From the IMG/VR virus record IMGVR_UViG_3300031566_000127, positions 1-41,642 of that record: 41,642 nucleotides of DNA; one strand, 5' to 3'. Position numbers and translations under genes: made by a program. How positions within the stretch are numbered: position 1 is the first letter of the stretch; each line of letters starts with the position of its first letter. Shown one piece after another: positions 1 to 41,642 of this stretch. The stretch comes from a virus. The notes under the pieces were generated by a model. It was not told the origin of the DNA and made no database searches. It saw nothing but the letters and a program-made list of their open reading frames with translations.

Positions 1-162
1 TTGGTTCCTTAGTTTCTTGGTAACGATAACTTTGGCTCCAACCTCATCGGTAGTATGGGTCGTTCCAGTGATGGATAGGGTTTGGGAATTAGACATATCA
101 ACACCGTCAATCAGGTCATCCATTGAAATAGACCCGAACTTCGGGATATAGATACTCTTCTC
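1..162. repeat. Terminal direct repeat, left copy (circular overlap)
   Basis: This segment recurs at 41481-41642. Bases 11-162 are identical and only positions 9-10 differ (TT here, GC in the right copy). The coding sequence of the major capsid protein runs through the repeat in frame, so this is the overlap of a circular or circularly permuted assembly rather than two functional repeats. Both variants encode Leu-Arg. Confidence 0.9.
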
Positions 163-218
163 ACCCTGCCCAATCGTCATCTTGTTTACTGTATTCGTAA
201 ATACAGCTTCGTGTTCAT
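1..218 (-). CDS. Major capsid protein, exon 2, part read from the window start
   Basis: Exon 2 of the split major capsid gene. It begins at 218, directly after the predicted intron 3' end, and encodes YEHEAVFTNTV and then the segment that continues at the right end of the window. Joining exon 1 (940-871), 218-163 and 41642-40908 gives 861 nt, exactly 287 codons with the stop, so the splice and the circular junction both keep the frame. The mature product is 286 residues. No start codon or ribosome site precedes this exon, as expected for a spliced exon. Confidence 0.85.
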
Positions 219-870
219 CAATGTTGTTACTCCTCTTACGAGGGGGCTAGTCATTTCTGCTAACCTCTGCATATCGCTATGCAGTTCGGACTATATCTTC
301 TCTTTTAAGAGTCTAGCGTTAAGTCTCTGAGGCCGAGTAACTGTATGCTTGGCTGCTTGAATCTCATATATGAGATTTATTTGTTCCTTGGTATAAGCCC
401 TCTTGCCATTAGGTAAAGCATTAACATCAAGTTGCTTTCGCTGTTCGCAGAATCTATAGAGCATCAATGCTTGCTTATTTTTCTGTCCCGTAAGATAAGG
501 CATAATAGCTGGTAAGAATGTCAATAACTTGGTCATATTAAGTATTAACACATCTTTGGTAGTAGACCGTTTGCCTTTCCTCTGTGCGACATGAGGGTTT
601 GCCCCTATTCTCTGGCATATATCTACGACTCTTTCAATGATAGCCCAATCATTATTAGTGATAACCACCCTTGGAGACGCACTTCCTTTGTCTCTAGGGT
701 AATCAATTCTTATTGAGCCTTCGCCGTCTACTATGCCAGCGAGCCAAGCCTTTTCTATTTCAGTTACTTTCGCCTGCTGATTGTCCCCACTGTCGGATTG
801 TTGCATATCAGCACCTCCAGATACACGGGATTTTCCAGCATCAAGCTAGATTTTACATACCCAGAACTCT
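219..870 (-). mobile_element. Group I intron in the major capsid gene
   Basis: A 652-nt intron interrupting codon 24 of the capsid gene. The exon end ATACCT (876-871) pairs with the internal guide GGGTAT (862-857) and leaves the required U-G pair at the 5' splice site. GTTC (867-864) can form P10 with GAAC of the 3' exon (216-213). The R-like element CTCAGAGACTTAA (331-319) and the S element AAGATATAGTCC (299-288) match group I core consensus sequences. A perfect 7-bp hairpin with a GCGA tetraloop (284-267) fits P9. The last intron base is G (219). The intron carries a LAGLIDADG gene. Self-splicing is inferred from these matches. Confidence 0.88.
291..806 (-). CDS. LAGLIDADG homing endonuclease (intron-encoded)
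   Basis: A 171-residue protein with one LAGLIDADG motif, AWLAGIVDGEGSI (about residues 20-32), so it probably works as a homodimer. Family members cut an intron-less allele and promote intron copying. GGAGGT lies just upstream of the ATG at 806. The C-terminal codons (RLLKEKI and stop) also encode the P8 hairpin and the S element of the intron core, and the R element lies inside the gene, so the reading frame and the ribozyme share sequence. It lies entirely within the intron, on the capsid-coding strand. Confidence 0.9.
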   Translation of the reverse strand: MQQSDSGDNQQAKVTEIEKAWLAGIVDGEGSIRIDYPRDKGSASPRVVITNNDWAIIERVVDICQRIGANPHVAQRKGKRSTTKDVLILNMTKLLTFLPAIMPYLTGQKNKQALMLYRFCEQRKQLDVNALPNGKRAYTKEQINLIYEIQAAKHTVTRPQRLNARLLKEKI

Positions 871-940
871 AGGTATATCTTGCAGCACCCACCATTGCTA
901 CTGAGCCAGCAGCAAGGTCGGCACCAGTTGTAATAGCCAT
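871..940 (-). CDS. Major capsid protein, exon 1
   Basis: First exon (70 nt, 23 codons plus one base), starting MAITTGADLAAGSVAMVGAA. AAGGAG lies 8 bases before the ATG at 940, and the scaffold gene ends 17 bases upstream. Without splicing, translation stops at a TAG right after the exon (codon 24), so full-length capsid needs intron removal. Splicing joins T at 871 to A at 218 and makes a Tyr codon across the junction. Confidence 0.85.
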
Positions 941-956
941 ATCACTTTCTCCTTAA

Positions 957-1793
957 TTAGAGTTGAATTTGAAACCGTTTGGCAGCCTTAGCGTATTCCT
1001 CGCTACTTATCCGTCCTTCCACATAAGCAAGTTCATAGTCATTCCACGTGCGAAGTCCGGCTACTGCCGTGCCAGTACCCCTCGCTTTAGCCCTCTGGCC
1101 TTTAACGGGAGTCCTTGACTCACCGCCTTCTTCCTCTTCCTCCTCCCCTTCACCTTCGCTTTCAGCTTTAGGTGACTTGGAGGCTATATCCTTCATCCTT
1201 GCAAGGCTGTAAGTTGTGTGACCATCCTGGTCCGTGTCAGACCCTATCTGAAGTAGAAGGTCAGCAGTTAAGCTACATCCTTGGGCTAATTCCTTAGCTT
1301 CTTCCGTTGCCTCAAATTTAGCCGCTTTGTCTATAGCAGCCTGGTGCTGAGCTCTCTCCGCATTAAAGTCCGAGCGGTCCCGGGATAGTTTCATATAAGC
1401 ATCCTCATTCTGGTGCTTGAGTTTGAGAGCACTGATAACCTCAGTATCCCCACCGGCAGCCTTTAGTTCTTTCTCTCTGTCTCTTGTTCTCATTGTCGAG
1501 ATGGTGGTTTCAAGGTCTGTTAACCTAGTCTTGTTACCATCCATCGTTCTCTTGAGGGTAGCGTTGACATCAAGGGAGTCTTTAAGCTGTCGGCCAAGGG
1601 CTGCCTTTTGAGCATTGACATACTGCTCTCTCTCAGCTTTGGTGTAGGTGAAGACCTCCTCCTGTGGTGTTTCCGATTGTTTCAGTCCTGTTTCCTGTTC
1701 GGGCATTGGTTCTGGAGTAGTTCCGAGTTCGCCTTCAGGAGTTGTTACCTCGTCCATAACGGCTACGTCAGTTTCGTCCTTCTTCTTAGCCAT
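957..1793 (-). CDS. Scaffolding protein
   Basis: A 278-residue, highly charged and largely helical protein directly before the capsid gene, the usual place for a head scaffold. It has an acidic, Pro- and Thr-rich N-terminus, a long coiled-coil-like centre (about residues 50-160), a run of Glu near residues 212-222, and a C-terminus that includes WNDYELAYVEGRISSEEYA, which could be the coat-binding tail. AGGAGG precedes the ATG. The assignment rests on composition and synteny, because scaffold sequences diverge quickly. Its leader contains an intrinsic terminator and a structured RNA. Confidence 0.75.
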   Translation of the reverse strand: MAKKKDETDVAVMDEVTTPEGELGTTPEPMPEQETGLKQSETPQEEVFTYTKAEREQYVNAQKAALGRQLKDSLDVNATLKRTMDGNKTRLTDLETTISTMRTRDREKELKAAGGDTEVISALKLKHQNEDAYMKLSRDRSDFNAERAQHQAAIDKAAKFEATEEAKELAQGCSLTADLLLQIGSDTDQDGHTTYSLARMKDIASKSPKAESEGEGEEEEEEGGESRTPVKGQRAKARGTGTAVAGLRTWNDYELAYVEGRISSEEYAKAAKRFQIQL

Positions 1794-1816
1794 TGATTCC
1801 TCCTAAGTTTATTTAA

Positions 1817-1853
1817 TAAAAAAAGCAGCCTAAACCTTTCGGTTCAAACTGCT
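1817..1853 (-). terminator. Intrinsic terminator in the scaffold-capsid leader
   Basis: On the minus strand a 13-bp stem (AGCAGTTTGAACC with GGTTTAGGCTGCT, 10 Watson-Crick and 3 G-U pairs) is closed by a GAAA tetraloop and followed at once by seven T residues. It ends only about 24 bases before the scaffold start codon. A terminator here would shut off scaffold and capsid unless it is bypassed, which suggests a regulated switch. Confidence 0.8.
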
Positions 1854-2006
1854 CAGTTGTTCTGTCACAGTGTAACTTATTCTATTGTTAAAGTGCTATA
1901 TGCCAGCTAGTAGCCTATGTCCTTACTACACCCAGGAGCTTATCCCTGTAGCTGTTCAGGCTGCTCATACTTACTAGAATATAGCCCTTTCGGGTAGCTG
2001 GCACTT
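1824..2006 (-). promoter_or_regulatory. Candidate attenuator RNA with terminator/antiterminator choice
   Basis: An upstream structured domain (2006-1891) is closed by TAGCTGGC/GCCAGCTA plus ACTT/AAGT with a bulge. It contains a CCC-GAAA-GGG hairpin and a CTACA/TGTAG hairpin. Inside it lies TGAGCAGCCTGAAC (1967-1954), a near copy (12 of 14) of the terminator 5' arm TGAGCAGTTTGAAC (1855-1842). AGCAGCCTGAAC can pair over 12 bases (11 Watson-Crick, 1 G-U) with the terminator 3' arm GTTTAGGCTGCT (1835-1824), and this would prevent terminator folding. The ligand or trigger is unknown and I recognise no established RNA class. Confidence 0.65.
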
Positions 2007-2020
2007 GTGTTATCTCTTTT

Positions 2021-2152
2021 TCATAACTTAATACTTTCCTTAATCTTCTCCACTCTTACTGGTTCCCCTTCCTCAGTGTGTACCTCAACCACCCCATATT
2101 TATTATCACGCAATAACTCTAAGAGCTTACGCTCCCTTATACTTACTAGCAT
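2021..2152 (-). CDS. Small charged protein, 43 aa, unknown function
   Basis: A 43-residue protein starting MLVSIRERKLLELLRDN and ending KIKESIKL. It is rich in Glu, Lys and Arg and looks like a folded helix-strand protein. The ATG at 2152 lies inside the 3' end of the HNH gene in another frame, with AAGGA four bases before it. It ends 15 bases before the structured leader RNA. I do not recognise the family. Its place suggests it is co-transcribed with the HNH gene and could act on the downstream switch, but that is only inferred from position. Confidence 0.6.
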   Translation of the reverse strand: MLVSIRERKLLELLRDNKYGVVEVHTEEGEPVRVEKIKESIKL

Positions 2153-2642
2153 ATTCCTTAAAATCTCTTTTGTCAAGTCCAATAATTCCTAAGTGTATTT
2201 TCTTGTGGCAAGATGAGCAAATCCAAGTAACTTTTAATGGGTCAGAGTAATCTTCGTGATGCCCTGACAATTTTGTTTTCCTACCACAACCTTCACAAAG
2301 TAATGGCTTTATAACTTTACCTATCTTTACTGCATACCGTAATAACCATGACGCTCTTAACCTATCTGGATGCTCTTGTCCCCATTCAAGAATACCCTCC
2401 ATATAATTATCGGCACGATTCCGACCATTCTTGGCATACCACTCTTTATAAAACTTAGCCTGCTTCTCCTTATATCCTAACTTTGCCCTTGTCCGTGCAT
2501 GAGCTTCCTTAGTTTCTTCAGGATGTGCTACTTGATATGCAGTAACTCGTTTGCTAATACACCCCTTACACCTACTCCTATTATAAGGATAAAAATTGAC
2601 TTCTCGGTTTTCACCACATGTAAGACATTTACATTTTTTCAT
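2127..2642 (-). CDS. HNH endonuclease
   Basis: A 171-residue protein with an N-terminal zinc-binding region (CKCLTCGENREV, then CKGC) and a C-terminal HNH fold: CEGCG, LSGHHEDY, and CSSCHKKIH (about residues 115-150). These residues form the structural zinc site and the beta-beta-alpha metal nuclease site typical of phage HNH enzymes, many of which act as free-standing homing endonucleases. It sits between the giant virion gene and the scaffold gene, just behind a strong promoter. Only the ATG at 2642 fits, with AAGG three bases upstream. Confidence 0.85.
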   Translation of the reverse strand: MKKCKCLTCGENREVNFYPYNRSRCKGCISKRVTAYQVAHPEETKEAHARTRAKLGYKEKQAKFYKEWYAKNGRNRADNYMEGILEWGQEHPDRLRASWLLRYAVKIGKVIKPLLCEGCGRKTKLSGHHEDYSDPLKVTWICSSCHKKIHLGIIGLDKRDFKEYASKYKGA

Positions 2643-2648
2643 ACCTTA

Positions 2649-2677
2649 ATGATATACAATTAAGGCTTGAATGTCAA
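2649..2677 (-). promoter_or_regulatory. Sigma70-type promoter for the HNH-scaffold-capsid segment
   Basis: TTGACA (2677-2672), a 17-base spacer and TATCAT (2654-2649), which matches the -10 consensus in five of six bases. It lies in the short gap after the giant gene's stop codon. The expected start point is at or next to the HNH start codon, so the HNH message may be nearly leaderless. The promoter can supply extra transcripts for the scaffold and capsid genes and feeds directly into the attenuator. Confidence 0.7.
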
Positions 2678-2682
2678 GTGCC

Positions 2683-5600
2683 TTACCTTAATCCACTTAA
2701 TCCTGTCATTAGACTCTCAAGCAATTCCCTAAATTCACTCTCCCTCTTAGCTACATCTTCAAGGAATCTTTCAGTTGGAGTTATTCTAAGTCGCCTTCTC
2801 TGCTCTGACATTGTAGTTGTCCATATTCCAGCAAGGACACCCCATTCATCTAGCTCAGGATTCTCCAACCTATAGGTATCTTTTTGAGTCTGGAAGGGAA
2901 ACTCATTATAGACCAGCCATTTTACAAACACTTCCCTCGAAGGAACTCTACTGAAATCCAAAGGCTCCAACCCCAGTAAGCCGAGATATACCTGCTCGTA
3001 GAAATTGGGGCGTTCCATCAGGAACCAGTCATCTTCATACCACCTATCTTGATTAGTTGCCTCCTTCCAGTTATCAGGTTTCCCCTCTGTCATAATTGAA
3101 GTGAAGCCTACATAAGCATCAATATGAGTTTCAGGAACGAACTTACCATAACCATTTCTTCTTATCTCAGCTAAGCCAAACTCTGTGAGCTTGCCCTGCT
3201 CATCAAACCGCATAGCCTGGCGAGTCCTGTTCCTCTCATCCACATCCTCAATATAATAAGGGGATGCACTCTGACTCAAACCAGTCACCTTGTCAAAGTC
3301 CTCTTTGAACTGGTCATAAATGTCATCATATTGGACAGCAGGCACATCCTCTGGCTTAGGAATATCTATACCGGCTAGTTCGTGCATTGCCCGAGCAAAG
3401 CCAGGGTTATCCAGTAGCATCCGCTCCTGTCTAAAGCCCCTGGCTCCTAAGTCGTAGTAAGCTAAATAATTGTCTATCTCTGTACTTGGGAACTCCATAC
3501 TATAGGCATCACGCTTGCGTCTAGCAATAGCATACTGGGGGTTCGCATCAAGGTAATCTAATCTCGCCTCCCTATTCTCAGAGTCAATAGCGTCATACTC
3601 CGCATCTTGAGTCGCCCAATCCACATTGATACGCAGGACTGGCTCACGCTGTAGGAGTTCTTCCTTTCTATCCTTGAGCAGTTCATTGGCTATTGCCCAG
3701 TCATAGGTATCGGGGTTATCAATCAACCACAGCAATGCCTCAGAACTGCCTGGTTCAAACTCATCAATCGTATTGCCTCGTTCCACCCATTTCCCCACAA
3801 TATCCTCGGTAGCCCCGTTCTCATATGCCTCAATGCGTCTGAGGTCATCAACCCACAACGGATTATCAAGTTTATACTGCTTGCGTTCCTCGTCAGTTTC
3901 CAGAGCATCGAACTCATCAAACAACTCACGATTTTTAATCTTGAGTTCCAGTGCTGCTATCGGAGTTTCTATCGGGTCAAAACCCAGAGCCTCTCGAAGG
4001 TTATCATCCTGTGCCAGAATAAGCTGTGCCTCCCAACTATTCCAACTACGCTTGTAAACTTCCTCTTGATACTTGAAGTAAGTTTTCTCAGAGCCTTCAG
4101 GAGGTAGCCAAGTTGAAAGGTGAGCGGTGTCAACACCATACTCTTCACACCACTTAATAATAAAGTCGTATGCTTTCTGTGTTTGTATCTTACCACCGTA
4201 ACCCCACATAGCAAGCAGGGCATCATCTTCAGGGCTTTCGAGTCGCCAACTAGAACGCCATTCCTTAGATAGAGCATCATACTTTACTGCAAATGCTTCC
4301 TTATCTTTACCTATTAGAGACCAATAATCCTGAAGGAGACCAAAGTTTTTAACCAGTTCATTGTCCTTCAAATCTTTCTTGTTAGCCTCTATGTATTCCT
4401 TGATAACCTCAACCCTCTCATCCTTTGTCTTAGCCGTGTTAAACTTTTCCCATAGTTCGACTACTTCAGCTTCCTTCTCATCCGGGTCAGGGAATAGGAA
4501 GTTAGCAATATCATACTCATCCATATTGATAATTTTCTCTGGTGGTAGATTCTCATAATGTTCTCTACTTGCTTCAGCTTTTCTGAATCCATCAAGTATC
4601 GGTGATACAGATTTATTAAATCGCTTGTCTCCTACTGATTGCCTAATATCTCTGATGTCTGAGGCAAGGTCTCCAAAGTCATACCTCATTCCATCTTCAT
4701 CAATCTCACCGAGTTTAGCAAGGTTATCTTCTACCTCTGAGTTAATATCAAGCCTGCCTATCAGTATGGGGATATTAAGATACTCCCACCATTTCGCTTT
4801 CTTTTCCTTGCTTTCATCAAGCCTATCAATATACTCACGCCCACCTTCTGTTTGATAAGGCCCCATAGAGATTGCCTTTAGCCACTCATCAGGTCGGACT
4901 TCAAACTTCGGCTTTCCCTTAACATCTTCCATCGCACCCTTTAACACAGCTTCTATTCCATCCAACATTCTGTTTATCTGTGTCCCACCAAAGGGGAAGT
5001 GATAATTGAGAACCCATCTTTTTATTCTTGTGTAGTCATCATACTTTACTGCATCACGAAAACCTGTCCAGAAGTCGTTAATATACTTGGCGGGTAGGGG
5101 AAGATACCAAGCATCCCCAGGGTCTACAGCACCTTGTAAGATAGCAAACATAGGAATAAAGGAGGAAACTATCCACGGTTTTCTATTAGTCAATTTATCT
5201 ATGGCAAAATTGATAACCATAATACTAATCAGGAAACTCGTTATAAGCATAAGTCGTCTGCTAATGGTAGCCTTTCCATCAGCAGAGGTAGCAGAGATTG
5301 TATTGTAAGCACCAGCTCTGCCAACCCTGATGAAGTTCATCTCACGGATATAGTTCATCGCCTGAATGGTGAAAGTCTGGAATGGGAACACCGCACCAAC
5401 AGCCTTTGACCTGAGCACAGCAGGAACATTCTCATAGTTATACATTGACTGAGTTTTCGCTCCCATCTTTGAGGCATACTCCACAAGTTCCTGCCCTCTG
5501 AACCCTAACTTCATCCCTTTATAATAACCAGCACGAATAGATATTCCAGTTAAAAGAGACTCAATAGTGTTGGTAATAAACGAGGCATAATACTCAGCCT

Positions 5601-8600
5601 TATCAATCAAGCTCCCCTCAAACTGGAGGCTCTTATCAACTTGGGTCCCTATATCCTGATATGCCATCATACCCGCTCTTTTACTTTTAATGATATAAGA
5701 GTAAGTATCTCTGGTAAAAGCCCTTGCCGATGGCGAGAATATAAAGTCAAGCCCTTTAGCAAGATTGATAAAACCAGTTCTGCCAGCCGTAAAAGCGATT
5801 GACGAAGGTTGTATCGTTATATTCCATATCCAGTTTAGAGGGAATACATTGCGGGTAAGGTTACGCCTTATTATGTATGTAGCTTTTGCTATCTTCTCTG
5901 GTAGGAACGCCTCATAAGCCTTCGTCAGTCTAGGTTTTGCTCCAGCCCATACTTCAGCATTATATTCCTCAAGAAGTCTTGCTGTTGAGTTCAGCCCTTT
6001 AGCTTTGAGTGCTGCTATGTGTATCTTATTATTCTGAACAGTGTTGGTGAAGAATATGTCCTTACCTGCTGTTCTGATATAGTCAAAAAGGAGCTTGTGA
6101 ACATTCTTTTCAAGTGTGTAGTTCTTCATTCCACCTGTTCGTGTCATAGCCCTAGCATTGAATGGAGCATCAGGCATAATATAATCTGGTGCAGGTGCTT
6201 GAGCGTGCATATCGGCTGGAGTCCTTTGTGAGAAGCCTAATGAACTCCATATATTTCTTTCAGCAACCCAAGCCATATACTTATCAATGTAGCCAATCTC
6301 TTTCTGCCCACGCTTAACCCTTGCTAGGTTCTGCATCTCCCTCATCTGGTCTAGGTAAGCCCTTGACCACTGAGCAAACTCCACTATATTCTGCTTGGTC
6401 TGGGTATCATACTCCGCTAGGATATTCTTAATCTCTGTTTTCCTTAACAGTTGAGCAGTCTTAAAATCGGCTTCCTTTGCTGTGATTTGTTCTATCACAT
6501 TGAATACATCAGCCCACTTCTTTTTACTCACACGCCCCGTTAAGCCAAAGCGTTCAAACATATTCTGAGCCTCTTGGAAGCTATTATCTAGGAAAGCCTT
6601 ATATGCCAAGAAGTTTCTCTGTGATGGTCTCTGGATATACTTCTGTGCTACAGCAGGAGCATCAGGTGTTCCAGATGCCCTGCCTCCATCAATATGCTCA
6701 AACAGAGCATCTACATCTTCCCAAAAGCCTTGCTGGTATGGAACATCTTGAAGATATGGAGAGTCCACAAACTCTTGAGTTACATAGAAACCACTTCTGC
6801 GTATGGCTGCTACAAGTTTCCCACCCTTTGTTCTGCGTAAAGCTATACCAAGAGATACTGCATCATCAACTGTTAGTGGAGTCTTTGCCTTTGCTTTATC
6901 AATAAGCCCACCAAATATCTGCTGTCTAGCCTCGGCATCAGTAATAAGAGCATCCCACATCTCCACTGTTTCTCCAGCTTCCCTTATTGCTGTCTCATCT
7001 GCTCTTCTTGCTCTTAGATTTACCAATTCGTCAACTGCTAATTTCTTCAATTCAGTTAGTTCTTCAGTAGCAGTATGAACTTCACCTGTAAGTGCAGCGA
7101 GTTTAAGCTCGCTTACATCAGGCATTGCCTCAACATACTTCGCAATGTCCCCTGTCTTGAGGTATTCTACAGCAGCAATATCAAGTGGAACTTCGGGTAT
7201 AGCACTCAAGAGTTCCCTCTTTACTTCTACATTAAAATCTTCCATACCCCTATAATGAGATGGATGCCTTACTGTCTGCCTGGGTATCTCCCCTTCCTGT
7301 CTCGGTTGCGTAACCGCCTCAAAGTTATTCTTACGGTTGACTTCCATCTCTGCTTCAGGTGATGATACCTTTTGCTCATAAGCCTTAAAAGCATCTACCT
7401 TTGTTTGGGCTTGCTCATTGATAAAAGTTTCCATAGTTTTACTAATATCTATTGGCTCTATTCTCTCAAGCTCTCTAATCCTTGCCTTTTCAGACCGAAT
7501 CTCCATTACTCTATCGGCAATATCATCAGGAGTCATACCCCACTTATCAGCCAACTCATCGAGAGCATCAGCTATAGGAACACGATTATACATTGGCGTT
7601 CCCTTCTGGCTGTAAGGAGTAACATTGATATTAGGCTTAATAGCCTGAGCTTGCTTTAGAGTGAAGTAACTAGGAAAGGTTTGCTCTCTGATAGAAATAA
7701 AGGAATCTAATGCAACATTCCTATTCCCAAACTTGAACCTAGTCGTTGCTATAGGGTCTAACTCCAAGTTAGCCTTTAATCCCTCTGCCTCAGCATAAGC
7801 CTCAAAAGCCTCTACATCTTCAGGCGGTGCTACCTCAGCAGCCTGTCTAGCTTGCTGTAGCTTAAGTTGCTCTTCCATTGAGATTTGAACTATCTCGCCC
7901 TTGCCCGGTGGCCTGACTTCCCTAGCAGGCACTTCCCTAGGTAGCATACTAGGCTGTAATCCAGCTTCAGGCATACCTGGCTCTGCGATTGGGATTGCCA
8001 AACCTTCAGGAGTTAAAGTATAACTTGAGGGTCTCAAACCACCAGGGGTCATTTGACCCTCTTTTTTTATAACTATTCCTTCTCCCAAACGCCTAACAGC
8101 ACCATCAATTTGGACTGGTTGTAGTTTAGTTACTTGCTCAAGTTCTGGGAATGTTATATTGGGTTTATCCTTAATTGATTGTAACACAAGGTCTTCGTGA
8201 TGTTTAAGTTCTATTGCTCTGGCTTCGGGTATCTTAGGTATTGTAACCTCTGGGGTAACAGGGGGTTTCTGTAATGCGGTAAGTTCAGTAGGAGTTAGAG
8301 CTTCAAATGCCTTGGATGCTACTTGACCTGATAATCCTACGGATTGAACTAGATTTACCTTAGCAGTCATAGCCATAGCAGCCCAAGTTACAGCATTGAT
8401 AGGCACTCCACCCATAGCCATAGCACCAGTTTGAGTAGCTGTTGGCACTAATGTTGGGCCAATCCTTTCCACCAATGCTAGGGAGTCTTGCTCAACCACT
8501 CTCATACCAGCGTCACTAAGAACGTAGCCAGTCTTTGTCGGATTGAAGAATGTCCTGATAGCTTCCCTTAGCATAAACTTCTTAGGCAACTGAGCTACAG

Positions 8601-9807
8601 CTTGATTCACAAAAGCCCTTTCAGTCTCAGGTGGGATTTTTACACCAGCACTCTTAGCCCAAGAACGAACGTTTCTAGTCACACTAGCCCGTGCTGCAAT
8701 CTGATATGCACTTTGAAGGGCGTAGTAGCCAGTAATCGCTATTGTACCTATTGCCCCCACAGCACTGAGGATAGTAGCAGGAGCAGGGATTATAGTTTCA
8801 CCGATTTTCTTTGGAGTATATAGCCAGTCAGAGAATTGTTGCTGAACCTTTAATGGTGTCCCACTAAATGCTTCGGTAGGAACTTGCCCTGATTGGGAAA
8901 GTTGTAGTCTATCCTGAATTGATGGAATCCAAGCCTTCCACCAGAAGCCAGGGTCATCCATAACAAGCCCGCCAGTTTCAGAATCAACCTTACCAACCTG
9001 TTTGCCCTCATAGAAAATCAGGTAATCATTACTTCTAAGAGTTGGTGTAGTCCCTACAAATTCCCAGTCGGGCATTATTCTTATTATCGCAGGCTGTCCG
9101 TAACCAGCAGGAAGAGATGGAGGATTTATTGTTTGCTCAATACCTTCAGGTGGAATTGCTTGTAGAGGACTCTCAGTTCCATAAAAGGCATCAATCTGCT
9201 CTGATGTATTCCCTAAGAATTTAAGCAGGCTCTCTTTCCCCTCCGAGTAACCACCTGACCTCATATCCTCAACGAAGCCATCCCAGTCCGACTCTATGTA
9301 ATCGGCAAAGGCATCTGGGGTCATATCGGGAAAGACATCAGTGATTAGCTGTGCTATCGGTCTGATAGGAGCACCGAATTGAAACCAGTTCTCAACATCA
9401 AGTGTCCCGCCAGTGCGTTGATACTCATTGTAAAGCAACGCATAATCTTCCTCTGGAGTTGGCATAACTTCTGCTTCAGGTGCTATAGGAGCTTCTACTG
9501 GAGCTACAGGTTCTACTGGTACAGCCATTAAGTCTGCCATTGTAAAGGTCTCGCCAGTAGGTGAGATTCTAGTATCATCAGGAAACAACTCCCATCCTTC
9601 AGGGTCTAAGTAGCTATAACTAAATCCCTCTTCCCTAGTCTCGTCTGGAAATAGTTTAATGCTCCAGCCCTCTTCAAGAGGAACATCAAACTCAAACTCT
9701 GTATTAGCTTCCTCGGCAGTAAGAGTTCTAGGCAAGCCAGCCAGCCACATACTTCTCCTGGCCTCAGCTTGTCTTTCCCAAACTTCCTTCGGAAATCCTG
9801 TAGTCAT
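2683..9807 (-). CDS. Giant polyvalent virion/ejection protein, 2374 aa
   Basis: The largest gene, about 17% of the genome. It starts by a TAATG overlap with the preceding gene. The N-terminus is acidic with a Pro/Glu/Val-rich linker (about residues 92-120). A hydrophobic segment lies near 342-365, and a winged-helix-like segment near 530-600 (IKDKPNITFPELEQVTKLQ and the following region). Around 1470-1620 come FPFQTFTIQAMNYIREMNFI, a strong membrane segment (LMLITSFLISIMVINFAI) and HFPFGGTQINRM. This region resembles the large-polyvalent-protein associated domains (LPD38-like) of giant phage proteins. The remainder is charged and helical. Such proteins are usually packaged and ejected with the DNA. 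The domain call is from memory of the pattern. Confidence 0.65.
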   Translation of the reverse strand: MTTGFPKEVWERQAEARRSMWLAGLPRTLTAEEANTEFEFDVPLEEGWSIKLFPDETREEGFSYSYLDPEGWELFPDDTRISPTGETFTMADLMAVPVEPVAPVEAPIAPEAEVMPTPEEDYALLYNEYQRTGGTLDVENWFQFGAPIRPIAQLITDVFPDMTPDAFADYIESDWDGFVEDMRSGGYSEGKESLLKFLGNTSEQIDAFYGTESPLQAIPPEGIEQTINPPSLPAGYGQPAIIRIMPDWEFVGTTPTLRSNDYLIFYEGKQVGKVDSETGGLVMDDPGFWWKAWIPSIQDRLQLSQSGQVPTEAFSGTPLKVQQQFSDWLYTPKKIGETIIPAPATILSAVGAIGTIAITGYYALQSAYQIAARASVTRNVRSWAKSAGVKIPPETERAFVNQAVAQLPKKFMLREAIRTFFNPTKTGYVLSDAGMRVVEQDSLALVERIGPTLVPTATQTGAMAMGGVPINAVTWAAMAMTAKVNLVQSVGLSGQVASKAFEALTPTELTALQKPPVTPEVTIPKIPEARAIELKHHEDLVLQSIKDKPNITFPELEQVTKLQPVQIDGAVRRLGEGIVIKKEGQMTPGGLRPSSYTLTPEGLAIPIAEPGMPEAGLQPSMLPREVPAREVRPPGKGEIVQISMEEQLKLQQARQAAEVAPPEDVEAFEAYAEAEGLKANLELDPIATTRFKFGNRNVALDSFISIREQTFPSYFTLKQAQAIKPNINVTPYSQKGTPMYNRVPIADALDELADKWGMTPDDIADRVMEIRSEKARIRELERIEPIDISKTMETFINEQAQTKVDAFKAYEQKVSSPEAEMEVNRKNNFEAVTQPRQEGEIPRQTVRHPSHYRGMEDFNVEVKRELLSAIPEVPLDIAAVEYLKTGDIAKYVEAMPDVSELKLAALTGEVHTATEELTELKKLAVDELVNLRARRADETAIREAGETVEMWDALITDAEARQQIFGGLIDKAKAKTPLTVDDAVSLGIALRRTKGGKLVAAIRRSGFYVTQEFVDSPYLQDVPYQQGFWEDVDALFEHIDGGRASGTPDAPAVAQKYIQRPSQRNFLAYKAFLDNSFQEAQNMFERFGLTGRVSKKKWADVFNVIEQITAKEADFKTAQLLRKTEIKNILAEYDTQTKQNIVEFAQWSRAYLDQMREMQNLARVKRGQKEIGYIDKYMAWVAERNIWSSLGFSQRTPADMHAQAPAPDYIMPDAPFNARAMTRTGGMKNYTLEKNVHKLLFDYIRTAGKDIFFTNTVQNNKIHIAALKAKGLNSTARLLEEYNAEVWAGAKPRLTKAYEAFLPEKIAKATYIIRRNLTRNVFPLNWIWNITIQPSSIAFTAGRTGFINLAKGLDFIFSPSARAFTRDTYSYIIKSKRAGMMAYQDIGTQVDKSLQFEGSLIDKAEYYASFITNTIESLLTGISIRAGYYKGMKLGFRGQELVEYASKMGAKTQSMYNYENVPAVLRSKAVGAVFPFQTFTIQAMNYIREMNFIRVGRAGAYNTISATSADGKATISRRLMLITSFLISIMVINFAIDKLTNRKPWIVSSFIPMFAILQGAVDPGDAWYLPLPAKYINDFWTGFRDAVKYDDYTRIKRWVLNYHFPFGGTQINRMLDGIEAVLKGAMEDVKGKPKFEVRPDEWLKAISMGPYQTEGGREYIDRLDESKEKKAKWWEYLNIPILIGRLDINSEVEDNLAKLGEIDEDGMRYDFGDLASDIRDIRQSVGDKRFNKSVSPILDGFRKAEASREHYENLPPEKIINMDEYDIANFLFPDPDEKEAEVVELWEKFNTAKTKDERVEVIKEYIEANKKDLKDNELVKNFGLLQDYWSLIGKDKEAFAVKYDALSKEWRSSWRLESPEDDALLAMWGYGGKIQTQKAYDFIIKWCEEYGVDTAHLSTWLPPEGSEKTYFKYQEEVYKRSWNSWEAQLILAQDDNLREALGFDPIETPIAALELKIKNRELFDEFDALETDEERKQYKLDNPLWVDDLRRIEAYENGATEDIVGKWVERGNTIDEFEPGSSEALLWLIDNPDTYDWAIANELLKDRKEELLQREPVLRINVDWATQDAEYDAIDSENREARLDYLDANPQYAIARRKRDAYSMEFPSTEIDNYLAYYDLGARGFRQERMLLDNPGFARAMHELAGIDIPKPEDVPAVQYDDIYDQFKEDFDKVTGLSQSASPYYIEDVDERNRTRQAMRFDEQGKLTEFGLAEIRRNGYGKFVPETHIDAYVGFTSIMTEGKPDNWKEATNQDRWYEDDWFLMERPNFYEQVYLGLLGLEPLDFSRVPSREVFVKWLVYNEFPFQTQKDTYRLENPELDEWGVLAGIWTTTMSEQRRRLRITPTERFLEDVAKRESEFRELLESLMTGLSGLR

Positions 9808-9965
9808 TAAAACCTCTTACGCAGTAATCGGGGCAGCTTCCGTTGTAGGGATATTTGCCTTATCCTGCTAATAGCAGGTGTCCCTTGTGGTTGCTGTCTC
9901 TGTGCTGCTCGGCTTAAAATCTGCTGGGATAATTGCTCTAGTTCCCTATCTTTGAATGTCGGCAT
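9807..9965 (-). CDS. Small basic protein, 52 aa
   Basis: Starts MPTFKDRELEQLSQQILSRA and ends in a very basic tail (LQRKLPRLLRKRF). I choose the ATG at 9965 because the upstream gene stops there in a TAATG overlap; a longer frame to 9989 exists but would overlap that gene. Its own stop overlaps the giant gene's start in the same TAATG way, so the three are translationally coupled. The family is unknown. The basic tail would suit DNA or virion-protein binding. Confidence 0.65.
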   Translation of the reverse strand: MPTFKDRELEQLSQQILSRAAQRQQPQGTPAISRIRQISLQRKLPRLLRKRF

Positions 9966-10135
9966 TATACAGTCTCCTTCACTACACAATTTTCATCCAC
10001 AATAGTCTGTGTGTAGTAATGCAATAATTCTAACACGGTAGGCAGTAAATGTTTATTATCCGTTTCTATTAGCAACTGAGAAATCTCAATCAGGTTCTTG
10101 GATGTTTTAAGCTGCTCTGGTAGCCATTCATTCAT
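9965..10135 (-). CDS. Small helical protein, 56 aa
   Basis: Begins MNEWLPEQLKTSKNLIEISQ and is Leu- and Ile-rich with amphipathic helix character. The start overlaps the stop of the upstream DUF4406 gene (ATGAATGA), and the stop overlaps the next start (TAATG), so it fills the gap exactly. No family is recognised. Its tight coupling on both sides is the main evidence that it is real. Confidence 0.65.
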   Translation of the reverse strand: MNEWLPEQLKTSKNLIEISQLLIETDNKHLLPTVLELLHYYTQTIVDENCVVKETV

Positions 10136-10433
10136 ACTGAATCTCCAACTCTAAACTTTCAGCGAGTGCTAGTTCCTGCCTACTTCCCTCTGACTTCTCC
10201 CAGCCCTTGAGCATATAGATGGCATCACATCTTGCCAGTATCTCCAAGTCCCCATCCATAAAAGCCTTATCACCTAACTTGCTCCCCATAAACATCGCAT
10301 TAGTGTGAGGGCAGATAACTGACCACCCCTCATTCCATAGTTTTACGGCAACACTCCTAGCACGCATAATGTTTTCAAATACTTCATTCTCGGACTTTCC
10401 TCGGTACTTTCCAGCCACATAGATTATTTTCAC
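10128..10433 (-). CDS. DUF4406-like nucleoside deoxyribosyltransferase-fold protein
   Basis: A 101-residue protein with the pattern of DUF4406: an initial IIYVAGKYRG loop, an ENI..A helix, CPHTNAMFMG, then DGDLEILARCDAIYMLKGWE and a final SEGSRQELALAESL. The fold is related to nucleoside 2-deoxyribosyltransferases, but phage members have no settled function and may bind or trim nucleotides. It starts at GTG (10433) behind an AAGGGGG site, 10 bases after the metallophosphoesterase gene. Confidence 0.8.
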   Translation of the reverse strand: MKIIYVAGKYRGKSENEVFENIMRARSVAVKLWNEGWSVICPHTNAMFMGSKLGDKAFMDGDLEILARCDAIYMLKGWEKSEGSRQELALAESLELEIQYE

Positions 10434-10443
10434 CTTTACCCCC

Positions 10444-11517
10444 TTAGCTTTCTATGATAACTTCATCCTTACCTGATGCCTGTAAATAAATACTAGCTTC
10501 TCTCATATCCTTAAATCCTACCATCCTATCTTCGTGTGGATATAGAACAACCGTAGGGTTACTCACATGACTTCCGAAGAATCCGTACTGCTGGGCGTAG
10601 TCATCATATACAGCATAAGTACCAGGTCGGATTGCAATACATTCTCTACCTGCATATCTATACTGCTCTATCGCTGATTGATGATGATGTTCTATTACTA
10701 CTATACGAGCTTGAGGGAAATACATTCTTTGGTTTTGCAAACACGTATGAGTTAGGTTGAAACTTGAATTGAATCTGGATTGGTGCATCGTGAGAATAGG
10801 GTAAACCATCTCTCCTACCTTTAAGTGAACCATCGCATAGTGCTTGAGATAAATCAAATTTAACCGCTTAGCTAATTCACCATCCCAATCCTCACCTTCA
10901 GCCATAGCAGTCCAATAGTTATGATTGCCTGTCTTTATCGCAAGTATTCTGTCAATTAACTTCTTTAATGTTAAGACATACAATCCCTTTTGTACCGATA
11001 TAGGAGTCTGGTTATGGCTACTACCAATCTTTGAGGTCTGAATAATATTCTGGTATCCATCCCCGCCAATAATGCACTTTAGGTTATCGTTTTCTTCGAT
11101 GAAGTTCATGTCCCTTTCAAAAGCGTCATAATCTACGCCAAACTGCCCCAACTGCCAATCCGATGTATTAACCAACCCGATAGGAACATCGGTCTTAACC
11201 TCTATGGTTAATTCGGAAGGGACTCTCTGGTGAAAGGCAACTAACCTGTCCATGTCTTTGATGACCCTTAGATGTTCTTCCCATGTATCCCCTTCAAGAT
11301 GTTCATAGGTTGGGGGTAGTGTCCCGATATATTCTTTAGCTTTTCTTCCCAACCTATTGCATCGCAAGGCACTCAGTAATCCCTTATAGGTCATCCCTAA
11401 ATCGTCAGCAATATCACCATAATCCTCACCATTCTCAACCCTATTCTTTACTATATCAAACTCTGGGGTATCACGCAGTGGGAATTTCCTATGACCCTTA
11501 TTCTCTATTACTTCCAC
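10444..11517 (-). CDS. Calcineurin-like metallophosphoesterase with N-terminal HTH
   Basis: A 357-residue protein. Residues about 18-55 look like a helix-turn-helix (YGDIADDLGMTYKGLLSAL). The phosphoesterase domain follows, with metal-ligand motifs NTSDWQLGQ (D120), GGDG (D153), TGNHN (196-200) and later histidines in LTMHQS and EHHHQS. The family hydrolyses phosphodiesters, often in DNA or cyclic nucleotides. The gene starts at GTG in a TAGTG overlap with the portal stop, so it belongs to the late head operon. A DNA-end or packaging role is only a guess from context. Confidence 0.8.
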   Translation of the reverse strand: MEVIENKGHRKFPLRDTPEFDIVKNRVENGEDYGDIADDLGMTYKGLLSALRCNRLGRKAKEYIGTLPPTYEHLEGDTWEEHLRVIKDMDRLVAFHQRVPSELTIEVKTDVPIGLVNTSDWQLGQFGVDYDAFERDMNFIEENDNLKCIIGGDGYQNIIQTSKIGSSHNQTPISVQKGLYVLTLKKLIDRILAIKTGNHNYWTAMAEGEDWDGELAKRLNLIYLKHYAMVHLKVGEMVYPILTMHQSRFNSSFNLTHTCLQNQRMYFPQARIVVIEHHHQSAIEQYRYAGRECIAIRPGTYAVYDDYAQQYGFFGSHVSNPTVVLYPHEDRMVGFKDMREASIYLQASGKDEVIIES

Positions 11518-13307
11518 TATGTAGTAACTCCTTCTTCTTCAATTTCCCCTACCCCTGGTCTCTCCATCTTCCTTGCTGTCCGAGTTCCTCTAGGTGGTGA
11601 GGACGGTAACATCTCAGCTTGCGGTAATTGGGCTGGCTTCGGTACTTCCATTCCAGTTACTTCCGCTACTGCCTGCCCGGTCCTACCCTCTAATGTCTGC
11701 CCTACCTCAATTAAAAGTATTTTAGCTTGGTCTTTTAGTTCTGGTCTTTTCTCTGAGTCAGCTTGCTCATCCAATGCCCTTGCCATCTCAAAGAGTGCCA
11801 GTGCCTTACTAACCTTTTGAGCTTGCTGTACCATATACTTTTCGGATATATCATCGGCATCTCGGTATTTCAGGATAACCTTTCTGATGGTCTTATCATC
11901 CATCCATCTTTGTGCCATGTCAGCTAAGCCGTAAGAAGCAGCAATCTCCTCGGGTAAAGCGGTAAGATATTCAAAGTCAACAGTGAAGTCTCCCTCAAGG
12001 TCGGCTGGTGTATATGTCCGTTTCTTACCAGTTCTACCAATATCGGCAGTCATATCAAAGTTGATAAACTGAGACCTTATCTCTTTCTCCAGTTTCCTCT
12101 TGAACCGCTCCATAGTATGTAATCTAGGAGTGAACACCTGTCTGGAAGCCCCGGCCAGTGTCGCTATAGCTACCTGTGAAAGCTGGAACTGAAGATTGCC
12201 CCAGTCTATATTGCTCAGTGAGCCTCGCTGTAGTGCTCCGCCAAGTATTCCTTGAAAGAAACGCATGGCACCGATTATATCAGGAGCATCTATCTTCTCT
12301 AGTTTCTCGCCCACTTCAAGGGCTAATATATTACCCAATCTGTAGATAGGCTTGCCTGGCAATTTCTTACCGCTCTTACTAAGAAGCTGTTGAGGGGGAG
12401 CCAGTGAAAGCATCCCCTGTGTTTGCAGGATAGAGGCAATCTTATTTAAGTGGGGATATAGTTCACGGTTCGCACTATAGATTGAATCGCCTCGCATCCT
12501 TAGTGCTCTAGCGGAGGTTGAGAGGAAAGTTCCCTGCTGGCATAACTGACCGATAAAAGGCGGATGACCTATTAGGTTTTCATAAGAGTTATAGTATTTG
12601 CCATCCAGAAAGACTATCTCTTCGGTGCTATTCCAGTAATCCCATCTTGTTGCAGTATCGCCAACCATTGTATAATCGGGATACTCTTCTCTAACCTGAG
12701 ACCTTTCGAGTATATCCCAGGAAGCAAACCAGCTAAAGCCTCTTCGCCCCATTCCATAACGGCATTGATACCTGTCAATCGGCAGGATGTCAGGGTCAAA
12801 ACCTTCTCCGTCCTGAGCCAGTAATACACGGGCAAAGACTCCACCACGAATCCCTATCTGTTCCCAGAAGTAGGGGTCAAGTCCTGGCATGAGAATATCG
12901 TCTTGCCTCTCATCGGCTATGTAAACAACATCGTGGTAAAAATCCTCAATGATTTTAGTCATCTTGGTGTTCAGCACCTTATCACCACGCTGCCCGTTTA
13001 TATCAATAATTTCAACCGATTCATTCAGAACTGCTATTACTCTCTCACCGTAAACTCTCGCATCATTCGAGGTAACATTCTCAACATCCGCAAGGGAGTC
13101 TCCCTTTGAGTCCGTTAATGTATATGGTTCAGAAGTCCACAACTTCTCATCCTCATCCATGCGGGGCATGAGGGTCTTCCGCCAATCATTATCGGCAGTT
13201 ATTATCTGTTGCATAATCTCATGGTCAGAAACAGACGGCACTACTGATAGCGAAATAGAACTAGATTGTGGGATAGCCCTCTTTTGTTCAATGATACTTT
13301 TAGGCAT
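11517..13307 (-). CDS. Portal protein
   Basis: A 596-residue protein two small genes after the terminase large subunit, the standard place for a portal. It has an N-terminal region of about 120 residues, a long mixed core with many aromatic residues (for example DPYFWEQIGIRGGVFARVL), an inner-stem-like segment near 330-380, and an Ala/Glu-rich C-terminal crown helix followed by a Pro-rich tail. Portal rings form the DNA entry channel and dock the terminase. GGGAGG precedes the ATG. The call rests mainly on size, position and composition. Confidence 0.75.
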   Translation of the reverse strand: MPKSIIEQKRAIPQSSSISLSVVPSVSDHEIMQQIITADNDWRKTLMPRMDEDEKLWTSEPYTLTDSKGDSLADVENVTSNDARVYGERVIAVLNESVEIIDINGQRGDKVLNTKMTKIIEDFYHDVVYIADERQDDILMPGLDPYFWEQIGIRGGVFARVLLAQDGEGFDPDILPIDRYQCRYGMGRRGFSWFASWDILERSQVREEYPDYTMVGDTATRWDYWNSTEEIVFLDGKYYNSYENLIGHPPFIGQLCQQGTFLSTSARALRMRGDSIYSANRELYPHLNKIASILQTQGMLSLAPPQQLLSKSGKKLPGKPIYRLGNILALEVGEKLEKIDAPDIIGAMRFFQGILGGALQRGSLSNIDWGNLQFQLSQVAIATLAGASRQVFTPRLHTMERFKRKLEKEIRSQFINFDMTADIGRTGKKRTYTPADLEGDFTVDFEYLTALPEEIAASYGLADMAQRWMDDKTIRKVILKYRDADDISEKYMVQQAQKVSKALALFEMARALDEQADSEKRPELKDQAKILLIEVGQTLEGRTGQAVAEVTGMEVPKPAQLPQAEMLPSSPPRGTRTARKMERPGVGEIEEEGVTT

Positions 13308-13329
13308 AATTAGTCCTCCCTAAATGATA

Positions 13330-13635
13330 CTATAACTTTCCGTATTTCTCCACATTCTCATTAAACCAGTCTTCAAGAAGATTATAATAGTTTTGATTAA
13401 CTACTTCCTCACCAATAAAAGGTATTTGGAGTAGTACGATTTTAGTCTTTTTATCAACCTTTAATATCAACGCTGAATGTCGGTCACGGTAAGGTAGAGG
13501 TTCTGGATATTTGATATTATAGAGTATCCATGTATGCCCGTTAAGAGATTGGCGTTGCTGCTCTGTCATCTTGGTGCCATCACCTTCCCACATATTGATG
13601 AAGTCTAACAGCGTCATCCCTTTATACTTTTTCAT
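13330..13635 (-). CDS. Hypothetical protein, 101 aa
   Basis: A soluble 101-residue protein (MKKYKGMTLLDFINMWEGDG at the N-terminus, NYYNLLEDWFNENVEKYGK at the C-terminus). I do not recognise it. It sits between a two-helix membrane microprotein and the portal gene in the late operon. Its more A/T-rich codon use, like that of its small neighbour and unlike terminase and portal, hints that the two were acquired together. Confidence 0.7.
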   Translation of the reverse strand: MKKYKGMTLLDFINMWEGDGTKMTEQQRQSLNGHTWILYNIKYPEPLPYRDRHSALILKVDKKTKIVLLQIPFIGEEVVNQNYYNLLEDWFNENVEKYGKL

Positions 13636-13644
13636 AACTATATA

Positions 13645-13806
13645 TCACTCTCGACCCCGTTTCCTCATGTACGTTATTGTACAATATATAAATATTGCAA
13701 AAATTGCTAACCCTGTTTCAACGTCACCATCCAATATAATAGTTGCACCAGCATAACCAATGAAACCAGAAAGGAATATACCCAAAAGATTTATAGATAA
13801 TTTCAT
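13645..13806 (-). CDS. Small membrane protein with two helices, 53 aa
   Basis: Starts MKLSINLLGIFLSGFIGYAG and has two hydrophobic segments (about residues 5-25 and 31-46), ending in the positive tail RKRGRE. The layout resembles small holins, but it lies between terminase and portal rather than in the lysis block. The start is fixed by a TAATG overlap with the TerL stop. The function is open; holin-like or a host-membrane effector are both possible. Confidence 0.65.
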   Translation of the reverse strand: MKLSINLLGIFLSGFIGYAGATIILDGDVETGLAIFAIFIYCTITYMRKRGRE

Positions 13807-16058
13807 TATACCCTCCTTACAACTGGGGCAAGCTCAGCATCATCACCGAAAGCTCCAGTTCCTATCGGATTGAACTGACTTACCAGATACCTCTCAGAAT
13901 CCATCAGATGATAAATTGACTTGTTTTCTATCTTGTCAGTGGCGTTATACATATCATCAAGTTCCCGACTGTAGGATTGCTTCTCGGAGATGTAGTTCGG
14001 GCAGGTAGAAAAGACCTTTTTCTTACCCAGTTTCTCGTAACCATAAACTTTCTGAATACCAGCCTCAACGCTTTTTTCTAATGGTTTGTCTATCCGCCAA
14101 CCCGCCTGAGTGAAATCACCTCGCCATCCCTCCTCGGTCTGTGAGCCACCGTATCTGGTATCAATCCGTTCTCCTCTTGACAAATCAATCCAGTTGGAAA
14201 CATGCTCAAAAGTAGACAGTCCGCTCATAACATATTCCCTGTAAATAAAAAGCTCTCCGGTAGCAGGGTTCATAGCTGCCCAAAGAGCTACGGTGTTTAC
14301 TGGCCCGAAGTCGTGTCCTACATATCTTGGCCAGTTTACAGGTATTTCAAAGGGGGGAATAACCTGAGTGGTAGAATCAAAGGCATTGTAAATCATACCA
14401 GCCGGTCTGCTGAAACGGCCTCTATGAAACATCTGGAACTTCCAATCAGGCATAGAGGCTTTCATCCGGTCATATTCCACTCTGGGGAATAAGGGATTTT
14501 CAGTAGAGTCGAACTGAATAACATCAATATCGGGGTCTGTCTTATTAAACCACGGGTCATATATCTCTGTCTTGAGCCATCCTAGCCCATACAGGGTAGT
14601 AGTATATAGCGTCCTTGCTTGATGGATAAGTGTACGTCTTTCATAGGCTTCGTGTGTTTCTCTCTTAAACTGCTTCTGACCGCAATTAGAGACGAGAATA
14701 CCATCCGCTATATAGTTGTGGTTTCCTTCAACCTCAAGATTGTAGACGAAACCATCTTTAGACAACCCTCCATCCAAGTCTCCACCATGTGATTTGAGAA
14801 GTGAAGATATGTCCATCCATTGAGAAAATACCATTCTTTCTTGTGAGGACTCGCTACATTTCCGACTTCTATGGCAATCTTTAGTGGTAATATCGCCACA
14901 TCTATCTTGTAGGAGTGCGGAAGCCAACCCTTGCCTGTCGCTACCACATATTCGCTGGAACATCCGAGAGCCTTCGCCAACCACTCCTGTCTCCAACTCC
15001 TCGGTCTGCCATTGCCCCCTAGTTCCCACAATCGTTGTTTCGTCATATGCCTTGACTGTCGTGTCTGTGATTGTGCCGAATGCGAGGAAAGTTCTCCCCC
15101 AGTCTGTCCCCAAGGGCGATTGGCTAGATTGGCATACCTTTGCCTCTGGCGTTCTGCTATTGCCTGCCCGTGCTCTGGATGCTCCTGAAAGTGCTTCTTC
15201 AAACTGGCAGATACTCTCGCATCGTGTTCCTGAGTCCGATGTCTGGCAGATTTCCTCATCTTTCGGAGAGTCTCTTCTGAATGTTTGAATCCTGCTTTTC
15301 TCATCTTTAATTACCTCCGCCCTAAGTATAGCATAGTTAGCAGAAGTAATCAAGTTATCAGCCCTTACATAACCATCTTTAGTCCAGACCTTATGGTTGC
15401 CTGTTAATCTCAGATTGCCTATCCTTAGAAGTGGTTTTCTTTGAGGGAGTTTTATCCACCGAACAATAGGTTTAAGACTCCATTCGTTATTAACGGTATC
15501 AAACGACCAAACCCGAATATGTAATTGCTTATCAACTATTTCAGAGATTGGCAAACTACCAACTTCAGTTTCTATTAAAGTCTCAGGAGCTACGCACTCA
15601 TCCAGCCAACCGCCTTTGACAGTTGCCGATTCCATTGATTCTGGATTCTGAGCAGAACAGATTATAATACGAGTAGGAATATCGGCGTCAGGGAAAAGAA
15701 CATAATCAGTTTCAGACCGCCTTGTTTGCTTGCTCCAGAAAGTAAATAGTTTTCTCTGCTCGCTGTAAGTTCCGTAGTGGAATAGGTCTTCAAAAACATA
15801 CAAAAGCTCTGGCAATAACTTGAGGGATAGTAATGGGAAAGTAGCAGTCCCAACAATGTAGTCACCTGGCCCCTTAGTCCGTATCTCCCTATCTAACCAG
15901 TGTGGACCATAGCAAGTCTTACCACCCTGACTACCAGCCAGCATAGCAACCTTCCGCTTCTTTGACCTGTGCGTTCTGGTCTGCCCTGGATGGAAGTTCA
16001 AACGCAGAGTGCCGTCCTTAATCTCACGGAAAGGCGGTGCTTTAGTTGCTGTTGTCAT
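13806..16058 (-). CDS. terL: Terminase large subunit interrupted by an intein
   Basis: A 750-codon frame made of a 446-residue terminase plus a 304-residue intein (residues 155-458). The ATPase half has Walker A AGSQGGKT (41-48) and Walker B ending GGWLDE (E154). The intein sits immediately after that glutamate, and the C-extein resumes with CGQKQFKRETHEAYERRTL. The nuclease half shows RYVGHDFGPVNTVALWAAM with the expected acidic residue. The enzyme powers DNA packaging and cuts the concatemer, so activity should depend on protein splicing. It lies downstream of terS, though about 2.4 kb of small genes separates them. Confidence 0.92.
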   Translation of the reverse strand: MTTATKAPPFREIKDGTLRLNFHPGQTRTHRSKKRKVAMLAGSQGGKTCYGPHWLDREIRTKGPGDYIVGTATFPLLSLKLLPELLYVFEDLFHYGTYSEQRKLFTFWSKQTRRSETDYVLFPDADIPTRIIICSAQNPESMESATVKGGWLDECVAPETLIETEVGSLPISEIVDKQLHIRVWSFDTVNNEWSLKPIVRWIKLPQRKPLLRIGNLRLTGNHKVWTKDGYVRADNLITSANYAILRAEVIKDEKSRIQTFRRDSPKDEEICQTSDSGTRCESICQFEEALSGASRARAGNSRTPEAKVCQSSQSPLGTDWGRTFLAFGTITDTTVKAYDETTIVGTRGQWQTEELETGVVGEGSRMFQRICGSDRQGLASALLQDRCGDITTKDCHRSRKCSESSQERMVFSQWMDISSLLKSHGGDLDGGLSKDGFVYNLEVEGNHNYIADGILVSNCGQKQFKRETHEAYERRTLIHQARTLYTTTLYGLGWLKTEIYDPWFNKTDPDIDVIQFDSTENPLFPRVEYDRMKASMPDWKFQMFHRGRFSRPAGMIYNAFDSTTQVIPPFEIPVNWPRYVGHDFGPVNTVALWAAMNPATGELFIYREYVMSGLSTFEHVSNWIDLSRGERIDTRYGGSQTEEGWRGDFTQAGWRIDKPLEKSVEAGIQKVYGYEKLGKKKVFSTCPNYISEKQSYSRELDDMYNATDKIENKSIYHLMDSERYLVSQFNPIGTGAFGDDAELAPVVRRV
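14685..15596 (-). mobile_element. Intein (Hint domain) within TerL
   Basis: A 304-residue intervening protein. It begins with Cys (CVAPETLIETEVGSLPISEI, block A) and has a block-B-like LTGNHKVWTKDGYVRADNL. It ends with YNLEVEGNHNYIADGILVSN (blocks F and G), giving terminal Asn before the +1 Cys. Blocks A and B lie in the first ~97 residues. The following ~170 residues have no recognisable domain in this frame and are low in hydrophobic pattern. That stretch also encodes an endonuclease in another frame. Site: between Glu and Cys of the Walker B motif, a conserved place favoured by inteins. Confidence 0.9.
14708..15304 (-). CDS. NUMOD3 + Vsr-like homing endonuclease, overlapping the intein out of frame
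   Basis: A 198-residue protein in the +1 frame relative to TerL and wholly inside the intein. It starts at ATG 15304 behind GGAGGTAATTAAAG. Its N-terminus has a NUMOD3-like DNA-binding repeat (GFKHSEETLRKMRKSARHRT). The C-terminus looks like the Vsr/DUF559 type of PD-(D/E)XK nuclease: YKIDVAILPLKIAIEVGN, then SPHKKEWYFLNGWTYLHFSN. Vsr-like homing enzymes are known from intron and intein settings. It stops at 14708, within intein block F, so about 198 codons are read in two frames. The good ribosome site argues for separate translation. Confidence 0.82.
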   Translation of the reverse strand: MRKAGFKHSEETLRKMRKSARHRTQEHDARVSASLKKHFQEHPEHGQAIAERQRQRYANLANRPWGQTGGELSSHSAQSQTRQSRHMTKQRLWELGGNGRPRSWRQEWLAKALGCSSEYVVATGKGWLPHSYKIDVAILPLKIAIEVGNVASPHKKEWYFLNGWTYLHFSNHMVETWMEGCLKMVSSTILRLKETTTI

Positions 16059-16152
16059 TCAGTTTTTCCTTATACATCCTATCCATACAACGATGATAGA
16101 TTTTCAATAGGATTTTCCCAGTATCCCTTTTCTTAGCTACTTGCTTTTTCAC
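16042..16152 (-). CDS. Possible small basic protein, 36 aa
   Basis: A GTG-started frame encoding a Lys-rich peptide (MKKQVAKKRDTGKILLKIYH at the N-terminus). The start overlaps the stop of the zinc-ribbon gene and the end overlaps the TerL start by 17 bases, filling the gap. An AAGGGG site lies about 10 bases upstream. There is no known family. Its coding nature rests only on coupling and spacing. Confidence 0.4.
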   Translation of the reverse strand: MKKQVAKKRDTGKILLKIYHRCMDRMYKEKLNDNSN

Positions 16153-16337
16153 GCTAGAATCCCCTTAAACTCAAAGTGAGCTATATTACCCAGTATCTTT
16201 TCATTCAGTGTACCACATAAAGGGCAGGGCTCCAAATGCTTATTATCAGAATACAGTTTGCGTTTGGCATATTCGTGTCCACATTTGCGACATTTGTATT
16301 CATATAAAGGGATACTGCACCACCTTCCTGCGAACAT
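16149..16337 (-). CDS. Small zinc-ribbon (FmdB-like) protein
   Basis: Up to 62 residues. PLYEYKCRKCGHEYA and the later CPLCG form a CxxC...CxxC zinc ribbon like FmdB-type regulatory proteins. The conserved family start (an initial Met before PLYEY) is missing. The only in-frame ATG lies upstream at 16337 and overlaps the 3' end of the LAGLIDADG gene, whose arrival may have reshaped this N-terminus. The ribosome site is weak. A nucleic-acid or protein-binding role is plausible. Confidence 0.6.
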   Translation of the reverse strand: MFAGRWCSIPLYEYKCRKCGHEYAKRKLYSDNKHLEPCPLCGTLNEKILGNIAHFEFKGILA

Positions 16338-16698
16338 TCAGAGACCTGCCATCTTTTCTAGTATGATTATCCACAAAGTTAATAAACATTTCGGCCTTTG
16401 ATTTTTTATCTGATTTAAGGTATCGCATCACTTTCTCTAAAACAAATTTCGCCTCTCGTTGTCTATTCACTTCTATTCTATAACAAGGCTTATTCTTTGT
16501 ACTTTGAAGGCATACAGTGTAAAAAACAAGCCATTCATCTAGAATGCGTTTTACTTCACACAATATACCATCATCAGTATTAGTAACTTGAACTCGGCAA
16601 AGATGAGTCCCATTCTTTCGCTGAAGACGCACCATAATACATCCCTCGCCATCAATTATACCAGCTAACCAAGCAACATCAGTGTTTTTAACTAGCAC
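16300..16698 (-). CDS. Free-standing LAGLIDADG homing endonuclease
   Basis: A 132-residue, single-motif protein (VAWLAGIIDGEGCI, about residues 8-21) with the family pattern C-terminal to it (CRVQVTNTDDGILCEVKRIL). It is clearly related in layout to the intron-borne enzyme at 291-806, but it is shorter. I see no group I core or intein blocks around it, so it seems to be free-standing between genes. It starts at GTG with GGGGAGGGG upstream. It probably dimerises to cut DNA near this position in related phages. Confidence 0.85.
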   Translation of the reverse strand: MLVKNTDVAWLAGIIDGEGCIMVRLQRKNGTHLCRVQVTNTDDGILCEVKRILDEWLVFYTVCLQSTKNKPCYRIEVNRQREAKFVLEKVMRYLKSDKKSKAEMFINFVDNHTRKDGRSLNVRRKVVQYPFI

Positions 16699-16710
16699 TA
16701 TCCCCTCCCC

Positions 16711-16851
16711 TTAATTCATATTAAGCTCAACCCACTTACGCCAGTAGAGTTCTTCGTGAACATAATACTGCCAGTCTATGCCAGGCTGACCTACCAGCAC
16801 AATCAACCCCATCAATGTCATATACTGTGTCGCCCTACTTGCCCTAAACAT
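16711..16851 (-). CDS. Small protein, 46 aa
   Basis: Starts MFRASRATQYMTLMGLIVLV and continues into an aromatic, charged segment (DWQYYVHEELYWRKWVELN). The N-terminal hydrophobic stretch could be a short membrane anchor. The ATG overlaps the end of the upstream 169-residue gene, which indicates coupled translation. No family is recognised. Confidence 0.55.
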   Translation of the reverse strand: MFRASRATQYMTLMGLIVLVGQPGIDWQYYVHEELYWRKWVELNMN

Positions 16852-17353
16852 CTTTTGCCTCTATCAATGGCTCTACTATCTCTGGGGGATTAGCTGATAC
16901 GCCACCTGTCGTAGGCATCTCAAGAATAAGTGGCCCTACTGCTACATAGCCAGCAGGTATATCATTATCTGGGTTATCTTTTGAGAGCAAAAACTTTTTA
17001 AGAAGCACTGCCTTTGCCTCTTCTAATGTAGGTGCACTACTATCGCTATGTGCCCTTTCCTCATTACCTAAATATATAATGAAATACTTTTGGTCTTCAA
17101 AACATTTATAGCCAGTTAACGATTGATATTGCTGCACATAACCAAACATCGTGCCATACTTACTAGTTAGGGCATAAGTGGTAAACTTCTTGTGAGGGTG
17201 GTAGCTATGCTCCCTTGTAATTTCCTTCCACTTATAGGGCAACTCCCTATCTACCTTTATCACTAAGCCATTCTCATGGAGATATGCCCATAACGCAGCA
17301 GGATAATCTGTATATTCCTCTATTCCCTTCCTTATCTTTTCTTGTTTAGTCAT
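16844..17353 (-). CDS. Hypothetical protein, 169 aa
   Basis: Starts MTKQEKIRKGIEEYTDYPAA at 17353 behind a perfect AAGGAGG, so I reject the longer upstream frame to 17434. The N-terminal ~35 residues look helical; the centre (HPHKKFTTYALTSKYG and what follows) is rich in aromatic residues. The Pro/Glu-rich C-terminus may be disordered. Its leader is a stable three-way RNA fold. The function is unknown; it is co-transcribed with the packaging genes. Confidence 0.75.
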   Translation of the reverse strand: MTKQEKIRKGIEEYTDYPAALWAYLHENGLVIKVDRELPYKWKEITREHSYHPHKKFTTYALTSKYGTMFGYVQQYQSLTGYKCFEDQKYFIIYLGNEERAHSDSSAPTLEEAKAVLLKKFLLSKDNPDNDIPAGYVAVGPLILEMPTTGGVSANPPEIVEPLIEAKDV

Positions 17354-17372
17354 AATAACCTCCTTTGTAAGA

Positions 17373-17442
17373 AGCGGGGTTGAGGTTTCGGTTGAAACCC
17401 TGGCGTGGCAACCAGGGAAAGACCGCCAGTACAAACCCCGCT
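17373..17442 (-). promoter_or_regulatory. Structured leader RNA before the 169-aa gene
   Basis: On the minus strand AGCGGGGTT (17442-17434) pairs with AACCCCGCT (17381-17373) over nine bases. Inside are a GGTTTC-AACC-GAAACC hairpin (17399-17384) and either CCCTGG/CCAGGG or CTGGCG/CGCCAG; these two pairings are mutually exclusive because they share bases. It ends 9 bases before the AAGGAGG site. It is not a tRNA, since no D arm or proper T loop is present. It may be a switch, a ribozyme-like fold or an mRNA-stability element. Confidence 0.5.
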
Positions 17443-17466
17443 CCTATAAAAGTGCACTGGAATTAT

Positions 17467-17586
17467 CTACCTGCCTTTCTCCTCTATCTCCTGTGGCGTT
17501 GCTAACGGTATGACCTCTCTCTTACAAACATAACAATATCCTAGCGTTACCCTCTTCCCACATATCGGACATATCAGCACTTTCAT
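17467..17586 (-). CDS. Zinc-finger microprotein, 39 aa
   Basis: Starts MKVLICPICGKRVTLGYCYVC: two CxxC pairs that should bind one zinc ion, then a charged tail ending EEKGR. AAAGGAG lies six bases before the ATG. It is a good example of the small zinc proteins common in phage late and middle operons. Its target is unknown. Confidence 0.65.
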   Translation of the reverse strand: MKVLICPICGKRVTLGYCYVCKREVIPLATPQEIEEKGR

Positions 17587-17731
17587 CTCAATCTCCTTTT
17601 TGTAGTTGAAAAATACTCTGGTGACATACTATAGTCCTCTCGTCAAACGATTTACGGTTCCCCTCTCATTCCAGGGGTATCACTTTATTAGCACTCTGTA
17701 CCCGCCCTGATTACCGCCCTACTGCTTCTCA

Positions 17732-17812
17732 TCATAGGCAGAGCACCAGCCATGCCATACTTATCAGGACAATAGCACCGGCTAACAAGCAATCAATCTT
17801 ACCGGCTCTCAT
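17732..17812 (-). CDS. Single-helix membrane peptide, 26 aa
   Basis: MRAGKIDCLLAGAIVLISMA followed by WLVLCL: a positively charged N-terminus and one membrane helix. The start overlaps the previous stop as TAATG. Between 17587 and 17731 I see only very short frames and no clear gene. Being so short, it could be chance, but the coupling and the helix favour a real product. Confidence 0.45.
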   Translation of the reverse strand: MRAGKIDCLLAGAIVLISMAWLVLCL

Positions 17813-18009
17813 TAAAGTATATCCTCTATTCTACCCACGTCCCTTGAAGTTATGACCTGCCTCTCAGCAGGACGCACTTTACTTTGAAGCTCCTCCTCGG
17901 TTCTGGCTGATGTGTAAAAGCCACACGGATTACACCCAGCCCAATAATACTGTGACTCAACACCACCACGGCCTTGCTCCAATTCCTGTCCACATTTAGG
18001 ACAATTCAT
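17812..18009 (-). CDS. Zinc-ribbon protein, 65 aa
   Basis: N-terminus MNCPKCGQELEQGRGG, then CNPCGFYTSA: a CxxC...CxxC zinc ribbon followed by a charged C-terminus (ERQVITSRDVGRIEDIL). I start at the ATG at 18009, four bases beyond AGGGGGTGGAT spacing, rather than at the GTG two codons earlier. It belongs to a run of microproteins after terS. The function is unknown. Confidence 0.65.
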   Translation of the reverse strand: MNCPKCGQELEQGRGGVESQYYWAGCNPCGFYTSARTEEELQSKVRPAERQVITSRDVGRIEDIL

Positions 18010-18040
18010 ATCCACCCCCTATATGTAGTGTCTCCTCTAC

Positions 18041-18100
18041 CTACAGCACCCCCATACTAAATAACATTAGCACAAAAAAGATAACATCTCCTAATTCCAT
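18041..18100 (-). CDS. Membrane micropeptide, 19 aa
   Basis: MELGDVIFFVLMLFSMGVL, one membrane helix. AGGAGGT lies five bases before the ATG, one of the best ribosome sites in the region, which is why I report such a short frame. There is no family to compare with. Confidence 0.45.
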   Translation of the reverse strand: MELGDVIFFVLMLFSMGVL

Positions 18101-18112
18101 ATCTACCTCCTG

Positions 18113-18232
18113 TCATTGTGTAGTTATAAACTTAATCAATGCCCAGATTATTAAACCTGTTACTGTAAACCCAGACACCACCGACACAAGAATGACCCCA
18201 AGTAAACCTAGTGCCTTAATCATGTCCTTCAC
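18113..18232 (-). CDS. Membrane peptide, 39 aa
   Basis: A GTG-started frame (AGGGGG upstream) encoding VKDMIKALGLLGVILVSVVS and a second hydrophobic half (GFTVTGLIIWALIKFITTQ). It has one long or two short membrane helices and resembles pinholin-sized phage proteins. It sits far from the other holin-like genes. The stop nearly abuts the AGGAGGT site of the next micropeptide. Confidence 0.5.
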   Translation of the reverse strand: MKDMIKALGLLGVILVSVVSGFTVTGLIIWALIKFITTQ

Positions 18233-18307
18233 ATCTACCCCCTATATATAGTATATCCCCCATCATTAGCACCACCATATATTGTGGGACGCACTATAAC
18301 TATTATG

Positions 18308-18496
18308 TCAACTTGTCCTGTTCTCATACTCGACACTGAAACTAAACCCGTTAATACCCAGGGCGTTAGTACCAACTGAGTCATTGTAACACTTGACTTC
18401 ATCCCAGTTATTCTCTAGCTTGTCAACCTCTCTGCGTAATGATGCTATAACAGCAACCTTCGCCCTCTCGTCCACACCCTCCACTTTTCTAGTCAT
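18308..18496 (-). CDS. Hypothetical protein, 62 aa
   Basis: Starts MTRKVEGVDERAKVAVIASL; the first half is helical and charged, the second (GINGFSFSVEYENRTS) strand-like. The start overlaps the terS stop (TAATG), with GGAGGGAG inside the terS end, so it is coupled to terS. The family is unknown. Between its stop and the next peptide (18233-18307) I see no gene. Confidence 0.65.
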   Translation of the reverse strand: MTRKVEGVDERAKVAVIASLRREVDKLENNWDEVKCYNDSVGTNALGINGFSFSVEYENRTS

Positions 18497-18987
18497 TATT
18501 CTCCCTCCTTTAGTAGTTCTCTAGCTTCGCCCTCTATCACCTGGGGCGTGCCCTCTCCCTCATTGAGCACAATCTCAACGTGGGTGATAGTAACAGTTTT
18601 CCTCTCGTTGATGTCAACCCGGGTCCTGTCTTTCCTGCCCCACCGGTCCGGGTGCCTGCGTTCATTAACAGTGATAGCTAGATAACCGTCCTTCTTTTCA
18701 ATGGCAGCATTGCGAGCCGTTTGCACCATTAAGTCCTCGGCATCAGCTTCGGCCCTTTTTATTGACTCTAACAGCCTTATATATATACTGTCCTCGGTAG
18801 TCAAACCGTTATCCTGGTCTTGTCTAGCTTGTTCAAGCCAATAGTAGTATGTTGGTTCAGCTATACCGACAAGGGCACAGGCCACAATAGCATAGTTCCC
18901 CTTGCGGATATACTCTGATAGGGCTTCAATCATACCGTTGTTTAGTTTTCTAGGTATCGGTCTTTTAGTCACTTCTTTAGTAGTCAT
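18496..18987 (-). CDS. terS: Terminase small subunit
   Basis: A 163-residue protein. The N-terminal helix-turn-helix (ALSEYIRKGNYAIVACALVG, then EPTYYYWLEQARQ) binds packaging-site DNA. A central helical oligomerisation stretch (RLLESIKRAEADAEDLMVQT) and the typical ITVNERRHPDRWGRKDRT motif follow. TerS rings select viral DNA for TerL. Seven tandem hexamers abut the start codon, and an HNH gene lies just upstream, the usual partner of packaging terminases. Confidence 0.85.
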   Translation of the reverse strand: MTTKEVTKRPIPRKLNNGMIEALSEYIRKGNYAIVACALVGIAEPTYYYWLEQARQDQDNGLTTEDSIYIRLLESIKRAEADAEDLMVQTARNAAIEKKDGYLAITVNERRHPDRWGRKDRTRVDINERKTVTITHVEIVLNEGEGTPQVIEGEARELLKEGE

Positions 18988-19029
18988 CTTATACTTATAC
19001 TTTAACTTAAACTTAACCTTTAACTTATA
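18988..19029. repeat. Seven tandem hexamers at the terS start
   Basis: Perfectly phased units CTTATA, CTTATA, CTTTAA, CTTAAA, CTTAAC, CTTTAA, CTTATA on the plus strand (consensus CTTWWA), ending exactly at the terS start codon. On the coding strand they read as TATAAG-type units that take the place of a normal ribosome site. This may be a TerS-binding iteron array, or a slippage-prone leader that tunes terS translation. Confidence 0.75.
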
Positions 19030-19058
19030 GCTGAGTGACTACTGTATGCACTCATTAC

Positions 19059-19080
19059 TAGGTATGGATTAGGTATGGAT
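19059..19080. repeat. Two tandem 11-mers upstream of terS
   Basis: TAGGTATGGAT twice in a row with no mismatch. The 11-base period is about one helical turn, so a protein could bind both copies on one face of the DNA. It lies between the hexamer array and the HNH gene. Confidence 0.7.
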
Positions 19081-19155
19081 TATTTTAGTCTCAATAACTG
19101 GTGATTTTGTGTACTAATTTTCAACCTCTGTAAAAAGTAGCAATATTTTAACTAA

Positions 19156-19199
19156 GCGTTAGGTCGGCGTTAGGTCACCTTTAGGCCGGCGTTAGCGTC
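19156..19199. repeat. Four tandem 11-mers at the HNH gene's 3' end
   Basis: GCGTTAGGTCG, GCGTTAGGTCA, CCTTTAGGCCG, GCGTTAGCGTC. Units one and two differ at one base; three and four are degenerate but keep the period. The array runs through the HNH stop codon and encodes its last residues. With the other two repeat families it makes a repeat-dense region of about 210 bp next to terS, a good candidate for the packaging (cos or pac) site. Confidence 0.7.
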
Positions 19200-19505
19200 A
19201 AGTTTTCTCAGATAATTCCGCATCATATCGGTAAATCTTTCTTGCCGGTTACAGTGGCGACAACGTAGCTCTATGTTGTCCGGGTCATTATCCCCGTCAA
19301 GGAAGATGGGTGTTTTGTGGTGGAACTCAAAGGATATAGAGTCCTTGCCGTCATACTTACGGCCAAGCTCTGAGGTATACTCAACAACGGCAGGCTTACC
19401 GCCTCGCTGTGTTACTGTCCCGACCTTACCGCATACCTGGCACGTTGCCTTGTCCCTCTCAATAACGAGCTGCCTCACCTCGACAGGCATTGTCCTTCTC
19501 TTCAT
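19170..19505 (-). CDS. HNH endonuclease next to terminase
   Basis: A 111-residue HNH protein: CQVCG, FEFHHKTPIFLDGDNDPDNI and CRHCNRQ provide the zinc cysteines and the HH/N catalytic frame. It is the first gene of the leftward late unit, just behind a sigma70-type promoter. HNH proteins encoded beside terminases are known to take part in DNA packaging and cos cleavage, so this one is more likely a packaging nuclease than a homing enzyme. GAGGT lies about nine bases before the ATG. Confidence 0.85.
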   Translation of the reverse strand: MKRRTMPVEVRQLVIERDKATCQVCGKVGTVTQRGGKPAVVEYTSELGRKYDGKDSISFEFHHKTPIFLDGDNDPDNIELRCRHCNRQERFTDMMRNYLRKLDANAGLKVT

Positions 19506-19524
19506 ACTTTATAACCTCACTAAC

Positions 19525-19554
19525 AGTATAAGCACAAAGAAGCCCGGGTGTCAA
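19525..19554 (-). promoter_or_regulatory. Promoter of the leftward late unit
   Basis: TTGACA (19554-19549), an 18-base spacer and TATACT (19530-19525). It is followed 20 bases later by the HNH start codon. It faces away from the rightward promoter at 19646. Confidence 0.7.
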
Positions 19555-19602
19555 GTATTACCCTGTGGGTCGCACTATCAGTTGACAATAACATATCTGG
19601 AG

Positions 19603-19618
19603 TGATACCAAAGTATCA
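19603..19618. promoter_or_regulatory. Palindromic operator-like site
   Basis: TGATAC-CAAA-GTATCA, a perfect 6-bp inverted repeat in the middle of the divergent intergenic region, between the two promoters. The length and symmetry fit a dimeric regulator. The ribbon-helix-helix or HTH protein of the early operon could be the ligand, but that is speculation. Confidence 0.5.
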
Positions 19619-19645
19619 TCTTGTAAGCGTTATGTAAACAAACTA

Positions 19646-19674
19646 TTGACAGCAAGTAGGACAGGGTATATATT
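19646..19674 (+). promoter_or_regulatory. Promoter of the rightward early unit
   Basis: A consensus TTGACA (19646-19651), a 17-base spacer and TATATT (19669-19674). Transcription should start near 19681, leaving a leader of about 47 bases before the first early gene. It is probably recognised by host sigma70 RNA polymerase on entry. Confidence 0.8.
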
Positions 19675-19727
19675 GAGAGCATAAGTCCTGAGCTGGGAAG
19701 CCAGGCAGTCAAAAAGGAAGGGACAAA

Positions 19728-19994
19728 ATGAAAGTCCGAAACATGACAAGCAATCGCACAGGCCGGGAAGTGCCGAACCAATTTGACATCGTAGACGATA
19801 ATGGAAACATCTACTTTCAGAGCTACCGAACAGTTATTGTAGCAATCAAGAGCGGGGTAACATACCTTGATACTCTCTGGGACTACTCCAGAACTACCGG
19901 CAAGTATCGTAACCAGTTTCTAGGAGAGACACGCAAGGAAACAGAAGCCAAGATAAAAGACGGGACATATATTGTAACCGACCTTAACAGCTAG
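19728..19994 (+). CDS. First early gene, 88 aa
   Basis: A small protein starting MKVRNMTSNRTGREVPNQFD; the core YFQSYRTVIVAIKSGVTYLD and the end YIVTDLNS look like a conserved family seen in phages and plasmids, but I cannot name a function. AAGGAAGGG precedes the ATG. As the first gene after the early promoter it is a candidate host-takeover or anti-defence factor, by position only. Confidence 0.7.
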   Translation: MKVRNMTSNRTGREVPNQFDIVDDNGNIYFQSYRTVIVAIKSGVTYLDTLWDYSRTTGKYRNQFLGETRKETEAKIKDGTYIVTDLNS

Positions 19995-20032
19995 GTATAG
20001 ACAGTTAAATAAAACAGAAAGGAGTTAGACAG

Positions 20033-20230
20033 ATGATAAACAGTAGGAATTCAAAAGCAGTCTTTACAAGTGAGGTTGCTGGGACTAGGTATACAATAGC
20101 TAGTTGGTGGCAGGTAGACAAAGAGGGATACGCACTAGCTGGGCCAAACTCATCCAAAAAGGGATTAGCAAGGGAAGTGGCAATACTCAATCGGCTTATG
20201 AAATCAGGTCAATATACAGACAGGCCATAG
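20033..20230 (+). CDS. Hypothetical early protein, 65 aa
   Basis: Starts MINSRNSKAVFTSEVAGTRY, has a strand-rich first half and a basic C-terminal helix (REVAILNRLMKSGQY). AAAGGAG lies upstream. Unknown family. Confidence 0.65.
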   Translation: MINSRNSKAVFTSEVAGTRYTIASWWQVDKEGYALAGPNSSKKGLAREVAILNRLMKSGQYTDRP

Positions 20231-20309
20231 TTAGCTATCGGCAACCGCTCATCAGCTTATGGTGGGCGGTAACGGATAAGCTATCAAATAAAGAAGGGGG
20301 TAAACTGAA

Positions 20310-20666
20310 ATGAACAAGGCACAGATACTTGACCACTGGAGAGGAATCAATCCGGGGCAACCGATAGCTATTAGTGAGGTAGCATATAAGCACACCGGCA
20401 GCACCTATGCTGAGGATGGCATCAGGCTAACGGGTAGCCAGGAGTTTATTGACAGCATACTATCACACCTTAAGGACTTACTGGACTATGAGAACGACAG
20501 CACCAGGTTACAGCTAGTCTATAAGCAATCAGTGGATAAGGACACAGGGCTACCACTGGCAAGTTATAACTGTTATATACAAGTACACGAGAGAGGCAGG
20601 GAAGCTCAGATAATGAATAGCATTGTAGCAGGAGCTCGACAGCGACAACTAGCAAGGGCTATCTAA
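20310..20666 (+). CDS. Hypothetical early protein, 118 aa
   Basis: MNKAQILDHWRGINPGQPIA at the N-terminus, then an acidic centre (SILSHLKDLLDYENDSTRLQ) and an Arg/Gln-rich C-terminus. I do not recognise it. GGGGG lies before the ATG. A long hairpin RNA begins directly after its stop codon. Confidence 0.65.
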   Translation: MNKAQILDHWRGINPGQPIAISEVAYKHTGSTYAEDGIRLTGSQEFIDSILSHLKDLLDYENDSTRLQLVYKQSVDKDTGLPLASYNCYIQVHERGREAQIMNSIVAGARQRQLARAI

Positions 20667-20667
20667 C

Positions 20668-20745
20668 CCCTTGCTACTGCCAGGCTAGTCCAGCCTATCA
20701 AGTAAGATATTGAGGGGCTACCGGCTAGCCTGGTGGTGGCGAGGG
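20668..20745 (+). ncRNA. Long hairpin RNA between early genes
   Basis: Bases 20668-20688 can pair with 20725-20745 over 21 consecutive positions (Watson-Crick with a few G-U), including CCAGGCTAG/CTAGCCTGG. The 36-base apical part can extend with AGCC/GGCT and TCAA/TTGA. There is no T run, so it is not a standard terminator. It lies between two early genes and could be an RNase III processing site, a stability element or the source of a small RNA. Confidence 0.55.
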
Positions 20746-20768
20746 AAGTAAATAAAGGAGGTGGTGAG

Positions 20769-20903
20769 ATGAGTCAGTTAGTAACAGACATAACTATCGC
20801 AGGGTTAGCGATAACCTTCTTGCTCTTGACCCTGATATACTGGACTGTTAGATATGAGTTCAGTATCAAGAAGCAAGTAAAGAAATGGAGGGGATATGAC
20901 TGA
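20769..20903 (+). CDS. Single-pass membrane protein, 44 aa
   Basis: MSQLVTDITIAGLAITFLLL then LTLIYWTVRYEF and a strongly basic tail (KKQVKKWRGYD): one membrane helix with a positive cytoplasmic end. GGAGGTGG precedes the ATG. Its stop overlaps the next start (ATGACTGA). Unknown function, perhaps an early envelope effector. Confidence 0.65.
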   Translation: MSQLVTDITIAGLAITFLLLTLIYWTVRYEFSIKKQVKKWRGYD

Positions 20904-21099
20904 ACTACTGGAGCAAATGCAACAGCTAATAAAACAGGCACGGCATGACGGCTATCAAGCTGGACTATCTAAGGGCTACGAGCTGGGCTGGCAGGCTGGA
21001 CAGGTGGAGAAGTCTAACCGGGCTATGATTGATGACAAGGAGATAGCCGACAATATGAAGGACTACTGGATGCACCAGGCAGACGGAGCCGAGAAATAA
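20896..21099 (+). CDS. Hypothetical early protein, 67 aa
   Basis: Starts MTELLEQMQQLIKQARHDGY; helical, with Gly-aromatic spacing (YQAGLSKGYELGWQAGQVEK) reminiscent of coiled or repeat helices. The start is coupled to the membrane protein upstream, with GGAGGGGAT before it. The family is unknown. Confidence 0.65.
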   Translation: MTELLEQMQQLIKQARHDGYQAGLSKGYELGWQAGQVEKSNRAMIDDKEIADNMKDYWMHQADGAEK

Positions 21100-21112
21100 A
21101 AGGGGGTAAGAT

Positions 21113-21238
21113 ATGACCTATGTAATAGAGGGGAGAGCAAACACGGTGACCAAGCACAAGGCACTAATCTATCAGGGTAAACGGCCCTTACCTATCAGTC
21201 AATACGGCAGAGTTATGCTGTATAAGGGGAGGTTATGA
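21113..21238 (+). CDS. Small basic protein, 41 aa
   Basis: MTYVIEGRANTVTKHKALIY then QGKRPLPISQYGRVMLYKGRL. AGGGGG lies eight bases upstream, and the stop overlaps the next start (ATGA). Basic and strand-rich; unknown. Confidence 0.55.
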   Translation: MTYVIEGRANTVTKHKALIYQGKRPLPISQYGRVMLYKGRL

Positions 21239-21483
21239 TGAACTATACTAAAGGGGAATGGAAAGTAACAGGAACTGGAATAGGCGACTACTTCATTGAA
21301 CCCCTGATGGCACGAGTACCAAGAATAAATGACGCCCAACTCATAGCATCTGCACCTGATTTGTATGAGGCACTGAAGGCAGTTGATGATTACCTATCAG
21401 CTCCGTATCCTGAGAATATGAAACTAAAGCAAATAGCTGCGGATAAACTAATCTCAGCACTGGCTAAAGCGGAGGGAAAATGA
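21235..21483 (+). CDS. Conserved phage small protein, 82 aa
   Basis: Begins MMNYTKGEWKVTGTGIGDYF; the segment RINDAQLIASAPDLYEALK is typical of a widespread phage family of unknown function (the 'TPGPW...ANARLIAAAPDLLEA' type). It overlaps its neighbours by ATGA at both ends. The second Met at 21238 is an equally possible start. Confidence 0.75.
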   Translation: MMNYTKGEWKVTGTGIGDYFIEPLMARVPRINDAQLIASAPDLYEALKAVDDYLSAPYPENMKLKQIAADKLISALAKAEGK

Positions 21484-21620
21484 AACCAATCAAAGTAACA
21501 ATCAGGAATGTTGATGAGGAGACCTATAACAAGGCAAGGCAATTAAGTATCAAGCTCAAGGTAGGTATAGGCTTCCTGGTTACTGAAGGGCTGAAGAAAG
21601 TAATCAAAGAGAATGCTTGA
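21480..21620 (+). CDS. Ribbon-helix-helix-like protein, 46 aa
   Basis: MKPIKVTIRNVDEETYNKAR followed by QLSIKLKVGIGFLVTEGLKKVIKE: a beta strand and two helices, the Arc/MetJ-like ribbon-helix-helix layout. Such dimers bind short palindromes and repress early promoters, so the operator-like site at 19603 is a possible target. It overlaps the genes on both sides. Confidence 0.65.
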   Translation: MKPIKVTIRNVDEETYNKARQLSIKLKVGIGFLVTEGLKKVIKENA

Positions 21621-21816
21621 CAAAGTTGTTGATATAGTGTATGCTAGGGTTACTATGGCAAAGTATGATAGTATGAGGAAGCTGGAACGGAACAAGATGC
21701 TAAGGGAATATACTCTAGCACACCCGGAGTTATCACTCAAGGAGATTGGTAAAGCCTTTGGTATCTCAACTAGCAGGGTATCTCGTATCATCAGTAGCGT
21801 ACCTGAGACGCACTAG
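21613..21816 (+). CDS. Helix-turn-helix protein
   Basis: 67 residues from the ATG at 21613; a second start at 21655 (MAKYDSMRKLERN) is possible. The C-terminal half (TLAHPELSLKEIGKAFGIST then SRVSRIISS) is a clear helix-turn-helix like sigma region 4 or MarR-type recognition helices. It probably regulates phage promoters together with the ribbon-helix-helix protein just before it. Confidence 0.7.
   Translation: MLDKVVDIVYARVTMAKYDSMRKLERNKMLREYTLAHPELSLKEIGKAFGISTSRVSRIISSVPETH
21617..21645 (+). promoter_or_regulatory. Possible internal early promoter
   Basis: TTGACA, exactly 17 bases, then TATGCT (4 of 6 to the -10 consensus). The predicted start is about three bases before the second start codon of the HTH gene (21655), which would give a nearly leaderless message. 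It lies inside coding sequence, so chance is possible. Confidence 0.35.
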
Positions 21817-21874
21817 AACCAACGACAGAGGCATTAACAACACCAGTAATAGTAACTAAGAAAGGAGGTAAATC

Positions 21875-22294
21875 GTGGCAGAACTAGAGGAACAAATCAA
21901 GGTGGTGGCTAGGGGTAGAGCTATAGTAGCGGATTTAACTGCTGTCAAAGGTAGGCTCTATGATAAATGGGTAGAGGATAACAAAGAGCACCTTACTGCT
22001 TTGAGGGACACTAGGTTGACAGTCGAGGAAGCCGAAGCCAAACTAAGGGAACTCACGCTCCAAGCCTATGCCGAGACAGGAAACAAAGCACCGGCACCAG
22101 GGGTAGGCATTAGAGAGCGGACAGTCCTGACCTATGATGGCAAGGTTGCCTTTGATTGGGCAAAATCTCACAAGATGGCACTCCAGTTAGACAAGAAAGC
22201 CTTTGAGAAGATAGCCAAGGCCGACACCCCAGACTTTGTTAAAGTCAGCACTGAGGCAATAGCTACTATCGCAACTGAATTGAAGGTGGAATGA
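21875..22294 (+). CDS. Conserved phage protein upstream of recT, 139 aa
   Basis: Starts at GTG behind AAAGGAGGTAAATC. The N-terminal half is a helical coiled region (AIVADLTAVKGRLYDKWVED), and the C-terminal half contains DGKVAFDWAKSHKMALQLDK. Proteins of this size and shape are common before RecT-type genes. I cannot assign an activity; a partner in recombination or a Gam-like DNA-end protein would fit the place. Confidence 0.65.
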   Translation: MAELEEQIKVVARGRAIVADLTAVKGRLYDKWVEDNKEHLTALRDTRLTVEEAEAKLRELTLQAYAETGNKAPAPGVGIRERTVLTYDGKVAFDWAKSHKMALQLDKKAFEKIAKADTPDFVKVSTEAIATIATELKVE

Positions 22295-23433
22295 TGCACT
22301 ACTACCCAGAAGATATAAGCCAAGAGAACCTAAAGAAGCTGATGAGAGCTAATGTATGTGCTGAGTGTGGTAGAGAAGTTAGGTTATTCTTAGATGCCGA
22401 TAGTAAAATATACATAGCTTGCTCAGGCGGTAGACACGAAGGCATAGCAAGGGAATACACACCACCAATAGAAGACTATCAATCAAATATAAGGAGGGAA
22501 ATAGAAATGGAACAAACACAGGGGAGAGAAACATCAAGGGAACTAGCTACTATCCCAAAGCAGGGACAGCTTACTCAGCCACAGGCAGAGAGAATACTAA
22601 GCCTCGTCTATCCTAATGCTACGAAGGACGAGATACTAAGAACTGCTATCTTCTGCCAGGACTTCGGACTCCATCCACTAGCCAATGAGGTCTACCTTAT
22701 ACCATTCAAGGGTAAGAATGTAATGGTAGTTGGCATACCGGCAAGCCGTAAGATGGCACACGCCTTGAAGGGTGACTTCTCATTCCTTGATGACAGTCCC
22801 AGAGCAGCCAATGAGGAAGAGATTGTCAAGCAGTTCGGTAAGGATAGCGAGGAAGCTGATGCCAATATCATTTCAATTACCAAACTTCAGGGAGTAGGCG
22901 GTAACTTAGCCATTGGCTTCGGTCTATATCCTAAGAAAGATAGCCCTTATGGAACTGATAAGGGTAACACCCGAAGGAATATGGCTAACATCAGGTCAGA
23001 AAGGCAGGCTATGGATAGGCTGCCAGGGAGAGCCTTGCCTAGATACGAGGTCATTGATGCTACTTATGCCGAAGTGCCTGACGTTGGCAAGGTAGATACC
23101 AGCACTGGCGAGATTGTGGAAGAGCCAGTCGAGGCAGAGTTCAAGGAAGTGGTGGAGAAGCCTGAACCACAAACAGAAGCCACCAAATCAAAATCTAGCC
23201 CTGTTGTTGAGGAAAGTAACAGTAATCCACCTGAACCAGTAGGAGGTATTGACCTAGACTGGCTGAAGGAATCGGCTAAGAGTATCAAGTGGACAGAGAA
23301 GACCCTAACAACTTGGATTGCTGCAAAGTTTAAGGTTAAGGGGGGATTGCTTGAAGATGTGGTTGCTGGACTAAGCCCAGAACAACGCAAAGACGTGGTT
23401 AAGGAAATTCAAGACAGAGTTGATATGGCGTAG
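22291..23433 (+). CDS. RecT-like single-strand annealing protein
   Basis: 380 residues from 22291. A short N-terminal part has a possible zinc site (NVCAECG...IACSGGRH). The RecT core follows, with FCQDFGLHPLANEVYLIPFK and VVGIPASRKMAHALKGDFSF. The C-terminus has a disordered Glu/Pro/Ser linker and a small helical domain. RecT proteins anneal complementary single strands during phage replication. A second start at 22507 (MEQTQGRETSREL) has AAGGAGGG nearby, so a shorter form lacking the zinc part may also be made. Confidence 0.8.
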   Translation: MMHYYPEDISQENLKKLMRANVCAECGREVRLFLDADSKIYIACSGGRHEGIAREYTPPIEDYQSNIRREIEMEQTQGRETSRELATIPKQGQLTQPQAERILSLVYPNATKDEILRTAIFCQDFGLHPLANEVYLIPFKGKNVMVVGIPASRKMAHALKGDFSFLDDSPRAANEEEIVKQFGKDSEEADANIISITKLQGVGGNLAIGFGLYPKKDSPYGTDKGNTRRNMANIRSERQAMDRLPGRALPRYEVIDATYAEVPDVGKVDTSTGEIVEEPVEAEFKEVVEKPEPQTEATKSKSSPVVEESNSNPPEPVGGIDLDWLKESAKSIKWTEKTLTTWIAAKFKVKGGLLEDVVAGLSPEQRKDVVKEIQDRVDMA

Positions 23434-23449
23434 TTTACCCCCTGACGGA

Positions 23450-23477
23450 CTAGGCAGGAGTTGAGGTTCCTGCCTAG
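23450..23477 (+). other. Perfect inverted repeat between recT and the next gene
   Basis: CTAGGCAGGA (23450-23459) and TCCTGCCTAG (23468-23477) form a 10-bp stem with an 8-base loop, about 20 bases before the next start codon. No T run follows. It could protect or process the recT message, or control access to the downstream ribosome site. Confidence 0.55.
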
Positions 23478-23496
23478 TGGTGAGAGGAGAAACAAG

Positions 23497-23709
23497 ATGC
23501 CAGCACCAACAAAAGTAAAAGAGGGACAGTGTGAGGGGTGCTACATATTTATAGGTGGTAAAGAGGAACCCTGGTGGGAACTGACTGAATATAGAGACCA
23601 CAAACTTTGTAGCTGGTGTATAAACTCTTGGATGAGGAGAGAGGAACTGGCTGGTCGTGAGATAACTTTTGAAGAATTTACTACGGGGAAGGTAAAGAAG
23701 GATGCCTAG
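23497..23709 (+). CDS. Zinc-finger protein, 70 aa
   Basis: I start at ATG 23497 (MPAPTKVKEGQCEGCYIFIG) with AGGAG ahead; a TTG at 23461 would lie in the hairpin. Two CxxC pairs (CEGC, CSWC) flank a Trp-rich middle. The end overlaps the replication gene by eight bases. It may be a partner of the replisome organiser next to it, but no family is recognised. Confidence 0.65.
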   Translation: MPAPTKVKEGQCEGCYIFIGGKEEPWWELTEYRDHKLCSWCINSWMRREELAGREITFEEFTTGKVKKDA

Positions 23710-24346
23710 AGGTAGATTTTTAGACCGAGACCTGTCAACCAACAGACAATACTGGTCTTTGCCATCAGATACCAGGAACTTCTGGGACTTGCTTATCCTG
23801 TGGCTGGACGCTGAAGGCAGGATGGATGGAGACTTGAAGATTATTAAGGGTATGGTCTGCCCCCTGGCTGACTGGTCTTTAGTTGATATAGAGAATATGC
23901 TTCAAGAGATAGTGAGATTGAAGCGTACTAATGGACTGGGTTGGATTGAAAGGTACAATGTTAATGGTACTGCCTGTATCTGGGCTAGTGGCTTTGAGGA
24001 ACACCAGAAAGGATTGAACAAAACAAGGGAGGCAAAGGGTAGGTTCGGCTACTCTAATATTCCACCACCACCTAAGAAGCTATTGAGTAAGACTGGGGCT
24101 GTGCCGGTGATAGAAGATAATAGTTTCATAGAGGGGCTACGCCCTAAGTATCCTCATCTTGACCTTGATGTGGAGTGGGAGAAGTGTAAGCTGTGGTGGA
24201 GTGAGGGAAACCGTGAGATGAAAAGACCTAAGTCTGCCTTCCTTAACTGGCTCGGTAAGGCAAGGGGAATTAAGCAACCAGAGGCGAAGCAGGTCAAAAG
24301 AGAAACCAATGAGGACAAAATGGAGGGCTTTAATCCTACCACCTGA
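23702..24346 (+). CDS. DnaD-like replisome organiser / replication initiation protein
   Basis: 214 residues. The N-terminus (RFLDRDLSTNRQYWSLPSDT...FWDLLILWLDAEGRMDGD) resembles the winged-helix start of phage replication organisers. A Pro-rich linker follows, then a DnaD-like C-terminal block (LDLDVEWEKCKLWWSEGNRE, then KRPKSAFLNWLGKARG). Such proteins bind the phage origin and recruit the helicase loader, here the DnaC-like protein at 26020. Any origin would most likely lie in or near this gene; I see no clear iterons. Confidence 0.7.
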   Translation: MPRGRFLDRDLSTNRQYWSLPSDTRNFWDLLILWLDAEGRMDGDLKIIKGMVCPLADWSLVDIENMLQEIVRLKRTNGLGWIERYNVNGTACIWASGFEEHQKGLNKTREAKGRFGYSNIPPPPKKLLSKTGAVPVIEDNSFIEGLRPKYPHLDLDVEWEKCKLWWSEGNREMKRPKSAFLNWLGKARGIKQPEAKQVKRETNEDKMEGFNPTT

Positions 24347-24359
24347 ATATAAGGGAATT

Positions 24360-24388
24360 TATTAGACTTAATGGGGGAGTAGATATGA
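24360..24388 (+). repeat. Leader repeat A, copy 1
   Basis: A 29-base sequence identical to 25676-25704. It covers the TTAGACTTAATGGGGGAG ribosome site and the start codon of the following gene. The two downstream proteins are not similar. Confidence 0.8.
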
Positions 24389-24567
24389 AAGTAATACGCA
24401 AAGACAGTGAAGATTTTGATGATACAGACGAACTGATGGCTCAGAATATCACAGAAGCGGTATGTGACCAGTTCAGTGATTGGATGGCTGAACCAACTCC
24501 GTTTAATCTAAAGTCGGATATTTACTACCGAGTTCGGAAAGCACAAGAAGATGGTATTGAGATTTAA
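24385..24567 (+). CDS. Hypothetical acidic protein, 60 aa
   Basis: MKVIRKDSEDFDDTDELMAQ and a C-terminus ending RKAQEDGIEI. Acidic and helical. The ribosome site (GGGGGAG) lies in leader repeat A. Unknown function; the acidity could suit a DNA mimic, but nothing supports that directly. Confidence 0.65.
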   Translation: MKVIRKDSEDFDDTDELMAQNITEAVCDQFSDWMAEPTPFNLKSDIYYRVRKAQEDGIEI

Positions 24568-24594
24568 CTATTAGAGGGGTTAGAAGGATAGATA
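24564..24594 (+). repeat. Leader repeat B, copy 1
   Basis: 31 bases that recur at 25990-26020 with one difference. They contain TTAGAGGGGTTAGAAGGATAG just before the methyltransferase start. The order A-gene-B-gene is found twice. Confidence 0.8.
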
Positions 24595-24600
24595 GAAATA

Positions 24601-25092
24601 ATGACAATACCAATAGAAACTTGGTGGTTACCACGACCTAGTAAAAGTAAGTATCCTGGGAGTTTCCCTTTACACTTTGAGAGTAAATTATTTCAGCTTT
24701 ACCCCGTATTCCCATATTCACGGATACTCCAACCATTCGGGGGTATGGCATTATACGGCAAAAGATGTGATATAAACCCAGACACAGACCCCGACTATTG
24801 TTGCGATGCCCACAATCTACCATTCCCTAATAACAGCGAGTTTGACTTTGTCTTACTAGACCCGCCCTATAGCGATGATTATGCCGCTCAGTTATATAGG
24901 ACAGGGAAACTACATAAAAAGAAATACGTCTCTGAGGCTGTAAGGGTTTGTAAGCCAGGTGGATACATCGCTCACTATGATATTGTTCTAAACCCACGAC
25001 CAGAAGGTACTGGATTTGATAGGATTATAGTTGTATTAACAAGGATGTACCACAAGCCCCGAATATGCTGTATTTATAAGAAGGATAGATAA
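24601..25092 (+). CDS. DNA methyltransferase-like protein (DPPY motif)
   Basis: 163 residues. RILQPFGGMALYGKRCDINP looks like the SAM-binding motif I, and FDFVLLDPPYSDDYA (DPPY at 87-90) is the catalytic motif of amino-methyltransferases acting on adenine N6 or cytosine N4. It is shorter than usual and lacks an obvious target-recognition domain, so specificity is unknown. It may modify phage DNA against host restriction; a non-DNA substrate cannot be excluded. Confidence 0.75.
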   Translation: MTIPIETWWLPRPSKSKYPGSFPLHFESKLFQLYPVFPYSRILQPFGGMALYGKRCDINPDTDPDYCCDAHNLPFPNNSEFDFVLLDPPYSDDYAAQLYRTGKLHKKKYVSEAVRVCKPGGYIAHYDIVLNPRPEGTGFDRIIVVLTRMYHKPRICCIYKKDR

Positions 25093-25103
25093 GGAGGTAA
25101 CAG

Positions 25104-25490
25104 ATGCTAAAAGAACAAGTGGCAAAAGATAAGTTGCTATTTAACCTAATCCGTAATGAATTAGAAGCTATAATCTGGAGAGTTTTGAACAATGAGAGAC
25201 TTGATAGAGACCAAGAAATTACAGAGAAGTACGCTCTAACCTTAGATGAGTTTTCTGATACTATTCTTAAAAAAATATCTCCCCAAATCCTCAATCTCTT
25301 CAAGGCAGAAGTAGATAAACTGACAGTGATAGGGGTTATGGAAATGCCACCAATATTAGAGAAAATAATGAAGCCTCATAATATACCAAACACAGCAGAG
25401 AATTACGATTACTTATGGACAGAGCGTGTGGTGTTGGTGAAAGCCCAGTTACAGGACACCAAGAAACAACTATTAGGAGGGATGGGATAG
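25104..25490 (+). CDS. Hypothetical protein, 128 aa
   Basis: Mostly helical (MLKEQVAKDKLLFNLIRNEL at the N-terminus; TERVVLVKAQLQDTKKQLLG near the end). AAGGAGG lies before the ATG. No family recognised. The helical, charged composition suggests a structural or protein-binding part of the replication module. Confidence 0.65.
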   Translation: MLKEQVAKDKLLFNLIRNELEAIIWRVLNNERLDRDQEITEKYALTLDEFSDTILKKISPQILNLFKAEVDKLTVIGVMEMPPILEKIMKPHNIPNTAENYDYLWTERVVLVKAQLQDTKKQLLGGMG

Positions 25491-25492
25491 CT

Positions 25493-25669
25493 GTGGGAAA
25501 TATAAAAGTAAACACTGATAAGTGGAAAGCTGTCTACAGACCATTTACTAAAGAAGAAAAGAAGATAATGGCTGAATCTGATAGATTTTATTTGCTTGAA
25601 ATAGAAAGGGAAAGACGAGAGAGAAAGGTAGCACTTGCAAATATACCTAGAAATAGACTGCTTGATTAA
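25493..25669 (+). CDS. Hypothetical small protein, 58 aa
   Basis: GTG start two bases after the preceding TAG, giving VGNIKVNTDKWKAVYRPFTK and a very charged helix (YLLEIERERRERKVALANIP). AGGAGGG lies about 12 bases upstream, a slightly long spacing. Unknown function. Confidence 0.55.
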   Translation: MGNIKVNTDKWKAVYRPFTKEEKKIMAESDRFYLLEIERERRERKVALANIPRNRLLD

Positions 25670-25675
25670 ACACCT

Positions 25676-25704
25676 ATTAGACTTAATGGGGGAGTAGATA
25701 TGAC
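25676..25704 (+). repeat. Leader repeat A, copy 2
   Basis: Identical over 29 bases to 24360-24388, including the GGGGGAG ribosome site and the ATG of the next gene. Confidence 0.8.
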
Positions 25705-25978
25705 AAGAGAAGAAATTAGAAATGAGATAATAGGCATACTTAGGGAACGCAATAAACTGCTAATAGCTAATGGGCAAAATCCGAAAGCAGAATATAGTGC
25801 CGACCAAATCATTGACCTTTTTGATAAGGCTGGTTGGGAATCACCAGAAGAAATAGCGAGGCAAGAGCAAAGATTCGTTGAGTCTGAAAAGATACTAAAT
25901 CGTGAGGCCGCTTTTGAGGAACAAAGATTACATGCTGAGGTTGAATACTGGAAGGGCAAAAACTATAGATTGGGTTAA
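25700..25978 (+). CDS. Hypothetical helical protein, 92 aa
   Basis: MTREEIRNEIIGILRERNKL; the rest is helical with a Glu/Arg-rich C-terminus. The start is supplied by leader repeat A. It stands before the helicase-loader gene in the same arrangement as the 60-residue protein before the methyltransferase. Unknown function. Confidence 0.65.
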   Translation: MTREEIRNEIIGILRERNKLLIANGQNPKAEYSADQIIDLFDKAGWESPEEIARQEQRFVESEKILNREAAFEEQRLHAEVEYWKGKNYRLG

Positions 25979-25989
25979 TAGTATAAAGT

Positions 25990-26020
25990 TTAACGATTAG
26001 AGGGGTTAGAAGGATAGATA
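25990..26020 (+). repeat. Leader repeat B, copy 2
   Basis: Matches 24564-24594 at 30 of 31 bases and runs into the start codon of the helicase-loader gene. Confidence 0.8.
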
Positions 26021-26856
26021 TGGCAGAAGTAGGGAAATGTAGCCAATGCCCCAATGAATATGAGCCGAGGTATTATGATGTGCTTGGTTCTCATATTTTA
26101 GTAGGTCAAGGTCTGTGTCCAGACTGTGCCCAGAAAGCCTATGATGATGAGGTAGCCAAAGAGAAGGCAGCACAACAGGCTAGTATTATGGGTGTAAGGC
26201 GACAGCGTAGACAGGACTGTGGCATACCCACCAAGTTTATGAATCAGGACTTTAGCACCTTTGAGAAGGGCTGGCAGGATAAGGCGTTCAAGTTGTGCTG
26301 GGAGTATGCTGAGGCTTTCCCTGTTGACCGCAGACCTACAGGATACAGGAGTTTATACCTGTGGGCATCGGGCAATAAGGATAATCCTTCAGGGAATGGC
26401 ACTGGTAAATCCCACCTATCCTATGCTATTGCTCACCGCATACTGGATAGGTGGACAGGTGAGAATGATAAAGCCTGTCCGAGAATTATCTGTCTGAGAG
26501 AGCAAGAACTATTCAGGCAGATACAGGCTACCTATAGCTTTACTCAAGAAGAGAAGCAGATGAGGGAATCAGAGGATGATATTATCAAGCAGATAATCTA
26601 TGCTGACCTTGTAGTAATTGATGATGTCGGTAAGGAGGTCAGGGCTAACTCAGACTTCGTGAGGAAAGTTTTGTTTTCTATCATCAACGGAAGGTATGAT
26701 GCTGACTTACCTCTAATCATCACAGCCAATCTATCACCAACTCAATTAAAAGCACACCTTGATAAGCCACCAACAGAGGCTTCTTACAGCAGGTTTCTTG
26801 AAATGACCAAGAAGCAGTCGGTCTTGATGGATGGTAGGAGTTATAGGAGAGGATGA
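26020..26856 (+). CDS. DnaC/DnaI-like helicase loader
   Basis: 278 residues. The N-terminus has a zinc site (CSQC at 7-10, CPDC at 33-36) as in DnaI. The AAA+ domain has Walker A GNGTGKS (125-131) and Walker B LVVIDD (197-202), then VRKVLFSIINGRYDADLPLI and the sensor-like ITANLS. It should load the host replicative helicase on phage DNA with the DnaD-like protein. The end overlaps the radical SAM gene. Confidence 0.88.
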   Translation: MAEVGKCSQCPNEYEPRYYDVLGSHILVGQGLCPDCAQKAYDDEVAKEKAAQQASIMGVRRQRRQDCGIPTKFMNQDFSTFEKGWQDKAFKLCWEYAEAFPVDRRPTGYRSLYLWASGNKDNPSGNGTGKSHLSYAIAHRILDRWTGENDKACPRIICLREQELFRQIQATYSFTQEEKQMRESEDDIIKQIIYADLVVIDDVGKEVRANSDFVRKVLFSIINGRYDADLPLIITANLSPTQLKAHLDKPPTEASYSRFLEMTKKQSVLMDGRSYRRG

Positions 26857-27743
26857 TGAAAGTATTATTGACAGACTTAGATATAAGTAATCGGCGTAGA
26901 CCATTCCCTAATCTAGCTTTGATGAAGTTATCAGCATATCACAAGGCTAGGGGGGATGAAGTGTTTCTAAACTTCCCTCTCTGTCAACCCGATATTACAT
27001 ACGCCTCTTGCGTTTTTAGTTGGCATAAACCAAGCTTAATAGAACCATCAGTCATAGTCGGGGGAAGCGGTATTGACCTTGATACTTGGTTGCCGAATGA
27101 AATAGAACACATAATGCCTGACTATTCCCTCTACCAAAACATTGACTTCAGTATGGGCTTTACTTCTAGGGGTTGTATTCGTAATTGCCCTTTCTGCCTT
27201 GTCCGCCGAAAGGAAGGTGGTATTAAGGCTTGGGCAAGTGTAAAGGAATTCCTTAATCCTTCGTTGAGGCGTCTGATCCTACTAGACAACAACCTCTTCG
27301 CTGCTGAGAATTGCGAGGATACGCTGAATGATTTGATAGAACTTCAGGTTGAAACTGACATAAATCAAGGGCTTGATATAAGATTGCTGACAGATAAATT
27401 AGTAGATTATCTCAAGCGGATGAAGGCTAAAAAGTATCGTTTCGCCTTTGACAATATAGCCTATGAGAAACAAGTTAGGCAAGGGATTGAGTTGCTATTG
27501 AAAGCGGGGATCTCACCAAGAAAACTAGCCTTTTATGTTTTAGTGGGATTCCAGAATGATGAAACTGCCGTGGATAGAATGAAACTACTGGCTTCTTATG
27601 GTGTGGATGTTTACCCAATGATATACAAAGGGCAAGATGGCAAGGAGCCAGCAATGAAAAGCAAATGGGATGGCACGATATTCTGGCACGGCAGTAGGGA
27701 TAATATCAGAAAGTTTTTAAGGGTAGTGGGTAGACTAGAATAG
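26853..27743 (+). CDS. Radical SAM enzyme
   Basis: 296 residues. The Cx3Cx2C cluster motif GCIRNCPFC (C108, C112, C115) should bind a 4Fe-4S cluster and SAM; glycines and LDNNLFA, INQGLDIRLL and FAFDNI continue the TIM-barrel pattern. The N-terminal ~100 residues (LLTDLDISNRRRPFPNLALM) resemble the Rossmann-like start of B12-type radical SAM enzymes. The substrate is unknown. It is unusual in so small a phage and lies between replication and nuclease genes; nucleotide, DNA or protein modification are all possible. Confidence 0.85.
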   Translation: MMKVLLTDLDISNRRRPFPNLALMKLSAYHKARGDEVFLNFPLCQPDITYASCVFSWHKPSLIEPSVIVGGSGIDLDTWLPNEIEHIMPDYSLYQNIDFSMGFTSRGCIRNCPFCLVRRKEGGIKAWASVKEFLNPSLRRLILLDNNLFAAENCEDTLNDLIELQVETDINQGLDIRLLTDKLVDYLKRMKAKKYRFAFDNIAYEKQVRQGIELLLKAGISPRKLAFYVLVGFQNDETAVDRMKLLASYGVDVYPMIYKGQDGKEPAMKSKWDGTIFWHGSRDNIRKFLRVVGRLE

Positions 27744-27762
27744 TTGGGGCGATAAAGTAGTT

Positions 27763-28125
27763 ATGACATATTCGGATGATGTTATTAAGTTAAATCCTGA
27801 GCTGGCTAAGATGGCAGATTGTAAGCCAGCTAGTAAGTATAAAAATGTGAGAACAGAAGTTAAAGGATTACGCTTCGACTCAGGTAAAGAGGCAGCGGAG
27901 GTAAGTAAGTTGATTATGTTAGAGGAACGGAAACAGATTTTTGCTCTCCGTCTACAGGTTAGATTCCCTTTACCCGGGGGCATAGTCTATGTGGCTGATG
28001 CGGTCTACCTAGATGAGAAACTAGAACCAGTGATACTTGATGTTAAGGGTGTTCGTACCCGTGAATACAAACTCAAGAAGAAACTATTTAAGGAAACATA
28101 CGGAAAGGATATATTGGAGATATAA
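27763..28125 (+). CDS. DUF1064-type nuclease-like protein
   Basis: 120 residues with the DUF1064 pattern SKYKNVRTEVKGLRFDSGKE, LRLQVRFPL, VYVADAVYLD and ILDVKGVRTREYKLKKKLF. E43, D79 and D93-x-K95 fit a PD-(D/E)XK active site. Members are thought to act as endonucleases on branched or recombining DNA. No clear ribosome site precedes the ATG. Confidence 0.78.
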   Translation: MTYSDDVIKLNPELAKMADCKPASKYKNVRTEVKGLRFDSGKEAAEVSKLIMLEERKQIFALRLQVRFPLPGGIVYVADAVYLDEKLEPVILDVKGVRTREYKLKKKLFKETYGKDILEI

Positions 28126-28134
28126 GGAGGGGAT

Positions 28135-28374
28135 ATGAATAAATTAGAGTGCCAACACATAGCTAATGAAATTGCGGATGAGGCTATTAGTGCATCAAGT
28201 GAATACCCGCCATTTCATAGTCCCCACGAGGGAATAGCTATCATACTTGAGGAATTTGAGGAGCTTAAAATAGAAGTATTCAAGAAGCAAGCATCATATA
28301 ATATGAGGCTGATGAGAAAGGAAGCGGTACAACTGGGAGCTATGGCTCTAAGATTTATATATGACCTTACATAA
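28135..28374 (+). CDS. MazG-like protein, 79 aa
   Basis: ASSEYPPFHSPHEGIAIILE EFEEL with a later RKEAVQLGAMALRFIYDL: helices with the acidic EExxEL-like pattern of MazG-type NTP pyrophosphohydrolases, in the short form seen in phages. The residue set is incomplete, so catalytic activity is uncertain. GGAGGGGAT lies before the ATG. It may trim nucleotide pools or alarmones. Confidence 0.65.
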   Translation: MNKLECQHIANEIADEAISASSEYPPFHSPHEGIAIILEEFEELKIEVFKKQASYNMRLMRKEAVQLGAMALRFIYDLT

Positions 28375-28416
28375 CGATTATAGTGAGTCCCAGACATAAT
28401 GTTAGGAGGGTAAATA

Positions 28417-28821
28417 ATGGACTGGAAAGATACAGTGATGGACGCTAAGGGCATAACAGAAGCTATAAATAGGGTTTACCCTAGCGGGACAGGAACATAT
28501 CAGGTAAATGTAGCTGACAGGGCAATAGCTAAAGCCCAAGCAGAAATCACAGGGAAGATTATGTATGATGATGGCTTCAAGGCAGGGTATGACGAGGGTG
28601 TTAAAGAAGGCTTGGGTGTGGATATGGCAGCATTGGAACTAGCTAAGAGAGCAGGCAGAAGGGAAGTGGTGGAGGCAGTACATCAATTATGCCCTCTCCT
28701 TCAGACTGGGCAAGATATACAGACTGTGGCTGGTAACAGTTGTAAGGGTGGAGATACTTCATATTTAATGCTGAGATTATTAGACTGGCAAGCCCAACTA
28801 AAAGAATGGGGTATAGAATGA
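28417..28821 (+). CDS. Hypothetical protein, 134 aa
   Basis: Starts MDWKDTVMDAKGITEAINRV; the middle (YDDGFKAGYDEGVKEGLGVD) has the Gly-spaced pattern also seen in the 67-residue early protein at 20896. AGGAGGG lies upstream. The stop overlaps the next start (ATGA). Unknown function. Confidence 0.65.
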   Translation: MDWKDTVMDAKGITEAINRVYPSGTGTYQVNVADRAIAKAQAEITGKIMYDDGFKAGYDEGVKEGLGVDMAALELAKRAGRREVVEAVHQLCPLLQTGQDIQTVAGNSCKGGDTSYLMLRLLDWQAQLKEWGIE

Positions 28822-29111
28822 GCACGAATAGGATTAACATAGAGAAACCGATATGGGGACACCAATCAGTAGGCGTAGCTGAGTGGCGTATGACTGCTGA
28901 CATTATTGAGATTGATATTCTTTACAAGGATAAGAGTGGGAGAAAGGTCTACCCCCATCTTTACCGGATAGGCAGGGTAAAGGCTATGACCTACCCGGTA
29001 CAAGTTGTGAAAGGAACAAGGCTAAGGATAATACCCCTGGCTGATTGTCAAGAGATAGTTAGCTCTGGGATTTACCCTCCTTGCTCAATAGAAAGTCAAT
29101 CAGTTGTATAA
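28818..29111 (+). CDS. Hypothetical protein, 97 aa, last early gene
   Basis: I start at ATG 28818 (MSTNRINIEKPIWGHQSVGV) because of its ATGA coupling; an ATG four codons earlier is also possible. The rest is strand-rich (IIEIDILYKDKSGRKVYPHL). Similar compact proteins occur in early phage operons but I cannot name it. Its 3' end lies opposite a possible leftward small gene. Confidence 0.65.
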   Translation: MSTNRINIEKPIWGHQSVGVAEWRMTADIIEIDILYKDKSGRKVYPHLYRIGRVKAMTYPVQVVKGTRLRIIPLADCQEIVSSGIYPPCSIESQSVV

Positions 29112-29181
29112 CAATCCTTCGGGCTGACTTACTCAGCTTTTGTATCTTACACCATAACTCCCACGAAGTATCGTTTGCCAC
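29059..29181 (-). CDS. Possible small protein at the convergent junction, 40 aa
   Basis: A GTG-started frame right after the XhlA-like gene: VANDTSWELWCKIQKLSKSA then an amphipathic helix (RRIVIQLIDFLLS). It overlaps the 3' end of the rightward gene by 53 bases on the opposite strand. The ribosome site is weak. The protein-like helix is the only support. Confidence 0.35.
   Translation of the reverse strand: MANDTSWELWCKIQKLSKSARRIVIQLIDFLLSKEGKSQS
29123..29141 (+). terminator. Weak terminator at the end of the early unit
   Basis: GCTGA-CTTAC-TCAGC followed by TTTTG, 11 bases after the last early stop codon. The stem is short (5 bp), but the position between convergent units fits a transcription end. 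Confidence 0.45.
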
Positions 29182-29182
29182 A

Positions 29183-29464
29183 TTACCACCATCCCATTAT
29201 CTGCCCGATAGCTAAAACTAAGGTAGATACTACAACAGCAGTTCCTCCCCCATAACCGGCAACGGCCTTCTTGCTCACCTTGCTACTTGTGCGTTCAGCC
29301 AACTGAGTCTCGGCAATGGTTAGCCTCTTTGAGTGGTCGTCTAGGTGGTTGTTTATCTTAGCTAGATGTTCTTCCTGCTTCTCGGTAAGAGTCCAGATGT
29401 TATTTGTCCTCTCATCCAGCCTGATTAAAAGTTCATCCCTATTGGTGGGTGTTAGTTTAGCCAT
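29183..29464 (-). CDS. XhlA-like holin/lysis accessory protein
   Basis: 93 residues: a charged coiled-coil N-terminus (LLIRLDERTNNIWTLTEKQE, DDHSKRLTIAETQLAERTSS) and one C-terminal membrane helix (GGTAVVVSTLVLAIGQIMGW). This is the layout of the XhlA/hemolysin-type proteins that assist phage holins. It ends the late unit together with two more membrane proteins. No endolysin lies nearby. Confidence 0.7.
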   Translation of the reverse strand: MAKLTPTNRDELLIRLDERTNNIWTLTEKQEEHLAKINNHLDDHSKRLTIAETQLAERTSSKVSKKAVAGYGGGTAVVVSTLVLAIGQIMGWW

Positions 29465-29465
29465 C

Positions 29466-29711
29466 CTACTTCTTTCCTTTCTGCCCTTCTATATATTTGG
29501 TTCCCCAAAAGAAGTGCCCGTTGATGTATCCGAATGTATAGCTTAACCAGAACCAAAGCAATCCTTTACAGCCAAAGAAGTAGAAGATAACCCAGCTTGT
29601 AACGAACCACTGAAACTGTATGAAATACTCATACTTGCGGTACACATCCCGATATATATAAGTCCAGGGTCTACCTCCAATCCTGCTCCACAGTTCCTTA
29701 TATAGGCTCAT
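29466..29711 (-). CDS. Aromatic membrane protein, 81 aa
   Basis: MSLYKELWSRIGGRPWTYIY then two hydrophobic, very Phe/Trp-rich segments (FIQFQWFVTSWVIFYFFG and LLWFWLSYTFGYINGHFFW) and a basic tail. It is probably part of the lysis block, holin or spanin-like. The start overlaps the upstream stop (ATGA). Confidence 0.65.
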   Translation of the reverse strand: MSLYKELWSRIGGRPWTYIYRDVYRKYEYFIQFQWFVTSWVIFYFFGCKGLLWFWLSYTFGYINGHFFWGTKYIEGQKGKK

Positions 29712-29914
29712 CTCTTACAGTCCTTAATAAATCTCTCAATAGCCAGCACAATCAACAGGGATGTGCCAACCAGTTCTACCCACAATACTATCTGGTTGCT
29801 CTCATATATCCTCACTGCATCTTGTGTCTTAATTAGTATCAGGTGAAAGAGTATCCAGCCAAGTGCGGCTATGAGAAGTAGTCCAGCCCAGAGTTCCTTA
29901 AGTTTCTCCCACAT
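29708..29914 (-). CDS. Holin-like membrane protein, 68 aa
   Basis: MWEKLKELWAGLLLIAALGW and a second membrane helix (VLWVELVGTSLLIVLAIERF) with a basic end (IKDCKR): two helices, the class II holin layout. It is coupled to the next membrane gene. Holins form the inner-membrane lesion that times lysis. Confidence 0.65.
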   Translation of the reverse strand: MWEKLKELWAGLLLIAALGWILFHLILIKTQDAVRIYESNQIVLWVELVGTSLLIVLAIERFIKDCKR

Positions 29915-29933
29915 TAGCTTCTCCTTATAATCC

Positions 29934-30575
29934 CTATTTCTTAGCTAGTAGTAGGTTTAATTTCTCATTGAAGAAAGGTTGCCAATACTCACGGTTACCA
30001 TTAACCTCTGAGCTACATTTTAAACAAAGGCTAATGAGGTTATCCGATAAGCAATTTGCCTTTTCATAATCTATGTGATGTATAGATAGTTTGCGAATGC
30101 ACTCAACTTCTGGCACTCCACACTTTTGGCACTGGTAATTATCCCTAAGACGGATTTGGTTTTTAAGTTGGTTATTAAATTCAATGGGATAAGGTAAAAA
30201 TGATGCTCCTCCTCGCCAGTTACCATTTCCCGCCCCTAAACGCTCCATTGACATTGTTCGCTTTATTTCCTCAGAATGGGGTATTCCCATTCTGTTCTGA
30301 TTTCCTTGCATTGCCAGTGCTACCTTTTGTCTATGTTCCCAACTAAGACAACGACCAGTTAAAGCTATTGATAGTTTCTGTCGCTGTTCGGTAGTCAATC
30401 CCCTACCTTTAGCTGACAGAGACATCTTCTGCTTAGTTTCATCCGTATGCTTTCTTCCAGAGAAACCTAAGTAGGGGCGATGACCTTTCTTTGCACCCCC
30501 TATTGGTTTATGTCCTACCTTGAACTCGGTAGCTGGAGATAGATGAATACCTTTTAGTCCCTTATTCCATACCAA
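29934..30575 (-). CDS. NUMOD3-HNH homing endonuclease
   Basis: 213 residues. Three or four NUMOD3-type repeats (GRKHTDETKQKMSLSAKGR, LTTEQRQKLSIALTGR, LSWEHRQKVALAMQGN) bind DNA and are followed by a C-terminal HNH nuclease (CQKCGVPEVECIRKLSIHHI, CLKCSSEVNG). This is the classic free-standing homing architecture. It starts at TTG inside the end of the 84-residue gene and separates the fibre module from the lysis genes. Confidence 0.88.
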   Translation of the reverse strand: MVWNKGLKGIHLSPATEFKVGHKPIGGAKKGHRPYLGFSGRKHTDETKQKMSLSAKGRGLTTEQRQKLSIALTGRCLSWEHRQKVALAMQGNQNRMGIPHSEEIKRTMSMERLGAGNGNWRGGASFLPYPIEFNNQLKNQIRLRDNYQCQKCGVPEVECIRKLSIHHIDYEKANCLSDNLISLCLKCSSEVNGNREYWQPFFNEKLNLLLAKK

Positions 30576-30816
30576 CCTTTTTCTCCAATTCAGCTATTTT
30601 TTGCTGCAAAACTGTTATCTCAGCAAAGGCATCCCTTACTGGTTCAGGTGGTTTTAGATATCCTTCAGTTATAAGCTCGGCTTCCATATCATTCCAGTTC
30701 TGACCGTGTAGCTGGTTAAACTCTGCCAAAGAGATAAGACCATATTTGTAGTATTGTTTTTCTAACTCCTTGTGAGTTTGTATGTATTCGGCTTTAATCT
30801 TTGCTTCAGTTACCAT
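30562..30816 (-). CDS. Small coiled-coil protein after the fibre gene, 84 aa
   Basis: MVTEAKIKAEYIQTHKELEK and a C-terminal heptad stretch (AEITVLQQKIAELEKKVGME). Small helical proteins right after the fibre gene are often fibre chaperones or trimerisation partners. The 3' end overlaps the homing gene by 14 bases. Confidence 0.6.
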   Translation of the reverse strand: MVTEAKIKAEYIQTHKELEKQYYKYGLISLAEFNQLHGQNWNDMEAELITEGYLKPPEPVRDAFAEITVLQQKIAELEKKVGME

Positions 30817-30823
30817 TTTATCC

Positions 30824-32992
30824 TCACTTAATATAGGCTATGATATCTACAGTGACCGCAATAGCAACATTAGTTATCCACTCTATTTTACCAGAGGTAT
30901 CAGTGGCTACTAAGAGAACCTTATGTTCACCAGCTCCACAGTAAGCATAAGCACACCCACCGGCGTGAGAGGCATTACCAAGAAACTCATCGGTATCACC
31001 GTTTTTTCTGACAGCAAAGCTCAAGCCTGCAGAGTAAAACACCTTCAATAATACTAGGGTTGCCTGAGCACCAATAGTCCCAGACAAATCTAAATCAGTC
31101 CAAGCAGTAGGTGAAGTGCCACTAAATACTTGAGTTTCAGCTACGGTTAAGGCAGCACCACCAGAAGGTGCATCAACCTCAGCAGGAACTCCCGCTACAC
31201 CCTTCCATATCTTATCTGTTGTGAGTGTAGGCATTTCAGCAATAAGATGCCTTGTTCCTTTTATCAGGGCATCCCCAGCAGCAGCAGGAGCAGCAAACTT
31301 GGCCTGACCTTCGGCATCCCTGACTACCATCTTTGAAGCTGTAGCAGCCGAAACTGCTCCATGAGCTGTTTGTAGGGCAGCGTGGGTTGTTAGGTCTCCA
31401 GCGACAGTGGTTACATTACTCTTTAGGGCTATATCATCTTCAGCAGAAGGAGCAGCCACTTTAGCACGGGCAGAAGCATCTCTGACTATAATCTTACTAG
31501 CCGTTGCTGCTGATACTGCACCGTGGGCTGTGGTAGTGTTTGCTCCGTGGTCATACATTACATTAGATGTCGGAGCCTTAGTAGTCTCAGCATCAGTTCC
31601 TCCAGCAGTATCATCAAGGTGGTCGGAGATACTAGCAGGCTGCTGGACTACCTTTGAGGAAGCATTTAGGGAAGCAAGTCCAGACGCAACAGCCTTACCC
31701 AAAATGGTCAATGTTTCAGCCAGTGTTTTCTTAATAAACACTCCTGCACCAGAAGCTATGAGGAAATCACTCACTGCTGTAGCCAAGGAATGTTTGATTT
31801 TCTCGGTGTCAAGTTCCTCTATTGCGGTCTGAACTGTAGTCGCAGCTATATCGCCTGTTGGAATGAAGGCAACTGAACCAGCATTAACGGTAGCAACACC
31901 TCCACTGGGAAGTGCTTGTGTTAGCCTATAATCGTTTGATTCTTGGAACTCCCCATTACCTTTATAAATAAACCTGTAGATAAGTTTGACTTCTGGGGAA
32001 AGGTTAAGAGCAGCCAAAATAGGTTGCACTTCCGCCCTCGCTAAGGCAATAACATTGTGGGCAGTAGCGGCGTGAGTCGGAATGATGTAAATTGGTCTGT
32101 CTATATCATTTGTGGCATATACCCACATACAGACAAAATCACTTGCCCCAACATTGGTAAGGGTATAGTTGTCGGTATCTAAATACTGGGGTTGAACCCC
32201 ACTACCTGCGTAGGGCAAGGATGAAGCAACCCAAGTATAGATAGATGCACTTGCCTTATAAACAATCCTACAAGAATTGGTTTGTTGTGATACGACTGAT
32301 TCTAAGTCCTCATCCCAGATAATGCCATTTTCTATTTGTAACTCATTATCAGTATCCGTAGTTGGTAAGGTTAAAGTAAGTCCACTTTCATACCTCAACC
32401 CTACCGTATAATGTGCCCAATCGTGCCAATTGGGGTTTCTGGTATAGTTGTGATGCTCCCTACCAACAGCACCACCTGTTCCGTTCCAGAAGACAGTAGC
32501 AACATAAACATTAGTCTTGAAATCGGGTAAACTATCAGTACACTTCAATGTCCCACTGGTGTCATCAAAGTAGAACCAGTACACAGTGTTATCTGTAAGA
32601 GTCTCATAGGTATCTATATCACAGGTGGTACTCCCAGATATTACTTTTTGAGTTCCATTAAACCAGTAAGTAATACCCGTAGCGACTGTAAGGATGTGGG
32701 TAGCATCAGCAAATGTAACTGCTCCTATCGTTTGAATTCCGTGCTTTTGCCTATAGCCAGGGTGGTCATCATCTAGCAAGGAAGCCGACGTCATTGCCAG
32801 CCCGTGGTCTAACTGTCCACCCACGCCAGAGCCAGCCGATTGATGAGTATGGTCTTTGGGGTCTTGTAGGTCAGCTAAATCACCAGACAACCCCTCAACA
32901 CTTATCTCATCAGCACCACCATCCTCGTGTCGTGCTGAGTGGTCGCTTAATTTAATTGGTGTTTGCCCTGTTGTAAAATCAAACTGTCCCAT
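30824..32992 (-). CDS. Tail fibre protein
   Basis: 722 residues. The N-terminus (KLSDHSARHEDGGADEISVE then GLSGDLADLQDPKDHTHQ) is a common fibre start. The middle is strand-rich. Two repeats of about 40 residues near 490-580 both begin TAHGAVSAATASK and continue IVRDA...KVAAP or VVRDA...KFAAP. The C-terminus (SPTAWTDLDLSGTIGAQATLVLLK) looks like a receptor-binding head. It is the most likely host-range determinant. Confidence 0.8.
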   Translation of the reverse strand: MGQFDFTTGQTPIKLSDHSARHEDGGADEISVEGLSGDLADLQDPKDHTHQSAGSGVGGQLDHGLAMTSASLLDDDHPGYRQKHGIQTIGAVTFADATHILTVATGITYWFNGTQKVISGSTTCDIDTYETLTDNTVYWFYFDDTSGTLKCTDSLPDFKTNVYVATVFWNGTGGAVGREHHNYTRNPNWHDWAHYTVGLRYESGLTLTLPTTDTDNELQIENGIIWDEDLESVVSQQTNSCRIVYKASASIYTWVASSLPYAGSGVQPQYLDTDNYTLTNVGASDFVCMWVYATNDIDRPIYIIPTHAATAHNVIALARAEVQPILAALNLSPEVKLIYRFIYKGNGEFQESNDYRLTQALPSGGVATVNAGSVAFIPTGDIAATTVQTAIEELDTEKIKHSLATAVSDFLIASGAGVFIKKTLAETLTILGKAVASGLASLNASSKVVQQPASISDHLDDTAGGTDAETTKAPTSNVMYDHGANTTTAHGAVSAATASKIIVRDASARAKVAAPSAEDDIALKSNVTTVAGDLTTHAALQTAHGAVSAATASKMVVRDAEGQAKFAAPAAAGDALIKGTRHLIAEMPTLTTDKIWKGVAGVPAEVDAPSGGAALTVAETQVFSGTSPTAWTDLDLSGTIGAQATLVLLKVFYSAGLSFAVRKNGDTDEFLGNASHAGGCAYAYCGAGEHKVLLVATDTSGKIEWITNVAIAVTVDIIAYIK

Positions 32993-33570
32993 TATCCTAC
33001 CACCGTTCCTTCAATATATCTTTCTACACCATAGGCATCTACGTAGTGAAATCTTTCTTCAACTACTGCGTAAAGCCCTGCTAATTCACCTGACTTATAC
33101 CCCCCATAATTCCTAAATAGAAGGTCATCATCAACATAGCTTGTCCAAGATGAACCCGAATCTGTTGAGTAGACACTATCCCCATTTGCATACTCGCCAG
33201 TGTGGTCTGATGCTACTCCTACATAATTTGATGAGTCACCGCCAGCAAGAAGTATTACGATAGCATATTCAGTTCCCGCTACTACTGCATAGGAACTATC
33301 ATAAGTGCAGGTTATCCAGCCATAACTTGTGTCTAACGTAGAGCCAGCAAAGACAACGGAAATCAAATCACTGCCAGTAGGTAAGCTAGATGAGGTAGCT
33401 CTTAAGGATACAGTAACATTACCTATCGTCCCCACCTTTTTCAATGATAGTTGTGTGTATGTCAGTGAGTGGGACATCGTGGGGATAAAGGTCTGGGCTT
33501 CTCCATAAACACCATATAGCGAATTAGTGTGCGTTCTCGGCCCCTCATAATATTCAAATAATGCAGCCAT
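32992..33570 (-). CDS. Beta-rich virion protein, 192 aa
   Basis: Jelly-roll-like pattern: TYTQLSLKKVGTIGNVTVSL, SSLPTGSDLISVVFAGSTL, YAVVAGTEYAIVILLAGGDS. This resembles carbohydrate-binding or 'surface-exposed' beta sandwich modules near fibres. The start abuts the tail protein upstream and its stop overlaps the fibre start, so all three are co-translated. Confidence 0.6.
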   Translation of the reverse strand: MAALFEYYEGPRTHTNSLYGVYGEAQTFIPTMSHSLTYTQLSLKKVGTIGNVTVSLRATSSSLPTGSDLISVVFAGSTLDTSYGWITCTYDSSYAVVAGTEYAIVILLAGGDSSNYVGVASDHTGEYANGDSVYSTDSGSSWTSYVDDDLLFRNYGGYKSGELAGLYAVVEERFHYVDAYGVERYIEGTVVG

Positions 33571-33571
33571 T

Positions 33572-35233
33572 CTATGCCGCCTCCGTTGTGAAAGTTACTT
33601 GTACTCCGTAACCTGTTCCCGTAGTGTTAGTGGCATAAGCTCTAACATAGTATAAAGTCTCAGCCACTAGGCTTGTCATACTGCTTGTGAAAGCACCATC
33701 TCCAGTGGGTACTCCTTCGGTTGTTTTATCACTAGCAATAGTAGGACTCCCTGTTGTGTTGTAGCAAACTCCATGTTGTGTTGGGTTGGGGACACCCAAA
33801 TCGTCTATAGTCCCATTCCCCGTAGCGGTAGTAGCTGCTATACTTGAAACAGCCTCAGTGCTTACAATGGGAGCACCTGGTATCCACACTGGCATTATTG
33901 CCTGCTTTTCTATGTGCCATTTGGGAACTACTTCCCTCCTAGCCATAAGATAATTCACAATATCTCTATAAGCAAAGAGCAACGAGTGTAAGTCTAACCT
34001 CAACCCATCATAAGCTTCTATTAAGGCATTGATTGATACTGCGTAATCATCAGCGGCATCAATAAAGGGTATTGCCCCTACCCCTGAAAGGGCAAGAGAG
34101 CCAAACCCAAACCTCATTGTGAACTCGCCAGGAGAGTATTGCCTAACGATGTATCCTACATTACCTGACCTGTCATCACCGACCCAAGAATCAGTTATAC
34201 TCACATAGTCGAAGACTTCCTGCCCACAATTCATTGGGACAAAACCACTACCCCTTTCCGCCTCTAGTTGGTGGTGTTTGAGAATAGCGGTAGCTATAGC
34301 AGTACACTGGGCATTACTAACTGCTCTAATGTAATGAGGTGGACTTCTGAGTTCTATATCACCATCATTGGTGGTATCCGCTTTATAGCCAGTATAACTA
34401 TCTGCGTGGTCTGGATGAGAAGACACCGTGACGTAGTTGGGAATAACTATTCTTTTTCTAACAGCTTTCGAAAAGAAGTTGTGTCCTGTAACTACATCAT
34501 TGTAGGCATACTGAGCGGTAGTACCTTCTGGTACAAAGAGATGGACTGCCCCATCAGCCTCAACCCTTAACTTAATACCCACCCAACCTACAAGCCTCTT
34601 GATAACCGATAATCTGCTTTCACCAGCCGCAATAAAAAAGTAGTCTTTAGGAGCATAGGTATCTACTGCTCCAGCCCCAGTATCCCTGCTATCTACTGTC
34701 AACGTGTAGTTTGTGCAATGACTGAACATTGGATACCCTGGGTCAGGTGCAAGAACGTACTCTATGATTTTTTGTACCGGAGAAACATATTGGTCAGATG
34801 CACTCCACGCAACAGAAGCCTTGTCGTCATCAAGGAAATCAAATATACCCTTCAATTCTAAGGTGGTTCTTATACTGCCACCAGTAGAGTCTGTTTTCTG
34901 AGCCACTACCCATAGTGGTGCACAGGCTGAATAGTTAGCACCATACCCATAAGAAATAACACCCTGATACCCCCTCAAATCTAAGGCAGATATGGTAGCA
35001 CTGGAGTCTTGAACTACTACCGTAGCAGTTTGACTCCACTCCTGCTCAGTGTGGGTCAATGCCATTATCCTATCATCACCCGCATCAATGTAATAGGTGT
35101 AAGAAGTTGAGCCAGTTTTAGTAAGAGCAAGCCTTACCTTGGCATCACCCATTGCGAGTTGTGCTGCGGTTAATGTGTCCCCTAATACCCTCACAATATC
35201 TCCATTAAGGTAAGCAGATACTAGGAGCCTCAA
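33572..35233 (-). CDS. Tail protein with C-terminal fibronectin-like domain
   Basis: 553 residues from a TTG at 35233 (GTG at about residue 14 is the alternative). The body looks like a baseplate or tail-hub protein (YFFIAAGESRLSVIKRLVGW, VTVSSHPDHADSY, YIVRQYSPGEF). The last ~95 residues (SSIAATTATGNGTIDDLGVP to TLYYVRAYATNTTGTGYG) match the FN3-like repeat of bacterial surface proteins. It overlaps the adaptor gene by 29 bases in a different frame. Confidence 0.7.
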   Translation of the reverse strand: MRLLVSAYLNGDIVRVLGDTLTAAQLAMGDAKVRLALTKTGSTSYTYYIDAGDDRIMALTHTEQEWSQTATVVVQDSSATISALDLRGYQGVISYGYGANYSACAPLWVVAQKTDSTGGSIRTTLELKGIFDFLDDDKASVAWSASDQYVSPVQKIIEYVLAPDPGYPMFSHCTNYTLTVDSRDTGAGAVDTYAPKDYFFIAAGESRLSVIKRLVGWVGIKLRVEADGAVHLFVPEGTTAQYAYNDVVTGHNFFSKAVRKRIVIPNYVTVSSHPDHADSYTGYKADTTNDGDIELRSPPHYIRAVSNAQCTAIATAILKHHQLEAERGSGFVPMNCGQEVFDYVSITDSWVGDDRSGNVGYIVRQYSPGEFTMRFGFGSLALSGVGAIPFIDAADDYAVSINALIEAYDGLRLDLHSLLFAYRDIVNYLMARREVVPKWHIEKQAIMPVWIPGAPIVSTEAVSSIAATTATGNGTIDDLGVPNPTQHGVCYNTTGSPTIASDKTTEGVPTGDGAFTSSMTSLVAETLYYVRAYATNTTGTGYGVQVTFTTEAA

Positions 35234-36326
35234 AACCTCTTAGAGATTCTAACTCATCTTTTGCTCCCTCATATTTGACCTTTCCCCACTCATACATAAA
35301 TCTCCAGACATTCGGCCCACCCTTGTTTATCTGGTTGATATATGCACTGGCTTTGTGCATAGCTGCCTTACCAGCTACCAGGTCAGCAAAGATACCTTCC
35401 AGTTTATAGTCAAGCGTATTGCTGATGAACCTGACTGTCGTGTCATCGGTAGTAGCATCCATCAATGGAGGGAAGAAAGACACGTCACTCTCACCGCTAG
35501 TAAGGGTTCTCGGGTAGTCGGCAATATAAATCCCCCTCACATTATCAATCTGGAACATATCGCCTTTGTAGATAACCTCATCAGCCAACATATCATCTAC
35601 GTGGATTGTAGTAAGTCCGGCAGCATAGCCAGCTACCAGGTCTATCTTGCCAAGCACCGTAGTCAACTGTGACATTTTATGCTGTAGGGCAAAGTAAACC
35701 CAGACCTCATCACTGGCAGAAGCATTCTTGGTATCATCGGGCTCGGCATCTACCTTTAATCGGATGATATGATTCTCTTGAATCTCCCAATCACCAGGAT
35801 TCAGATATGATGGAGGGTCCTGCAAGATAGGGTATTCTATTTTATCAATATAGAGCCAGTCAAAAGCCCTTCTGCCCAATGCCCCATCGACAGCTTGGTT
35901 AGCATTGATATTTATTTCCTTGCTATCGGTGCACTCCTTGTTGAATATCTGGTACGGCTCATCACCATCGGGGAATATATCTTTGCTGAGAACAAGCTTA
36001 TTGTCACTCACGGCATATTGGGCATCAGTAACCACAGCCCACGTTCTATCCTCTGAATTATAAACCCACTTCCCCGCATCGGTAGTAAGGAACTGTTCAA
36101 GTTCGGTATCTACAAGGGAGTTAGCCGTATCAGTGTCAGCCGTTCCCCTTCTACTCTCCAGATTAAACTCACACTTGTAGATGTAAGGATGATACTGAGA
36201 TATTTCCCTTAATGCCTCGGTAAAGTAAAGTAGAATCTCAGCATCAGTCCAGACAGCGTTCCCAGTATCCTGTAACTTAAAAGATATTAGGTCAATCATC
36301 GTTGCATAGGTTTCGGGATAAGCCAT
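35205..36326 (-). CDS. Head-tail adaptor-like protein
   Basis: 373 residues. The N-terminus (ATMIDLISFKLQDTGNAVWT, DAEILLYFTEALREISQYHP) has the pattern of phage adaptor proteins that sit under the portal, and the C-terminus has helices (GIFADLVAGKAAMHKASAYI). The insert between is strand-rich. AGGAGGAG precedes the ATG. It fits a short-tailed particle with an adaptor ring. Confidence 0.7.
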   Translation of the reverse strand: MAYPETYATMIDLISFKLQDTGNAVWTDAEILLYFTEALREISQYHPYIYKCEFNLESRRGTADTDTANSLVDTELEQFLTTDAGKWVYNSEDRTWAVVTDAQYAVSDNKLVLSKDIFPDGDEPYQIFNKECTDSKEININANQAVDGALGRRAFDWLYIDKIEYPILQDPPSYLNPGDWEIQENHIIRLKVDAEPDDTKNASASDEVWVYFALQHKMSQLTTVLGKIDLVAGYAAGLTTIHVDDMLADEVIYKGDMFQIDNVRGIYIADYPRTLTSGESDVSFFPPLMDATTDDTTVRFISNTLDYKLEGIFADLVAGKAAMHKASAYINQINKGGPNVWRFMYEWGKVKYEGAKDELESLRGFEAPSICLP

Positions 36327-36338
36327 AATTTACTCCTC

Positions 36339-37259
36339 CTATTTACTCCACCATCCCTTTATTAATGCACCAGTTCCAGCAATAAACTGCTTTGTCAATC
36401 CAGCAACTCCCTGAGCAACTACCCCTAAAGTTCTTGAAGCCGTCAGAGTAGTATTTAATACAGGAGCACCGATGGCTATAGCGGAAAGCGTCTTACCCAT
36501 CCCTTTTAATAGTTGTGGGACACCGATAGATGTGGCTGCTATTGTCAAGTAGTGCGTGGTTGCCTTGGTCAACGCCGATACCACAATAGCTGTAGCCGAG
36601 ATAATTTGTTGATAGGTAGCCACTTTAGCGAGAGACGCTATTCCCAGAGCCACCGCATCAAGAGCCTTGCTGAACATCTTAGCAGTAGAGAGGACGGCGA
36701 CACCTATAGCCGTGCCATCTAAGGTCAAGAACATTCCCTTATTCATCACAGGCAAGGCAACTGCAATAGCGGATAGATTTTTATGGAAGGTAGACATCTT
36801 GGAGGCTAAGGACACACCAACGGCAGTTGCTTCCAGAGATTGATAATAAGTTTGAGCACCAGCTGCTACCTCATTAAAATCGGCTTCGTGAACCATACAG
36901 CCAGCAGTAACAGCTTTGGTAGAGTAGAATCTTACCCGCATAGCAGTAACAGATTGGGTGCTACCTATTGCATACTCTACAAACTGACCCTCAACGATAG
37001 CCCCAGAGTAAGTGTTGTGCCAAGCACTGCTATAATAGGCATCTACCTCAATAGCATTTATATTAGCTCCACCGATGCTTACCCATATCTGGACTTTATC
37101 GCAATCTAAGGCAGCATGGGTCAGCTCAAGGTTGTCAGTATAATCACCTTTGAGGGCAGAGGCATAAGCGTATGTGCCAGTATTCTCATCATAAGCCAGT
37201 GCCTCGTCAGTCCATACACTACCACTGTCAATAAAGCCAGTAGGACTTATCCAAGCCAT
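36339..37259 (-). CDS. Virion protein with tandem 18-20 residue repeats
   Basis: 306 residues. The first ~130 are beta-rich (DCDKVQIWVSIGGANINAIE). The rest holds about eight degenerate units, such as LEATAVGVSLASKMSTFHKN, LSAIAVALPVMNKGMFLT, LDGTAIGVAVLSTAKMFSKA, LDAVALGIASLAKVATYQQI and LSAIAIGAPVLNTTLT. Ala, Val, Ile and Leu dominate, so the units may form an apolar solenoid or membrane-active helices. I recognise no family. Confidence 0.65.
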   Translation of the reverse strand: MAWISPTGFIDSGSVWTDEALAYDENTGTYAYASALKGDYTDNLELTHAALDCDKVQIWVSIGGANINAIEVDAYYSSAWHNTYSGAIVEGQFVEYAIGSTQSVTAMRVRFYSTKAVTAGCMVHEADFNEVAAGAQTYYQSLEATAVGVSLASKMSTFHKNLSAIAVALPVMNKGMFLTLDGTAIGVAVLSTAKMFSKALDAVALGIASLAKVATYQQIISATAIVVSALTKATTHYLTIAATSIGVPQLLKGMGKTLSAIAIGAPVLNTTLTASRTLGVVAQGVAGLTKQFIAGTGALIKGWWSK

Positions 37260-37268
37260 TTAAGCTCC

Positions 37269-37619
37269 TTATGTCTGCTCAAGCGTTATGGTGAACTCAA
37301 TCTTGTCGCCATTTGCTAAGGCAATACCAGTGAAGTCTCCGTGTATGACCAAGTTGCCAGTAGTAACGGCATCAAATAGCCCAGTATTGGTAATTGTCTG
37401 TGCTGATGCTGATGTCATTAAAGCTACCCACTGGTTTTTGTCAGCTAAAGGCTGGGTTTCAGTTCCTACTATTCTTGTCTCGGCTGCCTCAGTGAACAAT
37501 GTGGTATCACCCTTAGCTGCCGTGCCAGCACCAGTTCCCCACCCGATATAGCAAGCGGTTTGAGCTTCTATAGCATCAACGACTACTTCCTCACCTGCCT
37601 GTGTGTAGATAGTTGCCAT
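37269..37619 (-). CDS. Small virion protein, 116 aa
   Basis: MATIYTQAGEEVVVDAIEAQ, CYIGWGTGAGTAAKGDTTLF and DFTGIALANGDKIEFTITLE: a conserved beta-rich pattern found beside phage tail and fibre genes. Probably a tail or fibre-associated structural protein. The start overlaps the upstream stop. Confidence 0.65.
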   Translation of the reverse strand: MATIYTQAGEEVVVDAIEAQTACYIGWGTGAGTAAKGDTTLFTEAAETRIVGTETQPLADKNQWVALMTSASAQTITNTGLFDAVTTGNLVIHGDFTGIALANGDKIEFTITLEQT

Positions 37620-37837
37620 TAGTCTTTACCTCCCGATATTATTCCTAAGTCCTCTATCGTGCCATCTTTTCTTATGACTCTGGCACTGATAGTTCCTTTG
37701 GGTTTAGCAGATACAGGAATCACATTGCCAGATGAGCCAGTTTGCCTACCCCAAAGAGCTTGTCCTAACTCTGCCTTCTCGTGTGGCTTAGGGATTATAA
37801 TTTTAGCCTTGATTAACAATTTCCTTATTCTATTCAT
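37619..37837 (-). CDS. Hypothetical protein, 72 aa
   Basis: MNRIRKLLIKAKIIIPKPHE; basic N-terminus, then a Gly/Ser-rich stretch and a strand pair (ARVIRKDGTIEDLGIISGG). It sits between two structural genes with no gap, so it is probably a minor virion protein or assembly factor. Confidence 0.6.
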   Translation of the reverse strand: MNRIRKLLIKAKIIIPKPHEKAELGQALWGRQTGSSGNVIPVSAKPKGTISARVIRKDGTIEDLGIISGGKD

Positions 37838-38458
37838 CTACTTATACCCAACAGTTACTTTACAAGTTACAGTAGATACATCAAGATAGATACCAGTAGA
37901 GAACTCAATTGGTGGGTCAAAGATGAAATGACCATAACCAGCAGCGGGTATATCAAGCCCCCACCTATCAGTCCCACCGTTAGCAGTGCTGTCATTAAGT
38001 TCTATAGCTAAAGCTGCCGAGTCCGATACTGTTAGCCAATAAACAACACCGGGAGTAGCCTTCACGCTGGTATCTCCTATTAAGACACCACTATTTAGAA
38101 GACCTCTACTACGAGGATACCCCCTGCTAACTATCGGGACATTGATTACATCTCGGTCATACCACCTGATAACTAAAGTGGCACTTGTTGAACCAAGTCG
38201 GATAAACCTGAGATTGGTGAGGATTGACCGCATACTGTCCCCAAATACCTGTAGCACATCACCCGGGTCAAGCACTGGGTCTGAGGTTGTGGCAGCACCA
38301 CCATCTTGATGATAACAAACAGGTGCGGTTAGAACAGTAATTGCTGCTTGCCTAGCCCCCAGCAGTTCGGATGCTGCCAATGTGGGGTCGGCACTGGAAA
38401 GTCCTATTGAAGTTCCTGCTACTGTTAGAGTGCTCTCGTCAACTATATTAAGAGCCAT
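37838..38458 (-). CDS. Beta-rich virion protein, 206 aa
   Basis: MALNIVDESTLTVAGTSIGL, later NLRFIRLGSTSATLVIRWYD and YGHFIFDPPIEFSTGIYLDV. The beta-sandwich pattern and place in the structural block suggest a tail or decoration protein. Unknown family. Confidence 0.6.
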   Translation of the reverse strand: MALNIVDESTLTVAGTSIGLSSADPTLAASELLGARQAAITVLTAPVCYHQDGGAATTSDPVLDPGDVLQVFGDSMRSILTNLRFIRLGSTSATLVIRWYDRDVINVPIVSRGYPRSRGLLNSGVLIGDTSVKATPGVVYWLTVSDSAALAIELNDSTANGGTDRWGLDIPAAGYGHFIFDPPIEFSTGIYLDVSTVTCKVTVGYK

Positions 38459-38517
38459 TTGATTGTACCTCCTACTACCTACTTACCTCCGCCTCTCTGA
38501 TTTTATTTGGCGTGAGG

Positions 38518-38688
38518 TTATGTTTTCTTGGGCTTCTTCTCACCCTCGGCTATCATTTTTCTAAGGTCGCTTGATGGTGTAGTTCTAGCTATCTTTGCAG
38601 CCTCAGCACTATAAGAATACGGAGTGTCACCACGCTTCATAGATAGAGCTTTCCCAAATAATTTCAACTGACTAGAACTATAAGGCAC
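38518..38688 (-). CDS. Small basic protein, 56 aa, related to the HNH N-terminus
   Basis: A GTG start (38688) gives VPYSSSQLKLFGKALSMKRG and GDTPYSYSAEAAKIARTTPS then SDLRKMIAEGEKKPKKT. The core matches the start of the HNH gene just upstream (ALSMKxGxTP, then a helix and LR..A.E), so the two are probably duplicates. It begins 12 bases after the HNH stop. Between 38459 and 38517 there is only the next gene's leader. Confidence 0.65.
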   Translation of the reverse strand: MPYSSSQLKLFGKALSMKRGDTPYSYSAEAAKIARTTPSSDLRKMIAEGEKKPKKT

Positions 38689-38700
38689 TTCACCACTTCC

Positions 38701-39051
38701 CTATTTATTGTATTTCTTCCTATTAGTCTTTAATGATGTGACTCTTAAATTTGACCTATTATTAGAACCACCATTAGATAAAGACTTCTTATGGTCTACT
38801 TCTCTGCCATCACCATTTTTCAAACCTAACTTACGCCTGGCAATATTCCGTTCAGACCTGTTCTTAATCTGTTCTGGTTTGCCATGATATTCTCGGTATT
38901 CTTTTTTATAGTCTCTTTCTCCAGCAAGACTGCGTAGTTCACTTGTTGCCATTTCACGCATCATCTTATGTGCTTGCCCATTAGAAGATTTAGGAGTACT
39001 ACCTTCTTTCATGGATAAAGCTATCTTGGCTAAATGGCTTCTAGTCGGCAT
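38701..39051 (-). CDS. HNH-like nuclease with duplicated N-terminal module
   Basis: 116 residues. Residues 1-45 (HLAKIALSMKEGSTPKSSNG and on) resemble the 56-residue protein that follows. The C-terminus (REVDHKKSLSNGGSNNRSNL then RVTSLKTNRKKY) is a DH-N-N type HNH motif without zinc cysteines. It lies between head genes, with a TAATG start. Homing or a head-associated nuclease role are both possible. Confidence 0.72.
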   Translation of the reverse strand: MPTRSHLAKIALSMKEGSTPKSSNGQAHKMMREMATSELRSLAGERDYKKEYREYHGKPEQIKNRSERNIARRKLGLKNGDGREVDHKKSLSNGGSNNRSNLRVTSLKTNRKKYNK

Positions 39052-39407
39052 TACATCCCCTCTGCCTGTATTTTCTTCATTGTAGAGAACCTCTTGCCCT
39101 CTGGTTGTTTCTTTGCTAATTTAGTTATATTACCAATAGCCTGAGCAGTCTTAGACTTCTCTTTTTTGCTCTGGGCTATATCTCTTTCTTCTTGAACTAA
39201 GGCTATGTGGTCTATCTCCTCTTGTTCTAACATCCCTTCACTCAAAACATAAGACGGATGCCCGCCTTCTACCTTACTTGGTATTAGTTGGCTCGGAGCT
39301 TTACTACCAAACTCTCTGCGGACAGGATTGATTACACGGATACCAAGGTTCTTAGAACGCAACCACTCTGCGTATGACATTCCATCCGGTTTAGTTTCAC
39401 CATTCAT
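39051..39407 (-). CDS. Hypothetical charged protein, 118 aa
   Basis: MNGETKPDGMSYAEWLRSKN, then HIALVQEERDIAQSKKEKSK and a basic end (KRFSTMKKIQAEGM). Helical and charged. It is in the head module after the capsid gene and could be an assembly or connector factor. The stop overlaps the HNH start. Confidence 0.6.
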   Translation of the reverse strand: MNGETKPDGMSYAEWLRSKNLGIRVINPVRREFGSKAPSQLIPSKVEGGHPSYVLSEGMLEQEEIDHIALVQEERDIAQSKKEKSKTAQAIGNITKLAKKQPEGKRFSTMKKIQAEGM

Positions 39408-39460
39408 TTACATATCCTCTGGGGATTGATTAAAGGCTCAACCCCCAAAGCCTACCGGAT

Positions 39461-39538
39461 TTATTTAGGTTTCTCTGGCTTTACCTTTTCAGCCTCTATG
39501 GCTTCCTTTTTCTTTTGAGATGCAGTTTTCTCACTCAT
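39461..39538 (-). CDS. Lys/Glu-rich micropeptide, 25 aa
   Basis: MSEKTASQKKKEAIEAEKVK then PEKPK. AGAGGTA lies upstream of the ATG. The sequence is low in complexity. A short AGGCT/AGCCT stem with a small T run follows it (about 39434-39453, minus strand) and may be a weak terminator. A chance frame is possible. Confidence 0.4.
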   Translation of the reverse strand: MSEKTASQKKKEAIEAEKVKPEKPK

Positions 39539-39547
39539 ATTTTACCT

Positions 39548-40303
39548 CTATTCTATTTGTAGCCAAATACACTGGTCGCCAGCAGCATAAGTGCTACCAG
39601 TTCTCGGTATAAGCCAGCCAGCATATTGCTCCGAATTTGGAGTAGATAAACCCCACGCTTCATCAGCCATGCGAAGAGCACCATCAGCCCCATTAAATAC
39701 TACTGCCCTATCTTTGGCAGCAGCTCCAGGAACAGTGCTGGTAACAGTGCCGAATATCGGGCCTCTTGTCTTACCCCAAGCATAGGAACCAGAAGCAACT
39801 GGTTGCAGTGGCATACAGACTACACTCATCAGATTGGCACCAGCAGTTAGATGGCGTACATCATACCAAGGATTAGCAGTGAGAGTTGCCCACTCATCTC
39901 CAGCAATCGCATAGCGGACTGGGTGATGAAGAGTGAGAGTGGTGTCATCCGCAGCATTATAGGTATTGCCCCTGATGTGATACCACCGCCTATTAGCAGC
40001 AGCAGCACCGATGATTATTGTGCCATCTGCAAACTGGTCTTTGGCGACGCTATCGTAGACAGTTAGAGATGTGACATCAACTTCCAAGGCTCCAACAGCA
40101 GCAGCAGTTATAGAAGCGTCTGATGGTTGCTGGTAATTCCCACATCCCAGAAGTGGATTGGTTATAGCAGCACCAGCCTTGAAATATCTCCATAGACCTC
40201 CCATCGGGTCCATCGCTAATTGCCCTATATGTGACTTTGCTGTGGTTGTTGGGGCAGCATAGAGAGCACTAAATGGTGCAATCCCCATTATTGGAAAACT
40301 CAT
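39548..40303 (-). CDS. Head or tail structural protein, 251 aa
   Basis: MSFPIMGIAPFSALYAAPTT; the rest is Ala/Gly-rich and beta-rich (DGTIIIGAAAANRRWYHIRG, DTTLTLHHPVRYAIAGDEWA). Proteins like this follow capsid genes in phages of related layout and probably belong to the virion, perhaps as decoration. GAGGAG precedes the ATG. The gap 40304-40391 shows no gene. Confidence 0.6.
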   Translation of the reverse strand: MSFPIMGIAPFSALYAAPTTTAKSHIGQLAMDPMGGLWRYFKAGAAITNPLLGCGNYQQPSDASITAAAVGALEVDVTSLTVYDSVAKDQFADGTIIIGAAAANRRWYHIRGNTYNAADDTTLTLHHPVRYAIAGDEWATLTANPWYDVRHLTAGANLMSVVCMPLQPVASGSYAWGKTRGPIFGTVTSTVPGAAAKDRAVVFNGADGALRMADEAWGLSTPNSEQYAGWLIPRTGSTYAAGDQCIWLQIE

Positions 40304-40391
40304 TAGACTTCTCCTCTTAATAGGCGGGCTGATATTTACTCCACTGCTTACACTTTAAGTTTGGGCAGATTTGTAACCCACCTACCTCAGA

Positions 40392-40877
40392 TTATTTTGT
40401 TCCGTGTTTACTTCTCATGTGCCGTGCCAGACCTATGTAGGTCTTTGCGACAAACGAGCAGTCAGGTTCAGGGCAACTTATCTTGCCCTTACTAGAATCA
40501 AGTTTTACCTCTCCTACCTGTGCCTTCAGGTTGGCAGCCTGTTCCTCAAGTGCTTTCACCTCTGCCTCAATCTCTTCTTTGGCGGTTTCACTCTCCGCCA
40601 TACCATCCTTCAAGGCTTTAGCTTGCTCCTCAAGTTCTGCGACCTTCGCCTGTGTCTCACTTAATTCTGCCTGCCCTGGCTCTTTACCTGGTGGCCAGAG
40701 CTTAAACCCCTTCTTCGTGTAGTAGTTCAGGTGCCAGGGGTCGGCAGGTAGTGGTAGTGTCGGTATCCATACCCTCTCCCCATCCCCATTCGGGTCTGAG
40801 AGTTGTCGGTAATATATCCGTGTTTCCTTCTTCCTGTTAAGTTCAGGAGCATCTAGGTCTACAGGAATTTGTACCAC
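40392..40877 (-). CDS. Coiled-coil protein with C-terminal C2H2 zinc finger
   Basis: 161 residues, directly after the major capsid gene. The N-terminal ~65 residues (RIYYRQLSDPNGDGERVWIP) look like a small head-protein domain; residues about 68-128 form a coiled coil (AELEEQAKALKDG...EAEVKALEEQAANLKAQVGE). The end CPEPDCSFVAKTYIGLARHM then RSKH gives C-x4-C-x12-H-x4-H, a classical C2H2 finger. Such fingers are rare in phages. A DNA or RNA-binding head factor is a reasonable guess. Confidence 0.7.
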   Translation of the reverse strand: MVQIPVDLDAPELNRKKETRIYYRQLSDPNGDGERVWIPTLPLPADPWHLNYYTKKGFKLWPPGKEPGQAELSETQAKVAELEEQAKALKDGMAESETAKEEIEAEVKALEEQAANLKAQVGEVKLDSSKGKISCPEPDCSFVAKTYIGLARHMRSKHGTK

Positions 40878-40907
40878 GATTTTACCCTCCTATGTAATTA
40901 TTTGTCC

Positions 40908-41642
40908 CTATGATGTTGGGATGGCATACTCAAAGAACATATCCCTTCCGTATGAGCCATCTTCCTCGACCATCTTATAGTCGTGAACGATACCAATTTC
41001 CCAACCTCGGAGTGAGTCGTCATAGACAACCCAGTTCTCAGGCTCATAACCCACTACATAGATAAAGGCTTCCTTGGAATAGATAGCTCCATGAGTGGTA
41101 GAAGTAGCGGTTAAAAGGGTAATGTTACCATCGGCAAGCACCGGGAGGTTATAGAGTTTCAGGTTTCCTACCCAGTAATCTCTGAGAGTGCTTAACATAT
41201 ACTGTTCCGGGAAGTTGCTTGTGGATGGGTCTGAGAATTTATCCACCAGGATATGCAGAGTATAGGGGTGCATCACAGAAACCATCGGCCAGGGTACAGG
41301 TTCAGCCTGACCTCTGCACTGAGTAACGGCAGCTAACATGTGGCCGAGAGTAAAGGTGGTGCCATCTGCCCCCACAGTATTATCAAGTCCACTGAACAGA
41401 GCTAGACCATCTTGGTCTAGTTTCTTGCCCATAGCATTACCGATGACTTTACCGGCTGCTCTGAAAGCAGGTTCTTTTAGTTGGTTCCGCAGTTTCTTGG
41501 TAACGATAACTTTGGCTCCAACCTCATCGGTAGTATGGGTCGTTCCAGTGATGGATAGGGTTTGGGAATTAGACATATCAACACCGTCAATCAGGTCATC
41601 CATTGAAATAGACCCGAACTTCGGGATATAGATACTCTTCTC
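40908..41642 (-). CDS. Major capsid protein, exon 2, main body
   Basis: The C-terminal 244 codons of the capsid protein, continuous across the circular junction with 218-163 and, after splicing, with exon 1. Segments such as GSISMDDLIDGVDMSNSQTL, MGKKLDQDGLALFSGLDNTV and YSKEAFIYVVGYEPENWVVY, plus the order scaffold-capsid, fit an HK97-fold coat. The ATG at 41603 is internal and not the true start. The mature protein is 286 residues. I lean to the P22/N4-type coat group but cannot prove it. Confidence 0.85.
   Translation of the reverse strand, partial: EKSIYIPKFGSISMDDLIDGVDMSNSQTLSITGTTHTTDEVGAKVIVTKKLRNQLKEPAFRAAGKVIGNAMGKKLDQDGLALFSGLDNTVGADGTTFTLGHMLAAVTQCRGQAEPVPWPMVSVMHPYTLHILVDKFSDPSTSNFPEQYMLSTLRDYWVGNLKLYNLPVLADGNITLLTATSTTHGAIYSKEAFIYVVGYEPENWVVYDDSLRGWEIGIVHDYKMVEEDGSYGRDMFFEYAIPTS
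41481..41642. repeat. Terminal direct repeat, right copy
   Basis: Copy of bases 1-162, with GC at 41489-41490 where the left copy has TT. It lies inside capsid exon 2. Confidence 0.9.

Follow-up and report, generated by a model that had tools for sequence, protein, structure and literature searches.

A probable nut-type antitermination leader with a Chloroflexota rRNA-type boxA before the virion genes of an environmental phage

The leader that precedes the scaffold and capsid genes of an IMG/VR virus record (41,642 bases, the whole of which was analysed and is called the window here) is probably a nut-type site for processive antitermination, in which a boxA and a boxB-like hairpin stand before an intrinsic terminator guarding the virion genes. 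In the window, a promoter, a small ORF, a boxA of rRNA type, a hairpin, the terminator and the scaffold gene follow one another in this order, and both the hairpin and the terminator covary among relatives. The presence of a conserved boxA together with a boxB-like hairpin points to Nus-type processive antitermination. From this we infer that a Nus complex would overcome the terminator, that read-through would depend on Nus factors and that a phage factor may take part. The features are listed below from upstream to downstream:

9807-2683, minus strand: 2,374-aa virion-like gene, the gene upstream of the leader
2649..2677, minus strand: promoter-like TTGACA-17-TATCAT, directly past the stop of the upstream gene
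2127-2642: HNH endonuclease gene (phrog_2340), inserted downstream of the virion-like gene and ahead of the small ORF
2148..2176, minus strand: promoter-like TTGACA-17-TATGCT, where the small ORF begins
2021..2182, minus strand: small DUF2292/YezD-like ORF, 53 aa from TTG or 43 aa from the ATG at 2152
1901..2022, minus strand: folded domain of 122 nt, lying after the stop of the small ORF and before boxA
1954..1967, minus strand: near-copy of the terminator 5' arm, TGAGCAGCCTGAAC, proposed earlier as an antiterminator arm
1877..1896, minus strand: boxA GCACTTTAACAATAGAATAA, predicted NusB/NusE (S10) binding site, kept in the relatives L062, L070 and L077 and partly in L231
1864..1876, minus strand: spacer with a possible small hairpin, GUUAC-ACU-GUGAC (MFE), between boxA and the AACAA hairpin
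1854..1864, minus strand: boxB-like hairpin CAG-AACAA-CUG with a 3-bp stem, adjoining the terminator
1816..1854 (stem 1854-1823), minus strand: intrinsic terminator GAGCAGUUUGAACC-GAAA-GGUUUAGGCUGCUU plus T-run
1799..1804, minus strand: Shine-Dalgarno sequence AGGAGG of the scaffold gene, assigned by sequence
957..1793, minus strand: scaffold-like coiled-coil protein gene, the first gene past the terminator, with homologs in L061-L065
806-291, minus strand: LAGLIDADG ORF interrupting the capsid gene, between the capsid parts
41603-40908, minus strand: second part (exon) of the capsid gene, matching phage major capsid proteins at 25-31%

The window carries a 162-base repeat at both ends, with two mismatches, and the relative L061 spans the joint of the two ends; a circular or circularly permuted genome is therefore probable. 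Among the window proteins scanned, we recognised terminase subunits, a RecT-like protein and a helicase loader but no RNA polymerase, which makes it probable that the phage is transcribed by the polymerase of its host. The scaffold gene starts with the ATG at 1793 and is followed by the major capsid gene. Between 291 and 950 the capsid gene is broken by the LAGLIDADG ORF soon after its start, with group-I-intron-like flanks; Rfam at gathering score gave no intron match around this ORF, and a related LAGLIDADG ORF lies close to the capsid gene in L065. The terminase large subunit gene (13806-16058) apparently holds an intein-like insert (Pfam Intein_splicing, E 3.5e-5, below the cut-off).

The terminator consists of 14 pairs, a GAAA loop and a run of T, and it is the strongest terminator-like site on the minus strand in the first 20 kb of the window. 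As an earlier note on this DNA had stated, it lies close to the scaffold gene, with the T-run ending about 24 nt before the ATG. Across five leaders, compensatory changes were present at 9 of 15 consensus stem pairs, which argues that termination itself is under selection. With its stable stem, T-run and compensated conservation, the element at 1854-1823 has the sequence properties of an intrinsic terminator.

On both flanks of the leader L062 and the window are 98% identical, as far as the small ORF stop on one side and starting from the Shine-Dalgarno sequence on the other, but the leader itself has diverged strongly. The idea that this leader is unrelated sequence was rejected by global alignment to the window, in which its 3' part proved to be a diverged homolog (0/300 shuffles); the 5' part was borderline (17/300). 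The L062 terminator, GAGGUAGUUUGUCCU-CAGGGA-AGGAUGAGCUACCUC, differs from that of the window by compensatory changes, and a sequence island, TATAGCACYTTAACAAT, is kept upstream of it. Scanning for TATAGCACYTTAACAAT and then for gapped versions retrieved the same module in L070, L077/L080 and L231, where the island is followed by a spacer, GAACAAC or a similar sequence, a terminator, a Shine-Dalgarno sequence, a scaffold-like coiled-coil gene and a capsid gene; the capsid proteins of these phages are diverged. Conservation thus rests on five independent leaders, one of which (L231) is truncated, and what these diverged leaders have in common is a boxA, an AACAA hairpin, a terminator and the scaffold gene, in that order. 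The distant scaffold relatives L063-L065 have no small ORF, boxA island or terminator before the scaffold gene, and no relatives came up when viral sequences were scanned with the L065 scaffold.

The two promoter-like sequences of the window stand on either side of the inserted HNH gene, which is present in the window and L062 only and is missing from L070 and L077; the 3' end of this gene reaches into both the small ORF and the promoter at 2148..2176. The position of the other promoter, 2649..2677, also corresponds to that of the L077 and L070 promoters, as it would have stood before the HNH insertion. L077 has TTGACA-17-TATAAT (a 12/12 match) with the -35 element 153 nt upstream of boxA, and L070 has TTGACA-17-TACAAC with the -35 element 156 nt upstream. 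The small ORF resembles Pfam DUF2292 weakly (E 0.005, below the gathering cut-off). Homologs occupy the corresponding position in L062, in L077/L080 (E about 1e-8) and in L070 (E 3e-4). In all of these, and in the window, it ends at or near boxA; in L070 and L077 its stop codon falls within or adjoins the boxA island.

A unit running from promoter to terminator would release an RNA of about 170-320 nt, and its purpose might be to make a small noncoding RNA in which boxA acts as a Nus sponge or RNA-processing element. We regard this as very improbable, because the leaders compared share no conserved RNA structure other than boxA, the hairpin and the terminator, and their lengths vary widely. 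The variable domains of the leaders have no structure in common. In L231 a 161-nt stem-closed block lies within boxA (4018-4190), with the direct repeat ATTAACAA on either side, a pattern resembling an insertion that left a duplication.

The boxA of the window fits GCACYTTAACAANNNAATAA at 17/17 positions. Single-motif scans of large collections do yield chance matches, but a chance origin is extremely improbable here. With up to 3 mismatches allowed, the window has no other match (0.06 expected), and the same site stands before a terminator and scaffold gene in diverged phages. Furthermore, a gapped scan showed that AGCACYTTAACAA-N3-AATAA is enriched at exactly three bases, which account for 18 of 54 gap-pattern matches, and matches to this pattern lie frequently in phage 5' leaders.

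When bacterial and archaeal genomes were scanned, many matches fell in Chloroflexota, several of them immediately upstream of 23S rRNA. Using 23S starts from Dehalococcoidia and Anaerolineae genomes and loci, we found the best match, GCACYTTAACAACTGAAYAR or a close form, 52-140 nt before 23S in 21/21 leaders, and it was equalled by 0-1 of 100 shuffles; 19 of the 21 starts were located without the motif, and L289 and L315 entered the set through the motif itself. By its sequence, then, the phage motif is the rRNA-type boxA of Chloroflexota. In gammaproteobacteria boxA takes the form GCTCTTTAACA. Compared with the published gammaproteobacterial motif, GYTCTTTAANA (Baniulyte et al., PMC5725501), the phage boxA has A for T at position 3 and Y at position 5.

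Because the phage boxA matches that of Chloroflexota rRNA operons, the host is probably chloroflexotan, with the limit that the motif also precedes rRNA in a few groups outside this phylum. A search for the module in 400 Chloroflexota genomes gave two low-complexity or chance-type matches, equal to the control level, as expected if such phages do not integrate. In three Anaerolineales or related genomes (L302, L333 and L339), an integrase-like gene has a boxA in its 5' leader (MAKKRANHEGTIFKK...). In six other phages (L090, L099, L127, L088, L108 and L122), AGCACYTTAACAANNNAATAA immediately precedes a gene's Shine-Dalgarno sequence and no terminator is present; the first three encode similar small proteins. 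The genome of L063, which is without boxA before its scaffold gene, carries TTAACAATAGAATAA close to the stop codon of a 320-aa gene (L414, around 1501-1515).

Downstream of boxA, AACAA is invariant in 5/5 leaders, 13-17 bases from AATAA. In four of the five it forms the loop of a stem of at least three Watson-Crick pairs (CAG/CUG, CGA/UCG, UUGG/CCAA and UGG/CCA), an arrangement for which three Watson-Crick flanking pairs at AACAA have a background frequency of 1.85%. Both sides of the stem have changed at all three pairs; 86.7% of cells are paired (3/500 shuffles), and the covariation score is 0.80 (2/500 shuffles). The counterparts of the spacer hairpin in relatives are short, with 3-4 bp only. 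The AACAA hairpin is likely, but not proven, to be a boxB, because L231 breaks two of the three pairs and the loop was picked after inspection of the data. A reading of the AATAA-hairpin-AACAAC order as CRISPR tracrRNA-like was dropped once boxA had been recognised.

The earlier note had proposed a terminator/antiterminator switch in which an upstream arm competes with the terminator, and had overlooked both boxA and the AACAA hairpin. The repeat on which this was based is genuine: TGAGCAGCCTGAAC (1967-1954) matches the terminator 5' arm at 12/14 positions, and because of the CC-for-TT differences it meets the terminator 3' arm with G-C pairs at two positions where the 5' arm itself makes G-U pairs. 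Pairing of the 164-nt upstream region with that 3' arm reached -22.5 kcal/mol at best, a value equalled by 2/500 dinucleotide shuffles, so the copy is above chance in the window. It pairs with the 3' arm over 13 bp, and in the MFE fold it is sequestered by AGGCU within the folded domain. These features would suit a riboswitch or attenuator in which pairing of the copy with the 3' arm prevents the terminator, under a signal that frees or hides the copy. However, such a mechanism is quite improbable. The strong competition attributed to the copy was not borne out by equilibrium energies, as the forced antiterminator fold reached -50.4 against -58.9 for the terminator fold, 8.5 kcal/mol worse. 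The closing stem of the domain, described as 12 bp, has 10 bp in the MFE fold (GUGCCAGCUA/UAGCUGGCAU), and the domain as a whole is of ordinary stability (122 nt, z -1.18, 25/200 shuffles equally stable); the full leader, terminator included, has z = -2.6.

Comparison with relatives tells against the competing arms as well. The folded domain is absent from L070 and L077 and diverged in L062. Although the two terminator arms covary with each other in L062, the upstream arm is without a counterpart there (best duplex -12.9 kcal/mol, 334/500 shuffles as good), and compensatory changes do not extend across three arms. The third arm is also wanting in L070 (56/500 shuffles) and L231 (362/500), and L077 has only a weak match, which lies elsewhere, inside the small ORF (10/500). 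Rfam searches with the window, L062 and L231 leaders, at gathering score and at E up to 10, returned chance matches only. The relatives compared thus have neither the conserved aptamer nor the conserved competing arms of a transcription-terminating riboswitch, and the suggestion of a ligand-like signal found no support. Control of termination ahead of the scaffold and capsid genes, the other part of the proposal, stands: the leader is controlled by a terminator and contains conserved RNA elements of a kind compatible with antitermination. The earlier interpretation was in this sense partly supported.

Other identities for the folded domain were also considered. A tRNA or tRNA-like domain was rejected on a negative ARAGORN result, and a group I intron or mobile ribozyme because the domain is too short and has no core. 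The HNH endonuclease was rejected as the partner of a structured RNA because its gene is absent in L070 and L077. A search with the leader DNA against annotated phages gave no match or chance matches, and the 16-mer of the upstream copy had 59 matches in viral contigs, about chance level, none with further leader.

Antitermination at a nut-type site could proceed as follows. Polymerase would start at the host-type promoter or arrive from upstream genes, and would transcribe in turn the small DUF2292-like ORF, boxA, the boxB-like AACAA hairpin and the terminator. Host NusB/NusE would bind at boxA, and an antitermination complex would be built by NusA/NusG, either on their own or together with a phage factor. 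Where the complex formed, the terminator would be read through and the scaffold, capsid and tail genes expressed; where it did not, transcription would stop and a short leader RNA would be released. Read-through might need nothing beyond host factors, might involve a phage protein (the DUF2292-like one is a candidate) or might be brought about by the RNA on its own. No small, arginine-rich ORF resembling N and preceded by a ribosome-binding site turned up in a crude screen. It is possible, though doubtful, that Chloroflexota phages have a self-contained switch for late genes, made of host boxA and the boxB-like AACAA hairpin and acting against the adjoining intrinsic terminator, for which the small DUF2292-like protein is the hairpin-binding factor, or which has no phage factor.

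Weighing against the nut-type reading are the boxB-like stem of 3 bp, the lack of an N-like ORF, the missing leader in L063-L065 and the fact that rRNA-type boxA acts mainly against Rho and, when no phage factor is present, less strongly against intrinsic terminators. In favour of the reading, rRNA-type complexes also lower intrinsic termination in vitro (PMC6614801). A different possibility is that boxA shields the untranslated leader from Rho and that the terminator is a constitutive, partial one that sets the ratio of upstream to virion transcripts. The boxA comes right after a stop codon, where Rho could load, and rRNA-type boxA complexes counteract Rho (PMC6614801, PMC5725501). However, every independent leader has an intrinsic terminator within about 40 nt of boxA, which suggests that the two act jointly, and we consider Rho protection unlikely.

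The nut-type reading can be compared with several known systems. In rRNA sites boxB precedes boxA, and in lambda nut boxA precedes boxB. The phage leader is like lambda N/nut, where Nus factors read through terminators, in having a boxA and then a small boxB-like hairpin with a five-base loop; unlike it, the leader would control late virion genes, abuts a terminator, uses a Chloroflexota rRNA-type boxA and a 3-bp stem, and comes without an N-like protein in our crude screen, in which a divergent factor could have been missed. Its boxA is the same as in the 23S leaders of Chloroflexota, but the order boxB-boxA-boxC of rrn sites is absent: the hairpin comes after boxA, no boxC was recognised, a terminator lies directly downstream and the RNA is an mRNA leader, not an rRNA leader. 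The lambda Q/qut system (the pR'-tR' late leader) likewise has a host-type promoter, a short leader and a terminator guarding late virion genes. However, Q acts via a DNA element (PMC7171158) and a paused polymerase, whereas the conserved signal of the phage leader is a boxA RNA, and the window proteins scanned gave no match to the Q family. HK022 put is also a cis-acting leader RNA that makes polymerase ignore terminators, as the phage leader would, and there the RNA alone can suffice (PMC9378689), but put has two stem-loops and needs no boxA. Finally, suhB and other mRNAs carry boxA in their 5' leaders (Baniulyte 2017, PMC5725501); there boxA regulates a cellular gene via Rho and translation, and here it is associated with a terminator and virion genes.

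Among phages, processive antitermination with boxA is known chiefly from lambdoid coliphages. We found no report of boxA in Chloroflexota phages in the literature searched, with subscription journals outside its scope. The analysis yields a leader that lends itself to testing, defines a consensus for the boxA of Chloroflexota and suggests what the small DUF2292-like protein might do, and it illustrates that a real repeat-arm observation can mislead on mechanism when relatives go uncompared. If the nut-type reading is true, unrelated environmental phages have placed the antitermination signal of host rRNA before a terminator that guards their virion genes, and nut-type signalling would be combined with a position before late genes, where lambda uses Q.
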